From: Verrucomicrobiaceae bacterium
GTDB taxonomy: Bacteria > Verrucomicrobiota > Verrucomicrobiia > Verrucomicrobiales > Verrucomicrobiaceae
Direction of reading: 5' to 3'
DNA: 64,000 nt
Assembly: GCA_016795365.1 (NCBI GenBank)
Contig: JAEUHN010000001.1
Span: forward strand, 248,001 to 312,000
Under the pieces are notes generated by a model. The model ran no database searches. It was not told the DNA's origin and was given only the letters and a program-made list of their open reading frames with translations. A program made the position numbers and the translations under genes. Shown here piece by piece: positions 1-64,000 of the stretch. Position 1 is the first letter of the stretch. Each line of letters begins with the position of its first letter.

Positions 1-653
1 ACCGCGACTTCCTGGGGCTGAGTGTCCTGACTGGGTGGTGGCGCAGCGGCCGGTGCTGCCACGGGATGATCATGCCCCGGCGTCGTGGGAGCATCGGGGC
101 CGCCTCCACCTGTCGTGCCTCCGGTGTGGCGCGACCGTCCCGCAGTGGGCGCCGCTTTCATCGCCTTGTGTTGGGAAGTCGCAGCAGAAGTCCCGATCGG
201 AGCCGGAGCAGAGCTTGTGACGCTCGATGATGGTCGCCGAGTGGTAGCGCTCGCCTTCTTTTTCGATGGGCGCGATAGGCTGTGAGTGTCCTCCTCGGAA
301 GCAAACTCGTAGCCCGTCCACAATGCCACGCGCACGCCTTTGATCTCCACGGGCAAAAGATTGATCACCACATAAGGCGTCGTGGATGAGTAAGCCCAGC
401 CATCGCCCATGTCGGCAAAGTGGGACATCACTCCCGCAGAAAGTCCCGGCAGCACTCCGAGGTGAAGTCCAGGCTCCGTCGCATACTCATCGAGGGCACG
501 TTCACGAGTCCACTCGGAGTTGTCGAAGAAGGAGCCCCTCAGAGGTTGGGGAAAGGTCGCGTCCTGGAGCAGGACGAAGTCGAGGCCATGATGAGCGCGC
601 GCTGAAGGGGCCCATGTCAGCAGAACCATCGCGATGGATGCAAAACGTTTCAT
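1..653 (-). CDS. Exported protein, partial (C-terminus beyond left edge)
   Basis: An open frame of 217 codons runs from an ATG at 653 off the left edge without a stop. The first about 20 residues form a signal peptide (basic MKR start, hydrophobic core, AxA-like ARA end), followed by HHGLDF. The next about 110 residues resemble a beta-rich envelope protein, with motifs such as EPGLHLG and YSSTTPYVV. From about residue 125 the frame becomes rich in Ser, Ala, Thr and Pro and holds a short GHDHP stretch, which may be a linker. The overall look recalls outer-membrane-like proteins that begin AHHGxDF after their signal, but I cannot name a function. A different minus-strand frame is open over 70-321, so the reading frame in the low-complexity part is less secure. 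Confidence 0.55.
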   Translation of the reverse strand, partial: MKRFASIAMVLLTWAPSARAHHGLDFVLLQDATFPQPLRGSFFDNSEWTRERALDEYATEPGLHLGVLPGLSAGVMSHFADMGDGWAYSSTTPYVVINLLPVEIKGVRVALWTGYEFASEEDTHSLSRPSKKKASATTRRPSSSVTSSAPAPIGTSAATSQHKAMKAAPTAGRSRHTGGTTGGGGPDAPTTPGHDHPVAAPAAAPPPSQDTQPQEVA

Positions 654-670
654 GTGAACTGATGTGATAA

Positions 671-702
671 GGCGAGGCGCGGAGATGAATCCGCGCCTCG
701 CC
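671..702 (-). terminator. Perfect 13-bp hairpin
   Basis: GGCGAGGCGCGGA (671-683) pairs perfectly with 690-702 around a 6-nt loop. It lies 15 bases past the stop of the 1597-aa gene and before the next minus-strand start. Only a short TTATC follows on the minus strand, so it is either a weak intrinsic terminator or a transcript-end stabiliser. Confidence 0.6.
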
Positions 703-716
703 GAGACAGGTTGGCG

Positions 717-3700
717 TTATGGAGATGGCGTCTGAGCCTCAAGCAGCACGCTGCCGCTGAGCTTCTTCGACGTCAGGATTGTCGTCTTGGGAGGACCGAC
801 CACAGGCATCTCAGGCAGCAAGAAACAGCCATAGCCCTTGGTCGAAGTGCCATCGTTGACGATCATGCCATTGAAGGTCACCGGACGATCCAGGGACTTG
901 TTTGGCGTGATCGAGGTGTCGGTGTCCGTCAGCTTGAAGGTGCCCGTGAAGGATCCGGTGATTCCAGCCGTGAAGACCGTGCCGGTGCCGGGTGTGAGCG
1001 ACAAGGTCGCCTTGCCCGGATTGAAGCTCGAGTTGATCGTCGCAGCCTTTGGCGAGCCTGCCAAGATGGTGACTTTGCTGGTGTTGAGACGTGTCGAGGG
1101 ACTCGGTGCACCACCTTCGGCGAAGGTGAGTTTCGCATTGTTTGTGCCAGCCGTCAGCCATGACGACAGAGTGGTTGCCGTCGCAGGGATGCTGTAGAGG
1201 CGACCCACAGTGACGAGAGCGAGCGGACCAAACCCGGCCTTATATGCACGATCTGCTCCCGTGGTGATTCCCGTCTTGAACCAGTCCACGGTGGAATCGT
1301 CGAGCGCATTGCCTGCGGCCGTGTCGATGTGCAGCACGGCAATGACCGACCCGAGGTTGGCATACAGTAGTTTGAAAATGCCGAGGTTGCCCATGTGCTC
1401 GAGCGGAGCCGAGAATGTGACCTTGGTCTCATCGGACAAGGTGATCACGCCCGAGGTGACGCCCGTCGGAGCGACGGTGAATCCGCCATAACCATAGCCC
1501 TGAGGCTTGGACGCGTCGCCTTGGTCAGGTGTGTCGAGCTTGAGCGCGAGCGTGTAGTTGCCCTTCAACGTAGCCAGCAAGACAGCGGGCTGACGGGCGA
1601 TGAAGTCGAGACTCCACGGCCCATCCACCACAGTGCCCGTGGCTTGCTTGTTCGTCGGATCGATGGTGAAGGAAACCACCAGAGGTCCCTGACCAACGCG
1701 GACAATGGTCTGCGTCCCTGTGGGCTTCGCCAGCGAGGTGTCGAGCGGGCCCGAGAGCGGATATGATTTCGTGCCCAGCACGAGCGTGCCAGTGAAGCCG
1801 CCCACGGCGGTGGTGGTGATCTTGATGCTTCCACCAAGGAAGTTGTTCATCGTGGAGGAACGTCCGAGCACGCCTGTGAAGTTTCTCACCACGCCATCAC
1901 CGAACACCTTGGCAACCGTGATCGTGTCGCCCTGGGCCAGGATGCTCGTGCCCGCGCGATTGGTGGCCTTGAAGGACACTGCGAAGTCACCCGCAGCCAG
2001 CGCACGGCCCGTGATCGCACCCGTGATCGCATTGAAGGTGACCCCTGCAGGCAGGCGTCCCGTCATCACGAAGGAGGTAGGATTGTTGGTCGCCGAGACA
2101 CTGGTGTTGATCACCTGTCCGATGGTCACATCAGGGAGCGTGACCGTGTTCATCACCGGGATGGCCACCACACCAAGGATCGCCGGATTGCTCATCACGG
2201 CACCGGCGGGATTGCGCACTTCCACCTTGTAGCTCCCGGCATCAGCGAGCGTCGCTGCTGTGATGGAGTTAAAGATGCTGCTCGTCGCACCATCGATCTT
2301 CATACCATTCTTGAACCACTGATAGCCAAGTGATGGCCCGGTGGCGGTCACCGAGAAAGCGGCCTTCTGCCCTGCGTTCACGGACAGCGAAACGGGCTGC
2401 TTGGTAATCGCAGGAGAAACGAACATCGGCGCGCTCGTGCTGTAGCTGAAACTGAAGCCCTGGCGCAAGGTGTTGGTCGCCGGTGCATTGCTGCCCAAGG
2501 CAACAGTGTAAAGGCCAGCAGGCAGAGTCCACGAGCGCGTAATCGAGGTCTGTGTGCTGTTGTCGATGTGATTGATGTAACTGAGGTCTTCTGCCCAGCC
2601 GATGTTACCGTCGTTGTTATACGTGTGGTCTTGCATGCCATCCTGATCCCAGCCGCGCCAGATGGTCAGCGAAGGGAACATGCTGCTCGTGTCTGCAAGA
2701 CGGTTAGGGTCGCCCTGACTCGGCCAGGGAACGGTGGCATCGCGAGCCATCGTCACGTTGAGCGTGACGGCATCCTTCAACATGACGGCTACCCACTTCG
2801 AGGTGTGCGTCCAGCCCACGGGATCATCACCAGGACCGAACAACGAGTTGTCCTCCCAGCTCCAGGCACCGACGTGATCTTTGATCGAGCCCGAGTCTCC
2901 TGCTCCAACAATCAGAGTGTAAGTGTAAGGAACGCCACTGCTACTCTGCGCGATCTGGGTCACCAGGGCGACGACTTGTGCAGACCAGTTGAAATTGAAA
3001 CCCTGGCGAAGAGCGTTTGTCGCCGGCGCATTGCTGCCCAGCGCAAGTGTATAGTCACCTGCTGGCAAACGGAAGGTGCGCGCCACGGAGCTGTCCGTCG
3101 AATTATCGACGTGGCCCACATAAGTGAGGTCCTCGGCCCACGAGACGGCTCCCTTGTTGTTGTAGGTATGGTTGTCTGCACCATCTTGATCGGCTCCACG
3201 ATACAAGGTGAAACTCGGGAACATACTGCTCGTATCCGCCATCTGGTTTTGATCAGGATTGTTGGGGCTCACCCAGCGCACCGTTGCATCGCGATTCATC
3301 GAAACGGTGAACAAGGAGTCTTGCAGGAGCTTCACCTGCACCCACTTCGACGTGTGCGTCCAGCCGACAGCAGGATCACCAGGGGCGAACAAGGAATTGT
3401 CCTCCCAGCTCCAGGCACCGACATGATCCTTGAAGGAACCGCTGGCTCCGGCCTTGGCGATCACGGTGTAACCATAGCCAATGCCACCGTCCGCTGGCGG
3501 CCCGGCCACGTTGGGCTTGAGATCCGCTGGCGCGGTTTGCGAAGTGACGATGGTAAAAGAGAATCCCTGGCGGTTGGGATTGGTAGCAGGCGCATTGCTG
3601 CCCAGCACCATGGAGTAATCGCCAGCGGCGAGATACCAGGAGCGCGTAACGCTCTCAGCGGTGGAGTTGTCCACGTGATCGAGATACTCAAGACCGGGTG

Positions 3701-5510
3701 CCCAATCGACTGCGCCCTTGTTGTTGTAGGTGTGATCATCGCTGCCTGAGTCATGCCAGTTCTTCCACAGAGTGAAGGACGGGAACATCGAAGTGGAATC
3801 CGCAAAGCCCCCAGGTCCCGAAGCATAAGGAACGGAGCTGTCGCGTGCCATGGTCACCGTGACGACCACTGGTTGCGTCAATCTCAGTGCCACCCAGCGA
3901 GAGGTGTGCGTCCAGCCCACGGCGGGATCGCCAGGAGCAAACAGGGAATTGTCCTCCCAGCTCCAGGCACCGACATGATCCTGAAGCGTGCCGATGTTGT
4001 TCGAACCTGCCTCAATCATCCAAGCATAAGTGATGCCAGCACCACCAGGGTCCGCATTCGTCACCGTCGCGGCAGGAGCCGAGCTGGTAGCGGAATTGAT
4101 CGTGACGGTGAGCGAAGATGGAGCGCCCACCGTCGCATTGCCCGTCGTGGCACCGAGACCAACGGTAAAACTGCGATTTGGCTGCACGCCTGGGCGTGGG
4201 ATCAAGGTGATCGCCACCGTCTTGCTCGTTTCGTTCGCGGCGAAGTCCACCGTCGCGGTTGGAGCCGTGAAGTCCGTTCCTGCAACCGCGCTGCCGTTCG
4301 TGGTCGTGAGCGCCACAGTCGAAGCTACCAGGCTCGCCGTGCGGTTCACCGTGATGTTCACCGAGGTGTCACCCTGGATCGCCGTCACTGCCGTGCTGGC
4401 AAAGGAGAGCACACCGCCGGTGTCGTTGCCGAGGATGGTCACCGTCGTAGATGTCTGCGCGCCGACGCCTACGCTGTTGGTCGGCGTTCCAAGGCTGAGC
4501 GAGAAGCTGCGATCCGGCACGATGCCACTCTGGGCCACCAGCGGGATCGCAACTGTGCGGCTCGTTTCATTGGCCGCGAAAGCGACGCCAGCCGTCGGCG
4601 CCGTGAAGTGCGTGCCCGCGATGGCCGTTCCATTGGTCGCTGTAAGGCCCACGGAGAAAGCAGGTCCGCCGACCGGACGCGTAAGCGTGACATACGCACT
4701 CGTGCTACCCATGGCTGCCGTCACGTTCGCGCTGCTGAAGGACACGAGACTCGACGGACTCGCCGCCGACACGGAGACCGTGCCATTCACTCGATAGGTG
4801 TCTGTGTAGCTACGGCGCGTCGTGTCCGACGGAGCCGCCGGATCAAGGTAAACCGACGAAGGCGTGGGCTGCTCGTTATATTCGGCACCACCCACCATCA
4901 GCGTGTAATCGCCCGGTGTGAGATAGAAGGTTCCCGTGACCGTGTTGTCCGCCGTGCCGTCGCCCACGATGCCCGGCGTGCTGCCGAAGTTCGCCGCCGT
5001 GCCGTCCACCGCATATCCGACAAACGTGAAGCTGCTGAGATCGGCAAAGGTGAGGCCATCATCGCTGCCCATGCGCCAGTCACCCAGCGCATTGAAACAG
5101 GCTTCACGAGAGCCGAACTGCGTGGCCAGCCACGACTGGCTGATTACCGCGAAGTCATGATCCGCCGCGCCCGTCGTGTGGGCGAGCCCCCGATAGATGG
5201 AGAAGCCCGGCTTCAGCAAGCCTGTGCCCGTGCCACCCGTCACACCGGTGAAGGTGATCGTGACATAGCTGGCATTCACAATCGTGAAGCGGTAGGGCCG
5301 CAGGCGATGGCTGTCACCCCAGTCTGCATCAGTCCCATCGGCCCAGCCGAACTTGGTGCTGACGTTTTGTCCGTTGATGGAGTTCGTGGTGGTGCCCGCA
5401 GGATCAAGCGTCCCGAAGTCACGTCCCGTGTAGCCGATGTGCGCATTCGCAGTGAGGCTCGTCGCGAGCAGCACCGCCGCACTCAGCCAGGAGTTGAGTC
5501 GTCGTATCAT
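717..5510 (-). CDS. Giant secreted protein with Calx-beta, tandem modules, Ig-like and novel C-terminal domains (1597 aa)
   Basis: This is a predicted exported or surface protein with no enzymatic motif visible. After a signal peptide (cleavage near NAHIG, residue 24) comes a beta-rich region to about 250. Two Calx-beta-like repeats follow (about 255-475, each with AGTxFTAPT and FAANETS). Then come three tandem modules of about 180 residues (480-1035) built on DHVGAWSWEDNSLF and GSNAPATN, an Ig-like domain (1040-1115, YQWFKNG), a putative-Ig domain (1117-1195, LPAGVTFN) and a C-terminal region of about 390 residues. That last region is clearly homologous to the end of the neighbouring 1423-aa protein. 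The start at 5510 gives a clean signal peptide. The gap to the upstream gene is 50 bp, so co-transcription is likely. The architecture is typical of verrucomicrobial surface proteins; the role is unknown. Confidence 0.85.
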   Translation of the reverse strand: MIRRLNSWLSAAVLLATSLTANAHIGYTGRDFGTLDPAGTTTNSINGQNVSTKFGWADGTDADWGDSHRLRPYRFTIVNASYVTITFTGVTGGTGTGLLKPGFSIYRGLAHTTGAADHDFAVISQSWLATQFGSREACFNALGDWRMGSDDGLTFADLSSFTFVGYAVDGTAANFGSTPGIVGDGTADNTVTGTFYLTPGDYTLMVGGAEYNEQPTPSSVYLDPAAPSDTTRRSYTDTYRVNGTVSVSAASPSSLVSFSSANVTAAMGSTSAYVTLTRPVGGPAFSVGLTATNGTAIAGTHFTAPTAGVAFAANETSRTVAIPLVAQSGIVPDRSFSLSLGTPTNSVGVGAQTSTTVTILGNDTGGVLSFASTAVTAIQGDTSVNITVNRTASLVASTVALTTTNGSAVAGTDFTAPTATVDFAANETSKTVAITLIPRPGVQPNRSFTVGLGATTGNATVGAPSSLTVTINSATSSAPAATVTNADPGGAGITYAWMIEAGSNNIGTLQDHVGAWSWEDNSLFAPGDPAVGWTHTSRWVALRLTQPVVVTVTMARDSSVPYASGPGGFADSTSMFPSFTLWKNWHDSGSDDHTYNNKGAVDWAPGLEYLDHVDNSTAESVTRSWYLAAGDYSMVLGSNAPATNPNRQGFSFTIVTSQTAPADLKPNVAGPPADGGIGYGYTVIAKAGASGSFKDHVGAWSWEDNSLFAPGDPAVGWTHTSKWVQVKLLQDSLFTVSMNRDATVRWVSPNNPDQNQMADTSSMFPSFTLYRGADQDGADNHTYNNKGAVSWAEDLTYVGHVDNSTDSSVARTFRLPAGDYTLALGSNAPATNALRQGFNFNWSAQVVALVTQIAQSSSGVPYTYTLIVGAGDSGSIKDHVGAWSWEDNSLFGPGDDPVGWTHTSKWVAVMLKDAVTLNVTMARDATVPWPSQGDPNRLADTSSMFPSLTIWRGWDQDGMQDHTYNNDGNIGWAEDLSYINHIDNSTQTSITRSWTLPAGLYTVALGSNAPATNTLRQGFSFSYSTSAPMFVSPAITKQPVSLSVNAGQKAAFSVTATGPSLGYQWFKNGMKIDGATSSIFNSITAATLADAGSYKVEVRNPAGAVMSNPAILGVVAIPVMNTVTLPDVTIGQVINTSVSATNNPTSFVMTGRLPAGVTFNAITGAITGRALAAGDFAVSFKATNRAGTSILAQGDTITVAKVFGDGVVRNFTGVLGRSSTMNNFLGGSIKITTTAVGGFTGTLVLGTKSYPLSGPLDTSLAKPTGTQTIVRVGQGPLVVSFTIDPTNKQATGTVVDGPWSLDFIARQPAVLLATLKGNYTLALKLDTPDQGDASKPQGYGYGGFTVAPTGVTSGVITLSDETKVTFSAPLEHMGNLGIFKLLYANLGSVIAVLHIDTAAGNALDDSTVDWFKTGITTGADRAYKAGFGPLALVTVGRLYSIPATATTLSSWLTAGTNNAKLTFAEGGAPSPSTRLNTSKVTILAGSPKAATINSSFNPGKATLSLTPGTGTVFTAGITGSFTGTFKLTDTDTSITPNKSLDRPVTFNGMIVNDGTSTKGYGCFLLPEMPVVGPPKTTILTSKKLSGSVLLEAQTPSP
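2440..4035 (-). repeat. Three in-frame tandem protein modules of about 180 residues
   Basis: The same coding block occurs three times inside the 1597-aa gene, with conserved cores near 2839-2880, 3396-3435 and 3945-3985, spaced about 550 bp apart. Each unit reads a DHVGAWSWEDNSLF core, then GWTHTS and SSMFPS, then DHTYNN, an aspartate/asparagine-rich HVDNST or HIDNST turn, and ends in GSNAPATN plus RQGF. The nucleotide sequence is conserved too, which points to recent internal duplication or homogenisation. The domain just after the signal peptide has related GDYTLMVGG wording and may be a diverged fourth copy. Confidence 0.8.
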
Positions 5511-5560
5511 GTCGTATGTGTTTTGTCTTTGTGGTTCAACGGGTCAGTTGAAAGGGGTGG

Positions 5561-8500
5561 TCAAGGCGCAGCCTCCAGCGTGACACTCCCGCTCATCAGG
5601 CGGGACGTGCTAATCATGGTCTTCACGGGCAGCAGCGCGGGCAGCTCAGGCAGCTGGTAGAAGCCGTAGCCCTTCGTGTTTATGCCATCGTTCACGATCA
5701 TGCCGGTGATCGTGCCGCTGCGAGTGATGGGCTTGTTGGGCTGCACCGTTGTGTCAGGATCGAGCAGCATGAAAGTGCCGGTGAAGGATCCTGTCGTGCC
5801 CGCCGTGAAAATGGTGCCGCTGCCGTTGGTGAGCGTGAGCGTCACGATGCCGGGATTCGGCGCGAGCATCTTCGCGATGCTCGTCGTTCCGGCGACGAGT
5901 TCGATCGTGCTCAAGTTCAGCCGCGTGGCCGGGCTCGGTGCCGCGCCGCCGAAGAACGTCGCCTTCGCGTTGTTAGCACCAGCGCTGAGACCGAGCGGAA
6001 TCACACCTGTCGCGGGAATCGTGTAGCGACCACCATGAGTCTCCAGATCAAAAGACGTAAAGCCCGCCTTGTAGCTGCGCGTCGTGGAGTTCGTCGCCTG
6101 CGTCTTCTTGAACCAGCTTAACTGTGACGAGCCCATGACGAAGCCATTCGTGCTGTCCACATTGAGCGTTCCCAGCAGCGAACCGGTGTTCAAGTAAAGC
6201 AGCTTGAACAAGCTCATCGACCCATCGGCCTCAATGGTATTCGAGAACGTGACCACCGTGCCATCGCACAGCTTGATCACACCAGTCGCCACACCTGCGG
6301 TCGTCACTTTAAAAGCACCGATGCTGTGGCCTTGCGGAATCGCATCGTTGGTTCGGTCTGCCGTCTTCACCAGCATGGCGAAGGTGTAGTTCCCGGCATA
6401 CGAGGCGAGCGCCGTCGATACTTGGCGTGCGGTGAACGTCGCTGTCGCGACACCATCACTGACCGAACCATTCAACGCGCGAATGTTCGGCGTCACAGTG
6501 AAGTTGACGGTCAGCGCAGGCAAGCCAGCACGGGTGACCGTGGCCGTGGCTGTCGAATCCACCGTAACTCCCGAAGGGCTCAGCGTGCCACTGAACGGAT
6601 GCGACTTCAGCCCCAGCGTCAGTGTTCCCCTGAAAGTGCCGTTGCCCTTAGTGTCCACCTTGATGGTTCCTCCGAGATCGCCATTCTGCGCTGTCTGCCT
6701 AGCGACCACGCCTTGATAAATACCCACCGTTCCCGCCGCGAGATCGAACACTTCCATCGTGTCCGAGACCTCCACACTCGGACCCGCAGCATTCGTCGCT
6801 TTCACCTTCACGATCGCTTGCCCGGGAGCCGTTGGATGGCCGGTGATCAGACCACTCGTGGTGTTGTAAGTCAGTCCCGGCGGCAGGTTTGTAATCGTGA
6901 ACGATGTGGGATTGTTCTTCGCCGTGATCTGATGGCTGTAGTTCTCGCCCACGCGTGCATCAGGCAGGTTCAAAGGATTCACCTCGGGCGCGATCGGCAC
7001 GGTCAGCACCGCTGCATTGCTCGTCACCTTGCCCGCAGCGTTCGAGACGATGACGGCATACTGGCCGTTGTCCGACGTGTTGACCGTGTTCATCACAAGG
7101 CTGCTCGTGGTCGCGCCGATCAAGGCATTGCCGTTCTTCAGCCACTGATACGTCAAACCCGAGCCTGTCGCCGTCACGCTCAACGTCGCCACTGAGTTCG
7201 GTGCCACGATCTGAGTTGCCGGATGCGTCGTGATCGCAGGCGCAGCAACCACCGTAAGCGTCGCGCTTTTGCTCGTGGCGCTGCCTTGCGTGTTCGACAC
7301 GACCACACTGTAAGTGCCCGCCACCGCCGGGTTCACCGTCAGCGTCGCTGAGTCAGTGCCCACGTTCGTCGTGCCGCGCTTCCATTGATAATGCAAGCCC
7401 GAGCCCGTGGCTTCGACAGTGAACGTCGCACGGCCGCCCGTCACGCTACCCGCGTCTTGGGGATGACGCACAATCGTCGGCGAGCCTGCGACTTCGTCGC
7501 CGTCCAACACGCCATCGCCATCGTGATCAATGGACATCACCTCGCCCATGCCCGGCAGCACACCCATGAAGCTGACGCTGTCCGCGCCGGTAATCAGCGC
7601 CAGCAAAGCCGTGCGTGTCACACTGCCGCTCAATGCCTTGTCGAACTTGTAGTTCGTGCCCGTCCACAGCAATGAACGCTGCTGCCCTCCGACGATGCCG
7701 CGCACGATCACATTCGTTTCATTCGCCGCCGCCCGCGCTTCGAGCAAAGCGATGTCCGCAAGCACACCCGCATCGTTCTTGTTCGATGCATTCACCGTCG
7801 GTCCGTAGCCAACGATCAACCCAATACCTGTATCGAAGCACATCATAAACGCGGTCACGTTCGCGAAGTCCGCAGGCGTGGTCAGCGCATCGAGCACATA
7901 CGGATGCACCGTGGGCAGCGCGAAGCCCGTGCCATCACTCAACATGCCGAAGCCCGACACGCTCGTGTGCCCGGTCTGCGGATCGAACTTCTGCTTCTGA
8001 TACACCGTGCGCAGCGAGGGATTCTTGATCGGCTGCACGCGCCCGACTTCCTGCGGGAGATCGATGTTGCTGTTGCTTCCACGCGGCAGCTCATGGCACA
8101 GCGCGCAGTGATTGAGATGCTGGTTGAAAAGATCGCGACCCGTCGCTGGACTCGCACCATTGAAGGTGGTCGGCAGTGATCGCTCCAGCGTGCGATTCGG
8201 ATTCGGATGCAGCACCAGCGAGAACAGGTAGCCTGCGAGTAAATCCATATCCTCGGACACTTGCAGCTCGCCACCCATCAAGTTCTCGAACGTGCCGTTG
8301 AAGCTCTGCAGCGTCGGCTTGTCACCGCGCCAGTGGAAGGGCGTGCTGTTTTGGAGATCGCGCAGTGTCTGCGTCACCATCGGTCCCTTCATCGGATGCA
8401 TGGTGCGTGTGCGGGTCTTCGTGTCGTGAATCACTGCATTGATCGCCAGCGCCGTCGCCATATCGCCACCGGGATTGCCGAGATCCCACGCCAGACCGTC

Positions 8501-9832
8501 GCGGTCCGCATCGATGTGGCAGGTGCCGCAGGACATCGTGCCGTTGCCGCTCAAGCGTGCATCGAAGAGAAAGCCGCGCCCTTCTTTGATCTCGATGGGC
8601 GTCGGATCATGCGAGCCAGCAGGCACCTCGCTCGTCACCGCGAGGGTGTTCGTGTTGATCACCGAGATGGTGTTAGAGAACTTGTTCAGCACAAACAAAC
8701 GCCCGCCCACTTCATCCAGCGCCAGACCTCGTGGTCCGCGCATGTTCTTCGTGTCACCACTCGTGCGCACATCCACACGCGAGACGACCGAACCCGTCGC
8801 TGGATCAAATTTCGCCACACGATCCGAAGCAAACGCCGCCACCCAGCCCGTCGCGCCATCGCTGCTGAACACCATGCCCATCGGCTGTGCGAGTGACGTG
8901 GCTTTCGCGGGCACGTTCGGCAGCGTGTTGTAATCCACGCCGGGATTCAGATCGAAAGGCATCACCGTCGGTGTGGTCAAGGCAATGCGCGTCACGCGAT
9001 TGTCCGCGAAGTGACCATTCAGCACCGGCTCGAAGCGCGTGCGATTCAGCGCTTCGGTATTCGGCACCCACACTTCATCCGTGCCCGGACGCAGCGCGAC
9101 ATCGAACAAGTTCGTGCCCACGTCGCTGAGGTAGCGAGTCACCGTCTGCGTCGTCGTATTGATCTCGGCAACATCGTTGTCGAGCACCGTGTAGTGAATG
9201 CGTGGGTCGCTCGCATCCACGATCAACGCCGTCTTCGGCGGCGCAGGCAGATTCGGATTCGTCGGCGCTGGTTGATCGGGAGCCTGGCTCGCAGGCAACA
9301 CCGTGGTGCGATTGCCGGATTGTTGGAAGGCGGCGTAAACCTTGGTGCCATCGGCGCTCGCACACAGCGCTCGTGGATAGTCACCGGTCAACGTGATGCT
9401 GCCCAGGTCTGCACGCGTGCTCGCATCGAACACACGAATCACACCCGCCCGAGCACACGACACAAACGCCTTCCCATTCGCGAAGACCACGTCTGCCGGT
9501 TCATCGCTCACCTTCAGCGTCGCGATCACGCTGCTCGATGTCAGCGACACAATCGTCACCGTGTCCGACACCTCATTGACCACCCAAGCCTCCGCATTCG
9601 TCCGCGCCCGCACGCTCACCGGTTCCAGTCCCACAGGAACCTCCGCCGTCAGCGACATGGTCGTAGCGTCGAACACCGAAAGCCGCGCATCCGGTGAGTT
9701 CACCGCCAGCACTTTGGAGCCATCCAGCGTGAGCGCGATGGGATGAGTCTGGCGAGCTTCGAAGTGGGTGAAGGTGGTCTGCGCGAGCGTCGACGAAGCG
9801 AACGCGATGGAGAGGGCGAATAATCTGTGCAT
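5561..9832 (-). CDS. Secreted beta-propeller / di-heme cytochrome c / Ig-like fusion protein (1423 aa)
   Basis: The ATG at 9832 is chosen because it starts a good signal peptide (MHRLFALSIAFASSTLAQ); the frame stays open upstream but that stretch does not look coding. Residues 25-400 are a YVTN-type beta-propeller with repeated TLDGSKV, ASADGTKV and SSDGATG strands. Residues 400-700 resemble di-heme cytochrome c peroxidase/MauG proteins, with heme motifs CGTCH (about 434) and CALCH (about 576). A calcium-loop-like DGDGVLDGDE (about 770) precedes two Ig-like domains (790-960, YQWKRG and YQWLKNG), a putative-Ig domain (LPPGLTYN) and the same C-terminal region of about 380 residues as the downstream neighbour. 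It is likely a periplasmic or surface redox protein; the substrate is unknown. Confidence 0.85.
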   Translation of the reverse strand: MHRLFALSIAFASSTLAQTTFTHFEARQTHPIALTLDGSKVLAVNSPDARLSVFDATTMSLTAEVPVGLEPVSVRARTNAEAWVVNEVSDTVTIVSLTSSSVIATLKVSDEPADVVFANGKAFVSCARAGVIRVFDASTRADLGSITLTGDYPRALCASADGTKVYAAFQQSGNRTTVLPASQAPDQPAPTNPNLPAPPKTALIVDASDPRIHYTVLDNDVAEINTTTQTVTRYLSDVGTNLFDVALRPGTDEVWVPNTEALNRTRFEPVLNGHFADNRVTRIALTTPTVMPFDLNPGVDYNTLPNVPAKATSLAQPMGMVFSSDGATGWVAAFASDRVAKFDPATGSVVSRVDVRTSGDTKNMRGPRGLALDEVGGRLFVLNKFSNTISVINTNTLAVTSEVPAGSHDPTPIEIKEGRGFLFDARLSGNGTMSCGTCHIDADRDGLAWDLGNPGGDMATALAINAVIHDTKTRTRTMHPMKGPMVTQTLRDLQNSTPFHWRGDKPTLQSFNGTFENLMGGELQVSEDMDLLAGYLFSLVLHPNPNRTLERSLPTTFNGASPATGRDLFNQHLNHCALCHELPRGSNSNIDLPQEVGRVQPIKNPSLRTVYQKQKFDPQTGHTSVSGFGMLSDGTGFALPTVHPYVLDALTTPADFANVTAFMMCFDTGIGLIVGYGPTVNASNKNDAGVLADIALLEARAAANETNVIVRGIVGGQQRSLLWTGTNYKFDKALSGSVTRTALLALITGADSVSFMGVLPGMGEVMSIDHDGDGVLDGDEVAGSPTIVRHPQDAGSVTGGRATFTVEATGSGLHYQWKRGTTNVGTDSATLTVNPAVAGTYSVVVSNTQGSATSKSATLTVVAAPAITTHPATQIVAPNSVATLSVTATGSGLTYQWLKNGNALIGATTSSLVMNTVNTSDNGQYAVIVSNAAGKVTSNAAVLTVPIAPEVNPLNLPDARVGENYSHQITAKNNPTSFTITNLPPGLTYNTTSGLITGHPTAPGQAIVKVKATNAAGPSVEVSDTMEVFDLAAGTVGIYQGVVARQTAQNGDLGGTIKVDTKGNGTFRGTLTLGLKSHPFSGTLSPSGVTVDSTATATVTRAGLPALTVNFTVTPNIRALNGSVSDGVATATFTARQVSTALASYAGNYTFAMLVKTADRTNDAIPQGHSIGAFKVTTAGVATGVIKLCDGTVVTFSNTIEADGSMSLFKLLYLNTGSLLGTLNVDSTNGFVMGSSQLSWFKKTQATNSTTRSYKAGFTSFDLETHGGRYTIPATGVIPLGLSAGANNAKATFFGGAAPSPATRLNLSTIELVAGTTSIAKMLAPNPGIVTLTLTNGSGTIFTAGTTGSFTGTFMLLDPDTTVQPNKPITRSGTITGMIVNDGINTKGYGFYQLPELPALLPVKTMISTSRLMSGSVTLEAAP

Positions 9833-10151
9833 GAAGGGACAAGGGAGCAGGCCTCCGAGGAGCCTGGTGGGTTCATGCCAGGACATGCGTGTCCTGGCTT
9901 TTGAGTTGCTGTCACCCGCCCGTTGAAACTGACCCGAAACAACGGGCGGGCTATGCAGGACCCATGCATGCGGATACCGGCCGCGCGCACAGGCCGCGCC
10001 ACAGCATGGCCATGACGGTGGGCTGTGGTGCAAAGGGGTGTAGACGCAGAACGACTTTGAAAGTCGCTGGCTGATGCATCGAGGCTCAAACTCAATGCGA
10101 GTGGGCTTCAAACCCAAGACGCCAAGTCACGTTTTGAAAACTCGTTCTACA
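9833..10151 (-). other. Structured leader with consecutive hairpins, no gene
   Basis: This 319-bp stretch upstream of the 1423-aa gene holds no convincing ORF but several inverted repeats. CGACTTT/AAAGTCG lies at 10052-10066. An 11-bp perfect stem CCCGCCCGTTG lies at 9915-9925 with 9940-9950. A 9-bp perfect stem GCCAGGACA lies at 9877-9898 with a 4-nt loop. An imperfect CAGGC/GCCTG dyad lies near 9849-9866. Read on the minus strand they stack between the small upstream gene and the start codon, as a terminator plus a folded 5' leader would. I recognise no known riboswitch family. Confidence 0.45.
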
Positions 10152-10538
10152 TCACGCAATTCCGCATCGTGGCGGTGGCGTGGGTGGCATGATAGAATGC
10201 TCGATCACGAGTTTATCCGTCGTGACAAAAGTATGGCTCGCCACCGGCGCTCTGATCACAATGACGGCGGCTGCTTGTGCAAAGAGTTCGATCTTCAGCT
10301 TCGCGGTCTTCTGCCTCGGATCTTTTTTCTCAGACTCGGTGCCCTTATTCACCACGCAGCACAGAGGACAGGGATGATCACCATCAAATGTCTGGCTCAA
10401 GCCCTGAGCGACCGACCCGGTCTTTAGCGAGTAACTGACTGCCATGGTCACCCACGCTGCCGATTGCAGCACGGCCCACTGAGCACCGATGGAAATCATC
10501 AGCGCGCTCACGAGCAGGAATCTGGCGAGGCGAATCAC
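10152..10538 (-). CDS. Small secreted/anchored protein with CPLCC motif (128 aa)
   Basis: The product starts with a hydrophobic signal or anchor segment (MIRLARFLLVSALMISIG). It carries DGDHPCPLCCVV near residues 53-62, followed by a lysine-rich KKDPRQKTAKLK stretch. The arrangement resembles short verrucomicrobial and proteobacterial exported proteins with a HPC-x-LC motif (DUF2946-like), some linked to metal handling, but similarity by eye is weak. It is the first gene on the minus strand upstream of the heme/propeller fusion and could share its transcript. Confidence 0.6.
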   Translation of the reverse strand: MIRLARFLLVSALMISIGAQWAVLQSAAWVTMAVSYSLKTGSVAQGLSQTFDGDHPCPLCCVVNKGTESEKKDPRQKTAKLKIELFAQAAAVIVIRAPVASHTFVTTDKLVIEHSIMPPTPPPRCGIA

Positions 10539-10580
10539 AGCTTCCCGATAAACAGCTTATGCGGCTTACGCAAGCATTTC

Positions 10581-10615
10581 GAAAACAACACAGCCGGAGA
10601 TTTCTCTCCGGCTGT
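10581..10615 (-). terminator. Rho-independent terminator after glutathione peroxidase gene
   Basis: A perfect 11-bp stem (ACAGCCGGAGA, 10590-10600, with 10605-10615) and a 4-nt loop are followed on the minus strand by TGTTTTC-rich sequence. It begins 29 bases past the peroxidase stop codon. Confidence 0.8.
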
Positions 10616-10643
10616 GCGCAAATAGAGGTGCGATGGGTGATAC

Positions 10644-11192
10644 CTATTTCTTGGCAAGCGCCTTCTCGATGGCCTCGACGACTTCGGGGGCGTCCACCTT
10701 GGTCTTCGGCTCGATGCGCATGATGGGCTTGCCATCGCGGCCGACGAGGAACTTGCCGAAGTTCCACTTCACGTCGCCAGGGAACGCCCCTTTCTTGCCC
10801 GTGAGCGCTTCATACAGCGGATGCTTGGGCTCGCCCTTCACCTGCACTTTGTCGAACATGGGGAAGGTCACGTTGTATTTGGTCGTGCAGAAGGTCTTCA
10901 CCTCCTCGTTGGTTCCCGGCTCCTGGCCGCCAAAGTCGTTGCAAGGGAAGCCCATGATCACAAGACCCTGGTCCTTGTATTTGCCGTAGGCCGCTTCGAG
11001 GTCCTTGTATTGAGGCGTGTTGCCGCATTTCGAGGCGACATTCACGATCAACAAAACCTTGCCGGCAAAGGCCTTCAGCGAGGTCTCCTTGCCGTCGATA
11101 TCCTTGAGCGGGATGTCTTTGAGAGCCTTTTGATTCTCCGCACCGATCACGGCGGTGGCGGCCATTAGAAGAGAGAGCAGAACGTATTTCAT
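10644..11192 (-). CDS. Exported glutathione peroxidase family protein (182 aa)
   Basis: This protein reduces hydrogen or lipid peroxides with a cysteine active site; bacterial members usually draw electrons from thioredoxin. Family motifs are NVASKCGNTPQY (peroxidatic Cys), FPCNDFGGQEPG (conserved Gln and second Cys) and WNFGKFLV (Trp/Asn of the catalytic tetrad). The start at 11192 is preferred because it opens a signal peptide ending near VIGAENQ; the frame is open to 11279 but that part looks non-coding. The protein therefore probably works outside the cytoplasm. It is divergent from the superoxide dismutase gene 117 bp away, which fits a shared role in envelope oxidative defence. Confidence 0.9.
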   Translation of the reverse strand: MKYVLLSLLMAATAVIGAENQKALKDIPLKDIDGKETSLKAFAGKVLLIVNVASKCGNTPQYKDLEAAYGKYKDQGLVIMGFPCNDFGGQEPGTNEEVKTFCTTKYNVTFPMFDKVQVKGEPKHPLYEALTGKKGAFPGDVKWNFGKFLVGRDGKPIMRIEPKTKVDAPEVVEAIEKALAKK

Positions 11193-11308
11193 GGGGCACA
11201 GAAGACGCACACGTCGTTCAGAACTTTTCAACCACATGATTGCGCGCTCAGTGAATCCACAAACGTAAGGGCCTTTCAAAATGACTCTCCTCCAACCTGC
11301 CTGAACTT

Positions 11309-12022
11309 ATGAACCGACGTTCCTTCATCACCACGACCGGCACAGCCGCCTTTGGCTCTCTCATCACCGCTCAACCAGCCCGCGCTGAAATTGCACTTCC
11401 AGCGCTGCCTTACACTCCTGCGGCGCTAGAGCCTCACATTGATGCCGAAACCATGGCCATTCATCATGGCAAGCATCATGCCGCCTACATCGCCAAGCTG
11501 AATGATGCTCTCAAGGCACTCAACCAGCCGGACGCCGATCCGCTCGACCTCATCACCAAGATCCCCTCGTTGGCCACTGACCAGCAGATGGCCGTTCGCA
11601 ATCATGGTGGTGGCCACGTGAATCACTCATGGTTTTGGAACTGGATGGCCCCGGCGGGCCGCGGCCCTTCGGGTCCCGATGGCAAGCTCGCAGCCAAGAT
11701 TCAGAGCGCCTTCGGCAGCATCGATGACTTCAAGAAGACGTTCAACGACGCCGCCACAAAGCGATTCGGCTCTGGCTGGGCCTGGTTGATTGTGAAATCA
11801 GACGGCACACTAACGGTTACATCCACCGCCAACCAAGACAACCCGCTGATGAAGGGCGTGGTGCCAGACTCCGATCTCGGAACTCCCGTTCTCGGCCTCG
11901 ATGTCTGGGAGCATGCCTACTACCTCAAATATCGCAACAAGCGCCCCGATTACATCTCCGCCTGGTGGAATGTCGTTAACTGGGCCGAGGTTAACAAGCT
12001 GGCAGCTGCTGCTGGCATCTAA
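11309..12022 (+). CDS. Fe/Mn superoxide dismutase with Tat signal (237 aa)
   Basis: The protein converts superoxide to peroxide and oxygen. Metal ligands are all present: His52 (IHHGKHH), His106 (HVNHSWFW), Asp198 and His202 (DVWEHAYY). The NQDNP sequence near 175-179 fits the Mn-type rather than Fe-type subgroup, although metal preference cannot be settled by sequence alone. An N-terminal twin-arginine motif (MNRRSFI) followed by a hydrophobic stretch and ARA indicates Tat export of a folded, metal-loaded enzyme. A tatA gene occurs at 38835. The peroxidase encoded divergently could remove the peroxide produced. Confidence 0.95.
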   Translation: MNRRSFITTTGTAAFGSLITAQPARAEIALPALPYTPAALEPHIDAETMAIHHGKHHAAYIAKLNDALKALNQPDADPLDLITKIPSLATDQQMAVRNHGGGHVNHSWFWNWMAPAGRGPSGPDGKLAAKIQSAFGSIDDFKKTFNDAATKRFGSGWAWLIVKSDGTLTVTSTANQDNPLMKGVVPDSDLGTPVLGLDVWEHAYYLKYRNKRPDYISAWWNVVNWAEVNKLAAAAGI

Positions 12023-12201
12023 CACTCGACTGATAGACAACGTCGGGGGCTAATTCGGTCTCCGGCATTATAGTATTTAGCCGGGCTGGGAGGGAGTCGC
12101 CATTTCCTCCAGCTTAGCAAAGGCTCACCACTCTCTGCACTTGTGAAGGATCAGGGACAAGGCGGCGTAGATTTGCGCGGCCTCTGTCCCGACTTCCCAG
12201 T

Positions 12202-13434
12202 ATGAAACCTCTTCCCGCTATCGGCTGGCTTGTATTGTTTACCCACGCTTCCGACGCACTGGCAGGCTCCGTCAACTTCGCGCACGACATCAAGCCGCTG
12301 CTCAACAAGCACTGCACGGCCTGCCACGGCGGTGTGAAGCAGGCGAGCAATCTGTCGCTGGTGTATCACAGCAAGGTCCTCGAACCCGCAAAGTCAGGGA
12401 AGATTCCTGTGGTGCCCGGCAACCTGGACAAATCAGAACTTATCGCGCGCATCATATCCATCGATGACGACGAAGTGATGCCGCCACCAAAGCACGGCAA
12501 GCGCCTGCCGGAGCGTGACAACGACTTACGGCCTCGGCAGCGAGAGCGACAACATTCCCGCTTTGTTGTGCTGCTGAGCGGCGGACAGAATCCCGATGCA
12601 GGCAAAGCCGCGTGGGGCAGCGGCTTTCTGCCCAGCGTATATCAAGGCGTGCAATGCCGCAGTGAAGGCGATCCGTGCTGAATCTATCAAATCCTCCATG
12701 CATCAATCGCAGTGTGCGCGGCAGTGTGATTGGTGCGTTGAAGAATATCAACCAGCGCACCTACGAGCAGCTCGGCGACACCGAGACCATCACACGCATC
12801 GCGCAGTATGAGATGGCCTTCCGCACGCAAATGTCTGCGAGCGAGGCAATGGACATTACGCAGGAGCCGAAGCACATCCACGAGATGTATGGCACCGAGC
12901 CGGGGAAGGAGAGCTTCGCCAACAACTGCCTGCTTGCGCGTCGGCTCATCGAGCGTGGCGTGCGTTTCGTGCAGCTCTTCGACTGGGTGTGGGATCATCA
13001 CAGCGGTCTCGATGATGCCTTGCCCAAAAAAGTGCCAGCAGGTGGATAAGCCGATGACCTCGCTGCTAAACGATCTCGAACAACGCGGCCTGCTCGAAGA
13101 CACGCTCGTCGTTTGGAGCGGTGAACTCGGACGCACACCAATGCAGGAGAATCGTGGTGGTGTCGCCGCCAAGTCGCCGGTCCGTGATCATCATGTCGAT
13201 GCCTATTCGTTGTGGCTCGCTGGTGGCGGCATCAAGGGCGGCATGAGCTACGGCGAGACGGACGAGATCGGCTACAACGCGGTGATCGACAAAGTGCTCG
13301 CCCGCGACCTGCACGCCACGATCCTGCATCAGCTCGGCATTGATCACCTGAAACTCACCTATCCGCATCAAGGTCTCAACCAGCGCATCGTGGGCGTGAA
13401 GCCGTGCCGCGTGATCAACGAGATCCTGTCGTGA
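12202..13434 (+). pseudogene. Chimeric remnant: PSD1-type cytochrome c head joined to DUF1501 tail, three frameshifts
   Basis: The first about 105 codons encode a signal peptide and a planctomycete-type cytochrome c domain (CTACHGG heme site, [17 protein letters not shown]). Near 12515-12530 the sequence switches to the C-terminal half of a DUF1501 (sulfatase-like) protein, normally a separate gene. Three single-base shifts then break the frame. One base is missing near 12566, between DNIPA and FVVLLSGG. One is missing near 12673, between CRSEGDP and VLNLSNPP. One extra A lies in a run of six at 13029-13034, between DDALPKK and CQQVDKPM. Conserved DUF1501 pieces ([36 protein letters not shown]) are legible across frames to the stop at 13432. 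A deletion presumably fused two neighbouring genes and decay followed. Confidence 0.85.
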
Positions 13435-13468
13435 ACCCAGACAGCCCGGAAAGATTCCTCGTGAGGCA

Positions 13469-14056
13469 TCACAGCTGATGCTTCAAGTAGTGCTCGATAC
13501 CATTGAGAAACATCTGCACGGCCACCATCACGAGAAGCATGCCCATCAGCCGCTCCACAGCGAGAGAGCCCTTCTCCTTGAGAATCCGTGCAATCGAAGG
13601 GGCACACAAAAGAACAGCGGCCGTGATGCTCCATGCAATGAGCAACGCAACCAGCCAGCGGCCCATCTGCTCAGGGTGAGCACTCACCAGCACAAGGAGC
13701 GTTGCCAGCACCGACGGTCCTGCCACCATCGGCGTTGCGAGCGGCACAATGAAGGGCTCCACGATGGGCTCGTCATCATGCCGCGATGTTGGGAAGATCA
13801 TTCTAATCGCGATCAAGAACAGCACGATGCCTCCGCTGATGAACAACGCCTCCTGCTTGAGATGCAACAGTCCAAGCAGCCAAGGCCCTGCGAAGAGAAA
13901 CACGATCAGAATCACGAGGGCGATGACGAGTTCACGAGCGATCACCCTCAAGCGACGCTCCTGCGGCACGGAACGAAGGCTTGCAACAAACGTCGCCACA
14001 TTGCCCAACGGGTCCATGATGGTCAGAAGCAGCAAGGTTGCCGAAAGGGTGTCCAT
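13469..14056 (-). CDS. MarC family integral membrane protein (195 aa)
   Basis: This is a six-helix inner-membrane protein of the MarC/UPF0056 family, whose biochemical role is not settled. Typical features are IMDPLGNVATFVA near residues 13-25, VPLATPMVAGPSVLATLL in the middle and a C-terminal MGMLLVMVAVQMFLNGI helix. Length matches the family (about 200 aa). The start at 14056 is taken because residues upstream in the same frame overlap the preceding gene and are hydrophilic. It lies 11 bp after the DUF3472-like gene on the same strand. Confidence 0.9.
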   Translation of the reverse strand: MDTLSATLLLLTIMDPLGNVATFVASLRSVPQERRLRVIARELVIALVILIVFLFAGPWLLGLLHLKQEALFISGGIVLFLIAIRMIFPTSRHDDEPIVEPFIVPLATPMVAGPSVLATLLVLVSAHPEQMGRWLVALLIAWSITAAVLLCAPSIARILKEKGSLAVERLMGMLLVMVAVQMFLNGIEHYLKHQL

Positions 14057-14067
14057 GACAAACGCGG

Positions 14068-15009
14068 TTACGGTTCTGGGCGGACCTTCAGTCCCTGAAG
14101 TGGAATGTCGTGACGACGACGAGTCTCGTCGCGTTTGAAGATTGGCCCCACCTCCACCACACATGCCTCACCCTCTGCTTTGATCCAGGCGCAGTCCGGG
14201 GAATCTTGCGGAGGCTTGTCCGGGTAGTAGGCACGTGCCGCTTTGAGCGCCACCTTCTGGCCATTCAGGCGAGGCCAGCCAAAAGTCACGTTCACCTTGG
14301 GGATGCCAGACTTCGGAATCTTCGCGGTGCTATACACTTCCACGAAGGCAGAATGCTTGGCCCAAAAGGTGAAATCCGTGCCCTCAAATCGCAGGCCTCC
14401 CACTTCATGCACCGCGCCTGCGGCATCCCGAATGGAACAGGTGAACCAAGTGCAATCCACGCCCTTCACTTTCTCCGTCGCACCCTTGGTCACGCACCAG
14501 GTATAAGTGCCCTTCGTCCACGCAAACGGCCGGCGCACGCTGGCGAACTCACCCTCATAACCTGCACTCTCCACAAGGCAATCCTCCGCCGCCGTGCGGA
14601 CGTGATCGAGGCCGATGGGAGTGGTCTTGTCGCTCGACCAGCGGGAGAAGATGCCGCCCTTGCCGCGATGCACACGCTCGCGGCTCTCTTTGTTTGCCCA
14701 GCCATTGATGTTTGTCTGGATGCCTCCGTAAAACTGCAAGCCATTGATTTGCGCAATTCCGCAGGGCGAGATGTAGAGATTGTAGTCGCTCGGCACATCT
14801 CGATCGACCGTCACCTCCATCTCAAATGACGTGAAGTGCTCCACCGGTTGCTGAAAATCCCACCAGATATTGGCCACATGCCAAGGTGAACCGGGCAATT
14901 TTACTCCTGCCGCCTTTGCCATCTCTTCAGGAGATGGTTGTTGGCAGAGATCCTCGGCATTCGCAACGGCAGTGCTAAAGAACAGAGCAAAAAGAAGATA
15001 GGTTCTCAT
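14068..15009 (-). CDS. Secreted protein, DUF3472-like (313 aa)
   Basis: An 18-residue signal peptide (ending VANAED) leads into a soluble beta-rich protein with several cysteines. FYGGIQTN (about 93-100) and GGIFSRW (about 118-124), followed by alternating Trp/Tyr strands, resemble the YFGMQVNS and IIFSVWD motifs in the adjacent DUF3472 protein, so the two may be distant paralogues. DUF3472 proteins are extracellular and of unknown role. The gene reads toward marC with an 11-bp gap and follows the 405-aa DUF3472 gene by 70 bp. Confidence 0.65.
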   Translation of the reverse strand: MRTYLLFALFFSTAVANAEDLCQQPSPEEMAKAAGVKLPGSPWHVANIWWDFQQPVEHFTSFEMEVTVDRDVPSDYNLYISPCGIAQINGLQFYGGIQTNINGWANKESRERVHRGKGGIFSRWSSDKTTPIGLDHVRTAAEDCLVESAGYEGEFASVRRPFAWTKGTYTWCVTKGATEKVKGVDCTWFTCSIRDAAGAVHEVGGLRFEGTDFTFWAKHSAFVEVYSTAKIPKSGIPKVNVTFGWPRLNGQKVALKAARAYYPDKPPQDSPDCAWIKAEGEACVVEVGPIFKRDETRRRHDIPLQGLKVRPEP

Positions 15010-15079
15010 GAGATGGTCAGAAAGAGGTCGTAAGGAGACCGTGAATCAATGAGGCGTGCACGTTTGGTATCCGTTTCCA

Positions 15080-16297
15080 TCAGGGTTGTTCGAAGTGAGG
15101 TGCGACCTCTGACGCTCGACGCGTGAACGGTTGACCATACTTCGTGAAGCCCTCAACGAAGCCGCCGTGCGATAGGAAGAACTTGCCGTTCTCAACGCCC
15201 ATGAAGCGATCGAGGCGTGCTGACTTGCCGGTCGGATCGTGGCTGAACTTTGCTTCGAGCAACTCGGACCACTGCCCCTTCGTGTCAGCAGTCCACTGCG
15301 GACCGTAGAGCGCCTTGCGCTGGAGATGACCGTTGCTGCCGCCGAAGTTTTCACTGAACGAATGCAGTCCGCGCAGCAGCTTGCCATCCTTCGGTGCGCG
15401 GAAGCTGGCGATCAGCATCCAGCTTTGTTTCTCGGAATGAAACCAGTAGCCCGAGTAGATCGTGTGCGTGCCGTCGGCCTTCGCAGTGACGACAAATTTC
15501 TGCGCCTCGCCCGTCTTCCACGGATACAAGAGATGGGAGTGTCCGCCGGTGCCTTCGTTGCCGAACACGCTCGCCTCGACGCCCTCACCTTTGCCGAGGA
15601 GTTGCGTCTGGTCATCGGTCGCCACCGCGCTGCGGTCCTTCGCGCCCTGCCCCGCACCCGAGTCCCACACGGAGAAGATGATGCGCCGCTCCGTGTCCGA
15701 GTTCACCTGCATGCCGAAGTAGCCGCGCGAGAAGCCGCAGACCATGTAGAAAGTGTAAACGGGATCCTTCACCGCTGTGACCTCGTTGTAGAACATCGCC
15801 ACCTCCGCGTCCTTCGGCGTCGGATACGCGAGATGCACCGAGGCCGCATTGCGGCGCGGCTCCAGGTTGAAGTGCGCATCCGCCACCGCCTCACCATCGA
15901 GCACCAGCGCGTCCACGGCTTCGACTTCATCGCTCGCACGTGACAACTCGAACTTCGTGTAGCCTGCCTTCGCGATCGTGAAGCTGCCGAAGTTCGCAAC
16001 GCCGTTGTTCACCGCTGCATCGTGCGATTCGCTATTCACCGCGAGCTTCAGCTTCACGCCATCCTTCGCCTTCACAGCCACGGATGCGGTGAATGCTCCC
16101 GCAGCCTTCAGCTCGCCAAACCACAGCACATGCTGGGCCTTGTCGCTCCAGCCCGAGATGCCGTTGTCCTTCGACACACGCATCGCATCGGGGTTAGGAT
16201 CGGTGTAGGCGGTAAACGCAGGCACACGAAGCTCCGCCATCAATGGCGCACACAAACCAACCAGAGAGAAAAAAAACAAAGGAACGATGCGGGTCAT
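15080..16297 (-). CDS. Secreted DUF5077/DUF3472 protein (405 aa)
   Basis: After a signal peptide (MTRIVPLFFFSLVGL to APLMAEL) an N-terminal beta-sandwich of about 115 residues (DUF5077-like) precedes a DUF3472 domain. The second domain is marked by YFGMQVNS, RRIIFSVWDSG, GGHSHLLYPW and GYWFHSE. The start at 16297 is chosen for the signal peptide; the 13 codons upstream in frame are polar. The family is common in Bacteroidota and Planctomycetota-Verrucomicrobiota, with an extracellular, possibly carbohydrate-related role that is not demonstrated. It follows the sialidase-SGNH gene by 35 bp and is probably co-transcribed with it. Confidence 0.8.
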   Translation of the reverse strand: MTRIVPLFFFSLVGLCAPLMAELRVPAFTAYTDPNPDAMRVSKDNGISGWSDKAQHVLWFGELKAAGAFTASVAVKAKDGVKLKLAVNSESHDAAVNNGVANFGSFTIAKAGYTKFELSRASDEVEAVDALVLDGEAVADAHFNLEPRRNAASVHLAYPTPKDAEVAMFYNEVTAVKDPVYTFYMVCGFSRGYFGMQVNSDTERRIIFSVWDSGAGQGAKDRSAVATDDQTQLLGKGEGVEASVFGNEGTGGHSHLLYPWKTGEAQKFVVTAKADGTHTIYSGYWFHSEKQSWMLIASFRAPKDGKLLRGLHSFSENFGGSNGHLQRKALYGPQWTADTKGQWSELLEAKFSHDPTGKSARLDRFMGVENGKFFLSHGGFVEGFTKYGQPFTRRASEVAPHFEQP

Positions 16298-16332
16298 AAG
16301 GGAATGGATTGAGGGTCGAGCAGCATCGTCAA

Positions 16333-18120
16333 TCACGGTGCCAGCATCTCGCTGATCTTAGGCTCAATGGCTTTGGCCCAAATGTCATAGCCCTTCGCGC
16401 TGAGGTGCAGGAGGTCGGGCATGATGTCCTTGTTCACAGTGCAGTCTTTGTTCGTCAGCTTCGCACCGATGTCGATGAACTCGGCGCGCATCGTCGCGGC
16501 ACGACGGCGCACGGTGAGGCTGATCTCTTCGCAGCGTTTGCGCACGGAATCGTTCGCATCAGGACCGCGTGGGAAGATGGCGTGCAGCAGGATCTTTGCG
16601 CTCGGCGCTTTGAGATGAATGAGCTTCACGATCTCCTCCACGCCAGCGGCAATCTGTGCAGACGTGGCTTCGCTGTGGCGGGCGTTGTTGGTTCCGATGA
16701 GCAGCACGACGAGCTTCGGATGCACGTTGTCGAGTTCACCGTGATCGAGCCGCCAGAGCACATGCTGCGTGCTGTCGCCGCCGAAGCCGAGGTTGATCGC
16801 CTTGCGATTCGCGAAGTGCTCTTTCCACACGTCTTTGCCCGCGACTTCCCAGTTCTGCGTGATGGAGTCACCGAGGAAGACGATGTCGGCTCCGGCTTTG
16901 ATCTCCTCCAGCTTCTGTTCGTGCCGCGTCATCCACCAGCCGAACTTGCCAGCGCGTTCGCTGCGTGACTCGGGCACGGTGGCGTAGTTCACGTCACACG
17001 TGAGCCAGTCGATGCCGAAGCGCGCGAAGGCGATGCGCTTGTAGTTGTCCGCCTCGAAGAGCACGCCCACGCGTCCATCGGCGAGACGCGTCGGCACGCT
17101 GTAAGCGAAGCCACCGGCATACAGCTCGCGCTTGATCGGGAAGGTCGCGCCATCGTCGAGACTGAGATAGACCGTGCCGTGATCGCGCTTGTTACTGTCC
17201 GGGCCGGTGTGAAGAATTTTGCCCATGCCGCTGCCGTCATCAAAGGAGTAGCGCAGCACGCCGGCCATGCAGCTCGGGTCGCGGATGTCGGTAATGTCAC
17301 GCACGGTGTTCCAAGTCGATCCGCCATCGTAACTCGTCGCCGTCTTGCGCACTCGTGCGCCGGCGAACTGGCGACTGTCGATGCGCACGCCGCCCGCGTT
17401 CAGCTCCACCATCTGCACCTCGTTCACCTGGCTGCGCGTCTTCATCTTCGCATCGGGCAGCATGGCTCCGGGCGCGTCCTTGCCGTAGCTCCATGTTTTG
17501 CCCGCATCATCGCTGAAGACCGCGAAGTTCTGCCACTGCCAGAACGGACCTTCATTGAAGGGAATGATGATGCGTCCTTTCTGAGGGCCGCGTGTGAGTT
17601 GAATGCCAACACCGGGACCGCTGCAAATCGTCGTCGCACGCTCGGGACGTTTGGTGGTGGCGGTAACATCAAGCGGCTTGCTCCAGGTCACGCCGTCATC
17701 ATCGGACCACACCAGCAGGTTGCGATAGATGTTCGGGCCTTCGAGCCCGGTTGCGGTCTCCTTGCTCGATTCGTGAAGGTTCGCCGGGATGCGCTGATAC
17801 ATCAGGAAGACGCGACCGCCCTGCTGCTCGACTACAGCGGTGGGGTTGTTCAGCGAGTTCGCACCGTCATCATGGATGAGCTTCAGTGCGCTCCACGTCG
17901 CGCCGCCATCGGTGCTGCGCTTCGTGACGATGTCGTTCTCGCTCTGATCCCCGAGCGTCTTCCGCGCCTCCGCAAAGGCGAGCACGCTGCCTTGCTTCGT
18001 GACGACCACGGAGGGAATGCGGATCGCCGGGTAGCCGTCTTTGCCAGGGACGAAGACATCGAAGAAGTCAGGCTCGGCGAAGGCGAGCGTGGCCGCGGTG
18101 AGGAAGAGCAGGAACTTCAT
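16333..18120 (-). CDS. Sialidase (BNR) fused to SGNH/GDSL esterase (595 aa)
   Basis: This is a secreted two-domain enzyme. The start at 18120 opens a signal peptide ending TLAFAEP. Residues 20-390 are an exo-sialidase propeller with the RIP motif (Arg34), an Asp-bearing loop (SENDIVTKRS), Asp boxes (STDGGATWS, SDDDGVTWS, SDDAGKTWS, SYDGGSTWN), a NEVQMVEL glutamate, further arginines and GFAYSVP carrying the likely nucleophilic Tyr. Residues 395-595 are an SGNH hydrolase with GDSITQNW (block I Ser, about 414), GFGGDST (block II), GTNNA (block III) and DLLHLSAKGY (block V Asp/His). The pairing suggests removal of O-acetyl groups together with cleavage of terminal sugars, but substrates are inferred. 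It lies 34 bp downstream of kbl. Confidence 0.85.
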   Translation of the reverse strand: MKFLLFLTAATLAFAEPDFFDVFVPGKDGYPAIRIPSVVVTKQGSVLAFAEARKTLGDQSENDIVTKRSTDGGATWSALKLIHDDGANSLNNPTAVVEQQGGRVFLMYQRIPANLHESSKETATGLEGPNIYRNLLVWSDDDGVTWSKPLDVTATTKRPERATTICSGPGVGIQLTRGPQKGRIIIPFNEGPFWQWQNFAVFSDDAGKTWSYGKDAPGAMLPDAKMKTRSQVNEVQMVELNAGGVRIDSRQFAGARVRKTATSYDGGSTWNTVRDITDIRDPSCMAGVLRYSFDDGSGMGKILHTGPDSNKRDHGTVYLSLDDGATFPIKRELYAGGFAYSVPTRLADGRVGVLFEADNYKRIAFARFGIDWLTCDVNYATVPESRSERAGKFGWWMTRHEQKLEEIKAGADIVFLGDSITQNWEVAGKDVWKEHFANRKAINLGFGGDSTQHVLWRLDHGELDNVHPKLVVLLIGTNNARHSEATSAQIAAGVEEIVKLIHLKAPSAKILLHAIFPRGPDANDSVRKRCEEISLTVRRRAATMRAEFIDIGAKLTNKDCTVNKDIMPDLLHLSAKGYDIWAKAIEPKISEMLAP

Positions 18121-18154
18121 GGGTGCAGTAGTGCGGACGCTTTGCGGGAGTCTT

Positions 18155-19351
18155 TCAGACACCGAGTTCGTTCTTCACCTCGACGAAGGCGGCGACGGCC
18201 TTCTCCAGATCGTCGCGTGTGTGGGCCGCGCTGATCTGCGTGCGAATGCGCGCCTTGCCTTGCGGCACGACAGGATAGCTGAAGCCGATGACATACACGC
18301 CGCGTTCGAGCATCGCGTCGGCGAACTTGGTCGCGAGGGCGGCGTCGCCGAGCATGACAGGCACGATCGGATGCTCGCCGGGCACAATGTTGAAACCAGC
18401 CTTGGTCATCGCTTCGCGGAAGAACTTCGTGTTCGACTCCAACTTGTCGCGTAGCGCGGTGGAGTGCTTGAGCAAGTCGAGCGCGACCAACGATGCGCCA
18501 GCGATGGTGGGCGCAAGTGTGTTGCTGAAAAGGTAGGGCCGCGAGCGCTGGCGCAGCAGTTCGATGATCTCTTTGCGACCACTCGTGTAGCCGCCGCTCG
18601 CGCCACCGAGTGCCTTGCCCAGCGTGCCGGTGAGGATGTCGATGCGGCCCATCACCTCGCAGTGCTCGTGCGTGCCACGTCCGGTCTTGCCCATGAAGCC
18701 GACAGCGTGCGAGTCATCGACCATGACCAGTGCTTGATACTTGTCCGCGAGATCACAGATCGCCTTCAGTGGCGCAATGAAACCGTCCATGGAGAAGACG
18801 CCGTCCGTCGCGATGAGTTTGAAGCGCACACCCTTCGCATCGGCGGCGATGAGCTGCGCCTCCAGGTCAGCCATGTCGCAGTTCTTGTAGCGGTAGCGCG
18901 CGGCCTTGCAGAGACGGACGCCGTCGATGATCGAGGCGTGGTTCAACTCGTCACTGATGATCGCGTCCTCGGGGCCGAGGATGGTTTCAAAGAGACCGCC
19001 GTTCGCATCGAAGCAGGAGCCGTAGAGGATCGTGTCCTCCGTGCCGAGGAAGTCGGTGAGGCTGTCTTCCAGTTCCTTGTGAACGCCCTGCGTGCCACAG
19101 ATGAAACGCACGCTCGCCAAGCCGTAGCCCCAGTGCTCCAGCGCCTCGTGTGCGGCTTGTCGCACCTTCGGATGCTGAGCGAGGCCGAGGTAGTTGTTCG
19201 CACAGAGGTTGAGCACAGGCTTACCGCCATTGGTGCGGATGATAGTGCCCTGCGGTGTGGTCAGCTTACGCTCGCGCTTGTAGGTGCCCGCTGCGCGGAT
19301 GGCGTCGAGCTGAGCGGAGAGGTGCGATTGGAAAGAGGCAAAGACTTGCAT
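18155..19351 (-). CDS. kbl: Glycine C-acetyltransferase / 2-amino-3-ketobutyrate CoA ligase
   Basis: This PLP enzyme interconverts 2-amino-3-ketobutyrate plus CoA and glycine plus acetyl-CoA, the second step of threonine breakdown. It is an alpha-oxoamine synthase of normal length (398 aa) with [14 protein letters not shown] near 48-61, [11 protein letters not shown] (about 211-221) and the PLP lysine Lys246 in [14 protein letters not shown]-terminal [11 protein letters not shown] and QISAAHT are typical of Kbl rather than of KAS or BioF. No threonine dehydrogenase gene is visible nearby. A CCAATATATTGG palindrome sits just upstream, and the amino-sugar epimerase gene precedes it on the same strand. 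Confidence 0.95.
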
Positions 19352-19373
19352 GGTTTAAATAATGGACACGCAT

Positions 19374-19385
19374 CCAATATATTGG
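19374..19385 (-). promoter_or_regulatory. 12-bp palindrome upstream of kbl
   Basis: CCAATATATTGG is a perfect palindrome 23 bases upstream of the kbl ATG, in the 94-bp gap after the epimerase gene. It contains TATATT, which could act as a -10 hexamer, although no good -35 lies 17 bases away. It may be an operator; AT-rich sequence here contrasts with GC-rich surroundings. Confidence 0.35.
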
Positions 19386-19445
19386 CAAACGAGATTTTAC
19401 TGTGGAGTGGTGATGCTATCGACGAAACGACTACTGAAATGCCGA

Positions 19446-20612
19446 TTACCCTGCCCCAAGCAGCCGCCAACAATACCAGAGCATCCTGGGCAGATGGAAC
19501 GGCCCCTTATACATGGTGCCCTTCGCGCGCGATGAAACGCGCCCATCGCGATGCAGGTAGCCATACCACTCGCCGTGCTCGGGATCGGGAAAGTGCTGGA
19601 AGCTCCAGTCATGCACCAGGCGATGCATCTCGGTGTAGCGTGAGTCGCCGGTGAGCTTCGCGGCGAGCAGCGTGGCGATGATTGCTTCGTTGTGCGGCCA
19701 CCAGAATTTCATGTCGTGCCAGTATTCCTGCACCGGCTTGCCAAACACATCGGTGAAGTAGAGCAAGCCGCCGTGCTCCGTATCCCAACCGTTCTGCCAC
19801 ATGCAATCGAGGATGCGTGTACCAAGATCAATGAGCCGACGATCGCCACGATGCTGGCCTTCGTGCATGATGAACCACGCGCACTCGATCGCATGGCCAG
19901 GGTTCAGCGTGCGGCCTTCTTGATGATCAATGATGCTGCCATCGGGCGCGACGACTTCCATCAATGCGCCGAGGTCCGGCTTTAAGAAGAAGCGCTCGAT
20001 CTCAGCGATGCTGAAGTCGATCCACTCGGTGCAGGTGCGCTCACGCACGCGCACGTCGCCCAGGTTTTCGCGCAGCTCCTGCGCCGTCACGATCGCGATC
20101 ATCAGCGGCGCGATGCCTTTCATCGGACGCGAGTTCTCATACTTCGGCGGCATCACACCGGGCGTGAAGCTGTGGTGCAGATACGTGTCGAAACACTGCA
20201 CCGCATCGTCCGCGGCACGAGTCTCGCCCGTGGCCTTGGCATACGCAGCATACGAGACGGCAGCAAACGATTCGCTAAAGACGTAGCGTCGCATCCGCAG
20301 CGGTGCGCCTTCGCGCGTGACGCTGAAATACATCTTCCCCTCGGGTGAAAGGCAGTGCGCACGGCTGAACTCCACGCACGACTTCGCCGCCTCCAACCAC
20401 TCGCTGCGCTGCTCGACGGTGTTGTAGAGTGTCGCAAGCATCCAGCCCGCGCGGCCTTGGAACCAGACGCTCTTGTCTGTGTCGATCAGGCTGCCGTCGC
20501 GATCCACGCAGGTCATGACGCCACCTTGCTCGCGGTCCATGCCATGCTTCAGCCAGAAGGGGATGACGTCGTTAAGCAGCGTGTCACGATAGAGCGTGGC
20601 GTGGTCAGTCAT
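19446..20612 (-). CDS. N-acylglucosamine 2-epimerase family protein (388 aa)
   Basis: An alpha/alpha-barrel enzyme of the AGE/RnBP family, which interconverts N-acetylglucosamine and N-acetylmannosamine or epimerises related sugars. Family features include FWLKHGMDREQGGVMTCVDRDG near 18-39, QGRAGWML, the NPGHAIECAWF catalytic His region (about 240), and HDMKFWWPHNEA followed by EHGEWYGYLHRDG toward the C-terminus. Length is typical. No signal peptide is seen, so the protein acts in the cytoplasm. It sits upstream of kbl and the sialidase gene, which fits amino-sugar use, although no sialic acid lyase is visible in the window. Confidence 0.92.
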   Translation of the reverse strand: MTDHATLYRDTLLNDVIPFWLKHGMDREQGGVMTCVDRDGSLIDTDKSVWFQGRAGWMLATLYNTVEQRSEWLEAAKSCVEFSRAHCLSPEGKMYFSVTREGAPLRMRRYVFSESFAAVSYAAYAKATGETRAADDAVQCFDTYLHHSFTPGVMPPKYENSRPMKGIAPLMIAIVTAQELRENLGDVRVRERTCTEWIDFSIAEIERFFLKPDLGALMEVVAPDGSIIDHQEGRTLNPGHAIECAWFIMHEGQHRGDRRLIDLGTRILDCMWQNGWDTEHGGLLYFTDVFGKPVQEYWHDMKFWWPHNEAIIATLLAAKLTGDSRYTEMHRLVHDWSFQHFPDPEHGEWYGYLHRDGRVSSRAKGTMYKGPFHLPRMLWYCWRLLGAG

Positions 20613-20641
20613 GAGGTTGATTCAACGTAGCATCGCGATGT

Positions 20642-21271
20642 TTATCGCTCATGTGGTGGGAACACTGGCAGAGCCAGTCGGAACTTGATCGCGCTGAGAC
20701 GAAGCAGCAGGGTGAGTGCAACGCCGAGCCACATAACGATAGGATTGCCAACCACCGGCAGGAGCAAGCAGTAGCCTAGCGCGCCGACGAAAGCGGCGGT
20801 GGCATACAGATAGATCTCTGGCTGGAAGACCATCGGCACGCGACTGGTGAGCACATCGCGAATGATGCCGCCTGCCACGCCAGTGATCACTCCGAGCGTG
20901 ATGGCAGGCACGATGGCGAAGCCAAGCGCGAGGCCTTTCTGAGTCCCCGCGATAGTGAAGAACGCGAGCGAGAATGCGTCCGCGATTTGCAGCAGGTTCG
21001 CCGGAGGTTCCCAAGTGCGGCAGACAAAGAACGCACTGATCGCTGTGATACTGCCTGTGTAAAGATAGGCGGGTGAACGCAGCCAGCTCACGGGCGTGTC
21101 ACCCGCGATCACATCCCGCAACGAGCCACCACCAAGCGCCGTGACCAGCGCCAGCACCAGCACGCCGAAGAGATCGAGCCGCCGTCCGCGCGCCGCGAGC
21201 ACTCCCGACAGCGCGCCGACGACGATGCCGAAGTGATCAAGGAGCGGGTTGAGTTGCATGTTGTGCGGCAT
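20642..21271 (-). CDS. Trimeric intracellular cation (TRIC/UPF0126) channel family protein (209 aa)
   Basis: A seven-helix inner-membrane protein of the UPF0126/TRIC family. Two internal repeats each hold the glycine-rich signature: ALVTALGGGSLRDVI near 46-60 and GVITGVAGGIIRDVL near 130-144, both ending GGxxRD. Bacterial relatives conduct potassium or move small molecules; the exact role here is unknown. The ATG at 21271 (or 21259, four codons later) is taken as the start because the frame upstream is hydrophilic and overlaps the divergent regulator gene. Confidence 0.9.
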   Translation of the reverse strand: MPHNMQLNPLLDHFGIVVGALSGVLAARGRRLDLFGVLVLALVTALGGGSLRDVIAGDTPVSWLRSPAYLYTGSITAISAFFVCRTWEPPANLLQIADAFSLAFFTIAGTQKGLALGFAIVPAITLGVITGVAGGIIRDVLTSRVPMVFQPEIYLYATAAFVGALGYCLLLPVVGNPIVMWLGVALTLLLRLSAIKFRLALPVFPPHER

Positions 21272-21293
21272 ACGGGATTCACTTCCACTAAAC

Positions 21294-21320
21294 CGGCAAG
21301 CACAACTTTCTTGTTTGCCG
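21294..21320. promoter_or_regulatory. Inverted repeat in the TRIC/XRE divergent promoter region
   Basis: CGGCAA at 21294-21299 pairs with TTGCCG at 21315-21320, with ACAA/TTGT extending the arms past a 2-base bulge. The 66-bp region between two divergent starts would hold both promoters, so an operator for the XRE-cupin regulator is plausible. Confidence 0.35.
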
Positions 21321-21337
21321 CACCTTCGTTCACTATC

Positions 21338-21940
21338 ATGGACATCATGCCCGCTGCCAAAAAGAAGAACCCCAAACACGCCGCCGACACCATCAATGAG
21401 AACCTGGGCCGTCGGGTGAAGAAGCTGCGGGGTGATCGGAGCTGGTCGCTGGAGGAACTGGCCAACGTGAGCGGCGTGAGCAAGTCGATGCTTAGCGAGA
21501 TCGAGCGCGAGAAGGCTAACCCCACGCTCAGCGTGACTTACCGCATCGCCCGCGCCTTCGGCCTCAATCTCCAGGAACTCATTGAGACCGCCGAGACCGC
21601 ATCGTCCATCCAGGTGATCCGCAGCACCGAGCGCTCCCAGGTCTATCGCTCGGACAAGCAATGCGAGATCCGCACACTGTCACCGCTGAACCTGGAGAAG
21701 GAGATCGAGTTCTATCAAGTCACGCTCAAGCCCAAGGGCGAACTCCGCAGCCAGCCGCACTACGAAGGCACGCGCGAGTTCCTCACGGTCGAGCACGGGG
21801 CCATACGAATCGAATCAGGAACCGACCGCTCGGAACTTGGTGTCAATGATTCGGCGACGTATCGTGCCGATGTTCCCCACGCGATCGTGAACACGGGCAG
21901 CGATGAGGCGGTGGTGTTCCTGGTGGTGATTTATCGATGA
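21338..21940 (+). CDS. XRE-family regulator with cupin domain (200 aa)
   Basis: An HTH-XRE domain (about residues 22-80; RRVKKLRGDRSWSLEELANVS, SKSMLSEIEREK) is joined to a C-terminal cupin (about 125-198; LRSQPHYEGTREFLTVEHG, DSATYRADVPHAIVNTG). This architecture is typical of regulators of amino-acid, polyamine or alcohol metabolism, where the cupin senses a small ligand. The start at 21338 (MDIMPAAKK) is preferred; ATG 21347 is an alternative. Long in-frame extensions upstream would overlap the divergent TRIC gene. The target is unknown, but autoregulation and control of the divergent gene are likely. Confidence 0.88.
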   Translation: MDIMPAAKKKNPKHAADTINENLGRRVKKLRGDRSWSLEELANVSGVSKSMLSEIEREKANPTLSVTYRIARAFGLNLQELIETAETASSIQVIRSTERSQVYRSDKQCEIRTLSPLNLEKEIEFYQVTLKPKGELRSQPHYEGTREFLTVEHGAIRIESGTDRSELGVNDSATYRADVPHAIVNTGSDEAVVFLVVIYR

Positions 21941-22001
21941 TATAAAGAAGGCGACGAAGATGCCTCTTCATCGCCTTCCGAAACTTCTTTTTCGGTGCGG
22001 A

Positions 22002-23681
22002 CTACGGCAGCGGAAAGCGCTTGTTCACTTCGTGCACCTCGGCGCGAATCGCAGCGAGCACTTCGGCGTTGTCTTTGTTGTCGAGCGCGCGCGCAATCCA
22101 GCCGGCGATGGTCTGCATCTCGGCTTCCTTCATGCCGCGCGTGGTGACGGCGGGAGTGCCGAGACGGATGCCGCCGCCGAGGGTGATCTTCTCGGTGTCG
22201 AAGGGGATGCCGTTCTTGTTGCAGGTGATCGCGGCCTTATCAAGCGTCTCGCTAGCGACTTTGCCGTTAAGGCCCTTCGGACGCAGGTCCACGAGCATGA
22301 GGTGATTGTCCGTGCCGCCGCTGACGATGCGGAAGCCGTGGCTGGTCATGGCGGCGGCGAGGGCCTGGGCGTTCTTTACGACCTGCTTCTGGTATTCGAC
22401 GAAGCCCGGCTGCAGCGCTTCGTGGAAGCACACCGCCTTGGCAGCGATGACGTGCATGAGCGGGCCGCCTTGCACACCGGGGAAGACCTGGCTGTTGATC
22501 TTCTTGATCAGTTCTTCGTTGTTCGTGAGGATCATGCCGCCACGCGGTCCTCGCAGGGATTTGTGCGTCGTGGTGGTGACGAAGTCGGCGTATTCCATCG
22601 GCGACGGATGCACGCCTGCGGCGACGAGACCGGCGATGTGCGCCATATCGACGAAGAGGTAAGCGCCCACGCTCTTGGCGATCTCGCTCATCTTCTTGAA
22701 GTCAATGATGCGCGGATACGCGGAGGCACCGGCGGTGATCATCTTTGGTTGCTCGCGCTTTGCGACTTCGGCGAGTTCATCGTAGTCGATGAGTTCGTCG
22801 GACTGGCGCACGCCGTATTGGCAGAAGTTGTAGAAGCGGCCGGAGAAGTTCGCCGGATTGCCGTGCGTGAGATGGCCGCCGTGGGCGAGGTTCATGCCGA
22901 GCACTTTGTCGCCGGGCTGGAGCACGCTGAAGTAAACGGCGGCATTGGCTTGTGAGCCGGAGTGGGGCTGCACGTTGGCAAACTTGGCACCGAACAATTT
23001 GCAGGCGCGGTCGATGGCGAGCTGCTCTGCCTTATCGACTTCTTCGCAGCCGCCATACCAGCGCTTGGCGGGATAACCTTCCGCATACTTATTGGTAAGG
23101 CAGGAGCCCTGCGCAGCCATGACGGCTGGTGAGGTGAAGTTCTCGCTCGCGATGAGTTCGATGTGGTCCTGCTGGCGTGTCGCCTCGCCACGAATGATGG
23201 CGGCGATTTCAGGGTCGGTGGCGTCGAGGATGTCGTTGGGGGTCTTGTTCATGTTCATCTTGTCAACTCTGCGTCCATGGCGTCCGCCGCTGAAGCTCGC
23301 GCTCAGCCAAGCATCGGCGATGGCTTTTCCTTGTTCGGGGGAAGTGGCTTTCGCGCCCATCACCAGCACGTTGCTGTTGTTGTGCTCGCGCGTGATCTTG
23401 GCGGTCTCAACGTCGGCCACGAGGCTGGCTTGGATGCCAGGGTGGCGATTCGCCGCGATGCTCATGCCGATGCCCGTGGTGCAGAAGAGCATCCCCGCAT
23501 CCGCACTGCCATCGAGCACGCGCGAGGTCACCAGATCAGCGAAGTCCGGGTAATCCACGGATGCATGACCGTGCGTGCCCAGATCGTCCACGGCATAGCC
23601 TTTCTCGCGCAGGTAGGCGACGACGCTGTCCTTCAGATCAACGGCACCGTGATCGGCACCCATGGCAATGCGTTGGCTCAT
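22002..23681 (-). CDS. Fused ribose-5-phosphate isomerase B / serine hydroxymethyltransferase (559 aa)
   Basis: One uninterrupted frame encodes two enzymes. Residues 1-141 are RpiB (GADHGA, catalytic Cys67 in [13 protein letters not shown], His100 in [10 protein letters not shown]-terminal [10 protein letters not shown]), interconverting ribose 5-phosphate and ribulose 5-phosphate. Residues 142-559 are a full-length GlyA ([22 protein letters not shown] lysine in [23 protein letters not shown]), making glycine and one-carbon units from serine. No stop separates the halves: RVDK runs straight into MNMNKTPND, the natural GlyA start. Internal initiation at 23258 or 23252 could still yield free GlyA. 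The ATG at 23681 overlaps the upstream phosphatase stop by 4 bp. Separate rpiB-glyA neighbours are common in bacteria; an in-frame fusion is much less familiar to me. Confidence 0.9.
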
Positions 23682-24160
23682 GCTTCTTCGCTCTTCGGTT
23701 TGGTGGTTTGTTCGATGTAGGCCAGCACCGTGGGCAGGAGCTTCTCCAGCATCCAACGGGTGTCGTCGTAGATGCGGCGCGGGCCGCCGAAGGGATCGGT
23801 CACGTCCGCATTGCGCAGCATGTCCTCGCTGGCGAACTCGCTCACGAGATACGCCTTGCCCTCAGCCCCGGGAAACTCATCGACGACGGCGTCGAGGTGA
23901 TGCTTCGCCATGGTGAAAATGTGCGTCGCCTCCTCGACCAGATCGCGCGTCAGCGCACGGCTCTTGAACCCGCTCACGTCCACACCCTTCTCCTTGAGAA
24001 TGTCGGCGGTGTGCTTGCTCGCATTGCCACCGGGCATCGCCGAGACGCCTGCGGAGCCAACCTTGTAATCGCTGCGGTCCTTGACCAGTTCGCGGAAAAG
24101 CCCCTCAGCCATCGGGCTGCGGCAGGTGTTTCCGGTGCAGACAAAAAGGACGTGTTTCAA
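23678..24160 (-). CDS. Low-molecular-weight phosphatase, YwlE-like (probable protein arginine phosphatase)
   Basis: A 160-aa LMW-PTP-fold enzyme with the P-loop C8-T-G-N-T-C-R14-S and general acid Asp122 (DVTDPFGG). The residue after GN is Thr (position 12) rather than the Ile/Ala usual in tyrosine phosphatases. In Bacillus YwlE that threonine gives specificity for phosphoarginine. Gene order phosphatase-rpiB-glyA also matches the Bacillus ywlE neighbourhood. The stop codon overlaps the next start (ATGA), so translation is probably coupled. No McsB-type arginine kinase is visible in this window, so the substrate assignment rests on motif and context. Confidence 0.85.
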
Positions 24161-24344
24161 GGCGAAGACCGGCGGGTGCGCCGGGGCAGCAGAGTGCGCT
24201 GCTGGGGGGCCTTGTCAAAAGGGGAATCGGGAAAGGATGAGGGACCAAACCTCACGAGAATCCGGGGCATGTCTCATCACTCGCCGCAGCACTTCAACCC
24301 TCACATTAGGGCTCAGGGATCGTGGGTTTCGACGGGACTCGGAT

Positions 24345-26099
24345 TCACGAACCCACATCAATCACCACGCGAAAGCCGACGCCGATCAACTGGCGCGTCG
24401 GACTGAGGTGCTCGCGACCATCCAGTCGCAGCACCATCGCGGCGCTTTGGTTGTGGGCACCACCGCGCACGGTCTTGTCCGGCAGTAGATCATTCCACGC
24501 ATCGAGACACCACTCGGACACATTGCCGCTCAGGTCGTAAAGGCCGAGCGCATTCGGCTTGAACGATCCCACGGGCGCTGACCACGGCCACGCGTCGCGA
24601 GTCCGCAGCACGGGCTTGGCGAACGGCGGCACGACGGTCTCGGCTTCCTGCCCGGCGAAGTTCGCCTTGATGCCCTCGCTCGGCGGCGGCCACGAGCGAC
24701 CCCACGAATACGGCGCGTGCTCGATGGGGCCCAGGCCGCGATTGCGAGCTTCCGGTGTCGCGCCGGACTCGGCAGGAAGGCCGGCCGCCGTGCTCCATTC
24801 GACGTCCGTGGGCAGACGGTAGCGCATCGCTTGCGGCAGCGTGCCGCGCTCGTGCTCGGTCTTTGTCAGCCAGGCGCAGAACTGCTCTGCTCGCAGCCAG
24901 TTTACGAGGCAGACGGGATGATCGGACGTGACATTGCCTTCCGGTTTCTCCCACGCGCGCTCGATGTCGTTACCGGGATTCTTGTTAGCGAAAGCTGCGA
25001 AGTCGCGCCGCCGCGTCTCCCAGGTCGAGAACAGTGTCTTCGTTCCCGGCACGGGCACGAACTTCATGCCGAGGCTGTTGGACCACGGGCGCGTGCTCGT
25101 CGCTTCCTGCGGCGACGCAGCGGATTGCTTCGCCTGATGATCGAACCACGCCACCAGCAACACGGCGGCCAGCACACCGAGGGCGATCCACATCACGGTC
25201 TTCCTCGGTGCAAAGCAAATCTCCAGCGCGGCACGCAGCTCCGCGAGCGACTGGACGCGCTTCTCCGGTGCTTCGCTCAAGCATCGAGCAATGAACGCAT
25301 CGACGCGCGTCGGCACCTTCGCCACGCGTGATGCGGGCTCGTAGTGTCCGATCGGCACGCGGCCCGTGAGCATCTCGTGCAGCAGCACGCCGAGCGAGAA
25401 GATGTCCGCGCGCTCATCCACGCTGCCCGCGCCGCGGCGCACCTCGGGCGCGATGTAGTAGGGCGTGCCAAACACATCCGCGCTCTGCGTCAGCGTGAGC
25501 TGTGGACCCGCGTTGTCGCGCAGCAGCTTGGCCAGCGAGAAGTCGGCGACACGCACGCTGCCGTGCTCGTCGAGCAGGATGTTCGCGGGCTTGATGTCGC
25601 GATGCACAATGCCTTGGCGATGGGCTTCGTCGATGGCCCGCAGCACCTCGCGATACGTTCGCAGTGCTTCATCAACAGGCAGCTGCCCGCCTTGCAGCCG
25701 CTGCGCCAGATCACCACCTGCGGCGAACTCGGTGACAATGAACAAGCGTCCTTCCAACGTGATGCCGGAGTCGAGCACGCGCAGCACATGTGGATGATCG
25801 AAGGCTGCGAGCGCCTGCGCTTCGCGCGCAAAACGATCCGCAATCTCGTCATCGTCGGCGAGGTGCGCGGGCAGCAGCTTCACAGCGACCACGGTGCTAT
25901 CTTCATCGCGCGTCGCACGGAACACGATGCCCATGCCACCGCGCCCGATGATCTCATGCAAGGTGTAGCCAGGCACGTCGATCGCATCGTCGGAGGTGTT
26001 CGACTTCTTGAGGAACGACGTGATCGACTTCGCCATGCACGTCGGGCACACGCCATCGACGCTGCGCAAGTGCGAGCCACACGTCGCGCAGGTGCTCAT
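24345..26099 (-). CDS. Membrane Ser/Thr protein kinase with zinc ribbon and FGE/sulfatase-modifying domain (584 aa)
   Basis: Residues 4-21 form a zinc ribbon (CATC...CPTC). A Hanks-type kinase domain covers 45-290, with the glycine loop GRGGMGIVF (52-60), Lys74, HRDIKPANI (166-174) and APE (218-220). The metal-binding DFG is changed to DFS (186-188). A transmembrane helix at 301-319 leads to an extracytoplasmic formylglycine-generating-enzyme-like domain (345-584; GMKFVPVPG, VCLVNWLRAEQFCAWL, YRLPTDVEW, LSGNVSEWC, VRGGA, GFRVV). The start at 26099 overlaps the sigma factor stop by 4 bp (ATGA). Sigma-kinase pairs like this are frequent in Planctomycetota and Verrucomicrobiota and probably form a signalling unit. 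Confidence 0.92.
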   Translation of the reverse strand: MSTCATCGSHLRSVDGVCPTCMAKSITSFLKKSNTSDDAIDVPGYTLHEIIGRGGMGIVFRATRDEDSTVVAVKLLPAHLADDDEIADRFAREAQALAAFDHPHVLRVLDSGITLEGRLFIVTEFAAGGDLAQRLQGGQLPVDEALRTYREVLRAIDEAHRQGIVHRDIKPANILLDEHGSVRVADFSLAKLLRDNAGPQLTLTQSADVFGTPYYIAPEVRRGAGSVDERADIFSLGVLLHEMLTGRVPIGHYEPASRVAKVPTRVDAFIARCLSEAPEKRVQSLAELRAALEICFAPRKTVMWIALGVLAAVLLVAWFDHQAKQSAASPQEATSTRPWSNSLGMKFVPVPGTKTLFSTWETRRRDFAAFANKNPGNDIERAWEKPEGNVTSDHPVCLVNWLRAEQFCAWLTKTEHERGTLPQAMRYRLPTDVEWSTAAGLPAESGATPEARNRGLGPIEHAPYSWGRSWPPPSEGIKANFAGQEAETVVPPFAKPVLRTRDAWPWSAPVGSFKPNALGLYDLSGNVSEWCLDAWNDLLPDKTVRGGAHNQSAAMVLRLDGREHLSPTRQLIGVGFRVVIDVGS

Positions 26100-26812
26100 G
26101 CCGCCACCTCCGCCTGAGCCAGCACTCGCAGCAGATGCATCAGCTCCGCATCCGTGTCCGCCGGATCGATCACCGTCTGCGCCACTTCCTCGCGCAGCAA
26201 GTCCGCCAGCCTTCGCCGTGCCCGATGCTGCTCCACGGCAAAGGTGCCGCGCGCGATGCCGAGTTCCGCGGCGGTGTCCGCGCCATCGCCGTGCTCGGCC
26301 TGCATCAGCGTGGGCTTCAGCTTCTCGAACAACTCCAGCTTGCCACGCTTCGCGTAGCTCTCCTTCATCGCCGCGAGCACGCGTTCCATCACCGTGATTG
26401 CCCACTGCTGATCGTAGTGCATCGCGGGCTCGTCGTTGGCTGGAAGCTCTGGTGCATCGTCACCATCGAGTGCGATGGCTTCAGCCCCACCACCGCGACG
26501 CTGCGTGGCGCGATCGCGTCGCCAGTGCATGACGTGGTAGCGAATGGCCGTCTTCAGATACGACCGTAACGTGCCACGCTCCTGTTCCGCACGCTGAAAT
26601 CCATCGCGACGCAGGAAGGTGGCAAAGAAGTCCTGCGCCACATCTTCCGCCTCATCAAAGCCACAGCCCAGCGCGCGCATGTAGCCCACGACTGGCTGCC
26701 AGTAGAGCGCACAGAGCTGATCGAGCGCCGTGCGTGCTGTTGGTTCATCGCGAGTGCGCAGCACCTTGCTCCATATCGTGGCGGGGAAGGCTTGGGGAGC
26801 AGATGCTGACAT
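26096..26812 (-). CDS. ECF-type RNA polymerase sigma factor (238 aa)
   Basis: Region 2 is seen around residues 30-100 (YWQPVVGYMRALG, DEAEDVAQDFFATFL, ERGTLRSYLKTAIRYHVMHWRR). A diverged region 4 lies near 175-215 (TAAELGIARGTFAVEQHRARRRLADLLREE). An acidic linker of about 30 residues lies between. This matches the planctomycete/verrucomicrobial sigma factors found with protein kinases. ATG 26812 is taken as start; a GTG at 26833 would add seven residues. Coupled to the downstream kinase gene by an ATGA overlap, so the kinase may control its activity. Confidence 0.9.
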   Translation of the reverse strand: MSASAPQAFPATIWSKVLRTRDEPTARTALDQLCALYWQPVVGYMRALGCGFDEAEDVAQDFFATFLRRDGFQRAEQERGTLRSYLKTAIRYHVMHWRRDRATQRRGGGAEAIALDGDDAPELPANDEPAMHYDQQWAITVMERVLAAMKESYAKRGKLELFEKLKPTLMQAEHGDGADTAAELGIARGTFAVEQHRARRRLADLLREEVAQTVIDPADTDAELMHLLRVLAQAEVAA

Positions 26813-26866
26813 AGGCGGCGATGAAACTTCCACGCGACTGGGTGGATTTGTCGAACTGAAGTTATC

Positions 26867-27193
26867 TCAGAACTCCGGCAAATCGTCCACCTCCAGCGGC
26901 CTTCGAAAACAATGCCGGATAGATAGGATGACCACTCTCTGACCATCGACGGTGAAAAGGATTCGATACTGGCCTCTCCGCTTGTGAAATAGCACCTGAC
27001 GGATCTTACGCGCGAAGCGTTCGCTTTCAGGTGCCAGTCGATGACTCAGGGGTCTGCTGGCCAGCGACTCCACCTTGGCGATCAAGTCATCCCGCCATTT
27101 GTCTGCCGCTCGAGGAGCGCGTTCGCGAATCCATCGAATCACCTCCTCGGCCTCGCGCAGGGCGTTCCGGGTGTATTCGATCTCGTAGCTCAT
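26867..27193 (-). CDS. ParE/RelE-family toxin (108 aa)
   Basis: The sequence shows the ParE/RelE fold: two N-terminal helices rich in Ala/Glu/Arg (NALREAEEVIRWIRERAP, KWRDDLIAKVESLASRP) then a beta-sheet (RKIRQVLFHKRRGQYRILFTVDGQRVVILSIRH). Members inhibit gyrase or cleave mRNA on ribosomes; which applies cannot be told here. The start overlaps the antitoxin stop (ATGA), the usual antitoxin-first arrangement. Confidence 0.88.
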   Translation of the reverse strand: MSYEIEYTRNALREAEEVIRWIRERAPRAADKWRDDLIAKVESLASRPLSHRLAPESERFARKIRQVLFHKRRGQYRILFTVDGQRVVILSIRHCFRRPLEVDDLPEF

Positions 27194-27468
27194 AGCTCGC
27201 GCAAACGTTTGTGCGCCGTGGCCATGGAGACGGTCCTGCCCTTCTTCATGTCATCTAGACCTGCCTTGATGGACTTGAGCGCCGCCAGCTCCTCCTGGCA
27301 GGCTAACAGCTTCTCATAGGCTTCCCGGCCCATGACTACGCCTGCTGCGCGTCCATTGACTGTGAGCACCTCCGGCCGCTGGGTGCGATTCAACCTGGCA
27401 AGATGGGCTTTGGCATTTCGCTGGAAGGAGGTGAGAGGATGGATGTCTTCGAGCTGGATCATAAGCAT
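27190..27468 (-). CDS. Phd/YefM-family antitoxin (92 aa)
   Basis: A short protein with the Phd/YefM N-terminal DNA-binding fold (DIHPLTSFQRNAKAHLARL, PEVLTVNGRAAGVVMGREAYEKLL) and a charged C-terminal helix (DDMKKGRTVSMATAHKRLREL) that would wrap the toxin. ATG 27468 or the ATG two codons later (MIQLEDI) may be the start. Such antitoxins usually repress their own operon. Confidence 0.88.
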   Translation of the reverse strand: MLMIQLEDIHPLTSFQRNAKAHLARLNRTQRPEVLTVNGRAAGVVMGREAYEKLLACQEELAALKSIKAGLDDMKKGRTVSMATAHKRLREL

Positions 27469-27614
27469 GGAATTCCTTGTTAATTCTCATGCTCCCTTTC
27501 TCGCTGCAAATGGCAAGCCCGGGTTTCCATCCATGGGGACAACTTTTTTCGCCTGACACTGTAATCGTCTCCTGAAAACCGGCCATCTGCGGAGTGAACC
27601 CCCAACTTACTCCG

Positions 27615-30179
27615 ATGAAAACGATCCCTCTTCTCCTCGCGCTGGTCCTTCCCGCCACTCTGCTGGCGACCGGGCAGCAGGTGCGCTTTGCGCTGACCAT
27701 GCACTGTGAAACCTCTGGTGGCGGTGGCACCACGGGCATTCCGTTCACGCCGAACTTCATGGGCCTCAGCACCACTACGGTCACGTATGTGCAGTGGCGC
27801 GAGGCCTTGATCAACTTCGCGAAGCAATGCCATGCGCGAGGCCTGCCGTGGCAGTATCAGAGCGACTACAACTTCCTGGAGGGTGTGCGCCGATTCGAGG
27901 TCAACGGAGGCATCACCGGCACGCAGATCATGAACGGCACCTGGTCGGATGCTTCGCTCTCGGCTTACACCTTCGGCGGCGTGACGACATCCACAAACAC
28001 CGGCGGCAAAAACGTGCTCAAGTATCTGCACGAAGATCTCGGAGTGAATCTCGATCCGCATTCGCATGAGTCGAACCCTAGCTACAACTACGCCGACGTG
28101 GCGTGGCTTATCGACGTGGGCTGCGACACCGATGCGACTCAGGTCGTGGGAGGGCATGTCTATGTCACGACGTCGAGCAAGTATCAGAACTGGCCCAAGT
28201 TCATCGGCGGGCTCACGGCAGCGACGCACACGGTGAGCGGCAGTCCTTATGTCTGGACGCCGCACCTCATGATGGGCGGCGGTGGCGACACGCACCGGGA
28301 TGATCCGCACTGCACTGGCCTGTGGAAGCCTTTGGACGCGAACAACTACTTCACCGATGGCGGCTCGCTCGCGGTGATCGGGCACTGGGAGCAGGACTTC
28401 TTCGAGATCGACCGGCTGCTGCGCTCGCTGGAGGACAACTCCTTGCCGCACAACAACAAGCTGTGGACCTGTGGTCGGGTGGTGAACCATCGTGATCTTA
28501 TGACGACGGGCTATCTGGCCATCAAGGTGCCAGCCATCCTCAATACGATCCAAGAGTGGCGGGATGCGGGCAGGTTCCAGGTGAAGACATTTGAGGACAT
28601 TTATTCGGAATGGACCACGACCTACGTGAGCGCATCCAGCCTCTACCTCCGCCCGATGGACAACATCAGCTTCTCGCTGAACTGGCAGGAGTTCTGTTAC
28701 ACCGGCCAGAGCAACAACGAGCTGCGGACGTTACTGAATCATCACGAGAGCCAACGCGTGCCGGTGGATGTGTTCCTGACCACGTGGCAGACGGACATCC
28801 TCGAATCGCAGGCACCAGAGCTGCTCGGGCGCTTGCTCAGCAGTCGCTGGGTGAACGTGGCCTACCACATTCGTGCGCCGAAGCCGTATGCCTATGACAG
28901 CACGAAGACCATCGTCTGGCGCAGCTACACGAGCGCTGATGTGGCCACCTATGAATCGTCGCAGCTCGACATGGTGACGGGTCAGCCTGTGAGTGGAGTG
29001 AGCGGTGGCTTCGCGAAGCTAACTTCGCTCTACGGCAGCACGCCGCGTCTCGTGGGGCCGAATGCCAGCGACTCGAATGCAAGGTCCACGGTGCTGCCTT
29101 ACTTCTACACGGCGGGTGTGCGCCTCATCGTTCAGCACGACAGCAACAACGCGGTGAACTTCGGCACGATGTGGAACTCTGGGACGCAGAGCATGAACGT
29201 GCGACCGGAGAGCTACGACTGGCGATTGATCGAGACCTTCGACACGTCGAAGGCAACCCAACCGATCTCAAACACGCTCGACGATGCGATCACCAACGCG
29301 CACAACGCTAGCGGTGCGCAGTCGCCCTACTTCGTCGGTGTGAAGCTGCACGACAACGACCTCATCGCCACCGAATCAGCCTGGAACAAGATCTACATGC
29401 TCGGCAAGCGCACGCCGAACTGGGATCCCTACACTCAATACAATCCTGACAACTCACTTCGATGGGCGACACCTCTGAGCGCAGGCGAGCCAGACCGCCG
29501 GCGCGCAATCTACACGGGCATCGTCACGAGCGCGGCCGCACGGCGCACCACGCTCAACCTCATGGATGGCCGCGACATGCTGTCGATGCTCGGCGAGGAG
29601 GCTGCGCGACCGATCGGTCTGAGCGCGACGGAAGTCGTCGAAGGCTCGCCCGTTGGCAGCACGATCGCTGAGATCACCGGCGGCGGTGCGGAGAGCGGAC
29701 TTCGCTGCACGTATGCGCTGGTGAGTGGCACGGGCAGCGATGACAACGCAGCCTTCACGGTCAGCGGCAGCAGTTTGCTCAATGCCGTCGTGCTCAGCAG
29801 CAGCCAGCCGGTGCGGCATCTGCGCCTCCGTTGGACCGATGGCGGTGGCAACACCGAAGAGCGCGCTTTGACCATCGTGGTCGCGAGAGCGGATGATGAT
29901 GGTGATGGCTTCAGCGAAACCGACGAGATCGCGGCGGGGACGAACCCGCGCGATTCTTCGTCACGTCTCGCGGTGAGTTCTTCAGGCCTGAGCGGCAATT
30001 CGATGACGATCAACTGGAGCAGCGTGATCGGGAAGACCTACCACATCGACTGGTCCAGCGACCTCAGCGCCTGGACCACTGTGCCGGGCACGCAGATCAC
30101 GGCGACGAGCACCACCACCTCCGAGACGGTCTCCAATGCGACCGGAGCACAGATGTTCTTCCGAGTCGTGAGCGAGTAG
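27615..30179 (+). CDS. Large secreted protein, possible deacetylase-like barrel with calcium-loop C-terminus (854 aa)
   Basis: ATG 27615 opens a signal peptide (MKTIPLLLALVLPATLLATG). The first about 330 residues, with MHCETSG, QWREALINFAKQCHARGLPW, LHEDLGVNLDPHSHES and later HLMMGGGGDTHRDD, are rich in His/Asp/Glu and recall metal-dependent polysaccharide-deacetylase-like barrels, but I cannot match a family. The middle (about 340-650) is unrecognised. A cadherin-like region (about 675-765) and a DDDGDGFSETDE calcium loop (about 775) precede a C-terminal beta domain that often ends verrucomicrobial surface proteins. The gene stands alone, divergent from the toxin-antitoxin pair. Confidence 0.75.
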   Translation: MKTIPLLLALVLPATLLATGQQVRFALTMHCETSGGGGTTGIPFTPNFMGLSTTTVTYVQWREALINFAKQCHARGLPWQYQSDYNFLEGVRRFEVNGGITGTQIMNGTWSDASLSAYTFGGVTTSTNTGGKNVLKYLHEDLGVNLDPHSHESNPSYNYADVAWLIDVGCDTDATQVVGGHVYVTTSSKYQNWPKFIGGLTAATHTVSGSPYVWTPHLMMGGGGDTHRDDPHCTGLWKPLDANNYFTDGGSLAVIGHWEQDFFEIDRLLRSLEDNSLPHNNKLWTCGRVVNHRDLMTTGYLAIKVPAILNTIQEWRDAGRFQVKTFEDIYSEWTTTYVSASSLYLRPMDNISFSLNWQEFCYTGQSNNELRTLLNHHESQRVPVDVFLTTWQTDILESQAPELLGRLLSSRWVNVAYHIRAPKPYAYDSTKTIVWRSYTSADVATYESSQLDMVTGQPVSGVSGGFAKLTSLYGSTPRLVGPNASDSNARSTVLPYFYTAGVRLIVQHDSNNAVNFGTMWNSGTQSMNVRPESYDWRLIETFDTSKATQPISNTLDDAITNAHNASGAQSPYFVGVKLHDNDLIATESAWNKIYMLGKRTPNWDPYTQYNPDNSLRWATPLSAGEPDRRRAIYTGIVTSAAARRTTLNLMDGRDMLSMLGEEAARPIGLSATEVVEGSPVGSTIAEITGGGAESGLRCTYALVSGTGSDDNAAFTVSGSSLLNAVVLSSSQPVRHLRLRWTDGGGNTEERALTIVVARADDDGDGFSETDEIAAGTNPRDSSSRLAVSSSGLSGNSMTINWSSVIGKTYHIDWSSDLSAWTTVPGTQITATSTTTSETVSNATGAQMFFRVVSE

Positions 30180-30409
30180 AACGGTCCCGACCTTTGCATG
30201 ATCAATCGAATGATTGACCGCCCCAGCAGAGTCTGCGGTGCAGAGACATGCCCCGAGATGACGAGAGTGATTCACGGCGGTTCAATGCGAGCAACGAACT
30301 CCCACCACGCCCTGTGTGAGCTTCACTCCAGCTTCGGTGGCCTGGGCTCGGACAGCAGGTCGTTGAGGGTGTCGGGTGGCTTGGGGAGTTCCATCGGCTG
30401 GAACTTTTC

Positions 30410-33262
30410 TCACGAGGGCACGAGGTGCGGCTCCACAACTTTCGATGCAGGCGGTGAGACTTGATGGTCCGGCTGCTTGGGGCCGACATCTCGATACTCG
30501 AAATCAGCCTGACCCTTCAGGAGCGGCCAGCCAAGAAGGTGGTCACGGAGCAGGTTGCGAATGGTGGTGGAGTCAGCGTCAGCATGGGTGCTGATCAAGT
30601 CGGGCATTGACTTCGAATAGTGCGGCGGCTCGTAGTCGAGCCGCACGGTTGAACGACGTTCATCCAGCAGCGGCAAGCTGGAACCTCGACCGGGCACGTA
30701 GTCGTAGCTACGGCCATCGCTGGAGACGATGATGTCGGCGGGCTTGAAGCTGTCGAGCGGCCAGGGATTGGGGTAGCGGCGGCGGGGTTTGGCGGGCTGC
30801 GGCTCGACGGGCTTTACGAAGCCGGGATCCAAAGAGACACCTCGCTTTGCCAACGTCGCCTGGAGGTTCTTCAATGCTTCTTCCAATTGCTTCACGGCCT
30901 CTGCCGGAAGCGACTCAGTTCTCAATCGAGTGGCGACTGACTTTAAATCAGTGGCCGCTTTCTGTAGCTGCGCGCTCGAAGCGGACTTCTTCTCATTGCC
31001 TTGCTTCGCCTTTTCAATTGCCGCATCGAGCGCCGGTAGATCGCCGGATTTGACCAAATGGATGCTCACGGGGCCGTGGAAGGACATATTGCCGGTGCTA
31101 GAAATCATGACGGTGGCGTTCTGCCCGCTGATCATTAGCTGGCCGTTCAGCGCGACCACGTTGCCAGTGAACGAGGTGACCTGTTCGGCATCCGGCTTCT
31201 CGTGGTGCTTCATTTCACCATCGTAGAAGACGCAAGCGGAACCAGGCGGATCCATGAGCGGATTACTGAGAGGCACTTTGAAGGGCACGGTGGTGGACTT
31301 TGCAGACTGGAGCCACTCGGCAGTGATCCAGGCAGGTGGCGGGGCAGGTTTCTTGGGCTGGCCTTTGACCGCGCGCTGCCAGTGCTCAGGCAGCACGTCG
31401 AGGCTGGTGACGAACGTGGCTTCATCGGCGTCGATGGTTGCCTTGCCGTCCTTGCCCACGGTGATCCGCCCGTCGCCATGGAAGAACTGGACACGGATAG
31501 GATTCTTCGCGTCGATCAACGCGATGTCCGCGGCGCGTATCGGGCCGGCTGAAAGGTTCTGTGCGTTGGGATGATAAAGGATCGTGGTGCCTGGGTTGGC
31601 GGGCACGCTGAGACGGCTGGCGGTTTCGAGCCACTGCTGGTCGAGCGCGTCGATCCAGTTCACGGCTTTCATCTTCTTCAGCGCTCCTTCCATGATCTCC
31701 CGCGCGATGGGCGCGGCAACGGCTCCGCCGCTCACGCTTTCGCCGAAGCTGCCTTCATACACGACGACGACGGCGAGCTTCGGGTTGTCCGCAGGAGCGA
31801 AGCCGGTGAACCAGGCGAGCCACTTGCTCTTGTCGCGATTCTCCCCGACGACCCACTGCGCGCTGCCGGTTTTGGCGGCGACCGTGATGCCTTCGATCTG
31901 AGCTGCATGGCTGGTGCCGCCGTCGCCTTGCACGCTCTCGATCATGCCGCGCTTCACGAGGTCGAGGTGCTCAGGCCTGAGCCCTTTCGCGATGAGGTCG
32001 GTGCGCACCTGGGCGGGCTCGCGGGTCTTGAGCAGGCGGGGTGCGAGAACTTTGCCGCCATTGCTGATCGCGGCGGTGGCGACGGCGACTTGCAGCGGTG
32101 TGGCGGTGGTGATTTGCCCAATCGACAGACTAGCCAGCACGCCAGGCAGCATGTTGTGGCCCTGCGTTTGTTGGTAGTAGGCGTCGGTGGGGACAAACCC
32201 CTTGTTCTCCTGCAAGGGCAGACCGGTGGGCTGGCCGAAGCCGAGGTCGCTGGCCATGCTGGTGATGGGGTCGGCTCCGGTCTTGAGCGCGGCCTGGTAG
32301 AACCAGGTGTTGCACGAGCGCTTGATGGCGGTGACGAGGTCGATGGGGCCTTCGGGAACCTTGCTCCAGTTGCGAAAGGTGCGGTCGCCGATCTTAAACT
32401 CGAGCGAGCCATCGAAGATCGATTTCTCGTCAATCGCGCCGCTCTTCAATCCGGCGAGCGCGGTGACGAGCTTGAAGGTGGACGCGGGGTAGTAGGGACG
32501 GCTGAAAGCCCGGCCAACGAATGGATGCGTGGGATCCTTGAGCACGGCCAGGAATCGCTCTTCCTTGGTGAAGTGGACGAGTTCATTCGGATTGAACGTG
32601 GGCCACGAGGCGAGGGCGAGGATGTCGCCGGTGTTCGGATCGAGCACGACGGCGGCTCCGCCTCTGGGGGCGCGCTTCTGGAGTATGCTCTCGGCGAGGG
32701 CCTGGATGTTGGCGTCGAGCGTGAGATGCACGTCTTGTTTGACAGCGAGCGTGGCTTCTTGTGACAGCTCAATACCTGCACTTCCACCGCAGACAGGCTT
32801 TGGCTGTGGAGGTGAGAAGCCTTTCGCAAAGCCGAGCACCTGCGCGCCAAGAGTTTGCTTCGGGTAACGTCGCTCACCGATGCTGGGGCTTTCGGCGAGG
32901 ACGACGCCGTTGCGGTCCAAGATGCGACCGCGCGGCGGGGCATCGGCTTGAACACGAGGCTGAATGCCGAAGCCAGAGGCGAGAATGATCAGGGTGATCA
33001 AGGGCCAGGCATTGAGCCGCATCGGAGCGGGCGGGGGCAACAGCTTCCGTGGCTCGGCTTTCCCCGCCTGCCACAGACCGGCCACCGGCCACGCGACACA
33101 CGCCACGAGAGCGAGCATCGCCAGCAGATGCCGGGCCTGCGGACTGCGGAAGAACCATCGGCCAACGATCAGCGCGAGAGCAATGGCGGTGATCTGCCAC
33201 AGAGAATGCAAGAGCATCCAGCCGATGCGCTCGGCGAGCGGGAAGGTGAGGAGCGTGTTCAT
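30410..33262 (-). CDS. BlaR1-like membrane region fused to class B penicillin-binding protein (950 aa)
   Basis: Residues 10-65 form two helices very like the start of BlaR1/M56 proteins (GWMLLHSLWQITAIALALIVG, HLLAMLALVACVAWP). There is no HExxH metallopeptidase. A third helix (83-100) leads directly to a class B PBP: RGRILDRNG (111-119), a dimerisation region with TLDANIQ, and a transpeptidase domain with active-site S261TFK264, S316CN318 and K464TG466. Residues 560-950 are an unrecognised C-terminal extension with beta-rich parts, a helical AQLQKAATDLKSVATRL segment and a proline-rich end. The start overlaps the blaI stop by 4 bp (ATGA). In known systems BlaR1 binds beta-lactam and cleaves BlaI; here the sensor module is a complete transpeptidase, so signalling must work differently. 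Confidence 0.88.
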   Translation of the reverse strand: MNTLLTFPLAERIGWMLLHSLWQITAIALALIVGRWFFRSPQARHLLAMLALVACVAWPVAGLWQAGKAEPRKLLPPPAPMRLNAWPLITLIILASGFGIQPRVQADAPPRGRILDRNGVVLAESPSIGERRYPKQTLGAQVLGFAKGFSPPQPKPVCGGSAGIELSQEATLAVKQDVHLTLDANIQALAESILQKRAPRGGAAVVLDPNTGDILALASWPTFNPNELVHFTKEERFLAVLKDPTHPFVGRAFSRPYYPASTFKLVTALAGLKSGAIDEKSIFDGSLEFKIGDRTFRNWSKVPEGPIDLVTAIKRSCNTWFYQAALKTGADPITSMASDLGFGQPTGLPLQENKGFVPTDAYYQQTQGHNMLPGVLASLSIGQITTATPLQVAVATAAISNGGKVLAPRLLKTREPAQVRTDLIAKGLRPEHLDLVKRGMIESVQGDGGTSHAAQIEGITVAAKTGSAQWVVGENRDKSKWLAWFTGFAPADNPKLAVVVVYEGSFGESVSGGAVAAPIAREIMEGALKKMKAVNWIDALDQQWLETASRLSVPANPGTTILYHPNAQNLSAGPIRAADIALIDAKNPIRVQFFHGDGRITVGKDGKATIDADEATFVTSLDVLPEHWQRAVKGQPKKPAPPPAWITAEWLQSAKSTTVPFKVPLSNPLMDPPGSACVFYDGEMKHHEKPDAEQVTSFTGNVVALNGQLMISGQNATVMISSTGNMSFHGPVSIHLVKSGDLPALDAAIEKAKQGNEKKSASSAQLQKAATDLKSVATRLRTESLPAEAVKQLEEALKNLQATLAKRGVSLDPGFVKPVEPQPAKPRRRYPNPWPLDSFKPADIIVSSDGRSYDYVPGRGSSLPLLDERRSTVRLDYEPPHYSKSMPDLISTHADADSTTIRNLLRDHLLGWPLLKGQADFEYRDVGPKQPDHQVSPPASKVVEPHLVPS

Positions 33263-33648
33263 GATTTGCCACGAGTTTGCTGATCCAGGAGCTTCTTGAT
33301 CTCAGCGGCTTCGGCCTTGCTGAGCTTCGAATTGCCGAGCGCTTGCAGCACGAGTTCGCTCACGCTGCCCTGGAAGAGCCGGTCGAGCAGATCGCCCACC
33401 ATTTGCTTCTTCGTCGTGTCCGGTGGCACAGCGGGGCTGTAGCTGTGGGTGCGGTCTGCATCGTCACGAATGACGAGTCCCTTGTCCGTCATGATCTGGA
33501 AAAACTTGAGCACCGTGGTGTAGGCGAGCGGTGGATCGCGCTCCTCGTTCAAGGTCTCCATCACCTCGCGCACGGTGGCGGGATGCTTTCTCCAGAGCGC
33601 GCGCAGGATGGCGAGTTCGGACTCGGTCGGCTTGGGCAAATCGGGCAT
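33259..33648 (-). CDS. blaI: BlaI/MecI-family transcriptional repressor (129 aa)
   Basis: A winged-helix repressor of the penicillinase repressor family: PTESELAILRALWRKHPATVREVMETL (helices 1-2), LAYTTVLKFFQIMTDKGLVIR (recognition helix and wing), and a C-terminal dimerisation helix with KQMVGDLLDRLFQGS. Length fits the family. Homologues bind inverted repeats at their own promoter as dimers. A 41-bp dyad directly upstream of the ATG is a strong operator candidate, and the next gene encodes the BlaR-like PBP fusion. A candidate promoter places transcription start at or next to the ATG. Confidence 0.93.
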   Translation of the reverse strand: MPDLPKPTESELAILRALWRKHPATVREVMETLNEERDPPLAYTTVLKFFQIMTDKGLVIRDDADRTHSYSPAVPPDTTKKQMVGDLLDRLFQGSVSELVLQALGNSKLSKAEAAEIKKLLDQQTRGKS

Positions 33649-33654
33649 TTGGCG

Positions 33655-33698
33655 GTTCTACTAATTTCTTCGTTTTTAGTCAACGAATAAATTAGTAG
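33655..33698 (-). promoter_or_regulatory. 41-bp dyad overlapping the blaI promoter (probable BlaI operator)
   Basis: CTACTAATTTCTTCGTT (33658-33674) pairs with 33682-33698 with one mismatch in 17 bp and a 7-base centre. On the minus strand TTGACT (33683-33678) and TAGAAC (33660-33655), 17 bp apart, look like -35 and -10 elements. That puts the start at about 33648-33649, the first base of blaI. The element is strongly AT-rich in GC-rich DNA and lies between divergent genes. Confidence 0.65.
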
Positions 33699-33847
33699 AT
33701 CTCTACGAACGAGTTTGGAGACAAGGTTGCGCGGTGGAGTTTCAGCACTCGCTCCGACTCGCAAACCTCGCTCCATCAAGGGCTGGCACAAGAAAGCCGC
33801 ACTTCCTGGCTGCACGAATGGACGGCGATGCTTTAATCGCCGCTCCC

Positions 33848-34852
33848 ATGACTTACCCTCAAGTCCAAGACTCCCTTCGTTCGTCCCCACGTGCCTGGCT
33901 TGTCACCGGTGCTGCTGGATTCATTGGTTCCCACGTGGTTGAAAAACTCCTCTCCCTCGGCCAGCGCGTGCGAGTAATGGATAACTACTTCTCCAGCACG
34001 CCGCGCAATCTGGAGATCGTGCGCGGCATCGTGGGCGACGAGGCGGCCGGACGTCTGGAGTTTGTCCAGGGCGACATCCGTTCGGAAGGTGACTGCGCCA
34101 ATGCGGTGCAGGGGATGGATCAAGTCATTCACCTCGCCGCGATGGGCAGCGTGCCCATGTCGATGGACAAGCCGCTGGAGTGCAATGAGATCAATGTGAC
34201 GGGCACGCTGAACATGATGCAGGCAGCCCACTCGTCAGGCATCCGGCGCTTCGTCTATGCGAGCAGTAGCGCGGTGTATGGAGACGATGCCTTGCCCACG
34301 AAGGTGGAGCACAGCCTGGGCAGACCATTGTCACCGTATGCAGCCAGCAAGTTCATCGACGAGGTCTATGCACGCACCTACCTCATGGCGTATGGATTGC
34401 AGACGGTGGGCCTGCGGTTCTTCAATGTCTTCGGCCCCCGGCAGGACCCGAAGGGAGCCTACGCCGCCGTCATTCCCTGCTGGATCAGCCAGATGCAGAA
34501 TAGCGAGCCGGTTTACATCAATGGCACGGGCGAGAACACACGAGACTTCTGCTTCGTGCGCGACGTGGTGCAGGCCTTGATCCTGGCCAGCATGACGACA
34601 AACGAGGAAGCCTTCGGCAACGCCTTCAATGTCGGCCTCGGCAAGGCCACCGACCTCAACGAACTCTTCTCGACAATCCGCACGCTGGTGCAGGAGCAGT
34701 CGGGCAAAGCGGTCTCCGATGTGATTCATCGCGCGCCGCGAGCAGGCGACATCCTGCACTCCTGCGCGAACACGGATCGCGTGCAGAGCGTGCTGCAGTT
34801 TGCGCCTGAATACTCCGTGATGGAAGGCCTGCGAATCACCGTGGCGAGCTAG
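33848..34852 (+). CDS. NAD-dependent UDP-sugar epimerase/dehydratase, WbpP-like (334 aa)
   Basis: An extended SDR enzyme with the NAD motif TGAAGFIGSH near residue 18, the catalytic Ser/Tyr-Lys set (YASSSAVYGD, PYAASK) and RFFNVFGPRQDPKGAYAAVIP. The last stretch resembles UDP-N-acetylglucosamine C4-epimerases of the WbpP/TviC type, which supply N-acetylgalactosamine precursors for surface polysaccharides. Exact sugar is inferred. ATG 33848 is preferred because it starts 12 residues before the Rossmann motif region; the open frame upstream runs into the blaI promoter region. The next gene starts 3 bp after its stop. Confidence 0.88.
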   Translation: MTYPQVQDSLRSSPRAWLVTGAAGFIGSHVVEKLLSLGQRVRVMDNYFSSTPRNLEIVRGIVGDEAAGRLEFVQGDIRSEGDCANAVQGMDQVIHLAAMGSVPMSMDKPLECNEINVTGTLNMMQAAHSSGIRRFVYASSSAVYGDDALPTKVEHSLGRPLSPYAASKFIDEVYARTYLMAYGLQTVGLRFFNVFGPRQDPKGAYAAVIPCWISQMQNSEPVYINGTGENTRDFCFVRDVVQALILASMTTNEEAFGNAFNVGLGKATDLNELFSTIRTLVQEQSGKAVSDVIHRAPRAGDILHSCANTDRVQSVLQFAPEYSVMEGLRITVAS

Positions 34853-34855
34853 ACC

Positions 34856-35443
34856 ATGAACGCACTCGACACGCTCAACACGATCATCCGCCATCGCCGC
34901 ACGATCAAGCCCCCGAGCATGGATGCGGCGAAGCCCGTCGATCGCGCCCTGCTCATATCCTTGCTGGAAAACGGCACCTGGGCACCCACGCATGGCGTGA
35001 CCGAACCATGGCGGTTCCGCGTCTATGAAGGCGACTCACGAGCCTCGCTGGCGAAAGCGCTCGGTGACCTCTACCGTGCAACCACGCCACCGAACGAGTT
35101 TCGTGACGACAAACTGATCAAGCTCAGCGAGAACGCCTTGCTCGCACCCACGGTCGTGGTGGTATGGATGCAGCGCACTGTGGGACACAAGGTGCCCGCC
35201 ATCGAAGAACTCGAGGCCGTGGCCTGCGCGATGCAGAATATCATGCTCAGTGCGGCGGCGGTAGGGCTGGGGTCCTTCTGGAGTTCACCACCGCTGATCG
35301 AGACGAATGCGTTCCGCCAGTGGCTGGGCATCGGTGCCGAAGACCAATGCCTGGGGCTGCTCTACCTCGGCTGGCCGAAGGATGGATTCGAATGGCCCAA
35401 GAGCCAGCGCAAACCCGTCGAGAGTTTTGTTTCCTGGGCGTGA
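34856..35443 (+). CDS. Nitroreductase family protein, YdjA-like (195 aa)
   Basis: A flavin-dependent oxidoreductase of the small nitroreductase subgroup: IIRHRRTIKPP at the N-terminus (FMN phosphate contacts), APTHGVTEPWRF near 43-54, AVACAMQNIMLSAAAVGLGSFW in the centre and GLLYLGWPK at the C-terminus. It works as an FMN homodimer using NAD(P)H; the physiological substrate is unknown. It begins 3 bp after the epimerase stop and is probably co-transcribed. Confidence 0.92.
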   Translation: MNALDTLNTIIRHRRTIKPPSMDAAKPVDRALLISLLENGTWAPTHGVTEPWRFRVYEGDSRASLAKALGDLYRATTPPNEFRDDKLIKLSENALLAPTVVVVWMQRTVGHKVPAIEELEAVACAMQNIMLSAAAVGLGSFWSSPPLIETNAFRQWLGIGAEDQCLGLLYLGWPKDGFEWPKSQRKPVESFVSWA

Positions 35444-35444
35444 T

Positions 35445-36452
35445 TCACTGACCAGAGCCAGTGCCCTTGACGAGCGTCTTCACGCGAAGCAGGAACATGT
35501 CCGCCGTGATGTAAATCGTGGAGCCATCATCGCCGAAGGCACAGTTGCCCGTGGCCTGTCCGGTGAGGATGGAGCCCAGGTGTTTGCCCTCCTTGGTGAT
35601 GATGAGCACGCCACCAGGGCCCGTAGTCCAGATGTTACCCTGGGTGTCCACTTTCATGCCATCGCACAGGCCTTTGCGAGTGGGTGATTTCAGCGGCTGG
35701 GCATCGAAAAGCACGCGGCCGTTCTTCGCCTTGCGGATGACGTCGCCATTGTCCACCATCGCAGTTTCGGTGAGATCATAGGCCATGATGCGCGTGCTCT
35801 CGGGATCGGAAACGGCGAGGTAGAGCGTGTTCTGGTCGGGACTCAAGGCGATGCCATTGGGAAACTTCACGTCCTCGATGAGGAGCACCGCCTTGCCTGA
35901 CTTGCCCACGGCATACACGCCATGGAAGGGCAGCTCGGCCTTCGTCTTGTCCTTCAAGCCATAAGGCGGGTCGGTGAAGTAAATGACGCCCTTTTTGTCG
36001 ATGACGAGATCATTGGGACTGTTGAAGCGCTTGCCGTCGTAGCGGTCGGCGAGCGAGGTGAAGCTGCCATCCTTTTCGAGCCGGGCGATGCGACGTTCGC
36101 CGTGCTGGCAGAGGATGAGGTTTCCTGCTGCATCCACTGCGAGACCGTTGGAGCCCTGGCCATCGTTGCGAAGACTGCCGCTGGGCTTGAGCACCACAGA
36201 GGCTGCGGTGTCGCCTTCCTTCCAGCCGAAGACGGTGTTTTCAGGCACATCAGAGAACACGATGCGCCCATCCCGCCAGACGGGGCCTTCGGACCAATTG
36301 AATCCCGTGGCGAGCACTTCGATCTTCGCTTCCTTGGCCAGCAAAGCATCCAGGGCGGGATCGAGGCGCTCGATGCTGCCATCGAAGGGCGGCACGGGTT
36401 CGGCAGCGAGGGCGGGCAAGGCGGCGACAAGGAGCAAGGACAAGGCTTTCAT
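35445..36452 (-). CDS. Exported SMP-30/gluconolactonase family protein (335 aa)
   Basis: A six-bladed propeller lactonase-type protein. ATG 36452 begins a signal peptide (MKALSLLLVAALPALAAEP). Family motifs include NWSEGPVWRDG near 50-60, SNGLAVDAAGNLILCQHGERRI, FNSPNDLVIDKKGVIYFTDPPYGL, PNGIALSPDQNTLYLAVSD and CDGMKVDTQGNIW. They contain the Glu, Asn and Asp metal ligands of gluconolactonases. It would hydrolyse sugar lactones outside the cytoplasm. Convergent with the nitroreductase gene with a single base between stops. A gluconokinase gene at 44139 would suit a gluconate route. Confidence 0.9.
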   Translation of the reverse strand: MKALSLLLVAALPALAAEPVPPFDGSIERLDPALDALLAKEAKIEVLATGFNWSEGPVWRDGRIVFSDVPENTVFGWKEGDTAASVVLKPSGSLRNDGQGSNGLAVDAAGNLILCQHGERRIARLEKDGSFTSLADRYDGKRFNSPNDLVIDKKGVIYFTDPPYGLKDKTKAELPFHGVYAVGKSGKAVLLIEDVKFPNGIALSPDQNTLYLAVSDPESTRIMAYDLTETAMVDNGDVIRKAKNGRVLFDAQPLKSPTRKGLCDGMKVDTQGNIWTTGPGGVLIITKEGKHLGSILTGQATGNCAFGDDGSTIYITADMFLLRVKTLVKGTGSGQ

Positions 36453-36544
36453 GCGGGCTCGAGTATGGGAAGGCGATATGCGGGACACAAGCCAGATTCA
36501 CGACCTGCGCTCGACAAGCCAAGCCTCACAGCCTAGATGCACTC

Positions 36545-37714
36545 ATGGCATCATTGATCATTCTTCCCCGCTCGCGCATTTTCCACGGACATGACTGGGT
36601 TTACGCCAGCGACGTGCGCAATGCTTCGGGCGCTCCCGAACCTGGCGACGTGGTGATGCTCAAGGACTTCAAGCTGCGCCCGCTCGGCTCCGCGATCTAC
36701 AATCCGAAGTCCCAGATCATCGCCCGCCGCATTTCGTTCCGCGCCGTGGACCTGGACCACGACTTTTTCCTCCGCCGCATTGAGCGTGCGTGGGAGCATC
36801 GCCAGTCTCTCGGCATCGACACCACGGTGTGCCGCGTCGTCTGGAGCGAGGCCGATGGTCTGCCTGGCCTCGTAGTGGATCGCTACGGCGATCATGTGGT
36901 GTATCAGACGCTCACCCTCGCCTTCGGCCTGCGAGAGCACCTCATCATCCGCGCCATTGAGGAAGTGCTGAAACCCAAGACCATCACCGCTCGCAACGAA
37001 GGCAACATCCGCCTGGCCGAGGGCATGGAGCTTGTGAAGAAGACGGTGGTCGGCGAAACTCCCCCGCCCTTCCCCATTCAAGTCGCCGGCATGACTTTCC
37101 AGATCGACGTGATGGAGGGCCAGAAGACAGGGCTCTACATTGACCAGATCGACAACTACGTCGGCGTGGGCCGTCTGGCCAAGGGGCGCCGCACGTTGGA
37201 CTGCTTCTGCAACCAAGGCGGATTCGCGCAAGCCGCAGCCCTCGGCGGTGCATCGGAAGTGACCGCCATCGACGTCAGCGAGCCAGCGCTGCAACAAGTG
37301 CAGGCCAATGCCAAGGCTGCGGGCGTGAAGATCAACACCGTGTGCGAGAACGCCTTCGACTTCCTGAAACGCAATGAAGCCGCAGGCGAAAAATACGATC
37401 TCATCGTGCTTGATCCACCGTCCTTCACGCGCACCAAAGCCTCGGTAAACGATGCGTTGCGCGGCTACAAGGAGATCCACCTGCGCGCGATCAAGATGCT
37501 CGCTCCCGGCGGAAGACTGGCCACGTTCAGCTGCTCACATCACGTGAGCATGGGTGAATTCTACAAGACAGTGCTCGATGCCGCCGTGGACGCAAAGCGC
37601 ACGCTCCGCCTCGTGGAGCGCTTCGAGCAGCGCCGTGATCATCCGATCATCGCCGGGCTTTCGGAGACAGAATACCTCCGGGGTTATGCGTTTGAATTGA
37701 TGGCTTCCTGGTAG
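36545..37714 (+). CDS. Class I rRNA methyltransferase, RlmI-like (389 aa)
   Basis: An N-terminal PUA-like domain (HGHDWVYASDVRNASG, RPLGSAIYNPKSQI) precedes a central RlmI-type domain (RVVWSEADGLPGLVVDRYGDHVV, TARNEGNIRLAEGM) and a Rossmann methyltransferase. SAM motif I is RTLDCFCNQGGFAQAAALGGA and the catalytic motif is VLDPPSF. RlmI methylates a 23S rRNA cytosine; members of this family act on RNA with S-adenosylmethionine. Length fits. It starts a plus-strand run divergent from the lactonase gene. Confidence 0.92.
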   Translation: MASLIILPRSRIFHGHDWVYASDVRNASGAPEPGDVVMLKDFKLRPLGSAIYNPKSQIIARRISFRAVDLDHDFFLRRIERAWEHRQSLGIDTTVCRVVWSEADGLPGLVVDRYGDHVVYQTLTLAFGLREHLIIRAIEEVLKPKTITARNEGNIRLAEGMELVKKTVVGETPPPFPIQVAGMTFQIDVMEGQKTGLYIDQIDNYVGVGRLAKGRRTLDCFCNQGGFAQAAALGGASEVTAIDVSEPALQQVQANAKAAGVKINTVCENAFDFLKRNEAAGEKYDLIVLDPPSFTRTKASVNDALRGYKEIHLRAIKMLAPGGRLATFSCSHHVSMGEFYKTVLDAAVDAKRTLRLVERFEQRRDHPIIAGLSETEYLRGYAFELMASW

Positions 37715-37723
37715 CCATTCCTC

Positions 37724-38722
37724 ATGAGCACGACCGCCTATCTTCAATTCTCGACTACTGGCTCTCCTCAGGACGTGCTGGAGCTTCTGCACCGTGAAAT
37801 GCCTGCCCTCGGGCCTCACGATGTGCGGGTGGCAATGCGCTACGCACCGATCAATCCTGCGGATCTCAACTTCATCGAAGGCAACTACGGCCGCCCATCG
37901 AATCCACCCGCTGTGCCAGGCATCGAAGGCAGCGGCGAGGTGGTGGAGATCGGATCCGAAGTGGAATCGCTTAGCGTTGGAGACTTCGTCATTCCGTTGC
38001 ACTCGGGCGGCACCTGGACACAGCAACTCGTGGCACCGGAAGGATACTTCGCGAAGCTACCGGACCGCATCGACCTGGTGCAGGCGAGCATGTTGCGCAT
38101 CAATCCGGTGACCGCGTGGCGATTGCTGGAGGACTATGTGGAACTCGTGCCCGGCGACTGGATCGTGCAAAACGCGGCGAACTCGGGCGTGGGTCGCGCC
38201 TTGATCCAGATCGCCAGACAGCGCGGCATCCGCACTCTGAACTTCGTGCGCCGCGCGGAACTCATCAGCGAACTCAAGGACCTCGGCGCCGACGAGGTGC
38301 TCGTCGATGACGATGCAGGCGTGGACGCCGCACGAAAAATCGTGGAGCACAATCCTCCCCGACTAGCCGCCAATGCGGTCGGTGGGGACAGCGCCGTGCG
38401 CCTCATGGACGTGCTCGCCGCGCACGGCACGATGGTGACTTACGGAGCAATGAGCCGTCGCAGCCTGAAGGTGCCCAACAAGTTTCTCATCTTCAAAGAT
38501 CTGTCCCTTCGCGGTCTGTGGGTGACGAAGTGGTTCGATCGCGCCAGTCACGCAGAGATCTCCGAAGTGCTCCGCCCTCTGGCCACGATGGTGGTCGAGG
38601 ACAACCTCGTCACCGCCGTGGATGCCGTGGTGCCGCTGAAGGAATTTCGCCGCGCTGTGCAGCGTGCACAGGAGGGCGGACGTAGTGGAAAGGTCGTCAT
38701 CGACTTAACCGCGGCAGATTGA
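37724..38722 (+). CDS. MDR-type reductase, MECR/ETR1-like (332 aa)
   Basis: A medium-chain dehydrogenase/reductase of the enoyl-reductase branch. It has a GroES-like N-terminal half (YAPINPADLNFIEGNYG, PGIEGSGEVVEIG) and a nucleotide-binding half (NAANSGVGRALIQIARQRGI). MAMSR-type GAMSRRSLKVPNKFLIFKDLSLRGLWVTKW is diagnostic of mitochondrial-type 2-enoyl thioester reductases. Zinc ligands of alcohol dehydrogenases are absent. Likely NADPH-dependent reduction of enoyl thioesters; a quinone reductase role is possible. Starts 9 bp after the methyltransferase stop. Confidence 0.88.
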   Translation: MSTTAYLQFSTTGSPQDVLELLHREMPALGPHDVRVAMRYAPINPADLNFIEGNYGRPSNPPAVPGIEGSGEVVEIGSEVESLSVGDFVIPLHSGGTWTQQLVAPEGYFAKLPDRIDLVQASMLRINPVTAWRLLEDYVELVPGDWIVQNAANSGVGRALIQIARQRGIRTLNFVRRAELISELKDLGADEVLVDDDAGVDAARKIVEHNPPRLAANAVGGDSAVRLMDVLAAHGTMVTYGAMSRRSLKVPNKFLIFKDLSLRGLWVTKWFDRASHAEISEVLRPLATMVVEDNLVTAVDAVVPLKEFRRAVQRAQEGGRSGKVVIDLTAAD

Positions 38723-38834
38723 GGCAGATGCTCCAAAGAACCAGGGAACGTCAGGCGTTCACTCAAACCCGGACGGTGAACTCGGGCGAAAGTCCAGTTT
38801 GCGCCATTCTGTTTCTCACCTTATCAATCCCCCC

Positions 38835-39104
38835 ATGAACACACACCTTCTTGCCATCGGACCCCTCGGAACCTGGGAAATGGTCGTCATCGCCTTGCTC
38901 GTGCTGGTTCTCTTTGGCGCGAAAAAGCTTCCCACCTTTGCCCGCAGCCTCGGCCGCAGCATGGGTGAATTCCGTCGTGCCAAAGACGAGTTCGAACAGG
39001 AGCTTCATCGTGCCCAGGACGACGCCGAGCGTCCCGCGATCAAGCCTGAAGCCGCCTCCAAAACGGTAGCCGTGGACCGCCAGCGCGATCACGAAGACGC
39101 CTGA
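38835..39104 (+). CDS. tatA: Sec-independent translocase subunit TatA
   Basis: An 89-aa protein with one N-terminal membrane helix (GTWEMVVIALLVLVLFGAKKLP), the FGxKKLP hinge, an amphipathic helix (FARSLGRSMGEFRRAKDEFEQEL) and a charged tail. It forms the pore-like part of the Tat system exporting folded proteins. The start at 38835 gives the standard short N-terminus. The Tat-signal-bearing superoxide dismutase in this window is a likely client. The following gene starts 1 bp after the stop. Confidence 0.93.
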   Translation: MNTHLLAIGPLGTWEMVVIALLVLVLFGAKKLPTFARSLGRSMGEFRRAKDEFEQELHRAQDDAERPAIKPEAASKTVAVDRQRDHEDA

Positions 39105-39105
39105 C

Positions 39106-40107
39106 ATGATTTCACGCCTGCCATCGCAGCGCACTCAAAGGCGACCAGCAGCAATGCTCGTCGCCTTTTTTCTGTGCCTCGGAGAAATCGCGAATCTCCA
39201 CGCTCAAGCGGAGAAGACGGAGGCCTCCCGCGAGGATGCGATTGTCTTCTGCTCCTACAATTTGAAGAACTGGCTGTTGATGGATCGCACCTTCAACAAA
39301 ACAGGGAAGCTCACGGGCAAGCCGGAGAAGGAGAAGGTCAAGGTGATCGAGTTCCTCAAGGCGATTCATCCCGATGTGCTCGGGGTGTGTGAGATCGGCA
39401 CTGATCAGGATGTGGCCGATCTCAAAAAACGCCTGCTCGATGCTGGTCTCGACTACCCCTACACCGAACGAGCGCACGGAGGCGATGTCACCCGCAGCCT
39501 CGCCTTGCTCAGCCGCTTCCCCATCGTGGCCAGGAATTCTCAGACCAGCCTGAACTATCAACTGGGCGAACTCACGCTGCCGATGCAGCGAGGCATTCTC
39601 GATGTCACCGTGGAAGTGAACCCCGATTTCAAACTGCGCTGCCTGGGCGTGCATCTGAAGTCCATGCGCACGATCCCGGAAGCGGATCAGGCGCTGATGC
39701 GACGCAACGAGGCACACCTCCTGCGGAAGCACGTGGAGGGCATCCTCAAGGCCGAGCCAACCACGAAGCTGCTCGCTTACGGTGACTTCAATGATCATCC
39801 CAAGAACGACCCGATCGTGGCTGTCCGTGGTGATCGCGCGATGCCTGAGACTTCGCTGAGCGACGTTCCTTTGCGTGACGCGAATGGCCTCGTATGGACG
39901 CATTTCTACGACTGGGAGGACAGTTACTCGCGACTCGATTATGCTTTCGTGAACAAGGCTCTGCATCCGCATGTGAGCTTCCGCCGCTCCTACATCTTCT
40001 GGGACAAGAATTTCGACGATGCCAGTGATCACCGGCCTATCGTGCTTCAGTTGTCGCTCAAATCGACCAAGGCCGAACCCAAGAAGGCAGAGCCTGCGAC
40101 GAAGTAG
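39106..40107 (+). CDS. Exported endonuclease/exonuclease/phosphatase family protein (333 aa)
   Basis: A signal-like segment (AAMLVAFFLCLGEIANLHAQ, about 15-34) precedes an EEP domain. Visible motifs are FCSYNLKNW (Asn), ILGV-like VLGVCEIG (metal-binding Glu), LRCLGVHLKS, LLAYGDFNDHP (catalytic Asp-x-Asn) and a C-terminal SDHRPIVLQL (Asp-His pair). All core catalytic residues are present, so it is probably an active phosphodiesterase or nuclease outside the cytoplasm; substrate unknown. Separated from tatA by 1 bp, suggesting one transcript. Confidence 0.88.
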   Translation: MISRLPSQRTQRRPAAMLVAFFLCLGEIANLHAQAEKTEASREDAIVFCSYNLKNWLLMDRTFNKTGKLTGKPEKEKVKVIEFLKAIHPDVLGVCEIGTDQDVADLKKRLLDAGLDYPYTERAHGGDVTRSLALLSRFPIVARNSQTSLNYQLGELTLPMQRGILDVTVEVNPDFKLRCLGVHLKSMRTIPEADQALMRRNEAHLLRKHVEGILKAEPTTKLLAYGDFNDHPKNDPIVAVRGDRAMPETSLSDVPLRDANGLVWTHFYDWEDSYSRLDYAFVNKALHPHVSFRRSYIFWDKNFDDASDHRPIVLQLSLKSTKAEPKKAEPATK

Positions 40108-40328
40108 AAACGCAGCTTGCACGAACACTGCGCCTCCGTTACAAAACGTGCGTCTGATGAACCTCAAACCTGCCAGCATCCATGTGAAGCAAGCTACCGT
40201 CGTAGCCTGCCGAATTTGGCTTGCCTAGCCCATTGGTTTGACGTTCTCCCAGCTCTGTTGAAGCACCCCTCGCCTCCTCATTCAGACGCCAGCACCTTCA
40301 GGTGGAACATCAAACCCGTTCCACCTCC

Positions 40329-41225
40329 ATGAGCACCGATACTGCTGAATCCACCCATCCTGTGAAGCCCCGCATCAATGTGCGCCAGGGCACTCTCTGG
40401 ATGCTGGTCTCTCTGCTGTGTTTCACTGCCAATTCACTGCTGCTGAAATACTTCGCCACCAGCCGGCACATTGATCCCTGGGTATCGATGGCCTTCCGCT
40501 TCGGCATCGGCCTTGCGTTGACGTGGCTGATCTTCACACCCAGCGGGTCGCTGAAGCTGGGGCGTAGTTTCAAGAGCTGGCTCCTCGCCTCGCGTGGCGT
40601 CTTCGGCGGACTCGGCACGGCAGCTTACTACTTCAGCATCGGGCACATGGGTGCGGGCAAGGCGACGCTGGTGGGCAACACGTGGTGTGTCTTCTCCGCC
40701 GTCATGGCCATGATCGTTCTGGGTGAAAAGCTCACACGAAGCAAGGCGGCGGGCATTGCCATCACGCTCGCAGGTCTCGCCCTGCTCACGGGTCTGGCAC
40801 CCGGCACACTGGGCACCTTTGGCCAATGGGAACTGGTGGCCCTTGTCGGTGCCTTGCTCGCGGCCGCGGTGGTCGTGATGATTCGCCAGCTCACCGCCAC
40901 TGAGACCAGCGCCACCATCTTCGCCTCGCAGTGCGTCTATGGGTTGCTCCTGGCTCTGCCTTTCGCCGTGTTGCACGCCCCGCATCTCGATGGCACGGAC
41001 GTGGGACTGCTCTGCGTCGCATCGTTCTGCGCCGCCGGAGGACAACTGGCGATGACCGAGGGCTTTCGCTTCCTCACCGTGGCGGTCGGCGGTGCTTTCC
41101 AGATCACGTTGCCGGTGGTGATCTCGATTGGGAGCATTTTGCTTTTCAGCGAACCCTTCAGCCTGGTGCAGGTCCTGGGTGCCGTTTTGATCCTGGCGGG
41201 ATCGTTTCAAACGGTTCGGAAGTAG
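40329..41225 (+). CDS. DMT-superfamily (EamA) transporter (298 aa)
   Basis: About ten membrane helices arranged as two EamA repeats: LWMLVSLLCFTANSLLLKYFA and later FGGLGTAAYYFSIGHMGAGKATLVGNTWCVFSAVMAMIVLGEKL (repeat 1), and VALVGALLAAAVVVMIRQL to LFSEPFSLVQVLGAVLILAGS (repeat 2). Members export metabolites or amino acids; the substrate is not predictable. The 221-bp gap upstream holds no gene that I can support. ATG 40329 avoids a nine-residue polar extension. Confidence 0.9.
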   Translation: MSTDTAESTHPVKPRINVRQGTLWMLVSLLCFTANSLLLKYFATSRHIDPWVSMAFRFGIGLALTWLIFTPSGSLKLGRSFKSWLLASRGVFGGLGTAAYYFSIGHMGAGKATLVGNTWCVFSAVMAMIVLGEKLTRSKAAGIAITLAGLALLTGLAPGTLGTFGQWELVALVGALLAAAVVVMIRQLTATETSATIFASQCVYGLLLALPFAVLHAPHLDGTDVGLLCVASFCAAGGQLAMTEGFRFLTVAVGGAFQITLPVVISIGSILLFSEPFSLVQVLGAVLILAGSFQTVRK

Positions 41226-41333
41226 CAGATCGCTGCGCCCGATAGCCGTTCGCACACGTTCATGGCCAAAGGGCTCGCACCAGAAAGAACCGCTTGCCCC
41301 TTCCCGTTCCCTCGCCGCTTTAATCCCTTCCTC

Positions 41334-42611
41334 ATGAGCATGATCCTTCGTTCCTCCATCGTGCTGGCGCTTGGCGCTAGCGTTGCCCTGGCAGAGTCCA
41401 AACCCGGTGAATGGCCCGCATTCCGCGGCTCCAACAACGGCCTCGCTGAGGCCCCCAAAAGCGTGCGCGACTGGAAGCGTGTGCAATTGAAGAAGGTTTG
41501 GAAGGAAGACACACCTGCGGGATTCAGTTCGTTCGTCGTCGCTGGCGGCAAGGCCTACACGATCGTGACCGACGAAGTGGACGGCAACAAAGGCGAGGTG
41601 CTCGTGGCCCACGATGCCAAGACCGGCAAGAAAGCCTGGAGCAAGCCCCTGGGCGTGATCTCCAAATATGATGGCGGCGGTGATTCCGGAACTCCTGAAA
41701 ACAAGGGTGGCGACGGTCCTCGCTCGACTCCCGTCGTCGATAACGGCCTCGTGTATGCTATCGACGCCAACCTCGGCGTGTATTGCTTCAATGCCCTCGA
41801 CGGCAAGCCCATTTGGTCCCACGACGTGATGAAGGAAAATGCTGGCGTGCAGATCAAGTGGCAGAACGCCGCCTCGCCTCTCATCGACGGCAATGTGCTC
41901 CTCATGTGCGGTGGTGGTCCTGGCCAGGCGCTGATCGGCTTCGACAAGAAGACCGGCAAGATTCTTTGGAAAGGCGAAGACGATAAGATGACCCACGCCA
42001 CGCCGATTTCCGCTGACATTCTCGGCGTGCATCAGGCGATCTTCTTCACTCAGAAAGGCTTGGTCGCAGTAGCTCCTGACAGCGGCAAGGTCCTGTGGCG
42101 TGCCGAATACAAGTTCGCCGTCTCCACCGCTGCCTCGCCAGTGGTCTGGAATGACATCGTTTACTGCTCCGCCGGCTACGGCGTGGGTGCAGGTGCCTTT
42201 AAAATTTCCAAGTCAGGTGACAGCTTTCAGGCCTCACCCATCTGGCGCAAGGAAGGCAACGATCTGGCCAATCACTGGAGCACTCCGGTGGTCAAAGACG
42301 GCTTCCTCTACGGGATGTTCAGCTTCAAAGAGTATGGCAAAGGCCCTGTCGCCTGCGTGGACATCCGCACAGGTGATGTGAAGTGGAAGCAGGAAGGCTT
42401 CGGCCCTGGTCAGGTCATCCTCGCTGACAAGACCCTCGTGGCGATCAGCGACAAGGGCGAGATCGTCTTCATCGAAGCATCCCCCGAGAAATACAACGAA
42501 CTGAGCCGCGACCAGGTCGTGAAAGGCAAGGTCTGGAGCTATCCCGTGCTGGCCTATGATCACCTCTACGCCCGCAGCACCATGGAAGGCGGTTGCTGGG
42601 AACTGAAATAA
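41334..42611 (+). CDS. Exported PQQ-type beta-propeller protein (425 aa)
   Basis: ATG 41334 starts a signal peptide (MSMILRSSIVLALGASVALAES). The mature part is a propeller of PQQ-like repeats with AxDAKTGKKAWSKPLG, ALDGKPIWSHDV, GFDKKTGKILWKGE, APDSGKVLWRAE and DIRTGDVKWKQEGFG strands. WPAFRGSNNG at the start is typical of planctomycete/verrucomicrobial PQQ-binding-like proteins. No BamB or dehydrogenase features are evident, so a periplasmic scaffold or redox-linked role is a guess. A bidirectional terminator follows. Confidence 0.88.
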   Translation: MSMILRSSIVLALGASVALAESKPGEWPAFRGSNNGLAEAPKSVRDWKRVQLKKVWKEDTPAGFSSFVVAGGKAYTIVTDEVDGNKGEVLVAHDAKTGKKAWSKPLGVISKYDGGGDSGTPENKGGDGPRSTPVVDNGLVYAIDANLGVYCFNALDGKPIWSHDVMKENAGVQIKWQNAASPLIDGNVLLMCGGGPGQALIGFDKKTGKILWKGEDDKMTHATPISADILGVHQAIFFTQKGLVAVAPDSGKVLWRAEYKFAVSTAASPVVWNDIVYCSAGYGVGAGAFKISKSGDSFQASPIWRKEGNDLANHWSTPVVKDGFLYGMFSFKEYGKGPVACVDIRTGDVKWKQEGFGPGQVILADKTLVAISDKGEIVFIEASPEKYNELSRDQVVKGKVWSYPVLAYDHLYARSTMEGGCWELK

Positions 42612-42638
42612 ACCAGTCCTGCCGATACAGAATTAATG

Positions 42639-42674
42639 AAAAGCCCGGTCCTCGCGGATCGGGCTTTTTGTTTT
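42639..42674 (+). terminator. Bidirectional rho-independent terminator
   Basis: AAAAGCCCG (42639-42647) pairs with CGGGCTTTT (42660-42668) and is followed by TGTTTTT. The A-run on the left gives a T-run on the minus strand, so it can also end the convergent LOG-family transcript. Confidence 0.88.
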
Positions 42675-42680
42675 TCCGCA

Positions 42681-43487
42681 TCAGATGCCGCGCTCGCCCA
42701 GAAGTGGGTTCTCCTTCGGCACTCGGGCACGCCGGAGCTTGAATTGCTTCACCGCCTTCTCCTCAAGATGGGCAATCGCTTCATCAATCGAGTCCGTGAA
42801 AAGCATCAAATCGAGATCACCGGGACTAATGGTGCCGCCCGCGATCATCTTGTCGAGGAAGTCGCGCAAATCGATCCAGTAGTCCTTGCCCATGAGCACC
42901 ACGGGAAAGTTCTCGATCTTGCCCGTTTGAATCAGAGTCAACGCCTCGAACATCTCATCCATGGTGCCAAATCCACCCGGCATGATGACAAAGCCGTAGC
43001 TGTATTTGATGAGCAAGGTCTTGCGGACGAAGAAGTGTTTGATGTCCACCCAGCGGTCCAGGTAAGGGTTTTGCTTCTGCTCGAAGGGCAGGATGATATT
43101 GCAGCCCACACTGCGTCCACCCACGTCTTTGGCCCCGCGATTGGCCGCTTCCATGATCCCAGGTCCACCACCGGTCATGACGGTGAAGCCCATCTTTGAA
43201 ATCGCCGCCCCCATCTTCCGGGCAAGGACATAGTAAGGATGGTCCTCCTTGTAACGGGCTGAACCGAAAACAGTCACGCAAGGGCCTACGAAGTGGAGGG
43301 CACGAAATCCCACCAGGAAGTCCTTCACCACGCTCATCAGCAGGCTGAAGTCCCGGGATCGGGGATTGGGACCCGCCAGCAAGAGACGATCCTGAAAGGC
43401 TGTCGTAAACTCTTGCTCGGCTTTGATCTCGCTGGAACTAGGGGATGGCCCGTGATTGGGAAGGCTGGAGACTGGAGAAGCAGACAT
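42681..43487 (-). CDS. LOG family protein (268 aa)
   Basis: A Rossmann-like protein of the LOG/TIGR00730 family, whose members are cytokinin-riboside monophosphate phosphoribohydrolases or nucleotide hydrolases. The hallmark PGGFGTMDEMFEALTLIQ carries the PGGxGTxxE motif, and GGGPGIMEAANRGA is the matching glycine-rich loop. About 50 extra N-terminal residues, Ser/Pro-rich then helical, place it in the longer subgroup. ATG 43487 is chosen; an in-frame ATG at 43544 would add a hydrophobic stretch that does not look native. It probably cleaves AMP-like nucleotides. Confidence 0.88.
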   Translation of the reverse strand: MSASPVSSLPNHGPSPSSSEIKAEQEFTTAFQDRLLLAGPNPRSRDFSLLMSVVKDFLVGFRALHFVGPCVTVFGSARYKEDHPYYVLARKMGAAISKMGFTVMTGGGPGIMEAANRGAKDVGGRSVGCNIILPFEQKQNPYLDRWVDIKHFFVRKTLLIKYSYGFVIMPGGFGTMDEMFEALTLIQTGKIENFPVVLMGKDYWIDLRDFLDKMIAGGTISPGDLDLMLFTDSIDEAIAHLEEKAVKQFKLRRARVPKENPLLGERGI

Positions 43488-43624
43488 GGTTTGGCGGGAA
43501 ACGGCAATTATGGTGAGAACCATTACGAAGGCAAAGCTGCTCAATGATTTTCATCCTCGTTTGAAAAAAAGGAGATTGGCCTTGCCAACCAGCTGCGATT
43601 TTTGCTAACAATGACGCCACTCGC

Positions 43625-44044
43625 ATGAAAAAGCGCTTTGCCCTCACCCTTACCGCCCTCCTTACCATTGGCAGCATGGCCATGGCTGACATCCAATCTC
43701 CTCCAGGAGGCCAGTATAACTGGAGCCGCAAGCTCTCCCGTGCCATCGCCAATCTGGCCTACGCCCCGTTCGAAATCCCTTCGTATGCCATCCGTTCGTT
43801 GCGCAGCGAGGGTAATGTTGGCTCCAATGTGATCGCTCCGATCGAAGGCCTCAAGCGCACAGCCGTCCGTATCGGCTATGGCGTGTTTGAGGTCGTGACT
43901 TTCCCAGTTCCTGCTTACAAGGCGACTTACCGTCCGCCGTATTATCGCAAGCAGCGCATTGACCCCTGGTTCGGCTACGATGAGTTTCCGCCCCAGTTCG
44001 GCATCGCCGCTCAGTCGACGTATAGCCGCACTCAGAACTGGTAA
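43625..44044 (+). CDS. Small exported TIGR04073-like protein (139 aa)
   Basis: A signal peptide (MKKRFALTLTALLTIGSMAMAD) is followed by WSRKLSRAIANLAYAPFEIPSYAIRS, GLKRTAVRIGYGVFEVVTFPVP and a Pro/Tyr-rich end. This pattern resembles the TIGR04073 family described in exosortase-bearing genomes (KLxRgxxN...E-P). Function is unknown. The gene has its own terminator. No exosortase gene is visible here, though an exopolysaccharide export cluster lies 3.5 kb away. Confidence 0.75.
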   Translation: MKKRFALTLTALLTIGSMAMADIQSPPGGQYNWSRKLSRAIANLAYAPFEIPSYAIRSLRSEGNVGSNVIAPIEGLKRTAVRIGYGVFEVVTFPVPAYKATYRPPYYRKQRIDPWFGYDEFPPQFGIAAQSTYSRTQNW

Positions 44045-44081
44045 TTTTGGCTTATATACGTTCGTGGTTCTGTGTGGGAAG

Positions 44082-44111
44082 GCCCAGCCGTGAGGCTGGG
44101 CTTTTCTTTTT
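44082..44111 (+). terminator. Rho-independent terminator
   Basis: GCCCAGCC (44082-44089) pairs with GGCTGGGC (44094-44101) around GTGA, followed by TTTTCTTTTT. It ends the TIGR04073-like transcript. Confidence 0.9.
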
Positions 44112-44138
44112 CCCACGAGCCGCCAATGATTGAGGATC

Positions 44139-44636
44139 ATGCTTCCGAAGACTTTGATACTGATGGGCGTATGCGGCTGCGGTAAAACGCGGGTGGGCGA
44201 AATGCTGGCGCGCGAAACTGGAGCCATCTTTGAAGACGCTGACAACTTCCACACCGAAGCGGCCAAGGACAAGATGCGCTCGGGCACACCCCTCACGGAC
44301 GATGATCGCTGGCCGTGGTTTGACCGTCTCCGCGCCCGCATGGTGGAAATGCGGGAAAAGGTGCCTCTCTACATCCTCGCCTGCTCGGCTCTGAAACAGA
44401 GATATCGAGACTATCTTCGGGCAGACGATCCATCCGAGGTGCTCCAGTTCGTCTTCCTCGACGGCAGCTTTGAATTGATCGAAGACCGCATGTCACGTCG
44501 CAAGGGCCACTACATGCCGCTTAGTCTTCTGCAGAGCCAGTTCGCGATTCTGGAGCGGCCGACCGACGCCATCACCGTGTCGATCGAGCCGCCGCCGAAG
44601 AGAATCGTCGCCGATATCCTCCGTAAGCTAGGCTGA
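44139..44636 (+). CDS. gntK: Gluconokinase
   Basis: A 165-aa P-loop kinase phosphorylating gluconate to 6-phosphogluconate. Motifs are GVCGCGKT (10-17), DADNFH with TPLTDDDRWPWFDRL (substrate loop), CSALKQRYRDYLR and FVFLDGSFELI followed by GHYMPLSLLQSQFAILE, all diagnostic of GntK. GAGG lies a few bases before ATG 44139, one of the few Shine-Dalgarno-like sites in the window. The last 9 bp overlap the 3' end of the convergent galE. An exported lactonase gene (35445) could supply gluconate. Confidence 0.94.
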   Translation: MLPKTLILMGVCGCGKTRVGEMLARETGAIFEDADNFHTEAAKDKMRSGTPLTDDDRWPWFDRLRARMVEMREKVPLYILACSALKQRYRDYLRADDPSEVLQFVFLDGSFELIEDRMSRRKGHYMPLSLLQSQFAILERPTDAITVSIEPPPKRIVADILRKLG

Positions 44637-45635
44637 GTAACGCCCTTTCCGCGGACCCGTCATCCATTTCCAGGCACTCTCAATGTGACTGCGCGGATCT
44701 TTGAACTGCGCCTCCCAACCGAGCACTGACTTTGCCCGAGCCGGATTGCAGATCAACTCACTCGGATCACCTGCGCGACGCGGTCCATACTGAACCGGCA
44801 CCGTCTTGCCAGTCACGGCCTCCGCCGTCTGGATGATCTCCTTCACGCTGAAACCACGCCCTGTGCCCAAATTCACAGCGGTGGTCTCCCCGCCTTTGCG
44901 GAGGTAGTCCAGAGCTTGCGCATGGGCAGAGGCGAGGTCATTGACGTGGATGTAGTCACGGATGCAGGTGCCGTCCGGCGTGGGGTAATCGCTGCCGAAG
45001 ACGGTGATCGCCTCGATCTCGCCCGTGATCGCCATGAGGATGCGCGGGATAAGATGGGTCTCGGGAGTGTGATCTTCACCGATCTCGCCGTCCAGATCAC
45101 AACCGCTAGCATTAAAGTATCGGAGAAACACGCACTGCAAGCCCCAGGCCGTGCCACAGTCGCGCAGCACGCGCTCCAGCATCCACTTGCTGGCACCGTA
45201 GGGGTTCACGGGCTGCTGCGGATGATCCTCGCTCATCGGCATGAATTGCGGATCGCCGTAGGTCGCACAGGTGCTCGAAAAGATGAACATTTTGCACCCA
45301 TGTTTCTGCATCGTGTCTAGCAAGGTAAGCGGAGCAGCGAGGTTGTTGCGGTAATACTTGAGCGGATCGGTGACGGACTCTCCCACAAACGCGAATGCGG
45401 CGAAATGCAGGACCGCTTCAATCTTATGCTGCGCGAAGAGACTGTCGATCAGTGCAGCATCACTCATATCACCACGAACAAAAGTCACACGATCCAATGG
45501 CAATGCTTCCACATGCCCAAAGACGAGGTTGTCTAGGACGATGATGCGTTCGTGCATGGACAACAGATGGCGGACGGTGTGCGAGCCAATGTAGCCTGCA
45601 CCGCCAGTGACAAGAAGGGAGCCAGAAGAGGACAT
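44628..45635 (-). CDS. galE: UDP-glucose 4-epimerase
   Basis: A 335-aa extended SDR enzyme interconverting UDP-glucose and UDP-galactose. The NAD motif TGGAGYIGSH lies at about 10-19, FSSTCATYG carries the catalytic Ser/Thr, and NPYGASKWMLE the Tyr-x-x-x-Lys pair. TPDGTCIRDYIHV and NLGTGRGFSVKEII are GalE signatures. It supplies sugar nucleotides for cell-surface glycans. Convergent overlap of 9 bp with gntK; divergent from the oxidoreductase gene. Confidence 0.95.
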   Translation of the reverse strand: MSSSGSLLVTGGAGYIGSHTVRHLLSMHERIIVLDNLVFGHVEALPLDRVTFVRGDMSDAALIDSLFAQHKIEAVLHFAAFAFVGESVTDPLKYYRNNLAAPLTLLDTMQKHGCKMFIFSSTCATYGDPQFMPMSEDHPQQPVNPYGASKWMLERVLRDCGTAWGLQCVFLRYFNASGCDLDGEIGEDHTPETHLIPRILMAITGEIEAITVFGSDYPTPDGTCIRDYIHVNDLASAHAQALDYLRKGGETTAVNLGTGRGFSVKEIIQTAEAVTGKTVPVQYGPRRAGDPSELICNPARAKSVLGWEAQFKDPRSHIESAWKWMTGPRKGRYSA

Positions 45636-45753
45636 AGCCGGACTGTCCCGAAGGCGTGCGTGGATGCAACACTCTCAAACGGGTGGCAGTAGATCCTTCG
45701 GGCCTTTTCCTTGCCTTGACCACGTCCCCGGTCCCGCTAGTCTCGCGCCCACT

Positions 45754-46911
45754 ATGGACACCGTCAGACTCGGCATCGTTGGACTCGGCAACATGGGCAA
45801 GGCCCATCTCGCAAACATTCGCGCAGGGAAGGTTCCCGGCATGAAAGTCACCGCCCTGTGCGAAAGCCACGGCACCATCCCGCCACTTAATGACGGCGAG
45901 ACCGCGTTCACCGATGTGAGCAAGATGATCGACTCCGGTCTCATCGACGCGATCCTCATTTGCACACCGCACTTCAGCCACACCACCATCGGCATTGAGG
46001 CGCTGACCAAGGGCCTGCACGTTCTCGTGGAGAAGCCGATCTCCGTTCACAAGGCGGACTGCGAGCGCCTGATCGCGGCGCACACGGACAAGTCGAAGGT
46101 CTTTGCTGCGATGTTCAACATGCGCACCAGCCCGACCTTCAAGAAGGTCAAGGACCTGATCGACAGCGGTGAACTTGGCGAGATTCGCCGTGTGCACTGG
46201 GAAGTGACCAACTGGTTCCGAACCAACTACTACTACGCGACCGGCGGCTGGCGCGGCACTTGGAAGGGCGAAGGCGGCGGCGTGCTCATGAATCAGTGCC
46301 CGCACAATCTCGATCTGTTCCAGTGGATGTTCGGCATGCCGCAGCGCATCCACGGCTTCTGCCAGTTCGGTCGTTATCATCAGGTCGAGGTCGAAGACAA
46401 TGTCACCGCCGTGTTCGGCTACGACAGCGGCATGACCGCCACCTTCATCACCAGCACGGGCGAGGCTCCGGGGGCCAACCGTCTCGAGATCACTGGAGAG
46501 CAAGGCCGCGTGACCGTGACCGATGGCACGAAGATTCACTTCCAGCGCAATCGTCAGGCGATGAGCAAGTTCTGCATGGAAGCCGAGGCCGCCTTCGCGA
46601 TGCCTGAGAGCTGGCACATGGAGATCCCGCTTGCCGAGGGCGGTGGTCAGCATGTCGAGATCCTTCAGAACTTCACCAACGCGATCCTCAAGGGCGAGAA
46701 GCTCCTGAGCCCCGCCGAAGAAGGTATCTACAGCGTGGAACTGGCCAATGCGATCCTGCTCTCCACTTGGCAAAGCAAGCCCATCGACCTGCCGATGTCC
46801 GCCGCGGACTACGAGAACCTGCTCATCGAGAAAGGCGAGAAGAGCACCTTCCAGAAGACCAAGGTCGTCGCGAAAGCCACGGCGGATGACTTCGCGAAGA
46901 GTTTCCGCTGA
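45754..46911 (+). CDS. Gfo/Idh/MocA-family oxidoreductase (385 aa)
   Basis: An NAD(P)-dependent sugar or inositol-type dehydrogenase. The Rossmann motif GIVGLGNMGKAH is near the N-terminus, ICTPHFSHTTIGIEALTKGLHVLVEKPIS holds the EKP signature, and WRGTWKGEGGGVLMNQCPHNLDLFQWMFG carries the catalytic His/Asp-bearing helix. ATG 45754 starts six residues before the Rossmann strand; the open frame upstream overlaps galE and is not credible. Substrate unknown. Confidence 0.93.
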   Translation: MDTVRLGIVGLGNMGKAHLANIRAGKVPGMKVTALCESHGTIPPLNDGETAFTDVSKMIDSGLIDAILICTPHFSHTTIGIEALTKGLHVLVEKPISVHKADCERLIAAHTDKSKVFAAMFNMRTSPTFKKVKDLIDSGELGEIRRVHWEVTNWFRTNYYYATGGWRGTWKGEGGGVLMNQCPHNLDLFQWMFGMPQRIHGFCQFGRYHQVEVEDNVTAVFGYDSGMTATFITSTGEAPGANRLEITGEQGRVTVTDGTKIHFQRNRQAMSKFCMEAEAAFAMPESWHMEIPLAEGGGQHVEILQNFTNAILKGEKLLSPAEEGIYSVELANAILLSTWQSKPIDLPMSAADYENLLIEKGEKSTFQKTKVVAKATADDFAKSFR

Positions 46912-47027
46912 TCCACGCCTTCAATGGACCATACATCACTTGCATCGCCCAAATGGCACGCCTCCATATCATCGCTTGAATCGTAGTTTCCAGCTCAACC
47001 CTAACCTAACTCATACCTCCTAACTCT

Positions 47028-47498
47028 ATGGCTCTCTCTGTTGGCTCCAAAGCCCCATCCTTCACCCTCAAGTCCAAGAACGCTGAAGGTCTCAGCGACG
47101 TGTCGTTGCCCTCGGGCAAGAACACCGTTCTTCTGTTCTTCCCTCTGGCCTTCACTGGTGTTTGCACGCAGGAACTCTGCGACATCACTGCAGGACTCAG
47201 TTCTTACAGCGATCTGAATGCTGAAGTCATTGGTATCAGCGTGGACAGTCCCTTTGCTCAGGAAGCCTGGGCCCAGAAAGAAAAGATCGGCATCACGCTC
47301 GTGAGTGACCTGAACAAGGAAACCACCAAGGCCTACGATGTCGTCTTCCCTGGCCTCGCAGGGATTGGTGACACCTCGGCCCGCGCAGCTTTCGTGATCG
47401 ACAAGAACGGCGTCATTCAATATGCCGAGCAGACTCCTACTCCGAAGGACCTTCCAAACTTCGAGGCAGTGAAAGCTACGCTGGCCAAGCTGGCCTAA
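47028..47498 (+). CDS. Peroxiredoxin, AhpE/Prx5-like (156 aa)
   Basis: A thioredoxin-fold peroxidase with peroxidatic Cys46 in FPLAFTGVCTQELC; Cys51 five residues on may act as resolving cysteine as in atypical two-Cys enzymes. VIGISVDSPFAQEAWA and ARAAFVIDKNGVIQYAE are standard. No signal peptide, so it acts in the cytoplasm. The start is preceded by a pyrimidine-rich CTAACCTAACTCAT leader with no Shine-Dalgarno sequence. A terminator follows. Confidence 0.94.
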   Translation: MALSVGSKAPSFTLKSKNAEGLSDVSLPSGKNTVLLFFPLAFTGVCTQELCDITAGLSSYSDLNAEVIGISVDSPFAQEAWAQKEKIGITLVSDLNKETTKAYDVVFPGLAGIGDTSARAAFVIDKNGVIQYAEQTPTPKDLPNFEAVKATLAKLA

Positions 47499-47528
47499 AG
47501 CTGCTTCACCTGACTCGCTTCAAGAACA

Positions 47529-47563
47529 ACGGCAGCCTCGTGAGAGGCTGCCGTCTTGATTTT
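47529..47563 (+). terminator. Rho-independent terminator (possibly bidirectional)
   Basis: A perfect 11-bp stem, ACGGCAGCCTC (47529-47539) with 47544-47554, loop GTGA, is followed by CTTGATTTT. It sits between the convergent peroxiredoxin and polysaccharide export genes. Confidence 0.85.
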
Positions 47564-47588
47564 GCAGGTTGATTGGATGCCTCGAAGA

Positions 47589-48152
47589 TCAGTCGGGAAC
47601 CACAACACGATCACCTGGCTCCAGGAGCATCTCGTTCTCGCGATTGCTGGTCTTGGAGAGATCGAGAGGACCATATTCCTTGCCGTCGCGGACAAGCTTC
47701 ACTTTCTTCATGTTGCCGAAGGGCGTCTTGCCACCAGCCATATCAATGGCAGCAGCGATATTCAGACCCGATCGATAGGCCACTGGACCGGGCTTCTGCA
47801 CCGCGCCACCTACTGTCACCACACGCTCCGTTCCGGTGGTGTCCACGGAGATTGAAATGGTAGGATGGGTGTAGATTTCTTTGCTCTTGTATAGACTGGC
47901 GATTTTACGTTCGAGCTCCGAGGGCTTCATGCCGGATGCCTGCACCTCGTCCAAATAAAGCAGGCTGATGCTACCTTGCTCGCTGATACGATAGAGATGG
48001 CTGATCTGGCTGACTTCTTCAGGCGGAATGCCGCTAATCTGGATCCCAATCTGATCACCGGATTTGAGCGGCAACTCTTTGTTCTGCGCGTGGAGCGCCG
48101 GTGCGATGATTCCAAATAGGATCGCCAGCAATAGGTGAAGATGTCTGGTCAT
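47589..48152 (-). CDS. Short polysaccharide export (Wza-type) protein (187 aa)
   Basis: ATG 48152 opens a signal peptide (MTRHLHLLLAILFGIIAPALHAQ) without a lipobox cysteine. The mature protein holds a polysaccharide export domain (LKSGDQIGIQISGIPPEEVSQ, YRISEQGSISLLYLDEVQASGMKPSELERKI) and one SLBB-like domain (VVTVGGAVQKPGPVAYRSGLNIAAAIDMAGG). It lacks the C-terminal outer-membrane helix and second SLBB of Wza, so it is a short periplasmic version. It follows the tyrosine autokinase gene by 19 bp, and together they would drive capsule or exopolysaccharide export. Confidence 0.88.
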   Translation of the reverse strand: MTRHLHLLLAILFGIIAPALHAQNKELPLKSGDQIGIQISGIPPEEVSQISHLYRISEQGSISLLYLDEVQASGMKPSELERKIASLYKSKEIYTHPTISISVDTTGTERVVTVGGAVQKPGPVAYRSGLNIAAAIDMAGGKTPFGNMKKVKLVRDGKEYGPLDLSKTSNRENEMLLEPGDRVVVPD

Positions 48153-48171
48153 GGGCGTGTTGGGCTTGGGT

Positions 48172-50352
48172 TTAGAAGACGTCGGCCCCATCGCGGCGTG
48201 GAGCAGCCACTACCGATGGAGCTGCCGGGACTGCGTTGTTTTTGCGTTTACGTTTCTCAGGCGCACCACCAGGCATGTTGGTGGGCGAGTAGTAGGTGTA
48301 GTAGCTGGTGTAGTAGGAATAAGAAGAGTCGCTGCGGACATCAACGTTGTTCAGAACGACGCCGAGCACATTGCCGCCCACATTTTCGATCGCCTGCTTA
48401 ACGCGCATCAACATTTGACGCGGCAGCTTCCGATGCTGGACGACGATAATGGTCATGTCGGCTTCATTAGCCAGCACGGAGGCATCGCTAACTCCAAGAA
48501 TGGGTGGCGAGTCGATCAACACGAGGTCGAACCGACTCTTCACATCGGCGATCAAATCGGACATGCGCTGAGAGTTCAGGATGCCGGCACTGTCGGCAGG
48601 CAGCACACCGCTAGGGAGGAAATACAGATTATCGACGGGTGTCTTCAAGACTACGTCTTCCAGCTGCACATCGGTGGTCAGGTAGTTCGTGAGACCAACC
48701 GCGTTGCTTGTATCAAAGAGGGTGTGAAGGCGAGGACGGCGAAGGTCGGCATCAATCAGCAAAACATTATATCCGCCCTGCGCACAAACAAAGGCGAGGT
48801 TCGTGAGGGTGGTCGACTTCCCCTCGCCCGCACCGCCGGAGACGACAGTGATGCAGTTTGCATTCGCATTGCGCCGATTGAACTCGATGTTCGTTCGCAG
48901 AATACGATAAGCCTCCGCATCAGGCATGAAGCCGCTGCTGCGATGGAGCACACCGACATCTTTGGGTATCACGGCAAGCACCGGCACACCAAGAAGGCGT
49001 TCGACGTCATCAAGGCTCTTCACACTCGTGTCCATGTATTCGAGAGCGAAGGCGAGTCCGAATCCGAACATGAGGCCAACGATCGCACCCAAAGTTAAAT
49101 TGAGCATGACGCGTGGCTTGGCGGGCGTGGTCTCGACTTGGGCCTCCTGCCAGATGGTGGCTGGCGATTTCGATACTTCCAGGTTGGACTCCTCATTGCT
49201 AAGAGTCTCTCTCTTCTTCAGGAGCATACCTTCCAGCTGCTCCACATCACGCTTGGCGATCAAATAGGTCGTGGTGGAGGACTGTTTGTCGATGGCACTG
49301 TTGTTCTGGTCGTTGTTCATCTTCTCCAGGCTCTTTTTGTTGGCCTCGAGTCCGGCGAGCTTGTCCTTGAGTCCTGAGATGTGATCGACCGCCGCTTTTG
49401 TAATCAATTCCTTGTTCTTGGCGATTTGCGCCTGAAGGCTCAAGACCGTCGGATGCCGACGACCGAGCCCCCCATTAATCGCACCCTCGATTGAAATCTG
49501 AGCCTTCTGCATCTCGGAGAGAAGCACTGGGATACTCTGGTTCTCGAGCTTGAGAGCAGAGGCGCGCTCAACGAGTTCATCGGGAGAGAGTGAACTTAGT
49601 CTATCGATGTCAGCCTTGAGGGTGAGAATGTCTGAGTCGATTTTGTATTGCTGCTGCTCCCGGGTGATCGCCATAGAGCCTTCTGCAGTCTGGACCTGGT
49701 AGCCCGGGAGCCGAGCCATGGTTCCTCCACCCACTTCTTCGACGATGCCCGCGTCCTTCTTGGCTTGCTGCATTTTTGTGCGTGCCGCCGTCGCTTGGAG
49801 TTCGATGTCGGTCACCTGCTTGCGCAAGACGGTTAGTGCTCGCTCCTTCTGCTCGCGCTCAACCTCGATACGTTGCTTCATGTAGCTCTTGGCTACCGAG
49901 TTGGCGATGTCAGCTGCAAGCTGAGGGTTCTCGTCGAAGGCTTCAATGACCACGAAGTCCGAACGAATCCCGGCCTGAGGATCCAGATTGGCCGCCAGCT
50001 TGGACAGGGCATCACGCGAGTTGGGTAGATTCCACTGTTTGGCAAGATTGAGTTCTTCGACCACGGGCGCGAGCGTGCGAGACATCGTAAGCGTCTCAAA
50101 CTCGGTCTTTAGCGCATTCTCCGTCATCATCGTCGGGTCATTGAAACCCACGCTCTGCTCTTTGACCTTGTTCGGATCTCGCTCGATCTTCATCTTGACC
50201 TGCCCACGGTATTTGCGCGGCATGATGTAGGTGATGATTGAGGCGACTGCGAAGATCAGGAGAAAAGACAAGATGATCGGACCAAGCCGGTTCTTGATGA
50301 TCTGCCACGAATCCACTGCGTGACGCTGCATTTCCATACTCATCTCATTCAT
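48172..50352 (-). CDS. Wzc-type polysaccharide co-polymerase / tyrosine autokinase (726 aa)
   Basis: The N-terminal Wzz domain has a membrane helix (about 25-46, IILSFLLIFAVASIITYIMP). A long coiled-coil periplasmic region (about 150-400) and a second helix (about 425-445, LTLGAIVGLMFGFGLAFALEY) precede a BY-kinase domain. That domain has Walker A GGAGEGKST, Walker A' LLIDADLRRP and Walker B LVLIDSPP. The C-terminus carries a tyrosine cluster (YSYYTSYYTYY) for autophosphorylation, then a basic KRKRK stretch. Such proteins set chain length and gate export. No glycosyltransferase or polymerase gene lies beside it. Confidence 0.94.
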   Translation of the reverse strand: MNEMSMEMQRHAVDSWQIIKNRLGPIILSFLLIFAVASIITYIMPRKYRGQVKMKIERDPNKVKEQSVGFNDPTMMTENALKTEFETLTMSRTLAPVVEELNLAKQWNLPNSRDALSKLAANLDPQAGIRSDFVVIEAFDENPQLAADIANSVAKSYMKQRIEVEREQKERALTVLRKQVTDIELQATAARTKMQQAKKDAGIVEEVGGGTMARLPGYQVQTAEGSMAITREQQQYKIDSDILTLKADIDRLSSLSPDELVERASALKLENQSIPVLLSEMQKAQISIEGAINGGLGRRHPTVLSLQAQIAKNKELITKAAVDHISGLKDKLAGLEANKKSLEKMNNDQNNSAIDKQSSTTTYLIAKRDVEQLEGMLLKKRETLSNEESNLEVSKSPATIWQEAQVETTPAKPRVMLNLTLGAIVGLMFGFGLAFALEYMDTSVKSLDDVERLLGVPVLAVIPKDVGVLHRSSGFMPDAEAYRILRTNIEFNRRNANANCITVVSGGAGEGKSTTLTNLAFVCAQGGYNVLLIDADLRRPRLHTLFDTSNAVGLTNYLTTDVQLEDVVLKTPVDNLYFLPSGVLPADSAGILNSQRMSDLIADVKSRFDLVLIDSPPILGVSDASVLANEADMTIIVVQHRKLPRQMLMRVKQAIENVGGNVLGVVLNNVDVRSDSSYSYYTSYYTYYSPTNMPGGAPEKRKRKNNAVPAAPSVVAAPRRDGADVF

Positions 50353-50478
50353 AGCTTTCGAGTATTATTGATGGTCAGAATTTATTAACAATTTAAGGCG
50401 GAAAAGAACCCCCGAGCGTGATCATCGAATGAGCGGCCTCGAGGGTGTGCTTGGTCGGAAAGAGAGGATTTCTCTGAA

Positions 50479-51666
50479 CTAGAACTGAGCACTGAGTCCG
50501 AGCGAAACGCGGTTGCGATCATAGTCGCGAAGGTTGTCGTCTGAGGTCAGGACCGTGTAGCTGTAGTTGGCATCCAGGCTGACGTTGTTCCACACTTGGT
50601 ATCCAAGGCCCGCCGTTGCGCTCAACTCATGCTCGTTCACATCGGGAGCAATGCCGATGCCATCAAAGGTGCTGTAGGCGTAGTTCACCCCGCCGTTCAC
50701 CCGAAGGCGTTTGGAGACCTGATGAGAAGCGCTGGCACCCAACCGGTAAGAATACCTCGAGCCGTAGTTACCGATCTCAGATCCATCGAATCCAACGGCT
50801 GTAAAGACCTGCAAGGTGGTCCGGTCGCTCGTCGCATGGTTGAGGGATGCCTCAAAGTAGGGGGCAGTTTCCTTGCTCCGGTCAGAACTATACATTTCAG
50901 CCCCAGCGCGGAATGATCCAGCGGTGCGCTCGCTCCAGGCCTTGTCCACACCGGCAAGGATGTAGTGGGAAGAAAAATCATTGTTCGCGGAGCGGTAATC
51001 AACCGTCCGATAGCGATACTCGCCGACTAGCTTGACCGTCTTGGTCCAGGCCCAGGAGAACTGCTGAGAAATCAGGTGCGAGTAACGGTCTTCGAAGCGT
51101 CCGATGTCGCCGTCCTCATATTTGATGCCATCAAAGGTGTAAGAGGTCGTGGTGCTGAACCTCTCGGACCACGCATATGCTGCGGCGAAACTGTTGTAGC
51201 CATAGAAATACTGACCATTGCGAAGAGCAGTCGAAGCTCCAAGGCCAAAGTTTGGCTCCACTTCGTAGGTGAGGTAGAAGTTGTTGGTGAACTTCAACCT
51301 TTCTGAAGCGGCATGAGCAATATTGAATACCACTCGTGCACTGTAATCGGTATCCTCGGCCCGATTGGTGCTATCGAGGTAGTTGATGACACCGAAATCA
51401 ACACCAAGGTCATACGGGCTGATCTGGTCGGGATCGGAGTAGTTCAATCCAAGACCGCCTTGAATGAACAGTGAGTCGATATCGGCTGCGTCACTCGCTT
51501 TATAGTTCAAAGAATCGTAGCCCATGCCGACACCTGCGGTAATCGTCGTGGGAGTGGGTTTCTTGAAGTCAGAGCGATGTTGCAGAGAAAGCAGTCCTTG
51601 CGCTGATGCAGCGGAGGAAACCGCCATCATTGCGAACGTGACAAGAGCTGAAAATTTCATTTTCAT
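50479..51666 (-). CDS. Outer-membrane beta-barrel protein of exopolysaccharide cluster (395 aa)
   Basis: A signal peptide (MKMKFSALVTFAMMAVSSAASAQ) precedes alternating aromatic/polar strands throughout, ending NRVSLGLSAQF with a terminal Phe as in outer-membrane barrels. It resembles the putative beta-barrel porin family found in exopolysaccharide and exosortase loci. Located directly upstream of the autokinase gene on the same strand, it may form the outer-membrane pore that the short Wza-type protein lacks. Confidence 0.82.
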   Translation of the reverse strand: MKMKFSALVTFAMMAVSSAASAQGLLSLQHRSDFKKPTPTTITAGVGMGYDSLNYKASDAADIDSLFIQGGLGLNYSDPDQISPYDLGVDFGVINYLDSTNRAEDTDYSARVVFNIAHAASERLKFTNNFYLTYEVEPNFGLGASTALRNGQYFYGYNSFAAAYAWSERFSTTTSYTFDGIKYEDGDIGRFEDRYSHLISQQFSWAWTKTVKLVGEYRYRTVDYRSANNDFSSHYILAGVDKAWSERTAGSFRAGAEMYSSDRSKETAPYFEASLNHATSDRTTLQVFTAVGFDGSEIGNYGSRYSYRLGASASHQVSKRLRVNGGVNYAYSTFDGIGIAPDVNEHELSATAGLGYQVWNNVSLDANYSYTVLTSDDNLRDYDRNRVSLGLSAQF

Positions 51667-51730
51667 GGCTATTTCGGAGAAGGCAGGAATTTAAAGGCGC
51701 AATGGACCTGGGTCGGGGAAAAGACCTCCA

Positions 51731-52360
51731 TCAGGGAGCCCAGTTAGCCATGGATGGCGACAGGGGTTCCTGCACCACTCTCCGCTTGGGTTGATGAGGC
51801 TTGTTTGAGCGACGCTTGGGCGTCTCAGGCTCAGGATCTTCCTCCACGATGGGAAGGAAACCACCCACCGCTGGAGCCATCAGATACACGCCTCGAATGC
51901 CAGTAAAGCTCTGTGAGAAGTCCGTGCTTTTGTCTTTCGGGGGCTGAATGGCCTCGGAGGGAACAACTCGCTTCGCATCCTTTCCGGACTTCTGAGATAC
52001 GGTTTGCGCTTGATTGCCACCTTCCACAACCCCAGGGGAAACCGCATTGGCGCACTCAATGATCACTGGAGACATCTTGGGTGCCACCGCAACGGCAGTT
52101 TGCACGATTTGTTTGATCATCGGCTGATCCGCATTCGATGCGGTGATAGCAGCTTTGACGATCTCACAAGCGCAGGTTTCGTTGATCACGAGGGCGTCCT
52201 CCACAATCATGAGCACTTTAGTGGGCTCCTTTGTGACCGATTCTCGGACGTCCTGCGCGATTTTATCGCAGTTAGATGGGGCTCCTGCAATAGCGCCAGT
52301 GGTCAAACTGGATACGGCAAGCGTCAACCCGAAGGCTCGAATGCTTGTTGAGAAGGACAT
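51731..52360 (-). CDS. Secreted protein of unknown function in exopolysaccharide cluster (209 aa)
   Basis: A signal peptide (MSFSTSIRAFGLTLAVSSLTTGAIAG) is followed by a helical part with three or four cysteines (SNCDKIAQDV, ETCACEIVKAAI, IIECANAV). A low-complexity, lysine/proline-rich C-terminus follows (EEDPEPETPKRRSNKPHQPKR). No family recognised. As first gene of the minus-strand run (this gene, barrel, autokinase, export protein) it is probably part of the same system. Confidence 0.75.
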   Translation of the reverse strand: MSFSTSIRAFGLTLAVSSLTTGAIAGAPSNCDKIAQDVRESVTKEPTKVLMIVEDALVINETCACEIVKAAITASNADQPMIKQIVQTAVAVAPKMSPVIIECANAVSPGVVEGGNQAQTVSQKSGKDAKRVVPSEAIQPPKDKSTDFSQSFTGIRGVYLMAPAVGGFLPIVEEDPEPETPKRRSNKPHQPKRRVVQEPLSPSMANWAP

Positions 52361-52388
52361 AATTCAGATCGGTTGATAATGTGTGTCT

Positions 52389-52459
52389 GGAGCGGGTAGC
52401 GGGAATCGAACCCGCGTGGCCAGCTTGGAAGGCTGGCGCTTTACCATTAAGCTATACCC
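52389..52459 (-). tRNA. tRNA-Gly (anticodon TCC)
   Basis: A full cloverleaf is readable on the minus strand: acceptor GCGGGTA/TACCCGC, D-arm TAGCTTAATGGTAAAGC, anticodon stem CCAGC/GCTGG with loop CTTCCAA (anticodon TCC), and T-arm GCGGGTTCGATTCCCGC. The 71-nt gene has discriminator T and no encoded CCA. The upstream DNA has TATAGT (52472-52467) close to the 5' end. Confidence 0.97.
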
Positions 52460-52906
52460 GCAATTGACACTATATTAACACACAAAAACGATCTGCTGCA
52501 ACAAGTTTTTTGAAAAGCTATAATTACTGCAAATTGCTAGCTTCGTCTGACTCTTCACTTTGGCCATTGTTTGACCGCTGCTGAAGCCAATCTTTGGCTA
52601 ACAATTAGGAGTCATAATCAAGTTTCCGTTCAGGGCAAGTCCAGGATTCAAATTCTCGTGGTCGACGCAGAACTCAAACGAACATATTTACAGGCAAAAA
52701 GCCTCTAATCCACGGTTGTATTCAACTGAAAATCTCTCTGGTTGTTCTTAGTTCTTCGACTTGATTCATCCTCACCCATGACATTCTGCAATCCCAAAGC
52801 AGGAAGCCGAATTTCCGCGCACGATGGCATTTGTTTGACCCCACCGGCGTCTTACACGCCCCAATCGTCGGCTTTTCGAGTTCGTATTTAGCGACCTCCT
52901 TGATTC
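52460..52906. other. AT-rich intergenic region, no gene seen
   Basis: This 447-bp stretch between tRNA-Gly and comEC is clearly more AT-rich than its surroundings. It should hold the tRNA promoter (minus) and the comEC promoter (plus). I see no convincing ORF, hairpin terminator or repeat; short frames inside lack coding character. Confidence 0.5.
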
Positions 52907-55291
52907 ATGAGATTCATTCGGAACAACCCGTTGGCGTGGATCGCTGCGACTGCCAGTCTCGGGGTTTTTGTGTCCCACCTCACCTCCAACTGCGAGTGGT
53001 GGTGGTTCGGGAGCGCCCTAGCCTTGGCGCTTTGCGCAATTTGGAGGCCCACCGTTTGGATCCTCGGGCTCTGCATCGTGGCTAGTTTCGGCTTTCTTCA
53101 TCAAACGCGCCTTCTCGAGTCGCGGGATCACGTGCTCCGATCCCTTCTGGCACCAGGCAGTCGAACGTCCGCGACGATAACAGGACGTTTTGTCAGGCTG
53201 CCTTCGCAGAGCGAAGTGGACGACCGCAGCAGCCGCCTTGCGATCTTCGAGGTGTCACAGACGGATCTCCACGCCAGAAAACTGCGAATCCATGGGCGAA
53301 CTCTGATTCGTGTCTGGCTGCTCTCTCACCCTGAAACCATTCATGCGGGACCCTACAGGCTGAGCGGACTCTTCTCGCTGACAGCCAAACCCAAGAATCG
53401 AAGTCTGTTCGATCCTGAAACCACGGCGCTCCGTCAGGGAATCGTTGGCGAGATTTCGCCACATCAGATCGATCCTCTCACGCAGCCAGAATCAAGTTTG
53501 CGGTTCACCATGCTTTCGTTAGCCGATCACTGCCGTCGCTGGGTTTCCGCCCAAGTGTCAGCAGGGATCGAAGATGACCCCATGGCGACCACGTTGATCA
53601 CAACGATGGCCCTGGGCACCTCTGGCGGCGTTGATCCTGAATTGGAAAAGCCTTTCCGAGATAGTGGCACGCTGCACATCTTCGCTGTCAGCGGTCTTCA
53701 TATTGGGCTGCTAGCGGTCATCGGTTGGGCATTTCTGAGATTGATCAGGGTCAATGATACCAAAGCGGCTCTGATCCTCATTCCTCTCGTGTTCGGCTAT
53801 GCATTCATCACGGGCTGGGTGCCGTCCGCAGCACGAGCTGCCGTGATGTCAGGGACGATGCTCGTGGCTCCGCTCCTCAATCGAACTTCTCGGATGGGCA
53901 ACGGCCTGGGCCTTGCAGCGCTCGTGTTACTCGCCTCCGACACCCTACAACTCTTCCAAGCTGGCTTCCAATTGTCGTTCGGAGTTCTCGCAACGATTGC
54001 CATGCTGGCCCGCCCCATCGCTGAACCCTTCAAGTCGCTCACAGAACTCGATCCTTTCCTACCTCCCAGTCTCGCCTCAGGCACCCAACTTGCATGGGTA
54101 GGACTCAAGCGCCACTTCCTGAGCACGACCAGCACGTCAGTCGCAGCATGGCTGGGGAGCATGCCCCTGCTCATCTACCATTTTCAGACATGCACGCCAG
54201 TGTCGATCGTTGCGAATGTGGTGCTGGTTCCCTTGTCATTTGTGGCTCTCGTCACCGTCTCACTCAGCGTCTTGACAGGCATCTGCCATCTGGGATTTGC
54301 GAGCGTCTGGCTGAACAATGCGAACTGGGCAGTCGCGCACCTAATGCTCGTCTCTGCCAATGGATTTGCCGCCATCCCTGGCGGGCACTTCGCGATCAGT
54401 TCCGACACCTTCCGGGCCAAGCCCGCTGCCAGCCTTTCAATCCTCAGCATGCCACCTGGCGAATCGGCCCAGCTCTTTCGTAGCGGGAGTGAGGCTTGGA
54501 TGCTCGATTGCGGCAGTGGCCCCAGCATCCGAAGGCACGTGGCTCCCTTCCTTCGCACCGAGAACATCGAGCACTTGGACGGATTGTTGCTGAGTCACTC
54601 CGACGTCGGCCACCTTGGCGGAGCGAAGAACATCATAGACCAGTATGGTTCCATGACAGCGTGGGTGGGACTCCATGAACCGTGGAGATTCGACTCGCGC
54701 GCGACCTATATGTGGCAACTCGCGAACAGCGATGGCGACAAGATCAAAAGGCTCAAAGCAGGCGATCGTCTCAAGATTGGGGAGGCAACTCTCCAAGTTC
54801 TTTTTCCATCCCCTGACGACAAGCACGACAAGGCCGATGATCGTGCACTCGTCATTCGGATCGAAGTCGGGGCCATGAAGATGTTGTGGTGCAACGACGC
54901 TGGTTTCATCGCTGAAAAAGCCCTGCTCGAACGTGAGCCGCCAGGCGAGATCCGAAGTGACGTGCTGATTCGATCACAGCATGCCACCGACTGGTCAGCG
55001 CTTCCAGAATTTGTTGCCGCCGTAGCTCCTCGGCTCGTGATTAGCTCGAACGCGCCCGGAATCGCCGAAGAACGCCTCCCTAACCATCTCCGTCAGACGT
55101 GCAAAAAGCTGGGGATTCCCCTCATGGACATGAATCAAACCGGAATGATCGACATCGACCTTGAGCCAGACCACCTAATGGCCCGTTCCTGGCTCACTAA
55201 AGAGGTCTTGACCATCCGACCCGAAACCCCGGAAACCCTTGTGCCAGGCTCGTTTCAGCCTCGTTCCACCACAACAGTTTCGAGCGACTGA
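52907..55291 (+). CDS. comEC: ComEC/Rec2-family DNA-uptake channel protein (794 aa)
   Basis: An inner-membrane protein that passes single-stranded DNA into the cell during transformation. N-terminal helices and a DUF4131-like OB region (1-190) precede the Competence domain (about 210-490; TTMALGTSGGVDPELEKPFRDSGTLHIFAVSGLHIGLLA is the family signature), then a metallo-beta-lactamase-like domain (about 515-770). In that domain the metal motif reads H564-S-D-V-G-H569. The usual Asp before the last His is Gly, so nuclease activity may be lost. No comEA is adjacent. The stop lies 6 bp before a CRP-like palindrome. Confidence 0.92.
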   Translation: MRFIRNNPLAWIAATASLGVFVSHLTSNCEWWWFGSALALALCAIWRPTVWILGLCIVASFGFLHQTRLLESRDHVLRSLLAPGSRTSATITGRFVRLPSQSEVDDRSSRLAIFEVSQTDLHARKLRIHGRTLIRVWLLSHPETIHAGPYRLSGLFSLTAKPKNRSLFDPETTALRQGIVGEISPHQIDPLTQPESSLRFTMLSLADHCRRWVSAQVSAGIEDDPMATTLITTMALGTSGGVDPELEKPFRDSGTLHIFAVSGLHIGLLAVIGWAFLRLIRVNDTKAALILIPLVFGYAFITGWVPSAARAAVMSGTMLVAPLLNRTSRMGNGLGLAALVLLASDTLQLFQAGFQLSFGVLATIAMLARPIAEPFKSLTELDPFLPPSLASGTQLAWVGLKRHFLSTTSTSVAAWLGSMPLLIYHFQTCTPVSIVANVVLVPLSFVALVTVSLSVLTGICHLGFASVWLNNANWAVAHLMLVSANGFAAIPGGHFAISSDTFRAKPAASLSILSMPPGESAQLFRSGSEAWMLDCGSGPSIRRHVAPFLRTENIEHLDGLLLSHSDVGHLGGAKNIIDQYGSMTAWVGLHEPWRFDSRATYMWQLANSDGDKIKRLKAGDRLKIGEATLQVLFPSPDDKHDKADDRALVIRIEVGAMKMLWCNDAGFIAEKALLEREPPGEIRSDVLIRSQHATDWSALPEFVAAVAPRLVISSNAPGIAEERLPNHLRQTCKKLGIPLMDMNQTGMIDIDLEPDHLMARSWLTKEVLTIRPETPETLVPGSFQPRSTTTVSSD

Positions 55292-55296
55292 GGGAC

Positions 55297-55351
55297 TTTG
55301 TGAAAAATTTCACAAATAGGGCTTGCCCTGAGTTTGACCGCCCGCTAAAAA
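55297..55351 (+). promoter_or_regulatory. CRP/FNR-like palindrome and candidate promoter of the ATP synthase operon
   Basis: TTTGTGAAA at 55297-55305 pairs perfectly with 55308-55316 across two bases, containing TGTGA-N6-TCACA, the consensus half-sites of CRP-family regulators. It is followed by TTGCCC (55323-55328), a 17-bp spacer and TAAAAA (55346-55351), plausible -35/-10 elements 34 bp before atpB. The dyad centre would lie about 50 bp upstream of the start point. It might also serve as an AT-rich hairpin after comEC. Confidence 0.55.
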
Positions 55352-55385
55352 TCTCTGCCCGTTTCCCGGCCCTTCCCAACCAGCC

Positions 55386-56255
55386 ATGTCAGACCTGTCA
55401 TCTTTGCCTGCGTTCCTTCCGCCGATGCTCGCCAATGTGAGCCCGAAGGCACTTGGTCTGCCCATCTTGGAGAAAATCAGTTTCCTCCAGTTTTTCACCA
55501 ACTCGGTGCTCGTCGGCCTGATCGTGCTCGGCGTCATTCTTTGGGTGTCAAAGAAGGCGACCACCAACATGACCCTCGTGCCCCATAAGTGGCAGAACTT
55601 CTTCGAGTGGATCGTGGAGTTCCTCTACAACCAAGTCGAGTCAATCGTGGGCAAGAAAATGGCTCCCAAGGCCTTCCCGCTTCTCGGCACCCTCTTCATC
55701 TTCATTTTGATTTCCAACTGGTTTGGTCTGCTCCCTGGTGTTGGCACCGTCGGCTGGGGCGAGGGCACGGGACCGCTCTCAGTGAGCGAAGTCCATGAAC
55801 CTCTGCTCCGACCAGCGACAGCGGACCTGAACATGACCTTTGGCCTGTCGGTCACCGCCTTCCTGGTCTGGATCTATCTCACGATCAGCGAAGTCGGCGT
55901 TTGGGGCTTCATCGTCCATACCTTCGGTCCCAAGGGCGGACTCAAAGGCCTCATGGGCTTCGTGGTTGCCCTGGTGTTCATCTTCGTCGGCGTGATCGAA
56001 GTGGTGTCCATCTTCTTCCGTCCGGTGACCCTCTCCTTCCGTCTCTTCGGCAACGTCTATGCAGGCGAGAACGTGCTCCATACGATGAGCGGCATGGGTG
56101 GAAAGATCGGCAGCATCCTCGCCCCCTTCCCTTTTTACTTCATGGAGCTTCTGGTGGGTCTACTTCAGGCGATCGTCTTCACCCTTCTCTGCACTGTTTA
56201 TATCCAGCTCTCGACTACCCACGACGACCACGGGCACGACGAAGAGCATCATTGA
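55386..56255 (+). CDS. atpB: ATP synthase F0 subunit a
   Basis: The membrane stator subunit that forms the proton half-channels against the c-ring. A 289-aa protein with five or six helices. The essential arginine lies in LSFRLFGNVYAGENVL, and helix 5 reads FYFMELLVGLLQAIVFTLLCTVYIQLS. The central loop is glycine-rich (GVGTVGWGEGTGPLSVSEVHEP). The C-terminal THDDHGHDEEHH is histidine-rich. It is the first gene of the operon; no atpI precedes it. Confidence 0.96.
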   Translation: MSDLSSLPAFLPPMLANVSPKALGLPILEKISFLQFFTNSVLVGLIVLGVILWVSKKATTNMTLVPHKWQNFFEWIVEFLYNQVESIVGKKMAPKAFPLLGTLFIFILISNWFGLLPGVGTVGWGEGTGPLSVSEVHEPLLRPATADLNMTFGLSVTAFLVWIYLTISEVGVWGFIVHTFGPKGGLKGLMGFVVALVFIFVGVIEVVSIFFRPVTLSFRLFGNVYAGENVLHTMSGMGGKIGSILAPFPFYFMELLVGLLQAIVFTLLCTVYIQLSTTHDDHGHDEEHH

Positions 56256-56329
56256 CCCCTTTGCTCGCGGGACCATGCGCAACGTGTGGACGTGAGTGAA
56301 ACAACAAGACACATAACTCCAATACTCAC

Positions 56330-56578
56330 ATGATCACTCAACTCATGACGACCGCAGCCGAAGGCGCCGCACACGCAGCCGCCACTGGCGTTACTGGTAA
56401 CCTCACCATGGGCCTTGGTGCCGCTGGTGCAGCTCTTGCCGTGGGCCTCATCGGTTCCAAGGCAGTGGAAGCAACAGGCCGCAATCCTGGCGCTTTCGGT
56501 AACATCCTGACCCTCGGCATTATCGCCATGGCCCTTGCAGAAGGCCTCGGCATTCTCTCCTTCATTCTCGGCAAGTAA
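56330..56578 (+). CDS. atpE: ATP synthase F0 subunit c
   Basis: An 82-aa two-helix proteolipid. Helix 1 is glycine/alanine-rich (GLGAAGAALAVGLIGSKAVEA), the polar loop is GRNPGAFGN, and helix 2 (LGIIAMALAEGLGILSFIL) carries the ion-binding carboxylate Glu71. The residue after it is Gly and helix 1 lacks the Gln of sodium-type rings, so proton coupling is expected. ATG 56330 gives an N-terminus about five residues longer than an alternative at 56345. A strong hairpin follows. Confidence 0.96.
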   Translation: MITQLMTTAAEGAAHAAATGVTGNLTMGLGAAGAALAVGLIGSKAVEATGRNPGAFGNILTLGIIAMALAEGLGILSFILGK

Positions 56579-56587
56579 GCCGAAACC

Positions 56588-56620
56588 TTGGGGGCGAACT
56601 GACAGACAGTTCGCCCCCAA
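56588..56620 (+). terminator. 14-bp perfect hairpin between atpE and atpF
   Basis: TTGGGGGCGAACTG (56588-56601) pairs perfectly with 56607-56620 around a 5-nt loop. No T-run follows (ATCTCTC), so it is more likely a transcript-stabilising or attenuating element than a full terminator. Such a structure just after atpE could raise c-subunit output relative to downstream genes. Confidence 0.65.
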
Positions 56621-56647
56621 ATCTCTCTTTCACTCACTCTTCAAATC

Positions 56648-57169
56648 ATGGACCAGATTGCAGGAATCGCAGACCAAATCGCCACCCAGTTCGGCTTGGA
56701 TTGGTGGAAGTTCATCGCTCAGGTGATCATCTTCCTGGCGGTTTATGGCATCCTCAAAGCCAAGGCTTTTGGTCCCATCCTTTCCATGCTGGAGCAGCGC
56801 AAGCAGCGCATCGCGGATGGCGAAGCCAAGCTGGAAAAAATCGCCAAGGATCTCGCCGACGCTGAAACCAACGCCAAGTCCATCATCGACAAGGCCAACA
56901 GCGAAGCCGACCGTCTGATCAAAGACGCAGGCGACAGCGCCAAGTCCCTCGCGGAAAAGAAGCAGCAGGAAGCGATTCACGAAGCCGGCCAGATCATGGC
57001 CAAGGCTCGCGAGGCAGCTCAGCTCGAACACGAGCAGCTCATGTCCCAGCTCAAGCGCGAATTCGGCCGCATGGTGGCCGATGCCACCAGCCGTGTCACT
57101 GGCAAGGTGCTCAACGCTGACGATCAGGCCCGCCTCAGCAAGGAAACGGCCGCTCAAGTTTCGGCATAG
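56648..57169 (+). CDS. atpF: ATP synthase F0 subunit b
   Basis: A 173-aa protein with one N-terminal membrane helix (WWKFIAQVIIFLAVYGILKAKAFGPI) and a long charged alpha-helical stalk rich in Ala/Glu/Lys/Gln (QRIADGEAKLEKIAKDLADAETNAKSIIDKA...). It dimerises to form the peripheral stalk. The length is normal. Only one b-type gene is present, so a homodimer is expected. Confidence 0.95.
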   Translation: MDQIAGIADQIATQFGLDWWKFIAQVIIFLAVYGILKAKAFGPILSMLEQRKQRIADGEAKLEKIAKDLADAETNAKSIIDKANSEADRLIKDAGDSAKSLAEKKQQEAIHEAGQIMAKAREAAQLEHEQLMSQLKREFGRMVADATSRVTGKVLNADDQARLSKETAAQVSA

Positions 57170-57208
57170 TCGTCCCGACCTCTCATTTAGCTCCGCCGCT
57201 CACTCACC

Positions 57209-57604
57209 ATGAAGATCAGCAAAGAAGCCCGCCGCGTCTCCCGCTCGCTCTACCGCTCCTGTTTGGTAGATGGCAAGCTGGACGAGTCCCGCGTGCGTCT
57301 CGTGGTGAGCAAACTCGTAGCGTCCCGCCCTCGCGGCGCGCTTGGCATCCTTCAGAACTTCCGCAACCTAGTCGCCACCGAACTGGAACGCAGTGTGGCT
57401 ACCGTGGAAAGTGCGTCGGACCTTGATTCATCGACACGCACCCAGCTCCAGGCGGGCCTCAACGCTAAGTATGGCCGCCCGCTGGCCCTCGAGTTCAAGA
57501 CCACTCCCGAGCTTCTCGGTGGTATCCGCATCAAAGTCGGTTCCGACGTTTGGGATGGCAGCGTCAAAGCCCGTCTCGCCGCCCTGCAAGTCGCCCTCGC
57601 TTAA
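57209..57604 (+). CDS. atpH: ATP synthase F1 subunit delta, shortened
   Basis: At 131 aa this is about 45-50 residues shorter than the usual delta subunit. The C-terminal part is clearly delta-like (TTPELLGGIRIKVGSDVWDGSVKARLAAL matches the GG-x-x-I-x-x-G-D-x-x-x-DGS-V signature), and the central helices (LGILQNFRNLVATELERSVATVESA) also align. The missing part is the N-terminal helical bundle that normally grips the alpha subunits. The gap to atpF holds no upstream extension in frame. Position between b and alpha genes supports the call. Confidence 0.88.
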   Translation: MKISKEARRVSRSLYRSCLVDGKLDESRVRLVVSKLVASRPRGALGILQNFRNLVATELERSVATVESASDLDSSTRTQLQAGLNAKYGRPLALEFKTTPELLGGIRIKVGSDVWDGSVKARLAALQVALA

Positions 57605-57609
57605 CATTT

Positions 57610-57623
57610 TCTCGACCCCTTTT
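57610..57623 (+). repeat. 14-bp leader repeat (copy before atpA)
   Basis: TCTCGACCCCTTTT lies 14 bases before the atpA ATG; an identical copy (60146-60159) lies 8 bases before atpD. No other operon gene has it. It takes the place of a Shine-Dalgarno sequence in front of the genes for the two large F1 subunits. Confidence 0.6.
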
Positions 57624-57637
57624 ACACGAACAAGACC

Positions 57638-59167
<1,530 letters not shown>

Positions 59168-59192
59168 GCACCGCGCCGAATTCCTCCGGCCT

Positions 59193-59220
59193 TTCATACT
59201 TCATCACTCATCCTTCATCT
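59193..59220 (+). repeat. Degenerate heptamer repeat before atpG
   Basis: Four tandem 7-mers TTCATAC-TTCATCA-CTCATCC-TTCATCT run to eight bases before the atpG ATG and follow the pattern YTCATNN. A similar array precedes atpC. Confidence 0.7.
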
Positions 59221-59228
59221 TTTAGTTC

Positions 59229-60122
59229 ATGCCCTCCACACGCGACATTCGCCGCCGAATCAAATCGGTTAAAAGCACGGCCCAGATCACCAAGGCCATG
59301 CAGCTCGTCGCGGCTGCGAAGATGAAGAAGGCGCAGGACCAGGCTACCAATGGTCGTGCCTACGCCGAGACAATGAACAAGATCCTCGTCGCTCTTCGCG
59401 ATGCGGCCGAAGAGGGCTCTCATCCTTACTTTGAAGAGGGCAAGGGCAACAAGACGCTCGTGCTGGTGATCGCCAGCGACAAGGGCCTGTGCGGTGCGCT
59501 CAATACGAACCTCTTCAAGAAGCTTCTCGCCGCCAAACTCGAAGGCGAGTGTGACTTCGTGACGATCGGACGCAAGGCCAGCCAAGCACTGAGCCGTCTG
59601 CGCAAGACTCTGATCGCTGACTTCCCGATCAAGGATCCCGCCAAGTTCACGGATCTCCGCACGGCAGGCAACTTCCTCCAGGAAAAGTTCCGTGGCGGTG
59701 ACTACAAGAAGGTGCTCGTCGCCTTCAACAACTTCGTCAACACGGTCACCATCGTGCCGACCATCGAGCAACTGCTCCCGGTCAACAAGGTGACCCTTGG
59801 TGGTAAGCGCAGCTTCGAAGGCATGGGCTCGGCTTTGGAAGTGAAGGAAACCGGCACCGACGTGCCGGAATACACCTTCGAGCCAAGCGCTGCGGCTGTC
59901 TTCGATTCGATCTTGCCGCAATACGTGAATAACACCGTGTTCCAGATGCTTCTCGAAGCACGCGCTTCCGAGCACAGCAGCCGAATGGTCGCCATGAAGA
60001 ACGCGACCGACAACGCGAAGCAGATGCTCAAGGACCTCAGCCTCGAATACAACAAGCTGCGTCAGGCCGCGATCACCAACGAACTCCTCGAAATCACGAC
60101 CGCAAAGATGGCTCTCGAATAG
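59229..60122 (+). CDS. atpG: ATP synthase F1 subunit gamma
   Basis: A 297-aa central-stalk subunit. The N-terminal helix TRDIRRRIKSVKSTAQITKAMQLVAAAKMKKAQ and the C-terminal helix ASEHSSRMVAMKNATDNAKQMLKDLSLEYNKLRQAAITNELLEITTAKMALE form the coiled-coil shaft. IASDKGLCGALNTNLF is the conserved Rossmann-like core. Length is typical. It starts after a heptamer-repeat leader. Confidence 0.96.
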   Translation: MPSTRDIRRRIKSVKSTAQITKAMQLVAAAKMKKAQDQATNGRAYAETMNKILVALRDAAEEGSHPYFEEGKGNKTLVLVIASDKGLCGALNTNLFKKLLAAKLEGECDFVTIGRKASQALSRLRKTLIADFPIKDPAKFTDLRTAGNFLQEKFRGGDYKKVLVAFNNFVNTVTIVPTIEQLLPVNKVTLGGKRSFEGMGSALEVKETGTDVPEYTFEPSAAAVFDSILPQYVNNTVFQMLLEARASEHSSRMVAMKNATDNAKQMLKDLSLEYNKLRQAAITNELLEITTAKMALE

Positions 60123-61628
<1,506 letters not shown>

Positions 61629-61639
61629 CGAACCGAAAG

Positions 61640-61729
61640 TATGAAGGATGAATGATGAAGTCTGAAACTTCACTCACGACGCCTTCCCTGGCCCGGTAGT
61701 TTCATCCTTCATACCTCATTATTCATCTT
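61640..61729 (+). repeat. Paired heptamer repeats in opposite orientation between atpD and atpC
   Basis: The left array (61640-61667) is GTATGAA-GGATGAA-TGATGAA-GTCTGAA. The right array (61702-61729) is TTCATCC-TTCATAC-CTCATTA-TTCATCT. They are complementary: 14 bp (61640-61653 with 61702-61715) pair perfectly, so the transcript can fold. The right array ends eight bases before the atpC ATG and closely matches the array before atpG. Confidence 0.75.
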
Positions 61730-61737
61730 TTCCTGCC

Positions 61738-62154
61738 ATGCCTCTTAAACTCGAAATCGTCACTCCCGAAGCCCGCATCTTCTCCGATGAGGTGGACAGC
61801 GTTGTGCTTCCTGGTGTCGAAGGTGAAATGGGCGTTCTGCCCGCTCACGCGAATCTGGTGACCACCTTGACTCATGGCGAACTCGTTTACACCAAGGGTG
61901 GCAAGAGCACCCACTTCGCTGTTGGAGAGGGTCTGGTGGAAGTGACGGGCTCAACTACCCGCATCCTCACTGACATGGCGATCGGTGTTGAAGACATTGA
62001 CGAGAAGGCCGTTCAAGAAGCTCTCGATCGCGCCAAGCACGCACTGGAAAATATCAAGCCCGGCACCGACAACGAAGAAGTCGCCGCCGTCATGGCCATG
62101 ATCCAGCGCAGCTCTGCTCAGCTGCATGTGAAGCGCAAGCGTCACACGCTTTGA
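61738..62154 (+). CDS. atpC: ATP synthase F1 subunit epsilon
   Basis: A 138-aa subunit of the central stalk with an N-terminal beta-sandwich (LEIVTPEARIFSDEVDSVVLPGVEGEMGVLPAHANLVTTL, the family signature) and a C-terminal helical pair (IDEKAVQEALDRAKHALE, AVMAMIQRSSAQLHVKRK) that can inhibit ATP hydrolysis. It is the last gene of the operon and is followed by a terminator. Confidence 0.96.
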   Translation: MPLKLEIVTPEARIFSDEVDSVVLPGVEGEMGVLPAHANLVTTLTHGELVYTKGGKSTHFAVGEGLVEVTGSTTRILTDMAIGVEDIDEKAVQEALDRAKHALENIKPGTDNEEVAAVMAMIQRSSAQLHVKRKRHTL

Positions 62155-62188
62155 TTTCAGTCGCGCTCGATATCCATTCACTCACGAC

Positions 62189-62221
62189 GAGGCAAGGCGC
62201 ACAGCCTTGCCTCTTTGTTTT
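62189..62221 (+). terminator. Rho-independent terminator of the ATP synthase operon
   Basis: GAGGCAAGGC (62189-62198) pairs with GCCTTGCCTC (62104-62113 offset: 62204-62213) around GCACA, followed by TTTGTTTT. It lies 35 bases past the atpC stop. Confidence 0.92.
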
Positions 62222-62480
62222 GGAGTTCAATCCATCAGCCTGTTCGCTTAAGGCAAGTCACCCACTTGGTTCGTAGGCTGCTCAGCAAGCCAGCAAATTC
62301 GCCAATCTGTGGCCATGCTTGGTTGTGCAGGTCTGTCTCGGCTCTATGAATGAGCGAGTTCATAGTCGAGCAATCGAAGACATCTCAGAATGAACTCGCT
62401 GGGTAGCTCGCAGGTTCATTTTTCCTTCTCAACCGCCCTTTTTCTTGTCGCACGTTCTTCAGCCGCATAGCCTCGGCTCT
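62222..62480 (+). other. Leader region of the CNT transporter gene with a 15-bp direct repeat
   Basis: CTCGGCTCTATGAAT occurs at 62337-62351 and again at 62472-62486, where it spans the transporter start codon. The first copy continues into CTATGAA/TTCATAG, a 7-bp hairpin with an 8-nt loop (62344-62365). No ORF of note is seen. The first copy could be a duplicated start region or part of a regulatory leader. Confidence 0.45.
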
Positions 62481-63716
62481 ATGAATTCACTCGTGCCTTT
62501 GCTTGGACTCGTTGTGTTTGTCGGGGTGGCTTGGCTGCTGTCGGCGGACCGAAAGTGTTTCCCTTGGCGAACGGTTGCGGGCGGGCTTTCGCTTCAGTTT
62601 TTGGTCGCGGTTTTCACGTTACGCACCGGCACAGGGCATGCGCTGTTTCAGGGGCTGGACAAGGCATTTAACAAGGTGCTGGGGTTCGCGAATGAAGGCT
62701 GCTCGATGGTATTTGGTCCGCTGGCGAACGAGTCGCTGCTAACGGAGAAGTGGGGACCAGGGAACGGGTTTCTTTTCGCGGTGACGGTGACGGGCACCAT
62801 CATTCTCGTCTCGGCGCTGAGTTCGTTGCTTTATCATTATGGGGTCTTGCAGGTGATCGTGCGCGCCGTGGCCTGGGTGATGCAGAAACTGATGCGCACG
62901 AGCGGCAGTGAAAGCCTGGCAGCGGCGGCCAACATCTTCATGGGACAAACCGAAGCGCCGCTGGTGGTGAAGCCCTATCTCAAGGGGATGACGCGCAGCG
63001 AGCTGCTCGCACTGATGGTTCCAGGCATGGCGAGCATCGCAGGCGGCGTGCTGGCGGCGTATGTGTCCTTCGGCATCAATGCGGGTCACCTGCTCACGGC
63101 TTCCATCATGAGCGCACCGGCGGCCCTGATGATGTCGAAGATTCTTCTGCCCGAACGCGAGCGGAGTGAGACCAGTGAGGGCGCCAGTGCGGAGATCGAG
63201 AAAGAGACCGTCAACGGTGTGGATGCGATCTGTCATGGTGCCAGCGATGGCATGAAGCTGGCGATCAATGTGATGGCGATGCTGGTGGCCTTCGTGGCGG
63301 TGGTGGCGCTGGCGAACTATCTGCTGTCACTCGGCTTGCGCACGGTGGGTGTCCACGAGGCGCGACCGATGCAGCTGGTGCTGGGCTGGGTGAATGCGCC
63401 CTTCGCCTGGCTGATGGGCATCCCGTGGAAGGACTGCATGGCCGCAGGCAGCATCCTGGGCGAGCGCATCGTCTTGAATGAGTTCATCGGTTACCTGTCA
63501 CTGTCCAAGGCGAGCATGGAACCTCGCAGTGCCATGCTGACCACATATGCGCTGTGCGGCTTTGCCAACTTCAGCAGCATCGCGATCCAGATCGGCGGCA
63601 TCAGTGCCCTGGCTCCTGAGCGACGCAGCGATCTCGCGCAGCTGGGATTCATCTCGATGAGCGGAGGACTGCTCTCCTGCTACTGCACGGCTGCCGTGGT
63701 CGCGCTCGTGGGATAA
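62481..63716 (+). CDS. Concentrative nucleoside transporter (CNT/NupC family, 411 aa)
   Basis: A membrane protein of about ten helices importing nucleosides with protons or sodium. Family motifs are GQTEAPLVVKPYL (near 155), the GGVLAAYVSFG region, VNGVDAICHGASDGMKLAINVMAML, and GERIVLNEFIGYLSL near the C-terminus, followed by CGFANFSSIAIQIGG. ATG 62481 starts at the first helix; an ORF start 36 bases earlier adds a polar stretch. The last 37 bp overlap the 3' end of the convergent methyltransferase gene. Confidence 0.94.
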   Translation: MNSLVPLLGLVVFVGVAWLLSADRKCFPWRTVAGGLSLQFLVAVFTLRTGTGHALFQGLDKAFNKVLGFANEGCSMVFGPLANESLLTEKWGPGNGFLFAVTVTGTIILVSALSSLLYHYGVLQVIVRAVAWVMQKLMRTSGSESLAAAANIFMGQTEAPLVVKPYLKGMTRSELLALMVPGMASIAGGVLAAYVSFGINAGHLLTASIMSAPAALMMSKILLPERERSETSEGASAEIEKETVNGVDAICHGASDGMKLAINVMAMLVAFVAVVALANYLLSLGLRTVGVHEARPMQLVLGWVNAPFAWLMGIPWKDCMAAGSILGERIVLNEFIGYLSLSKASMEPRSAMLTTYALCGFANFSSIAIQIGGISALAPERRSDLAQLGFISMSGGLLSCYCTAAVVALVG

Positions 63717-64000
63717 GATGGTGCCATGGCGCGAATGTGATCGGGAGTGGTCCGACAGCATCCGCCGACGATCTGGGCTCCGGCTTGCCACCAGCGTCTG
63801 GATTCCTGAGCGAAGGCTTCGGGACCCAGAAGGTCGGCTGACTGGCGTGTGGTGAGGTCCCAGACGTTGCTTGCATTGGGATAGACAATGATGGGGGCGG
63901 AGGCGTAGTGCAGCAGGGTTTCTAGCACAGACATGGCGAGGTGAGGCGCGATGCAATTCACACCGATGGCACAGAGATTCGGCACATCCTGGGCGGCGAT
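63680..64000 (-). CDS. Homocysteine S-methyltransferase family protein, partial (C-terminal end)
   Basis: The frame is open to the right edge (codons read IAAQDVPNLCAIGVNC at the window end) and stops at 63680. It holds the zinc-binding cysteines of the Pfam homocysteine methyltransferase domain: GVNC, and GGCC in QIVGGCCRTTPDHIRAM. YPNASNVWD is also typical of MmuM/BHMT-type enzymes, which transfer a methyl group from S-methylmethionine or a betaine to homocysteine. The N-terminal two-thirds lie outside the window. Confidence 0.9.
   Translation of the reverse strand: MAAQDVPNLCAIGVNCIAPHLAMSVLETLLHYASAPIIVYPNASNVWDLTTRQSADLLGPEAFAQESRRWWQAGAQIVGGCCRTTPDHIRAMAPSYPTSATTAAVQ

Follow-up and report, generated by a model that had tools for sequence, protein, structure and literature searches.

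A probable BlaI-linked receptor remnant with a PBP2-type transpeptidase in a Verrucomicrobiaceae bacterium, and the M56 receptors related to it

Operon, operator, and flanking genes

The window, the whole analyzed stretch of 64,000 nucleotides from a Verrucomicrobiaceae bacterium, carries on its minus strand a two-gene operon of blaI and a gene for a 950-aa protein, in which the N-terminal helices of an M56 receptor are joined to a class B penicillin-binding protein (PBP). The start codon of the second gene overlaps the blaI stop codon by four bases (ATGA). A sequence-only reading of the locus had described this overlap, an FtsI/PBP2-type protein with intact SxxK, SxN, and KTG motifs, and the lack of an HExxH protease, and all three observations were confirmed. 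The features are positioned as follows.

33660..33696 (no strand): predicted tandem operator, two AC[GT]AA-N4-TT[AC]GT dyads 9 bp apart, from the sequence
33259..33648, minus strand: blaI, BlaI/MecI-family repressor, 129 aa (Pfam Penicillinase_R PF03965, E 1e-26)
30410..33262, minus strand: receptor remnant, 950 aa, M56 N-terminal helices, class B PBP (PBP2-type), and C-terminal tail
33161..33217, minus strand: helix 1 of the M56 receptor (residues 16-34), from hydropathy; homologous to the M56 N terminus of the fusions L058, L070, L071, and L157
33071..33127, minus strand: helix 2 of the M56 receptor (residues 46-64), from hydropathy and alignment with the same-genus ortholog
about 33039-33045, minus strand: deletion junction, from the alignment with the same-genus genome G009
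32957..33013, minus strand: hydrophobic segment from behind the protease, equivalent to BlaR1 helix 4 (residues 84-102), identical to G009
32738..32941, minus strand: shortened PBP dimerisation/pedestal remnant (residues 108-175), partial PF03717
31673..32737, minus strand: class B PBP2-type transpeptidase domain (residues 176-530), from PF00905, pbp2_mrdA, and 7kis
32471..32482, minus strand: SxxK motif, STFK (residues 261-264), from the sequence
32309..32317, minus strand: SxN motif, SCN (residues 316-318), from the sequence
31865..31873, minus strand: KTG motif (residues 464-466), from the sequence
30413..31672, minus strand: C-terminal region (residues 531-950), found only within the genus by Pfam scan and homology search

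The BlaI protein possesses the Penicillinase_R domain (94 bits for PF03965, cut-off 22.6) and shares 93% identity with its counterpart in G009 (MAG KLAP44), the sole other genome found for the genus and the one on which the same-genus comparison is based. Pfam Transpeptidase PF00905 spans residues 202-525 of the 950-aa protein (E 3.6e-66), which also matches the solved MrdA structure 7kis (E 2e-49). The E value was 3e-100 for NCBIfam pbp2_mrdA versus 8e-10 for class D, indicating that the sensor is not of the class D type. Judged from the motif STFK, the serine and the lysine of SxxK are both present. A full dimerisation/pedestal domain was not recognized, as PF03717 gave a partial match of 20.6 bits (cut-off 24.4), and the Pfam scan of the window protein recognized neither an M56 domain nor HExxH. 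The hydropathy of the helix-4 segment is borderline, below the calling threshold used; if this segment spans the membrane, the loss of one helix would switch the PBP to the other membrane side.

Structure prediction of the 950-aa protein from a two-row alignment yielded a pLDDT of 32 and no usable model, so that the packing of the helices was judged by homology. Residues 1-72 align with the N terminus of the 1292-aa protein of G009, where they lead into a recognized M56 domain, and the M56-type N-terminal helices also match three other fusions, L070, L071, and L157 (phmmer, E 1.5e-8 to 3.6e-5). The proposed BlaR1/M56 origin of helices 1 and 2 was thus borne out.

The C-terminal 420 residues gave no credible Pfam match, and counterparts were found in the same genus only. 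In this region (30410-31672, minus strand), the two species of the genus differ by an insertion or deletion, and the tail of the G009 protein has a weak internal repeat with the motif PxWxxxxWL. The gene beyond the 950-aa gene (27594-30179) is convergent, and the operon contains no further gene. Also present in the window are a gene pair for a ParE-type toxin and a Phd/YefM-type antitoxin (26867-27468, minus strand) and a gene (24345-26405, minus strand) whose product looks, from its sequence, like a Ser/Thr kinase with a formylglycine-enzyme-like domain behind it.

The tandem operator is located upstream of blaI inside a 41-bp near-palindrome (about 33658-33698) and overlaps the sequence TTGACT, a possible −35 box. 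An exact search of the window genome for the tandem operator gave one hit, before this blaI, and the same kind of search with a single dyad led to this place only. One partial match elsewhere in this genome contained three mismatches and was discarded, since such matches were no more frequent than in the control. The operator of G009 differs from that of the window by one base outside the dyad positions, and tandem dyads with 8-9 bp spacing were also present at L070, L071, and L157. In G009, G013, and G001, the dyad occurred at the receptor locus only. G006 contains two additional operator-like sites; both fall within reading frames, one of them a MutL-like gene, and were for this reason not counted as regulatory. 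The other lineage of M56 receptors possesses a different dyad, which was searched for in four genomes and found at the receptor locus only in each of them.

Across the nine genomes examined, a matching BlaI operator outside of coding sequences thus appeared only at the receptor's own operon, with the qualification that such searches would miss weaker sites, and no gene for a beta-lactamase or PBP2a was found under the operator. The module therefore seems to control its own expression, as far as can be judged from operator sequences. The tandem operator, which has no other exact match in the genome, also fits the control of the PBP gene by the window BlaI that had been suggested before.

The same-genus ortholog and the missing protease

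The same blaI operon is present in G009, and its second gene, L058, encodes 1292 aa with a complete M56 protease (Pfam M56, E 2.3e-27; HExxH at residue 234). The order of its parts is M56 helices 1-3, the HExxH protease, helix 4, the PBP2-type sensor, and a tail without a Pfam match. Compared to L058, 756 nt (252 codons) are missing in frame from the window gene, which removes helix 3 and the protease. Both proteins are nearly identical up to residue 72, and the near-identity resumes at residue 74 (LLPPPAPMRL...); in G009, the M56 domain is located between these two stretches. Around the operon, the two genomes are collinear, with BLASTN alignments on either side of the gap that have 93% identity over 3360 bp and 85% identity over 2026 bp. 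The window copy retains blaI, the operator, helices 1 and 2, and the helix-4 segment, together with the entire PBP and the larger part of the tail.

The deletion is known from one assembly, and one same-genus genome is available for comparison, so that the M56 segment may be present in the organism but dropped from the contig by an assembly or binning artefact. This is improbable: the gap keeps the reading frame, its two flanks match one and the same ortholog in the expected order, and the contig has a length of 349 kb. There is no direct repeat at the junction; the longest word shared near the breakpoints comprises 8 bp and is located away from it. Because the junction contains no repeat that an assembler could collapse, a collapse is unlikely.

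Receptors with M56 and PBP domains, and the state of the window copy

A profile was built from the M56-PBP fusions and run against 388 genomes of the phylum, with two candidates scored per genome, a search that may miss rarer fusions. Among the matches listed, full-length fusions were confined to the same family and to two genomes of a neighboring family of the same order. At least 16 distinct fusions other than the window gene were read individually (L058-L068, L070, L071, and L157-L159). In all 16, blaI is located directly upstream, with gaps of −4 to 205 bp, so that the homologues do neighbor blaI, as the sequence-only reading had supposed. All 16 also keep HExxH; the window gene alone is without it, and among the PBP genes examined, a blaI without an M56 domain occurs in the window only. 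L069 and L072, which contain no HExxH, were considered as protease-less relatives and rejected, since there is no blaI upstream in the loci examined and both are outside the fusion clades in the tree.

An ordinary cell-wall PBP with an ordinary anchor, placed beside blaI by chance, would also contain a PBP2-type domain with intact motifs. However, helices 1 and 2 are continuous with the M56 domain in the ortholog, which already contradicts this explanation, and blaI adjoins every fusion. Moreover, the window genome separately encodes FtsI, an mre-linked PBP2, and a second PBP2-like protein, leaving such a chance neighborhood hardly credible.

The window gene is quite probably the deletion derivative of a BlaR1-type receptor that has lost its output, and not a protease-free design, because the same-genus ortholog and all other fusions have an intact HExxH M56 domain. 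For the same reason, the suggestion of protease-free signaling with its own route for BlaI release was not supported. A protease-less ancestor of the window type is unlikely, since the window protein keeps M56 helices for which no other role is evident, and the protease is present in all other fusions. In an intact module, the state of the PBP2-type sensor would be read outside the membrane, either acylation by beta-lactams or binding of a substrate or partner. The sensor would then activate the M56 protease, which would cleave BlaI and de-repress its own two-gene operon. Regulation of the PBP by its own acylation, as proposed before, may thus occur in the intact ortholog, where BlaI would, however, be released by the protease and not by an additional route. 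In the window genome, where that output is missing, BlaI should keep expression of the operon low and autoregulated, and the PBP would be either the relic of a system in decay or an additional PBP with weak expression.

The window copy shows no sign of decay. The frame of 950 codons is open and all three active-site motifs are intact. The pairwise dN/dS of the PBP transpeptidase region is 0.35, a value that cannot date the constraint to the time after the deletion, and the branch lengths in the transpeptidase tree are alike, 0.14 for the window and 0.13 for L058. Accordingly, either the deletion could have happened recently or the PBP could have kept a use.

Alternatively, the protease-less protein may be a working, BlaI-controlled extra PBP2, with repression relieved without proteolysis, for example by a peptidoglycan fragment binding to BlaI or by one of six other M56 receptors encoded in the genome. 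The intact STFK, SCN, and KTG motifs, the branch that is not accelerated, the pairwise dN/dS, and the conserved operator agree with such a function. In Bacillus licheniformis, a cytoplasmic peptidoglycan dipeptide binds to BlaI/MecI and destabilises its complex with DNA (PMC3305447), and six other BlaI-M56 pairs are available in the genome. On the other hand, the protease-less form was found in one genome only, and other sequences are located upstream of the six other blaI genes. In Staphylococcus aureus, BlaR1 has a Nout/Cout topology and a class D-related sensor, and the established release step is direct cleavage of BlaI by its M56 domain (PMC9834060). A working extra PBP2 is therefore considered unlikely, and the deletion derivative remains the preferred explanation.

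Origin of the sensors and comparison with known systems

In the tree of the transpeptidase domains, a clade of 15 fusions is placed next to the mre-linked PBP2. The window protein and L058 nest instead with the second, uvrC-near PBP2-like protein of the window genome (100/97), to which the window PBP is 55% identical; MreB, MreC, MreD, and UvrC were identified by reading their sequences. This second PBP2-like protein (L186/L051) has 791 aa, exists besides the mre-linked PBP2, and is conserved across the family. A single common clade of all fusions was rejected (p-AU 2.3e-5, with long branches present), and according to these sequence trees, PBP2-type sensors were acquired on two or more occasions.

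In the M56 and BlaI trees, L058, together with the window BlaI in the latter, groups with L070, L071, and L157 (100/99 and 95/96), the PBPs of which fall into the other clade of 15 fusions. Because the placements of receptor and sensor disagree, both parts have probably recombined, although the M56 tree is small with long branches and its details are less sure. The SxxK lysine is absent from all 15 fusions of the first clade, five of which keep the serine, so that the usual acylation should not be expected for these sensors, as judged from their motifs. The window protein and L058 keep STFK and SCN; the third motif of the former is KTG and that of the latter KSG. In L066 and L067, all three PBP active-site motifs are lost and the M56 HExxH is intact.

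The window genome contains seven blaI and six M56 genes. Six of the BlaI proteins adjoin an M56 gene, and the seventh is that of the window. The six M56 proteins (L014-L019) are intact and carry unrelated tails: LptA/LptD-N plus SurA/PpiC, ExbD/TolR, a secretin in two of them, carboxypeptidase-regulatory-like repeats, and a tail without a Pfam match. This suggests that M56 receptors may commonly use envelope proteins as sensors, an idea that the LptA/LptD-N plus SurA/PpiC, ExbD/TolR, and secretin tails fit. Tentatively, and with somewhat less than even confidence, verrucomicrobial M56 receptors may sense with copies of envelope-building proteins. The PBP2-type copies, captured at least twice, would mostly be catalytically dead pseudo-PBPs that report the status of wall synthesis and not beta-lactams, with BlaI controlling its own operon only.

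BlaR1 and MecR1 are the model for bacterial beta-lactam sensing. If the proposal is true, PBP2-derived sensors that have lost the lysine in 15 of the 16 intact cases would mean that the M56/BlaI switch also watches wall synthesis. Receptors with a dead site should then not bind penicillin covalently, but the window lineage should. The window copy represents a receptor of this kind with a naturally deleted protease. Its parts are ordinary and the family is the real finding: the receptors composed of M56 and a class B PBP are apparently an undescribed variant, confined among the matches listed to one family of the Verrucomicrobia and one neighboring family, and no earlier description was found in a literature search of incomplete coverage.

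Like BlaR1/MecR1 with BlaI/MecI of staphylococci and B. licheniformis, the system is a two-gene module with a BlaI-family repressor and a dyad operator. The intact ortholog shares with them the M56 receptor, the N-terminal helices, and the extracellular sensor with a penicillin-binding fold. The sensor of BlaR1/MecR1 is of the class D type, but the sensor here is a class B PBP2-type transpeptidase; the long C-terminal tail and, in the window, the deleted protease are further differences. The mreBCD-linked MrdA/PBP2 and the uvrC-adjacent PBP2-like protein share the transpeptidase domain with STFK, SCN, and KTG, and the window protein differs from both by the anchor derived from M56, the shortened pedestal, the control by BlaI, and the extra C-terminal region. 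The 16 other fusions resemble the window in the upstream blaI, the M56 N terminus, and the class B PBP sensor. They keep the protease that the window copy has lost, and 15 of them are without the SxxK lysine that L058 and the window protein retain.
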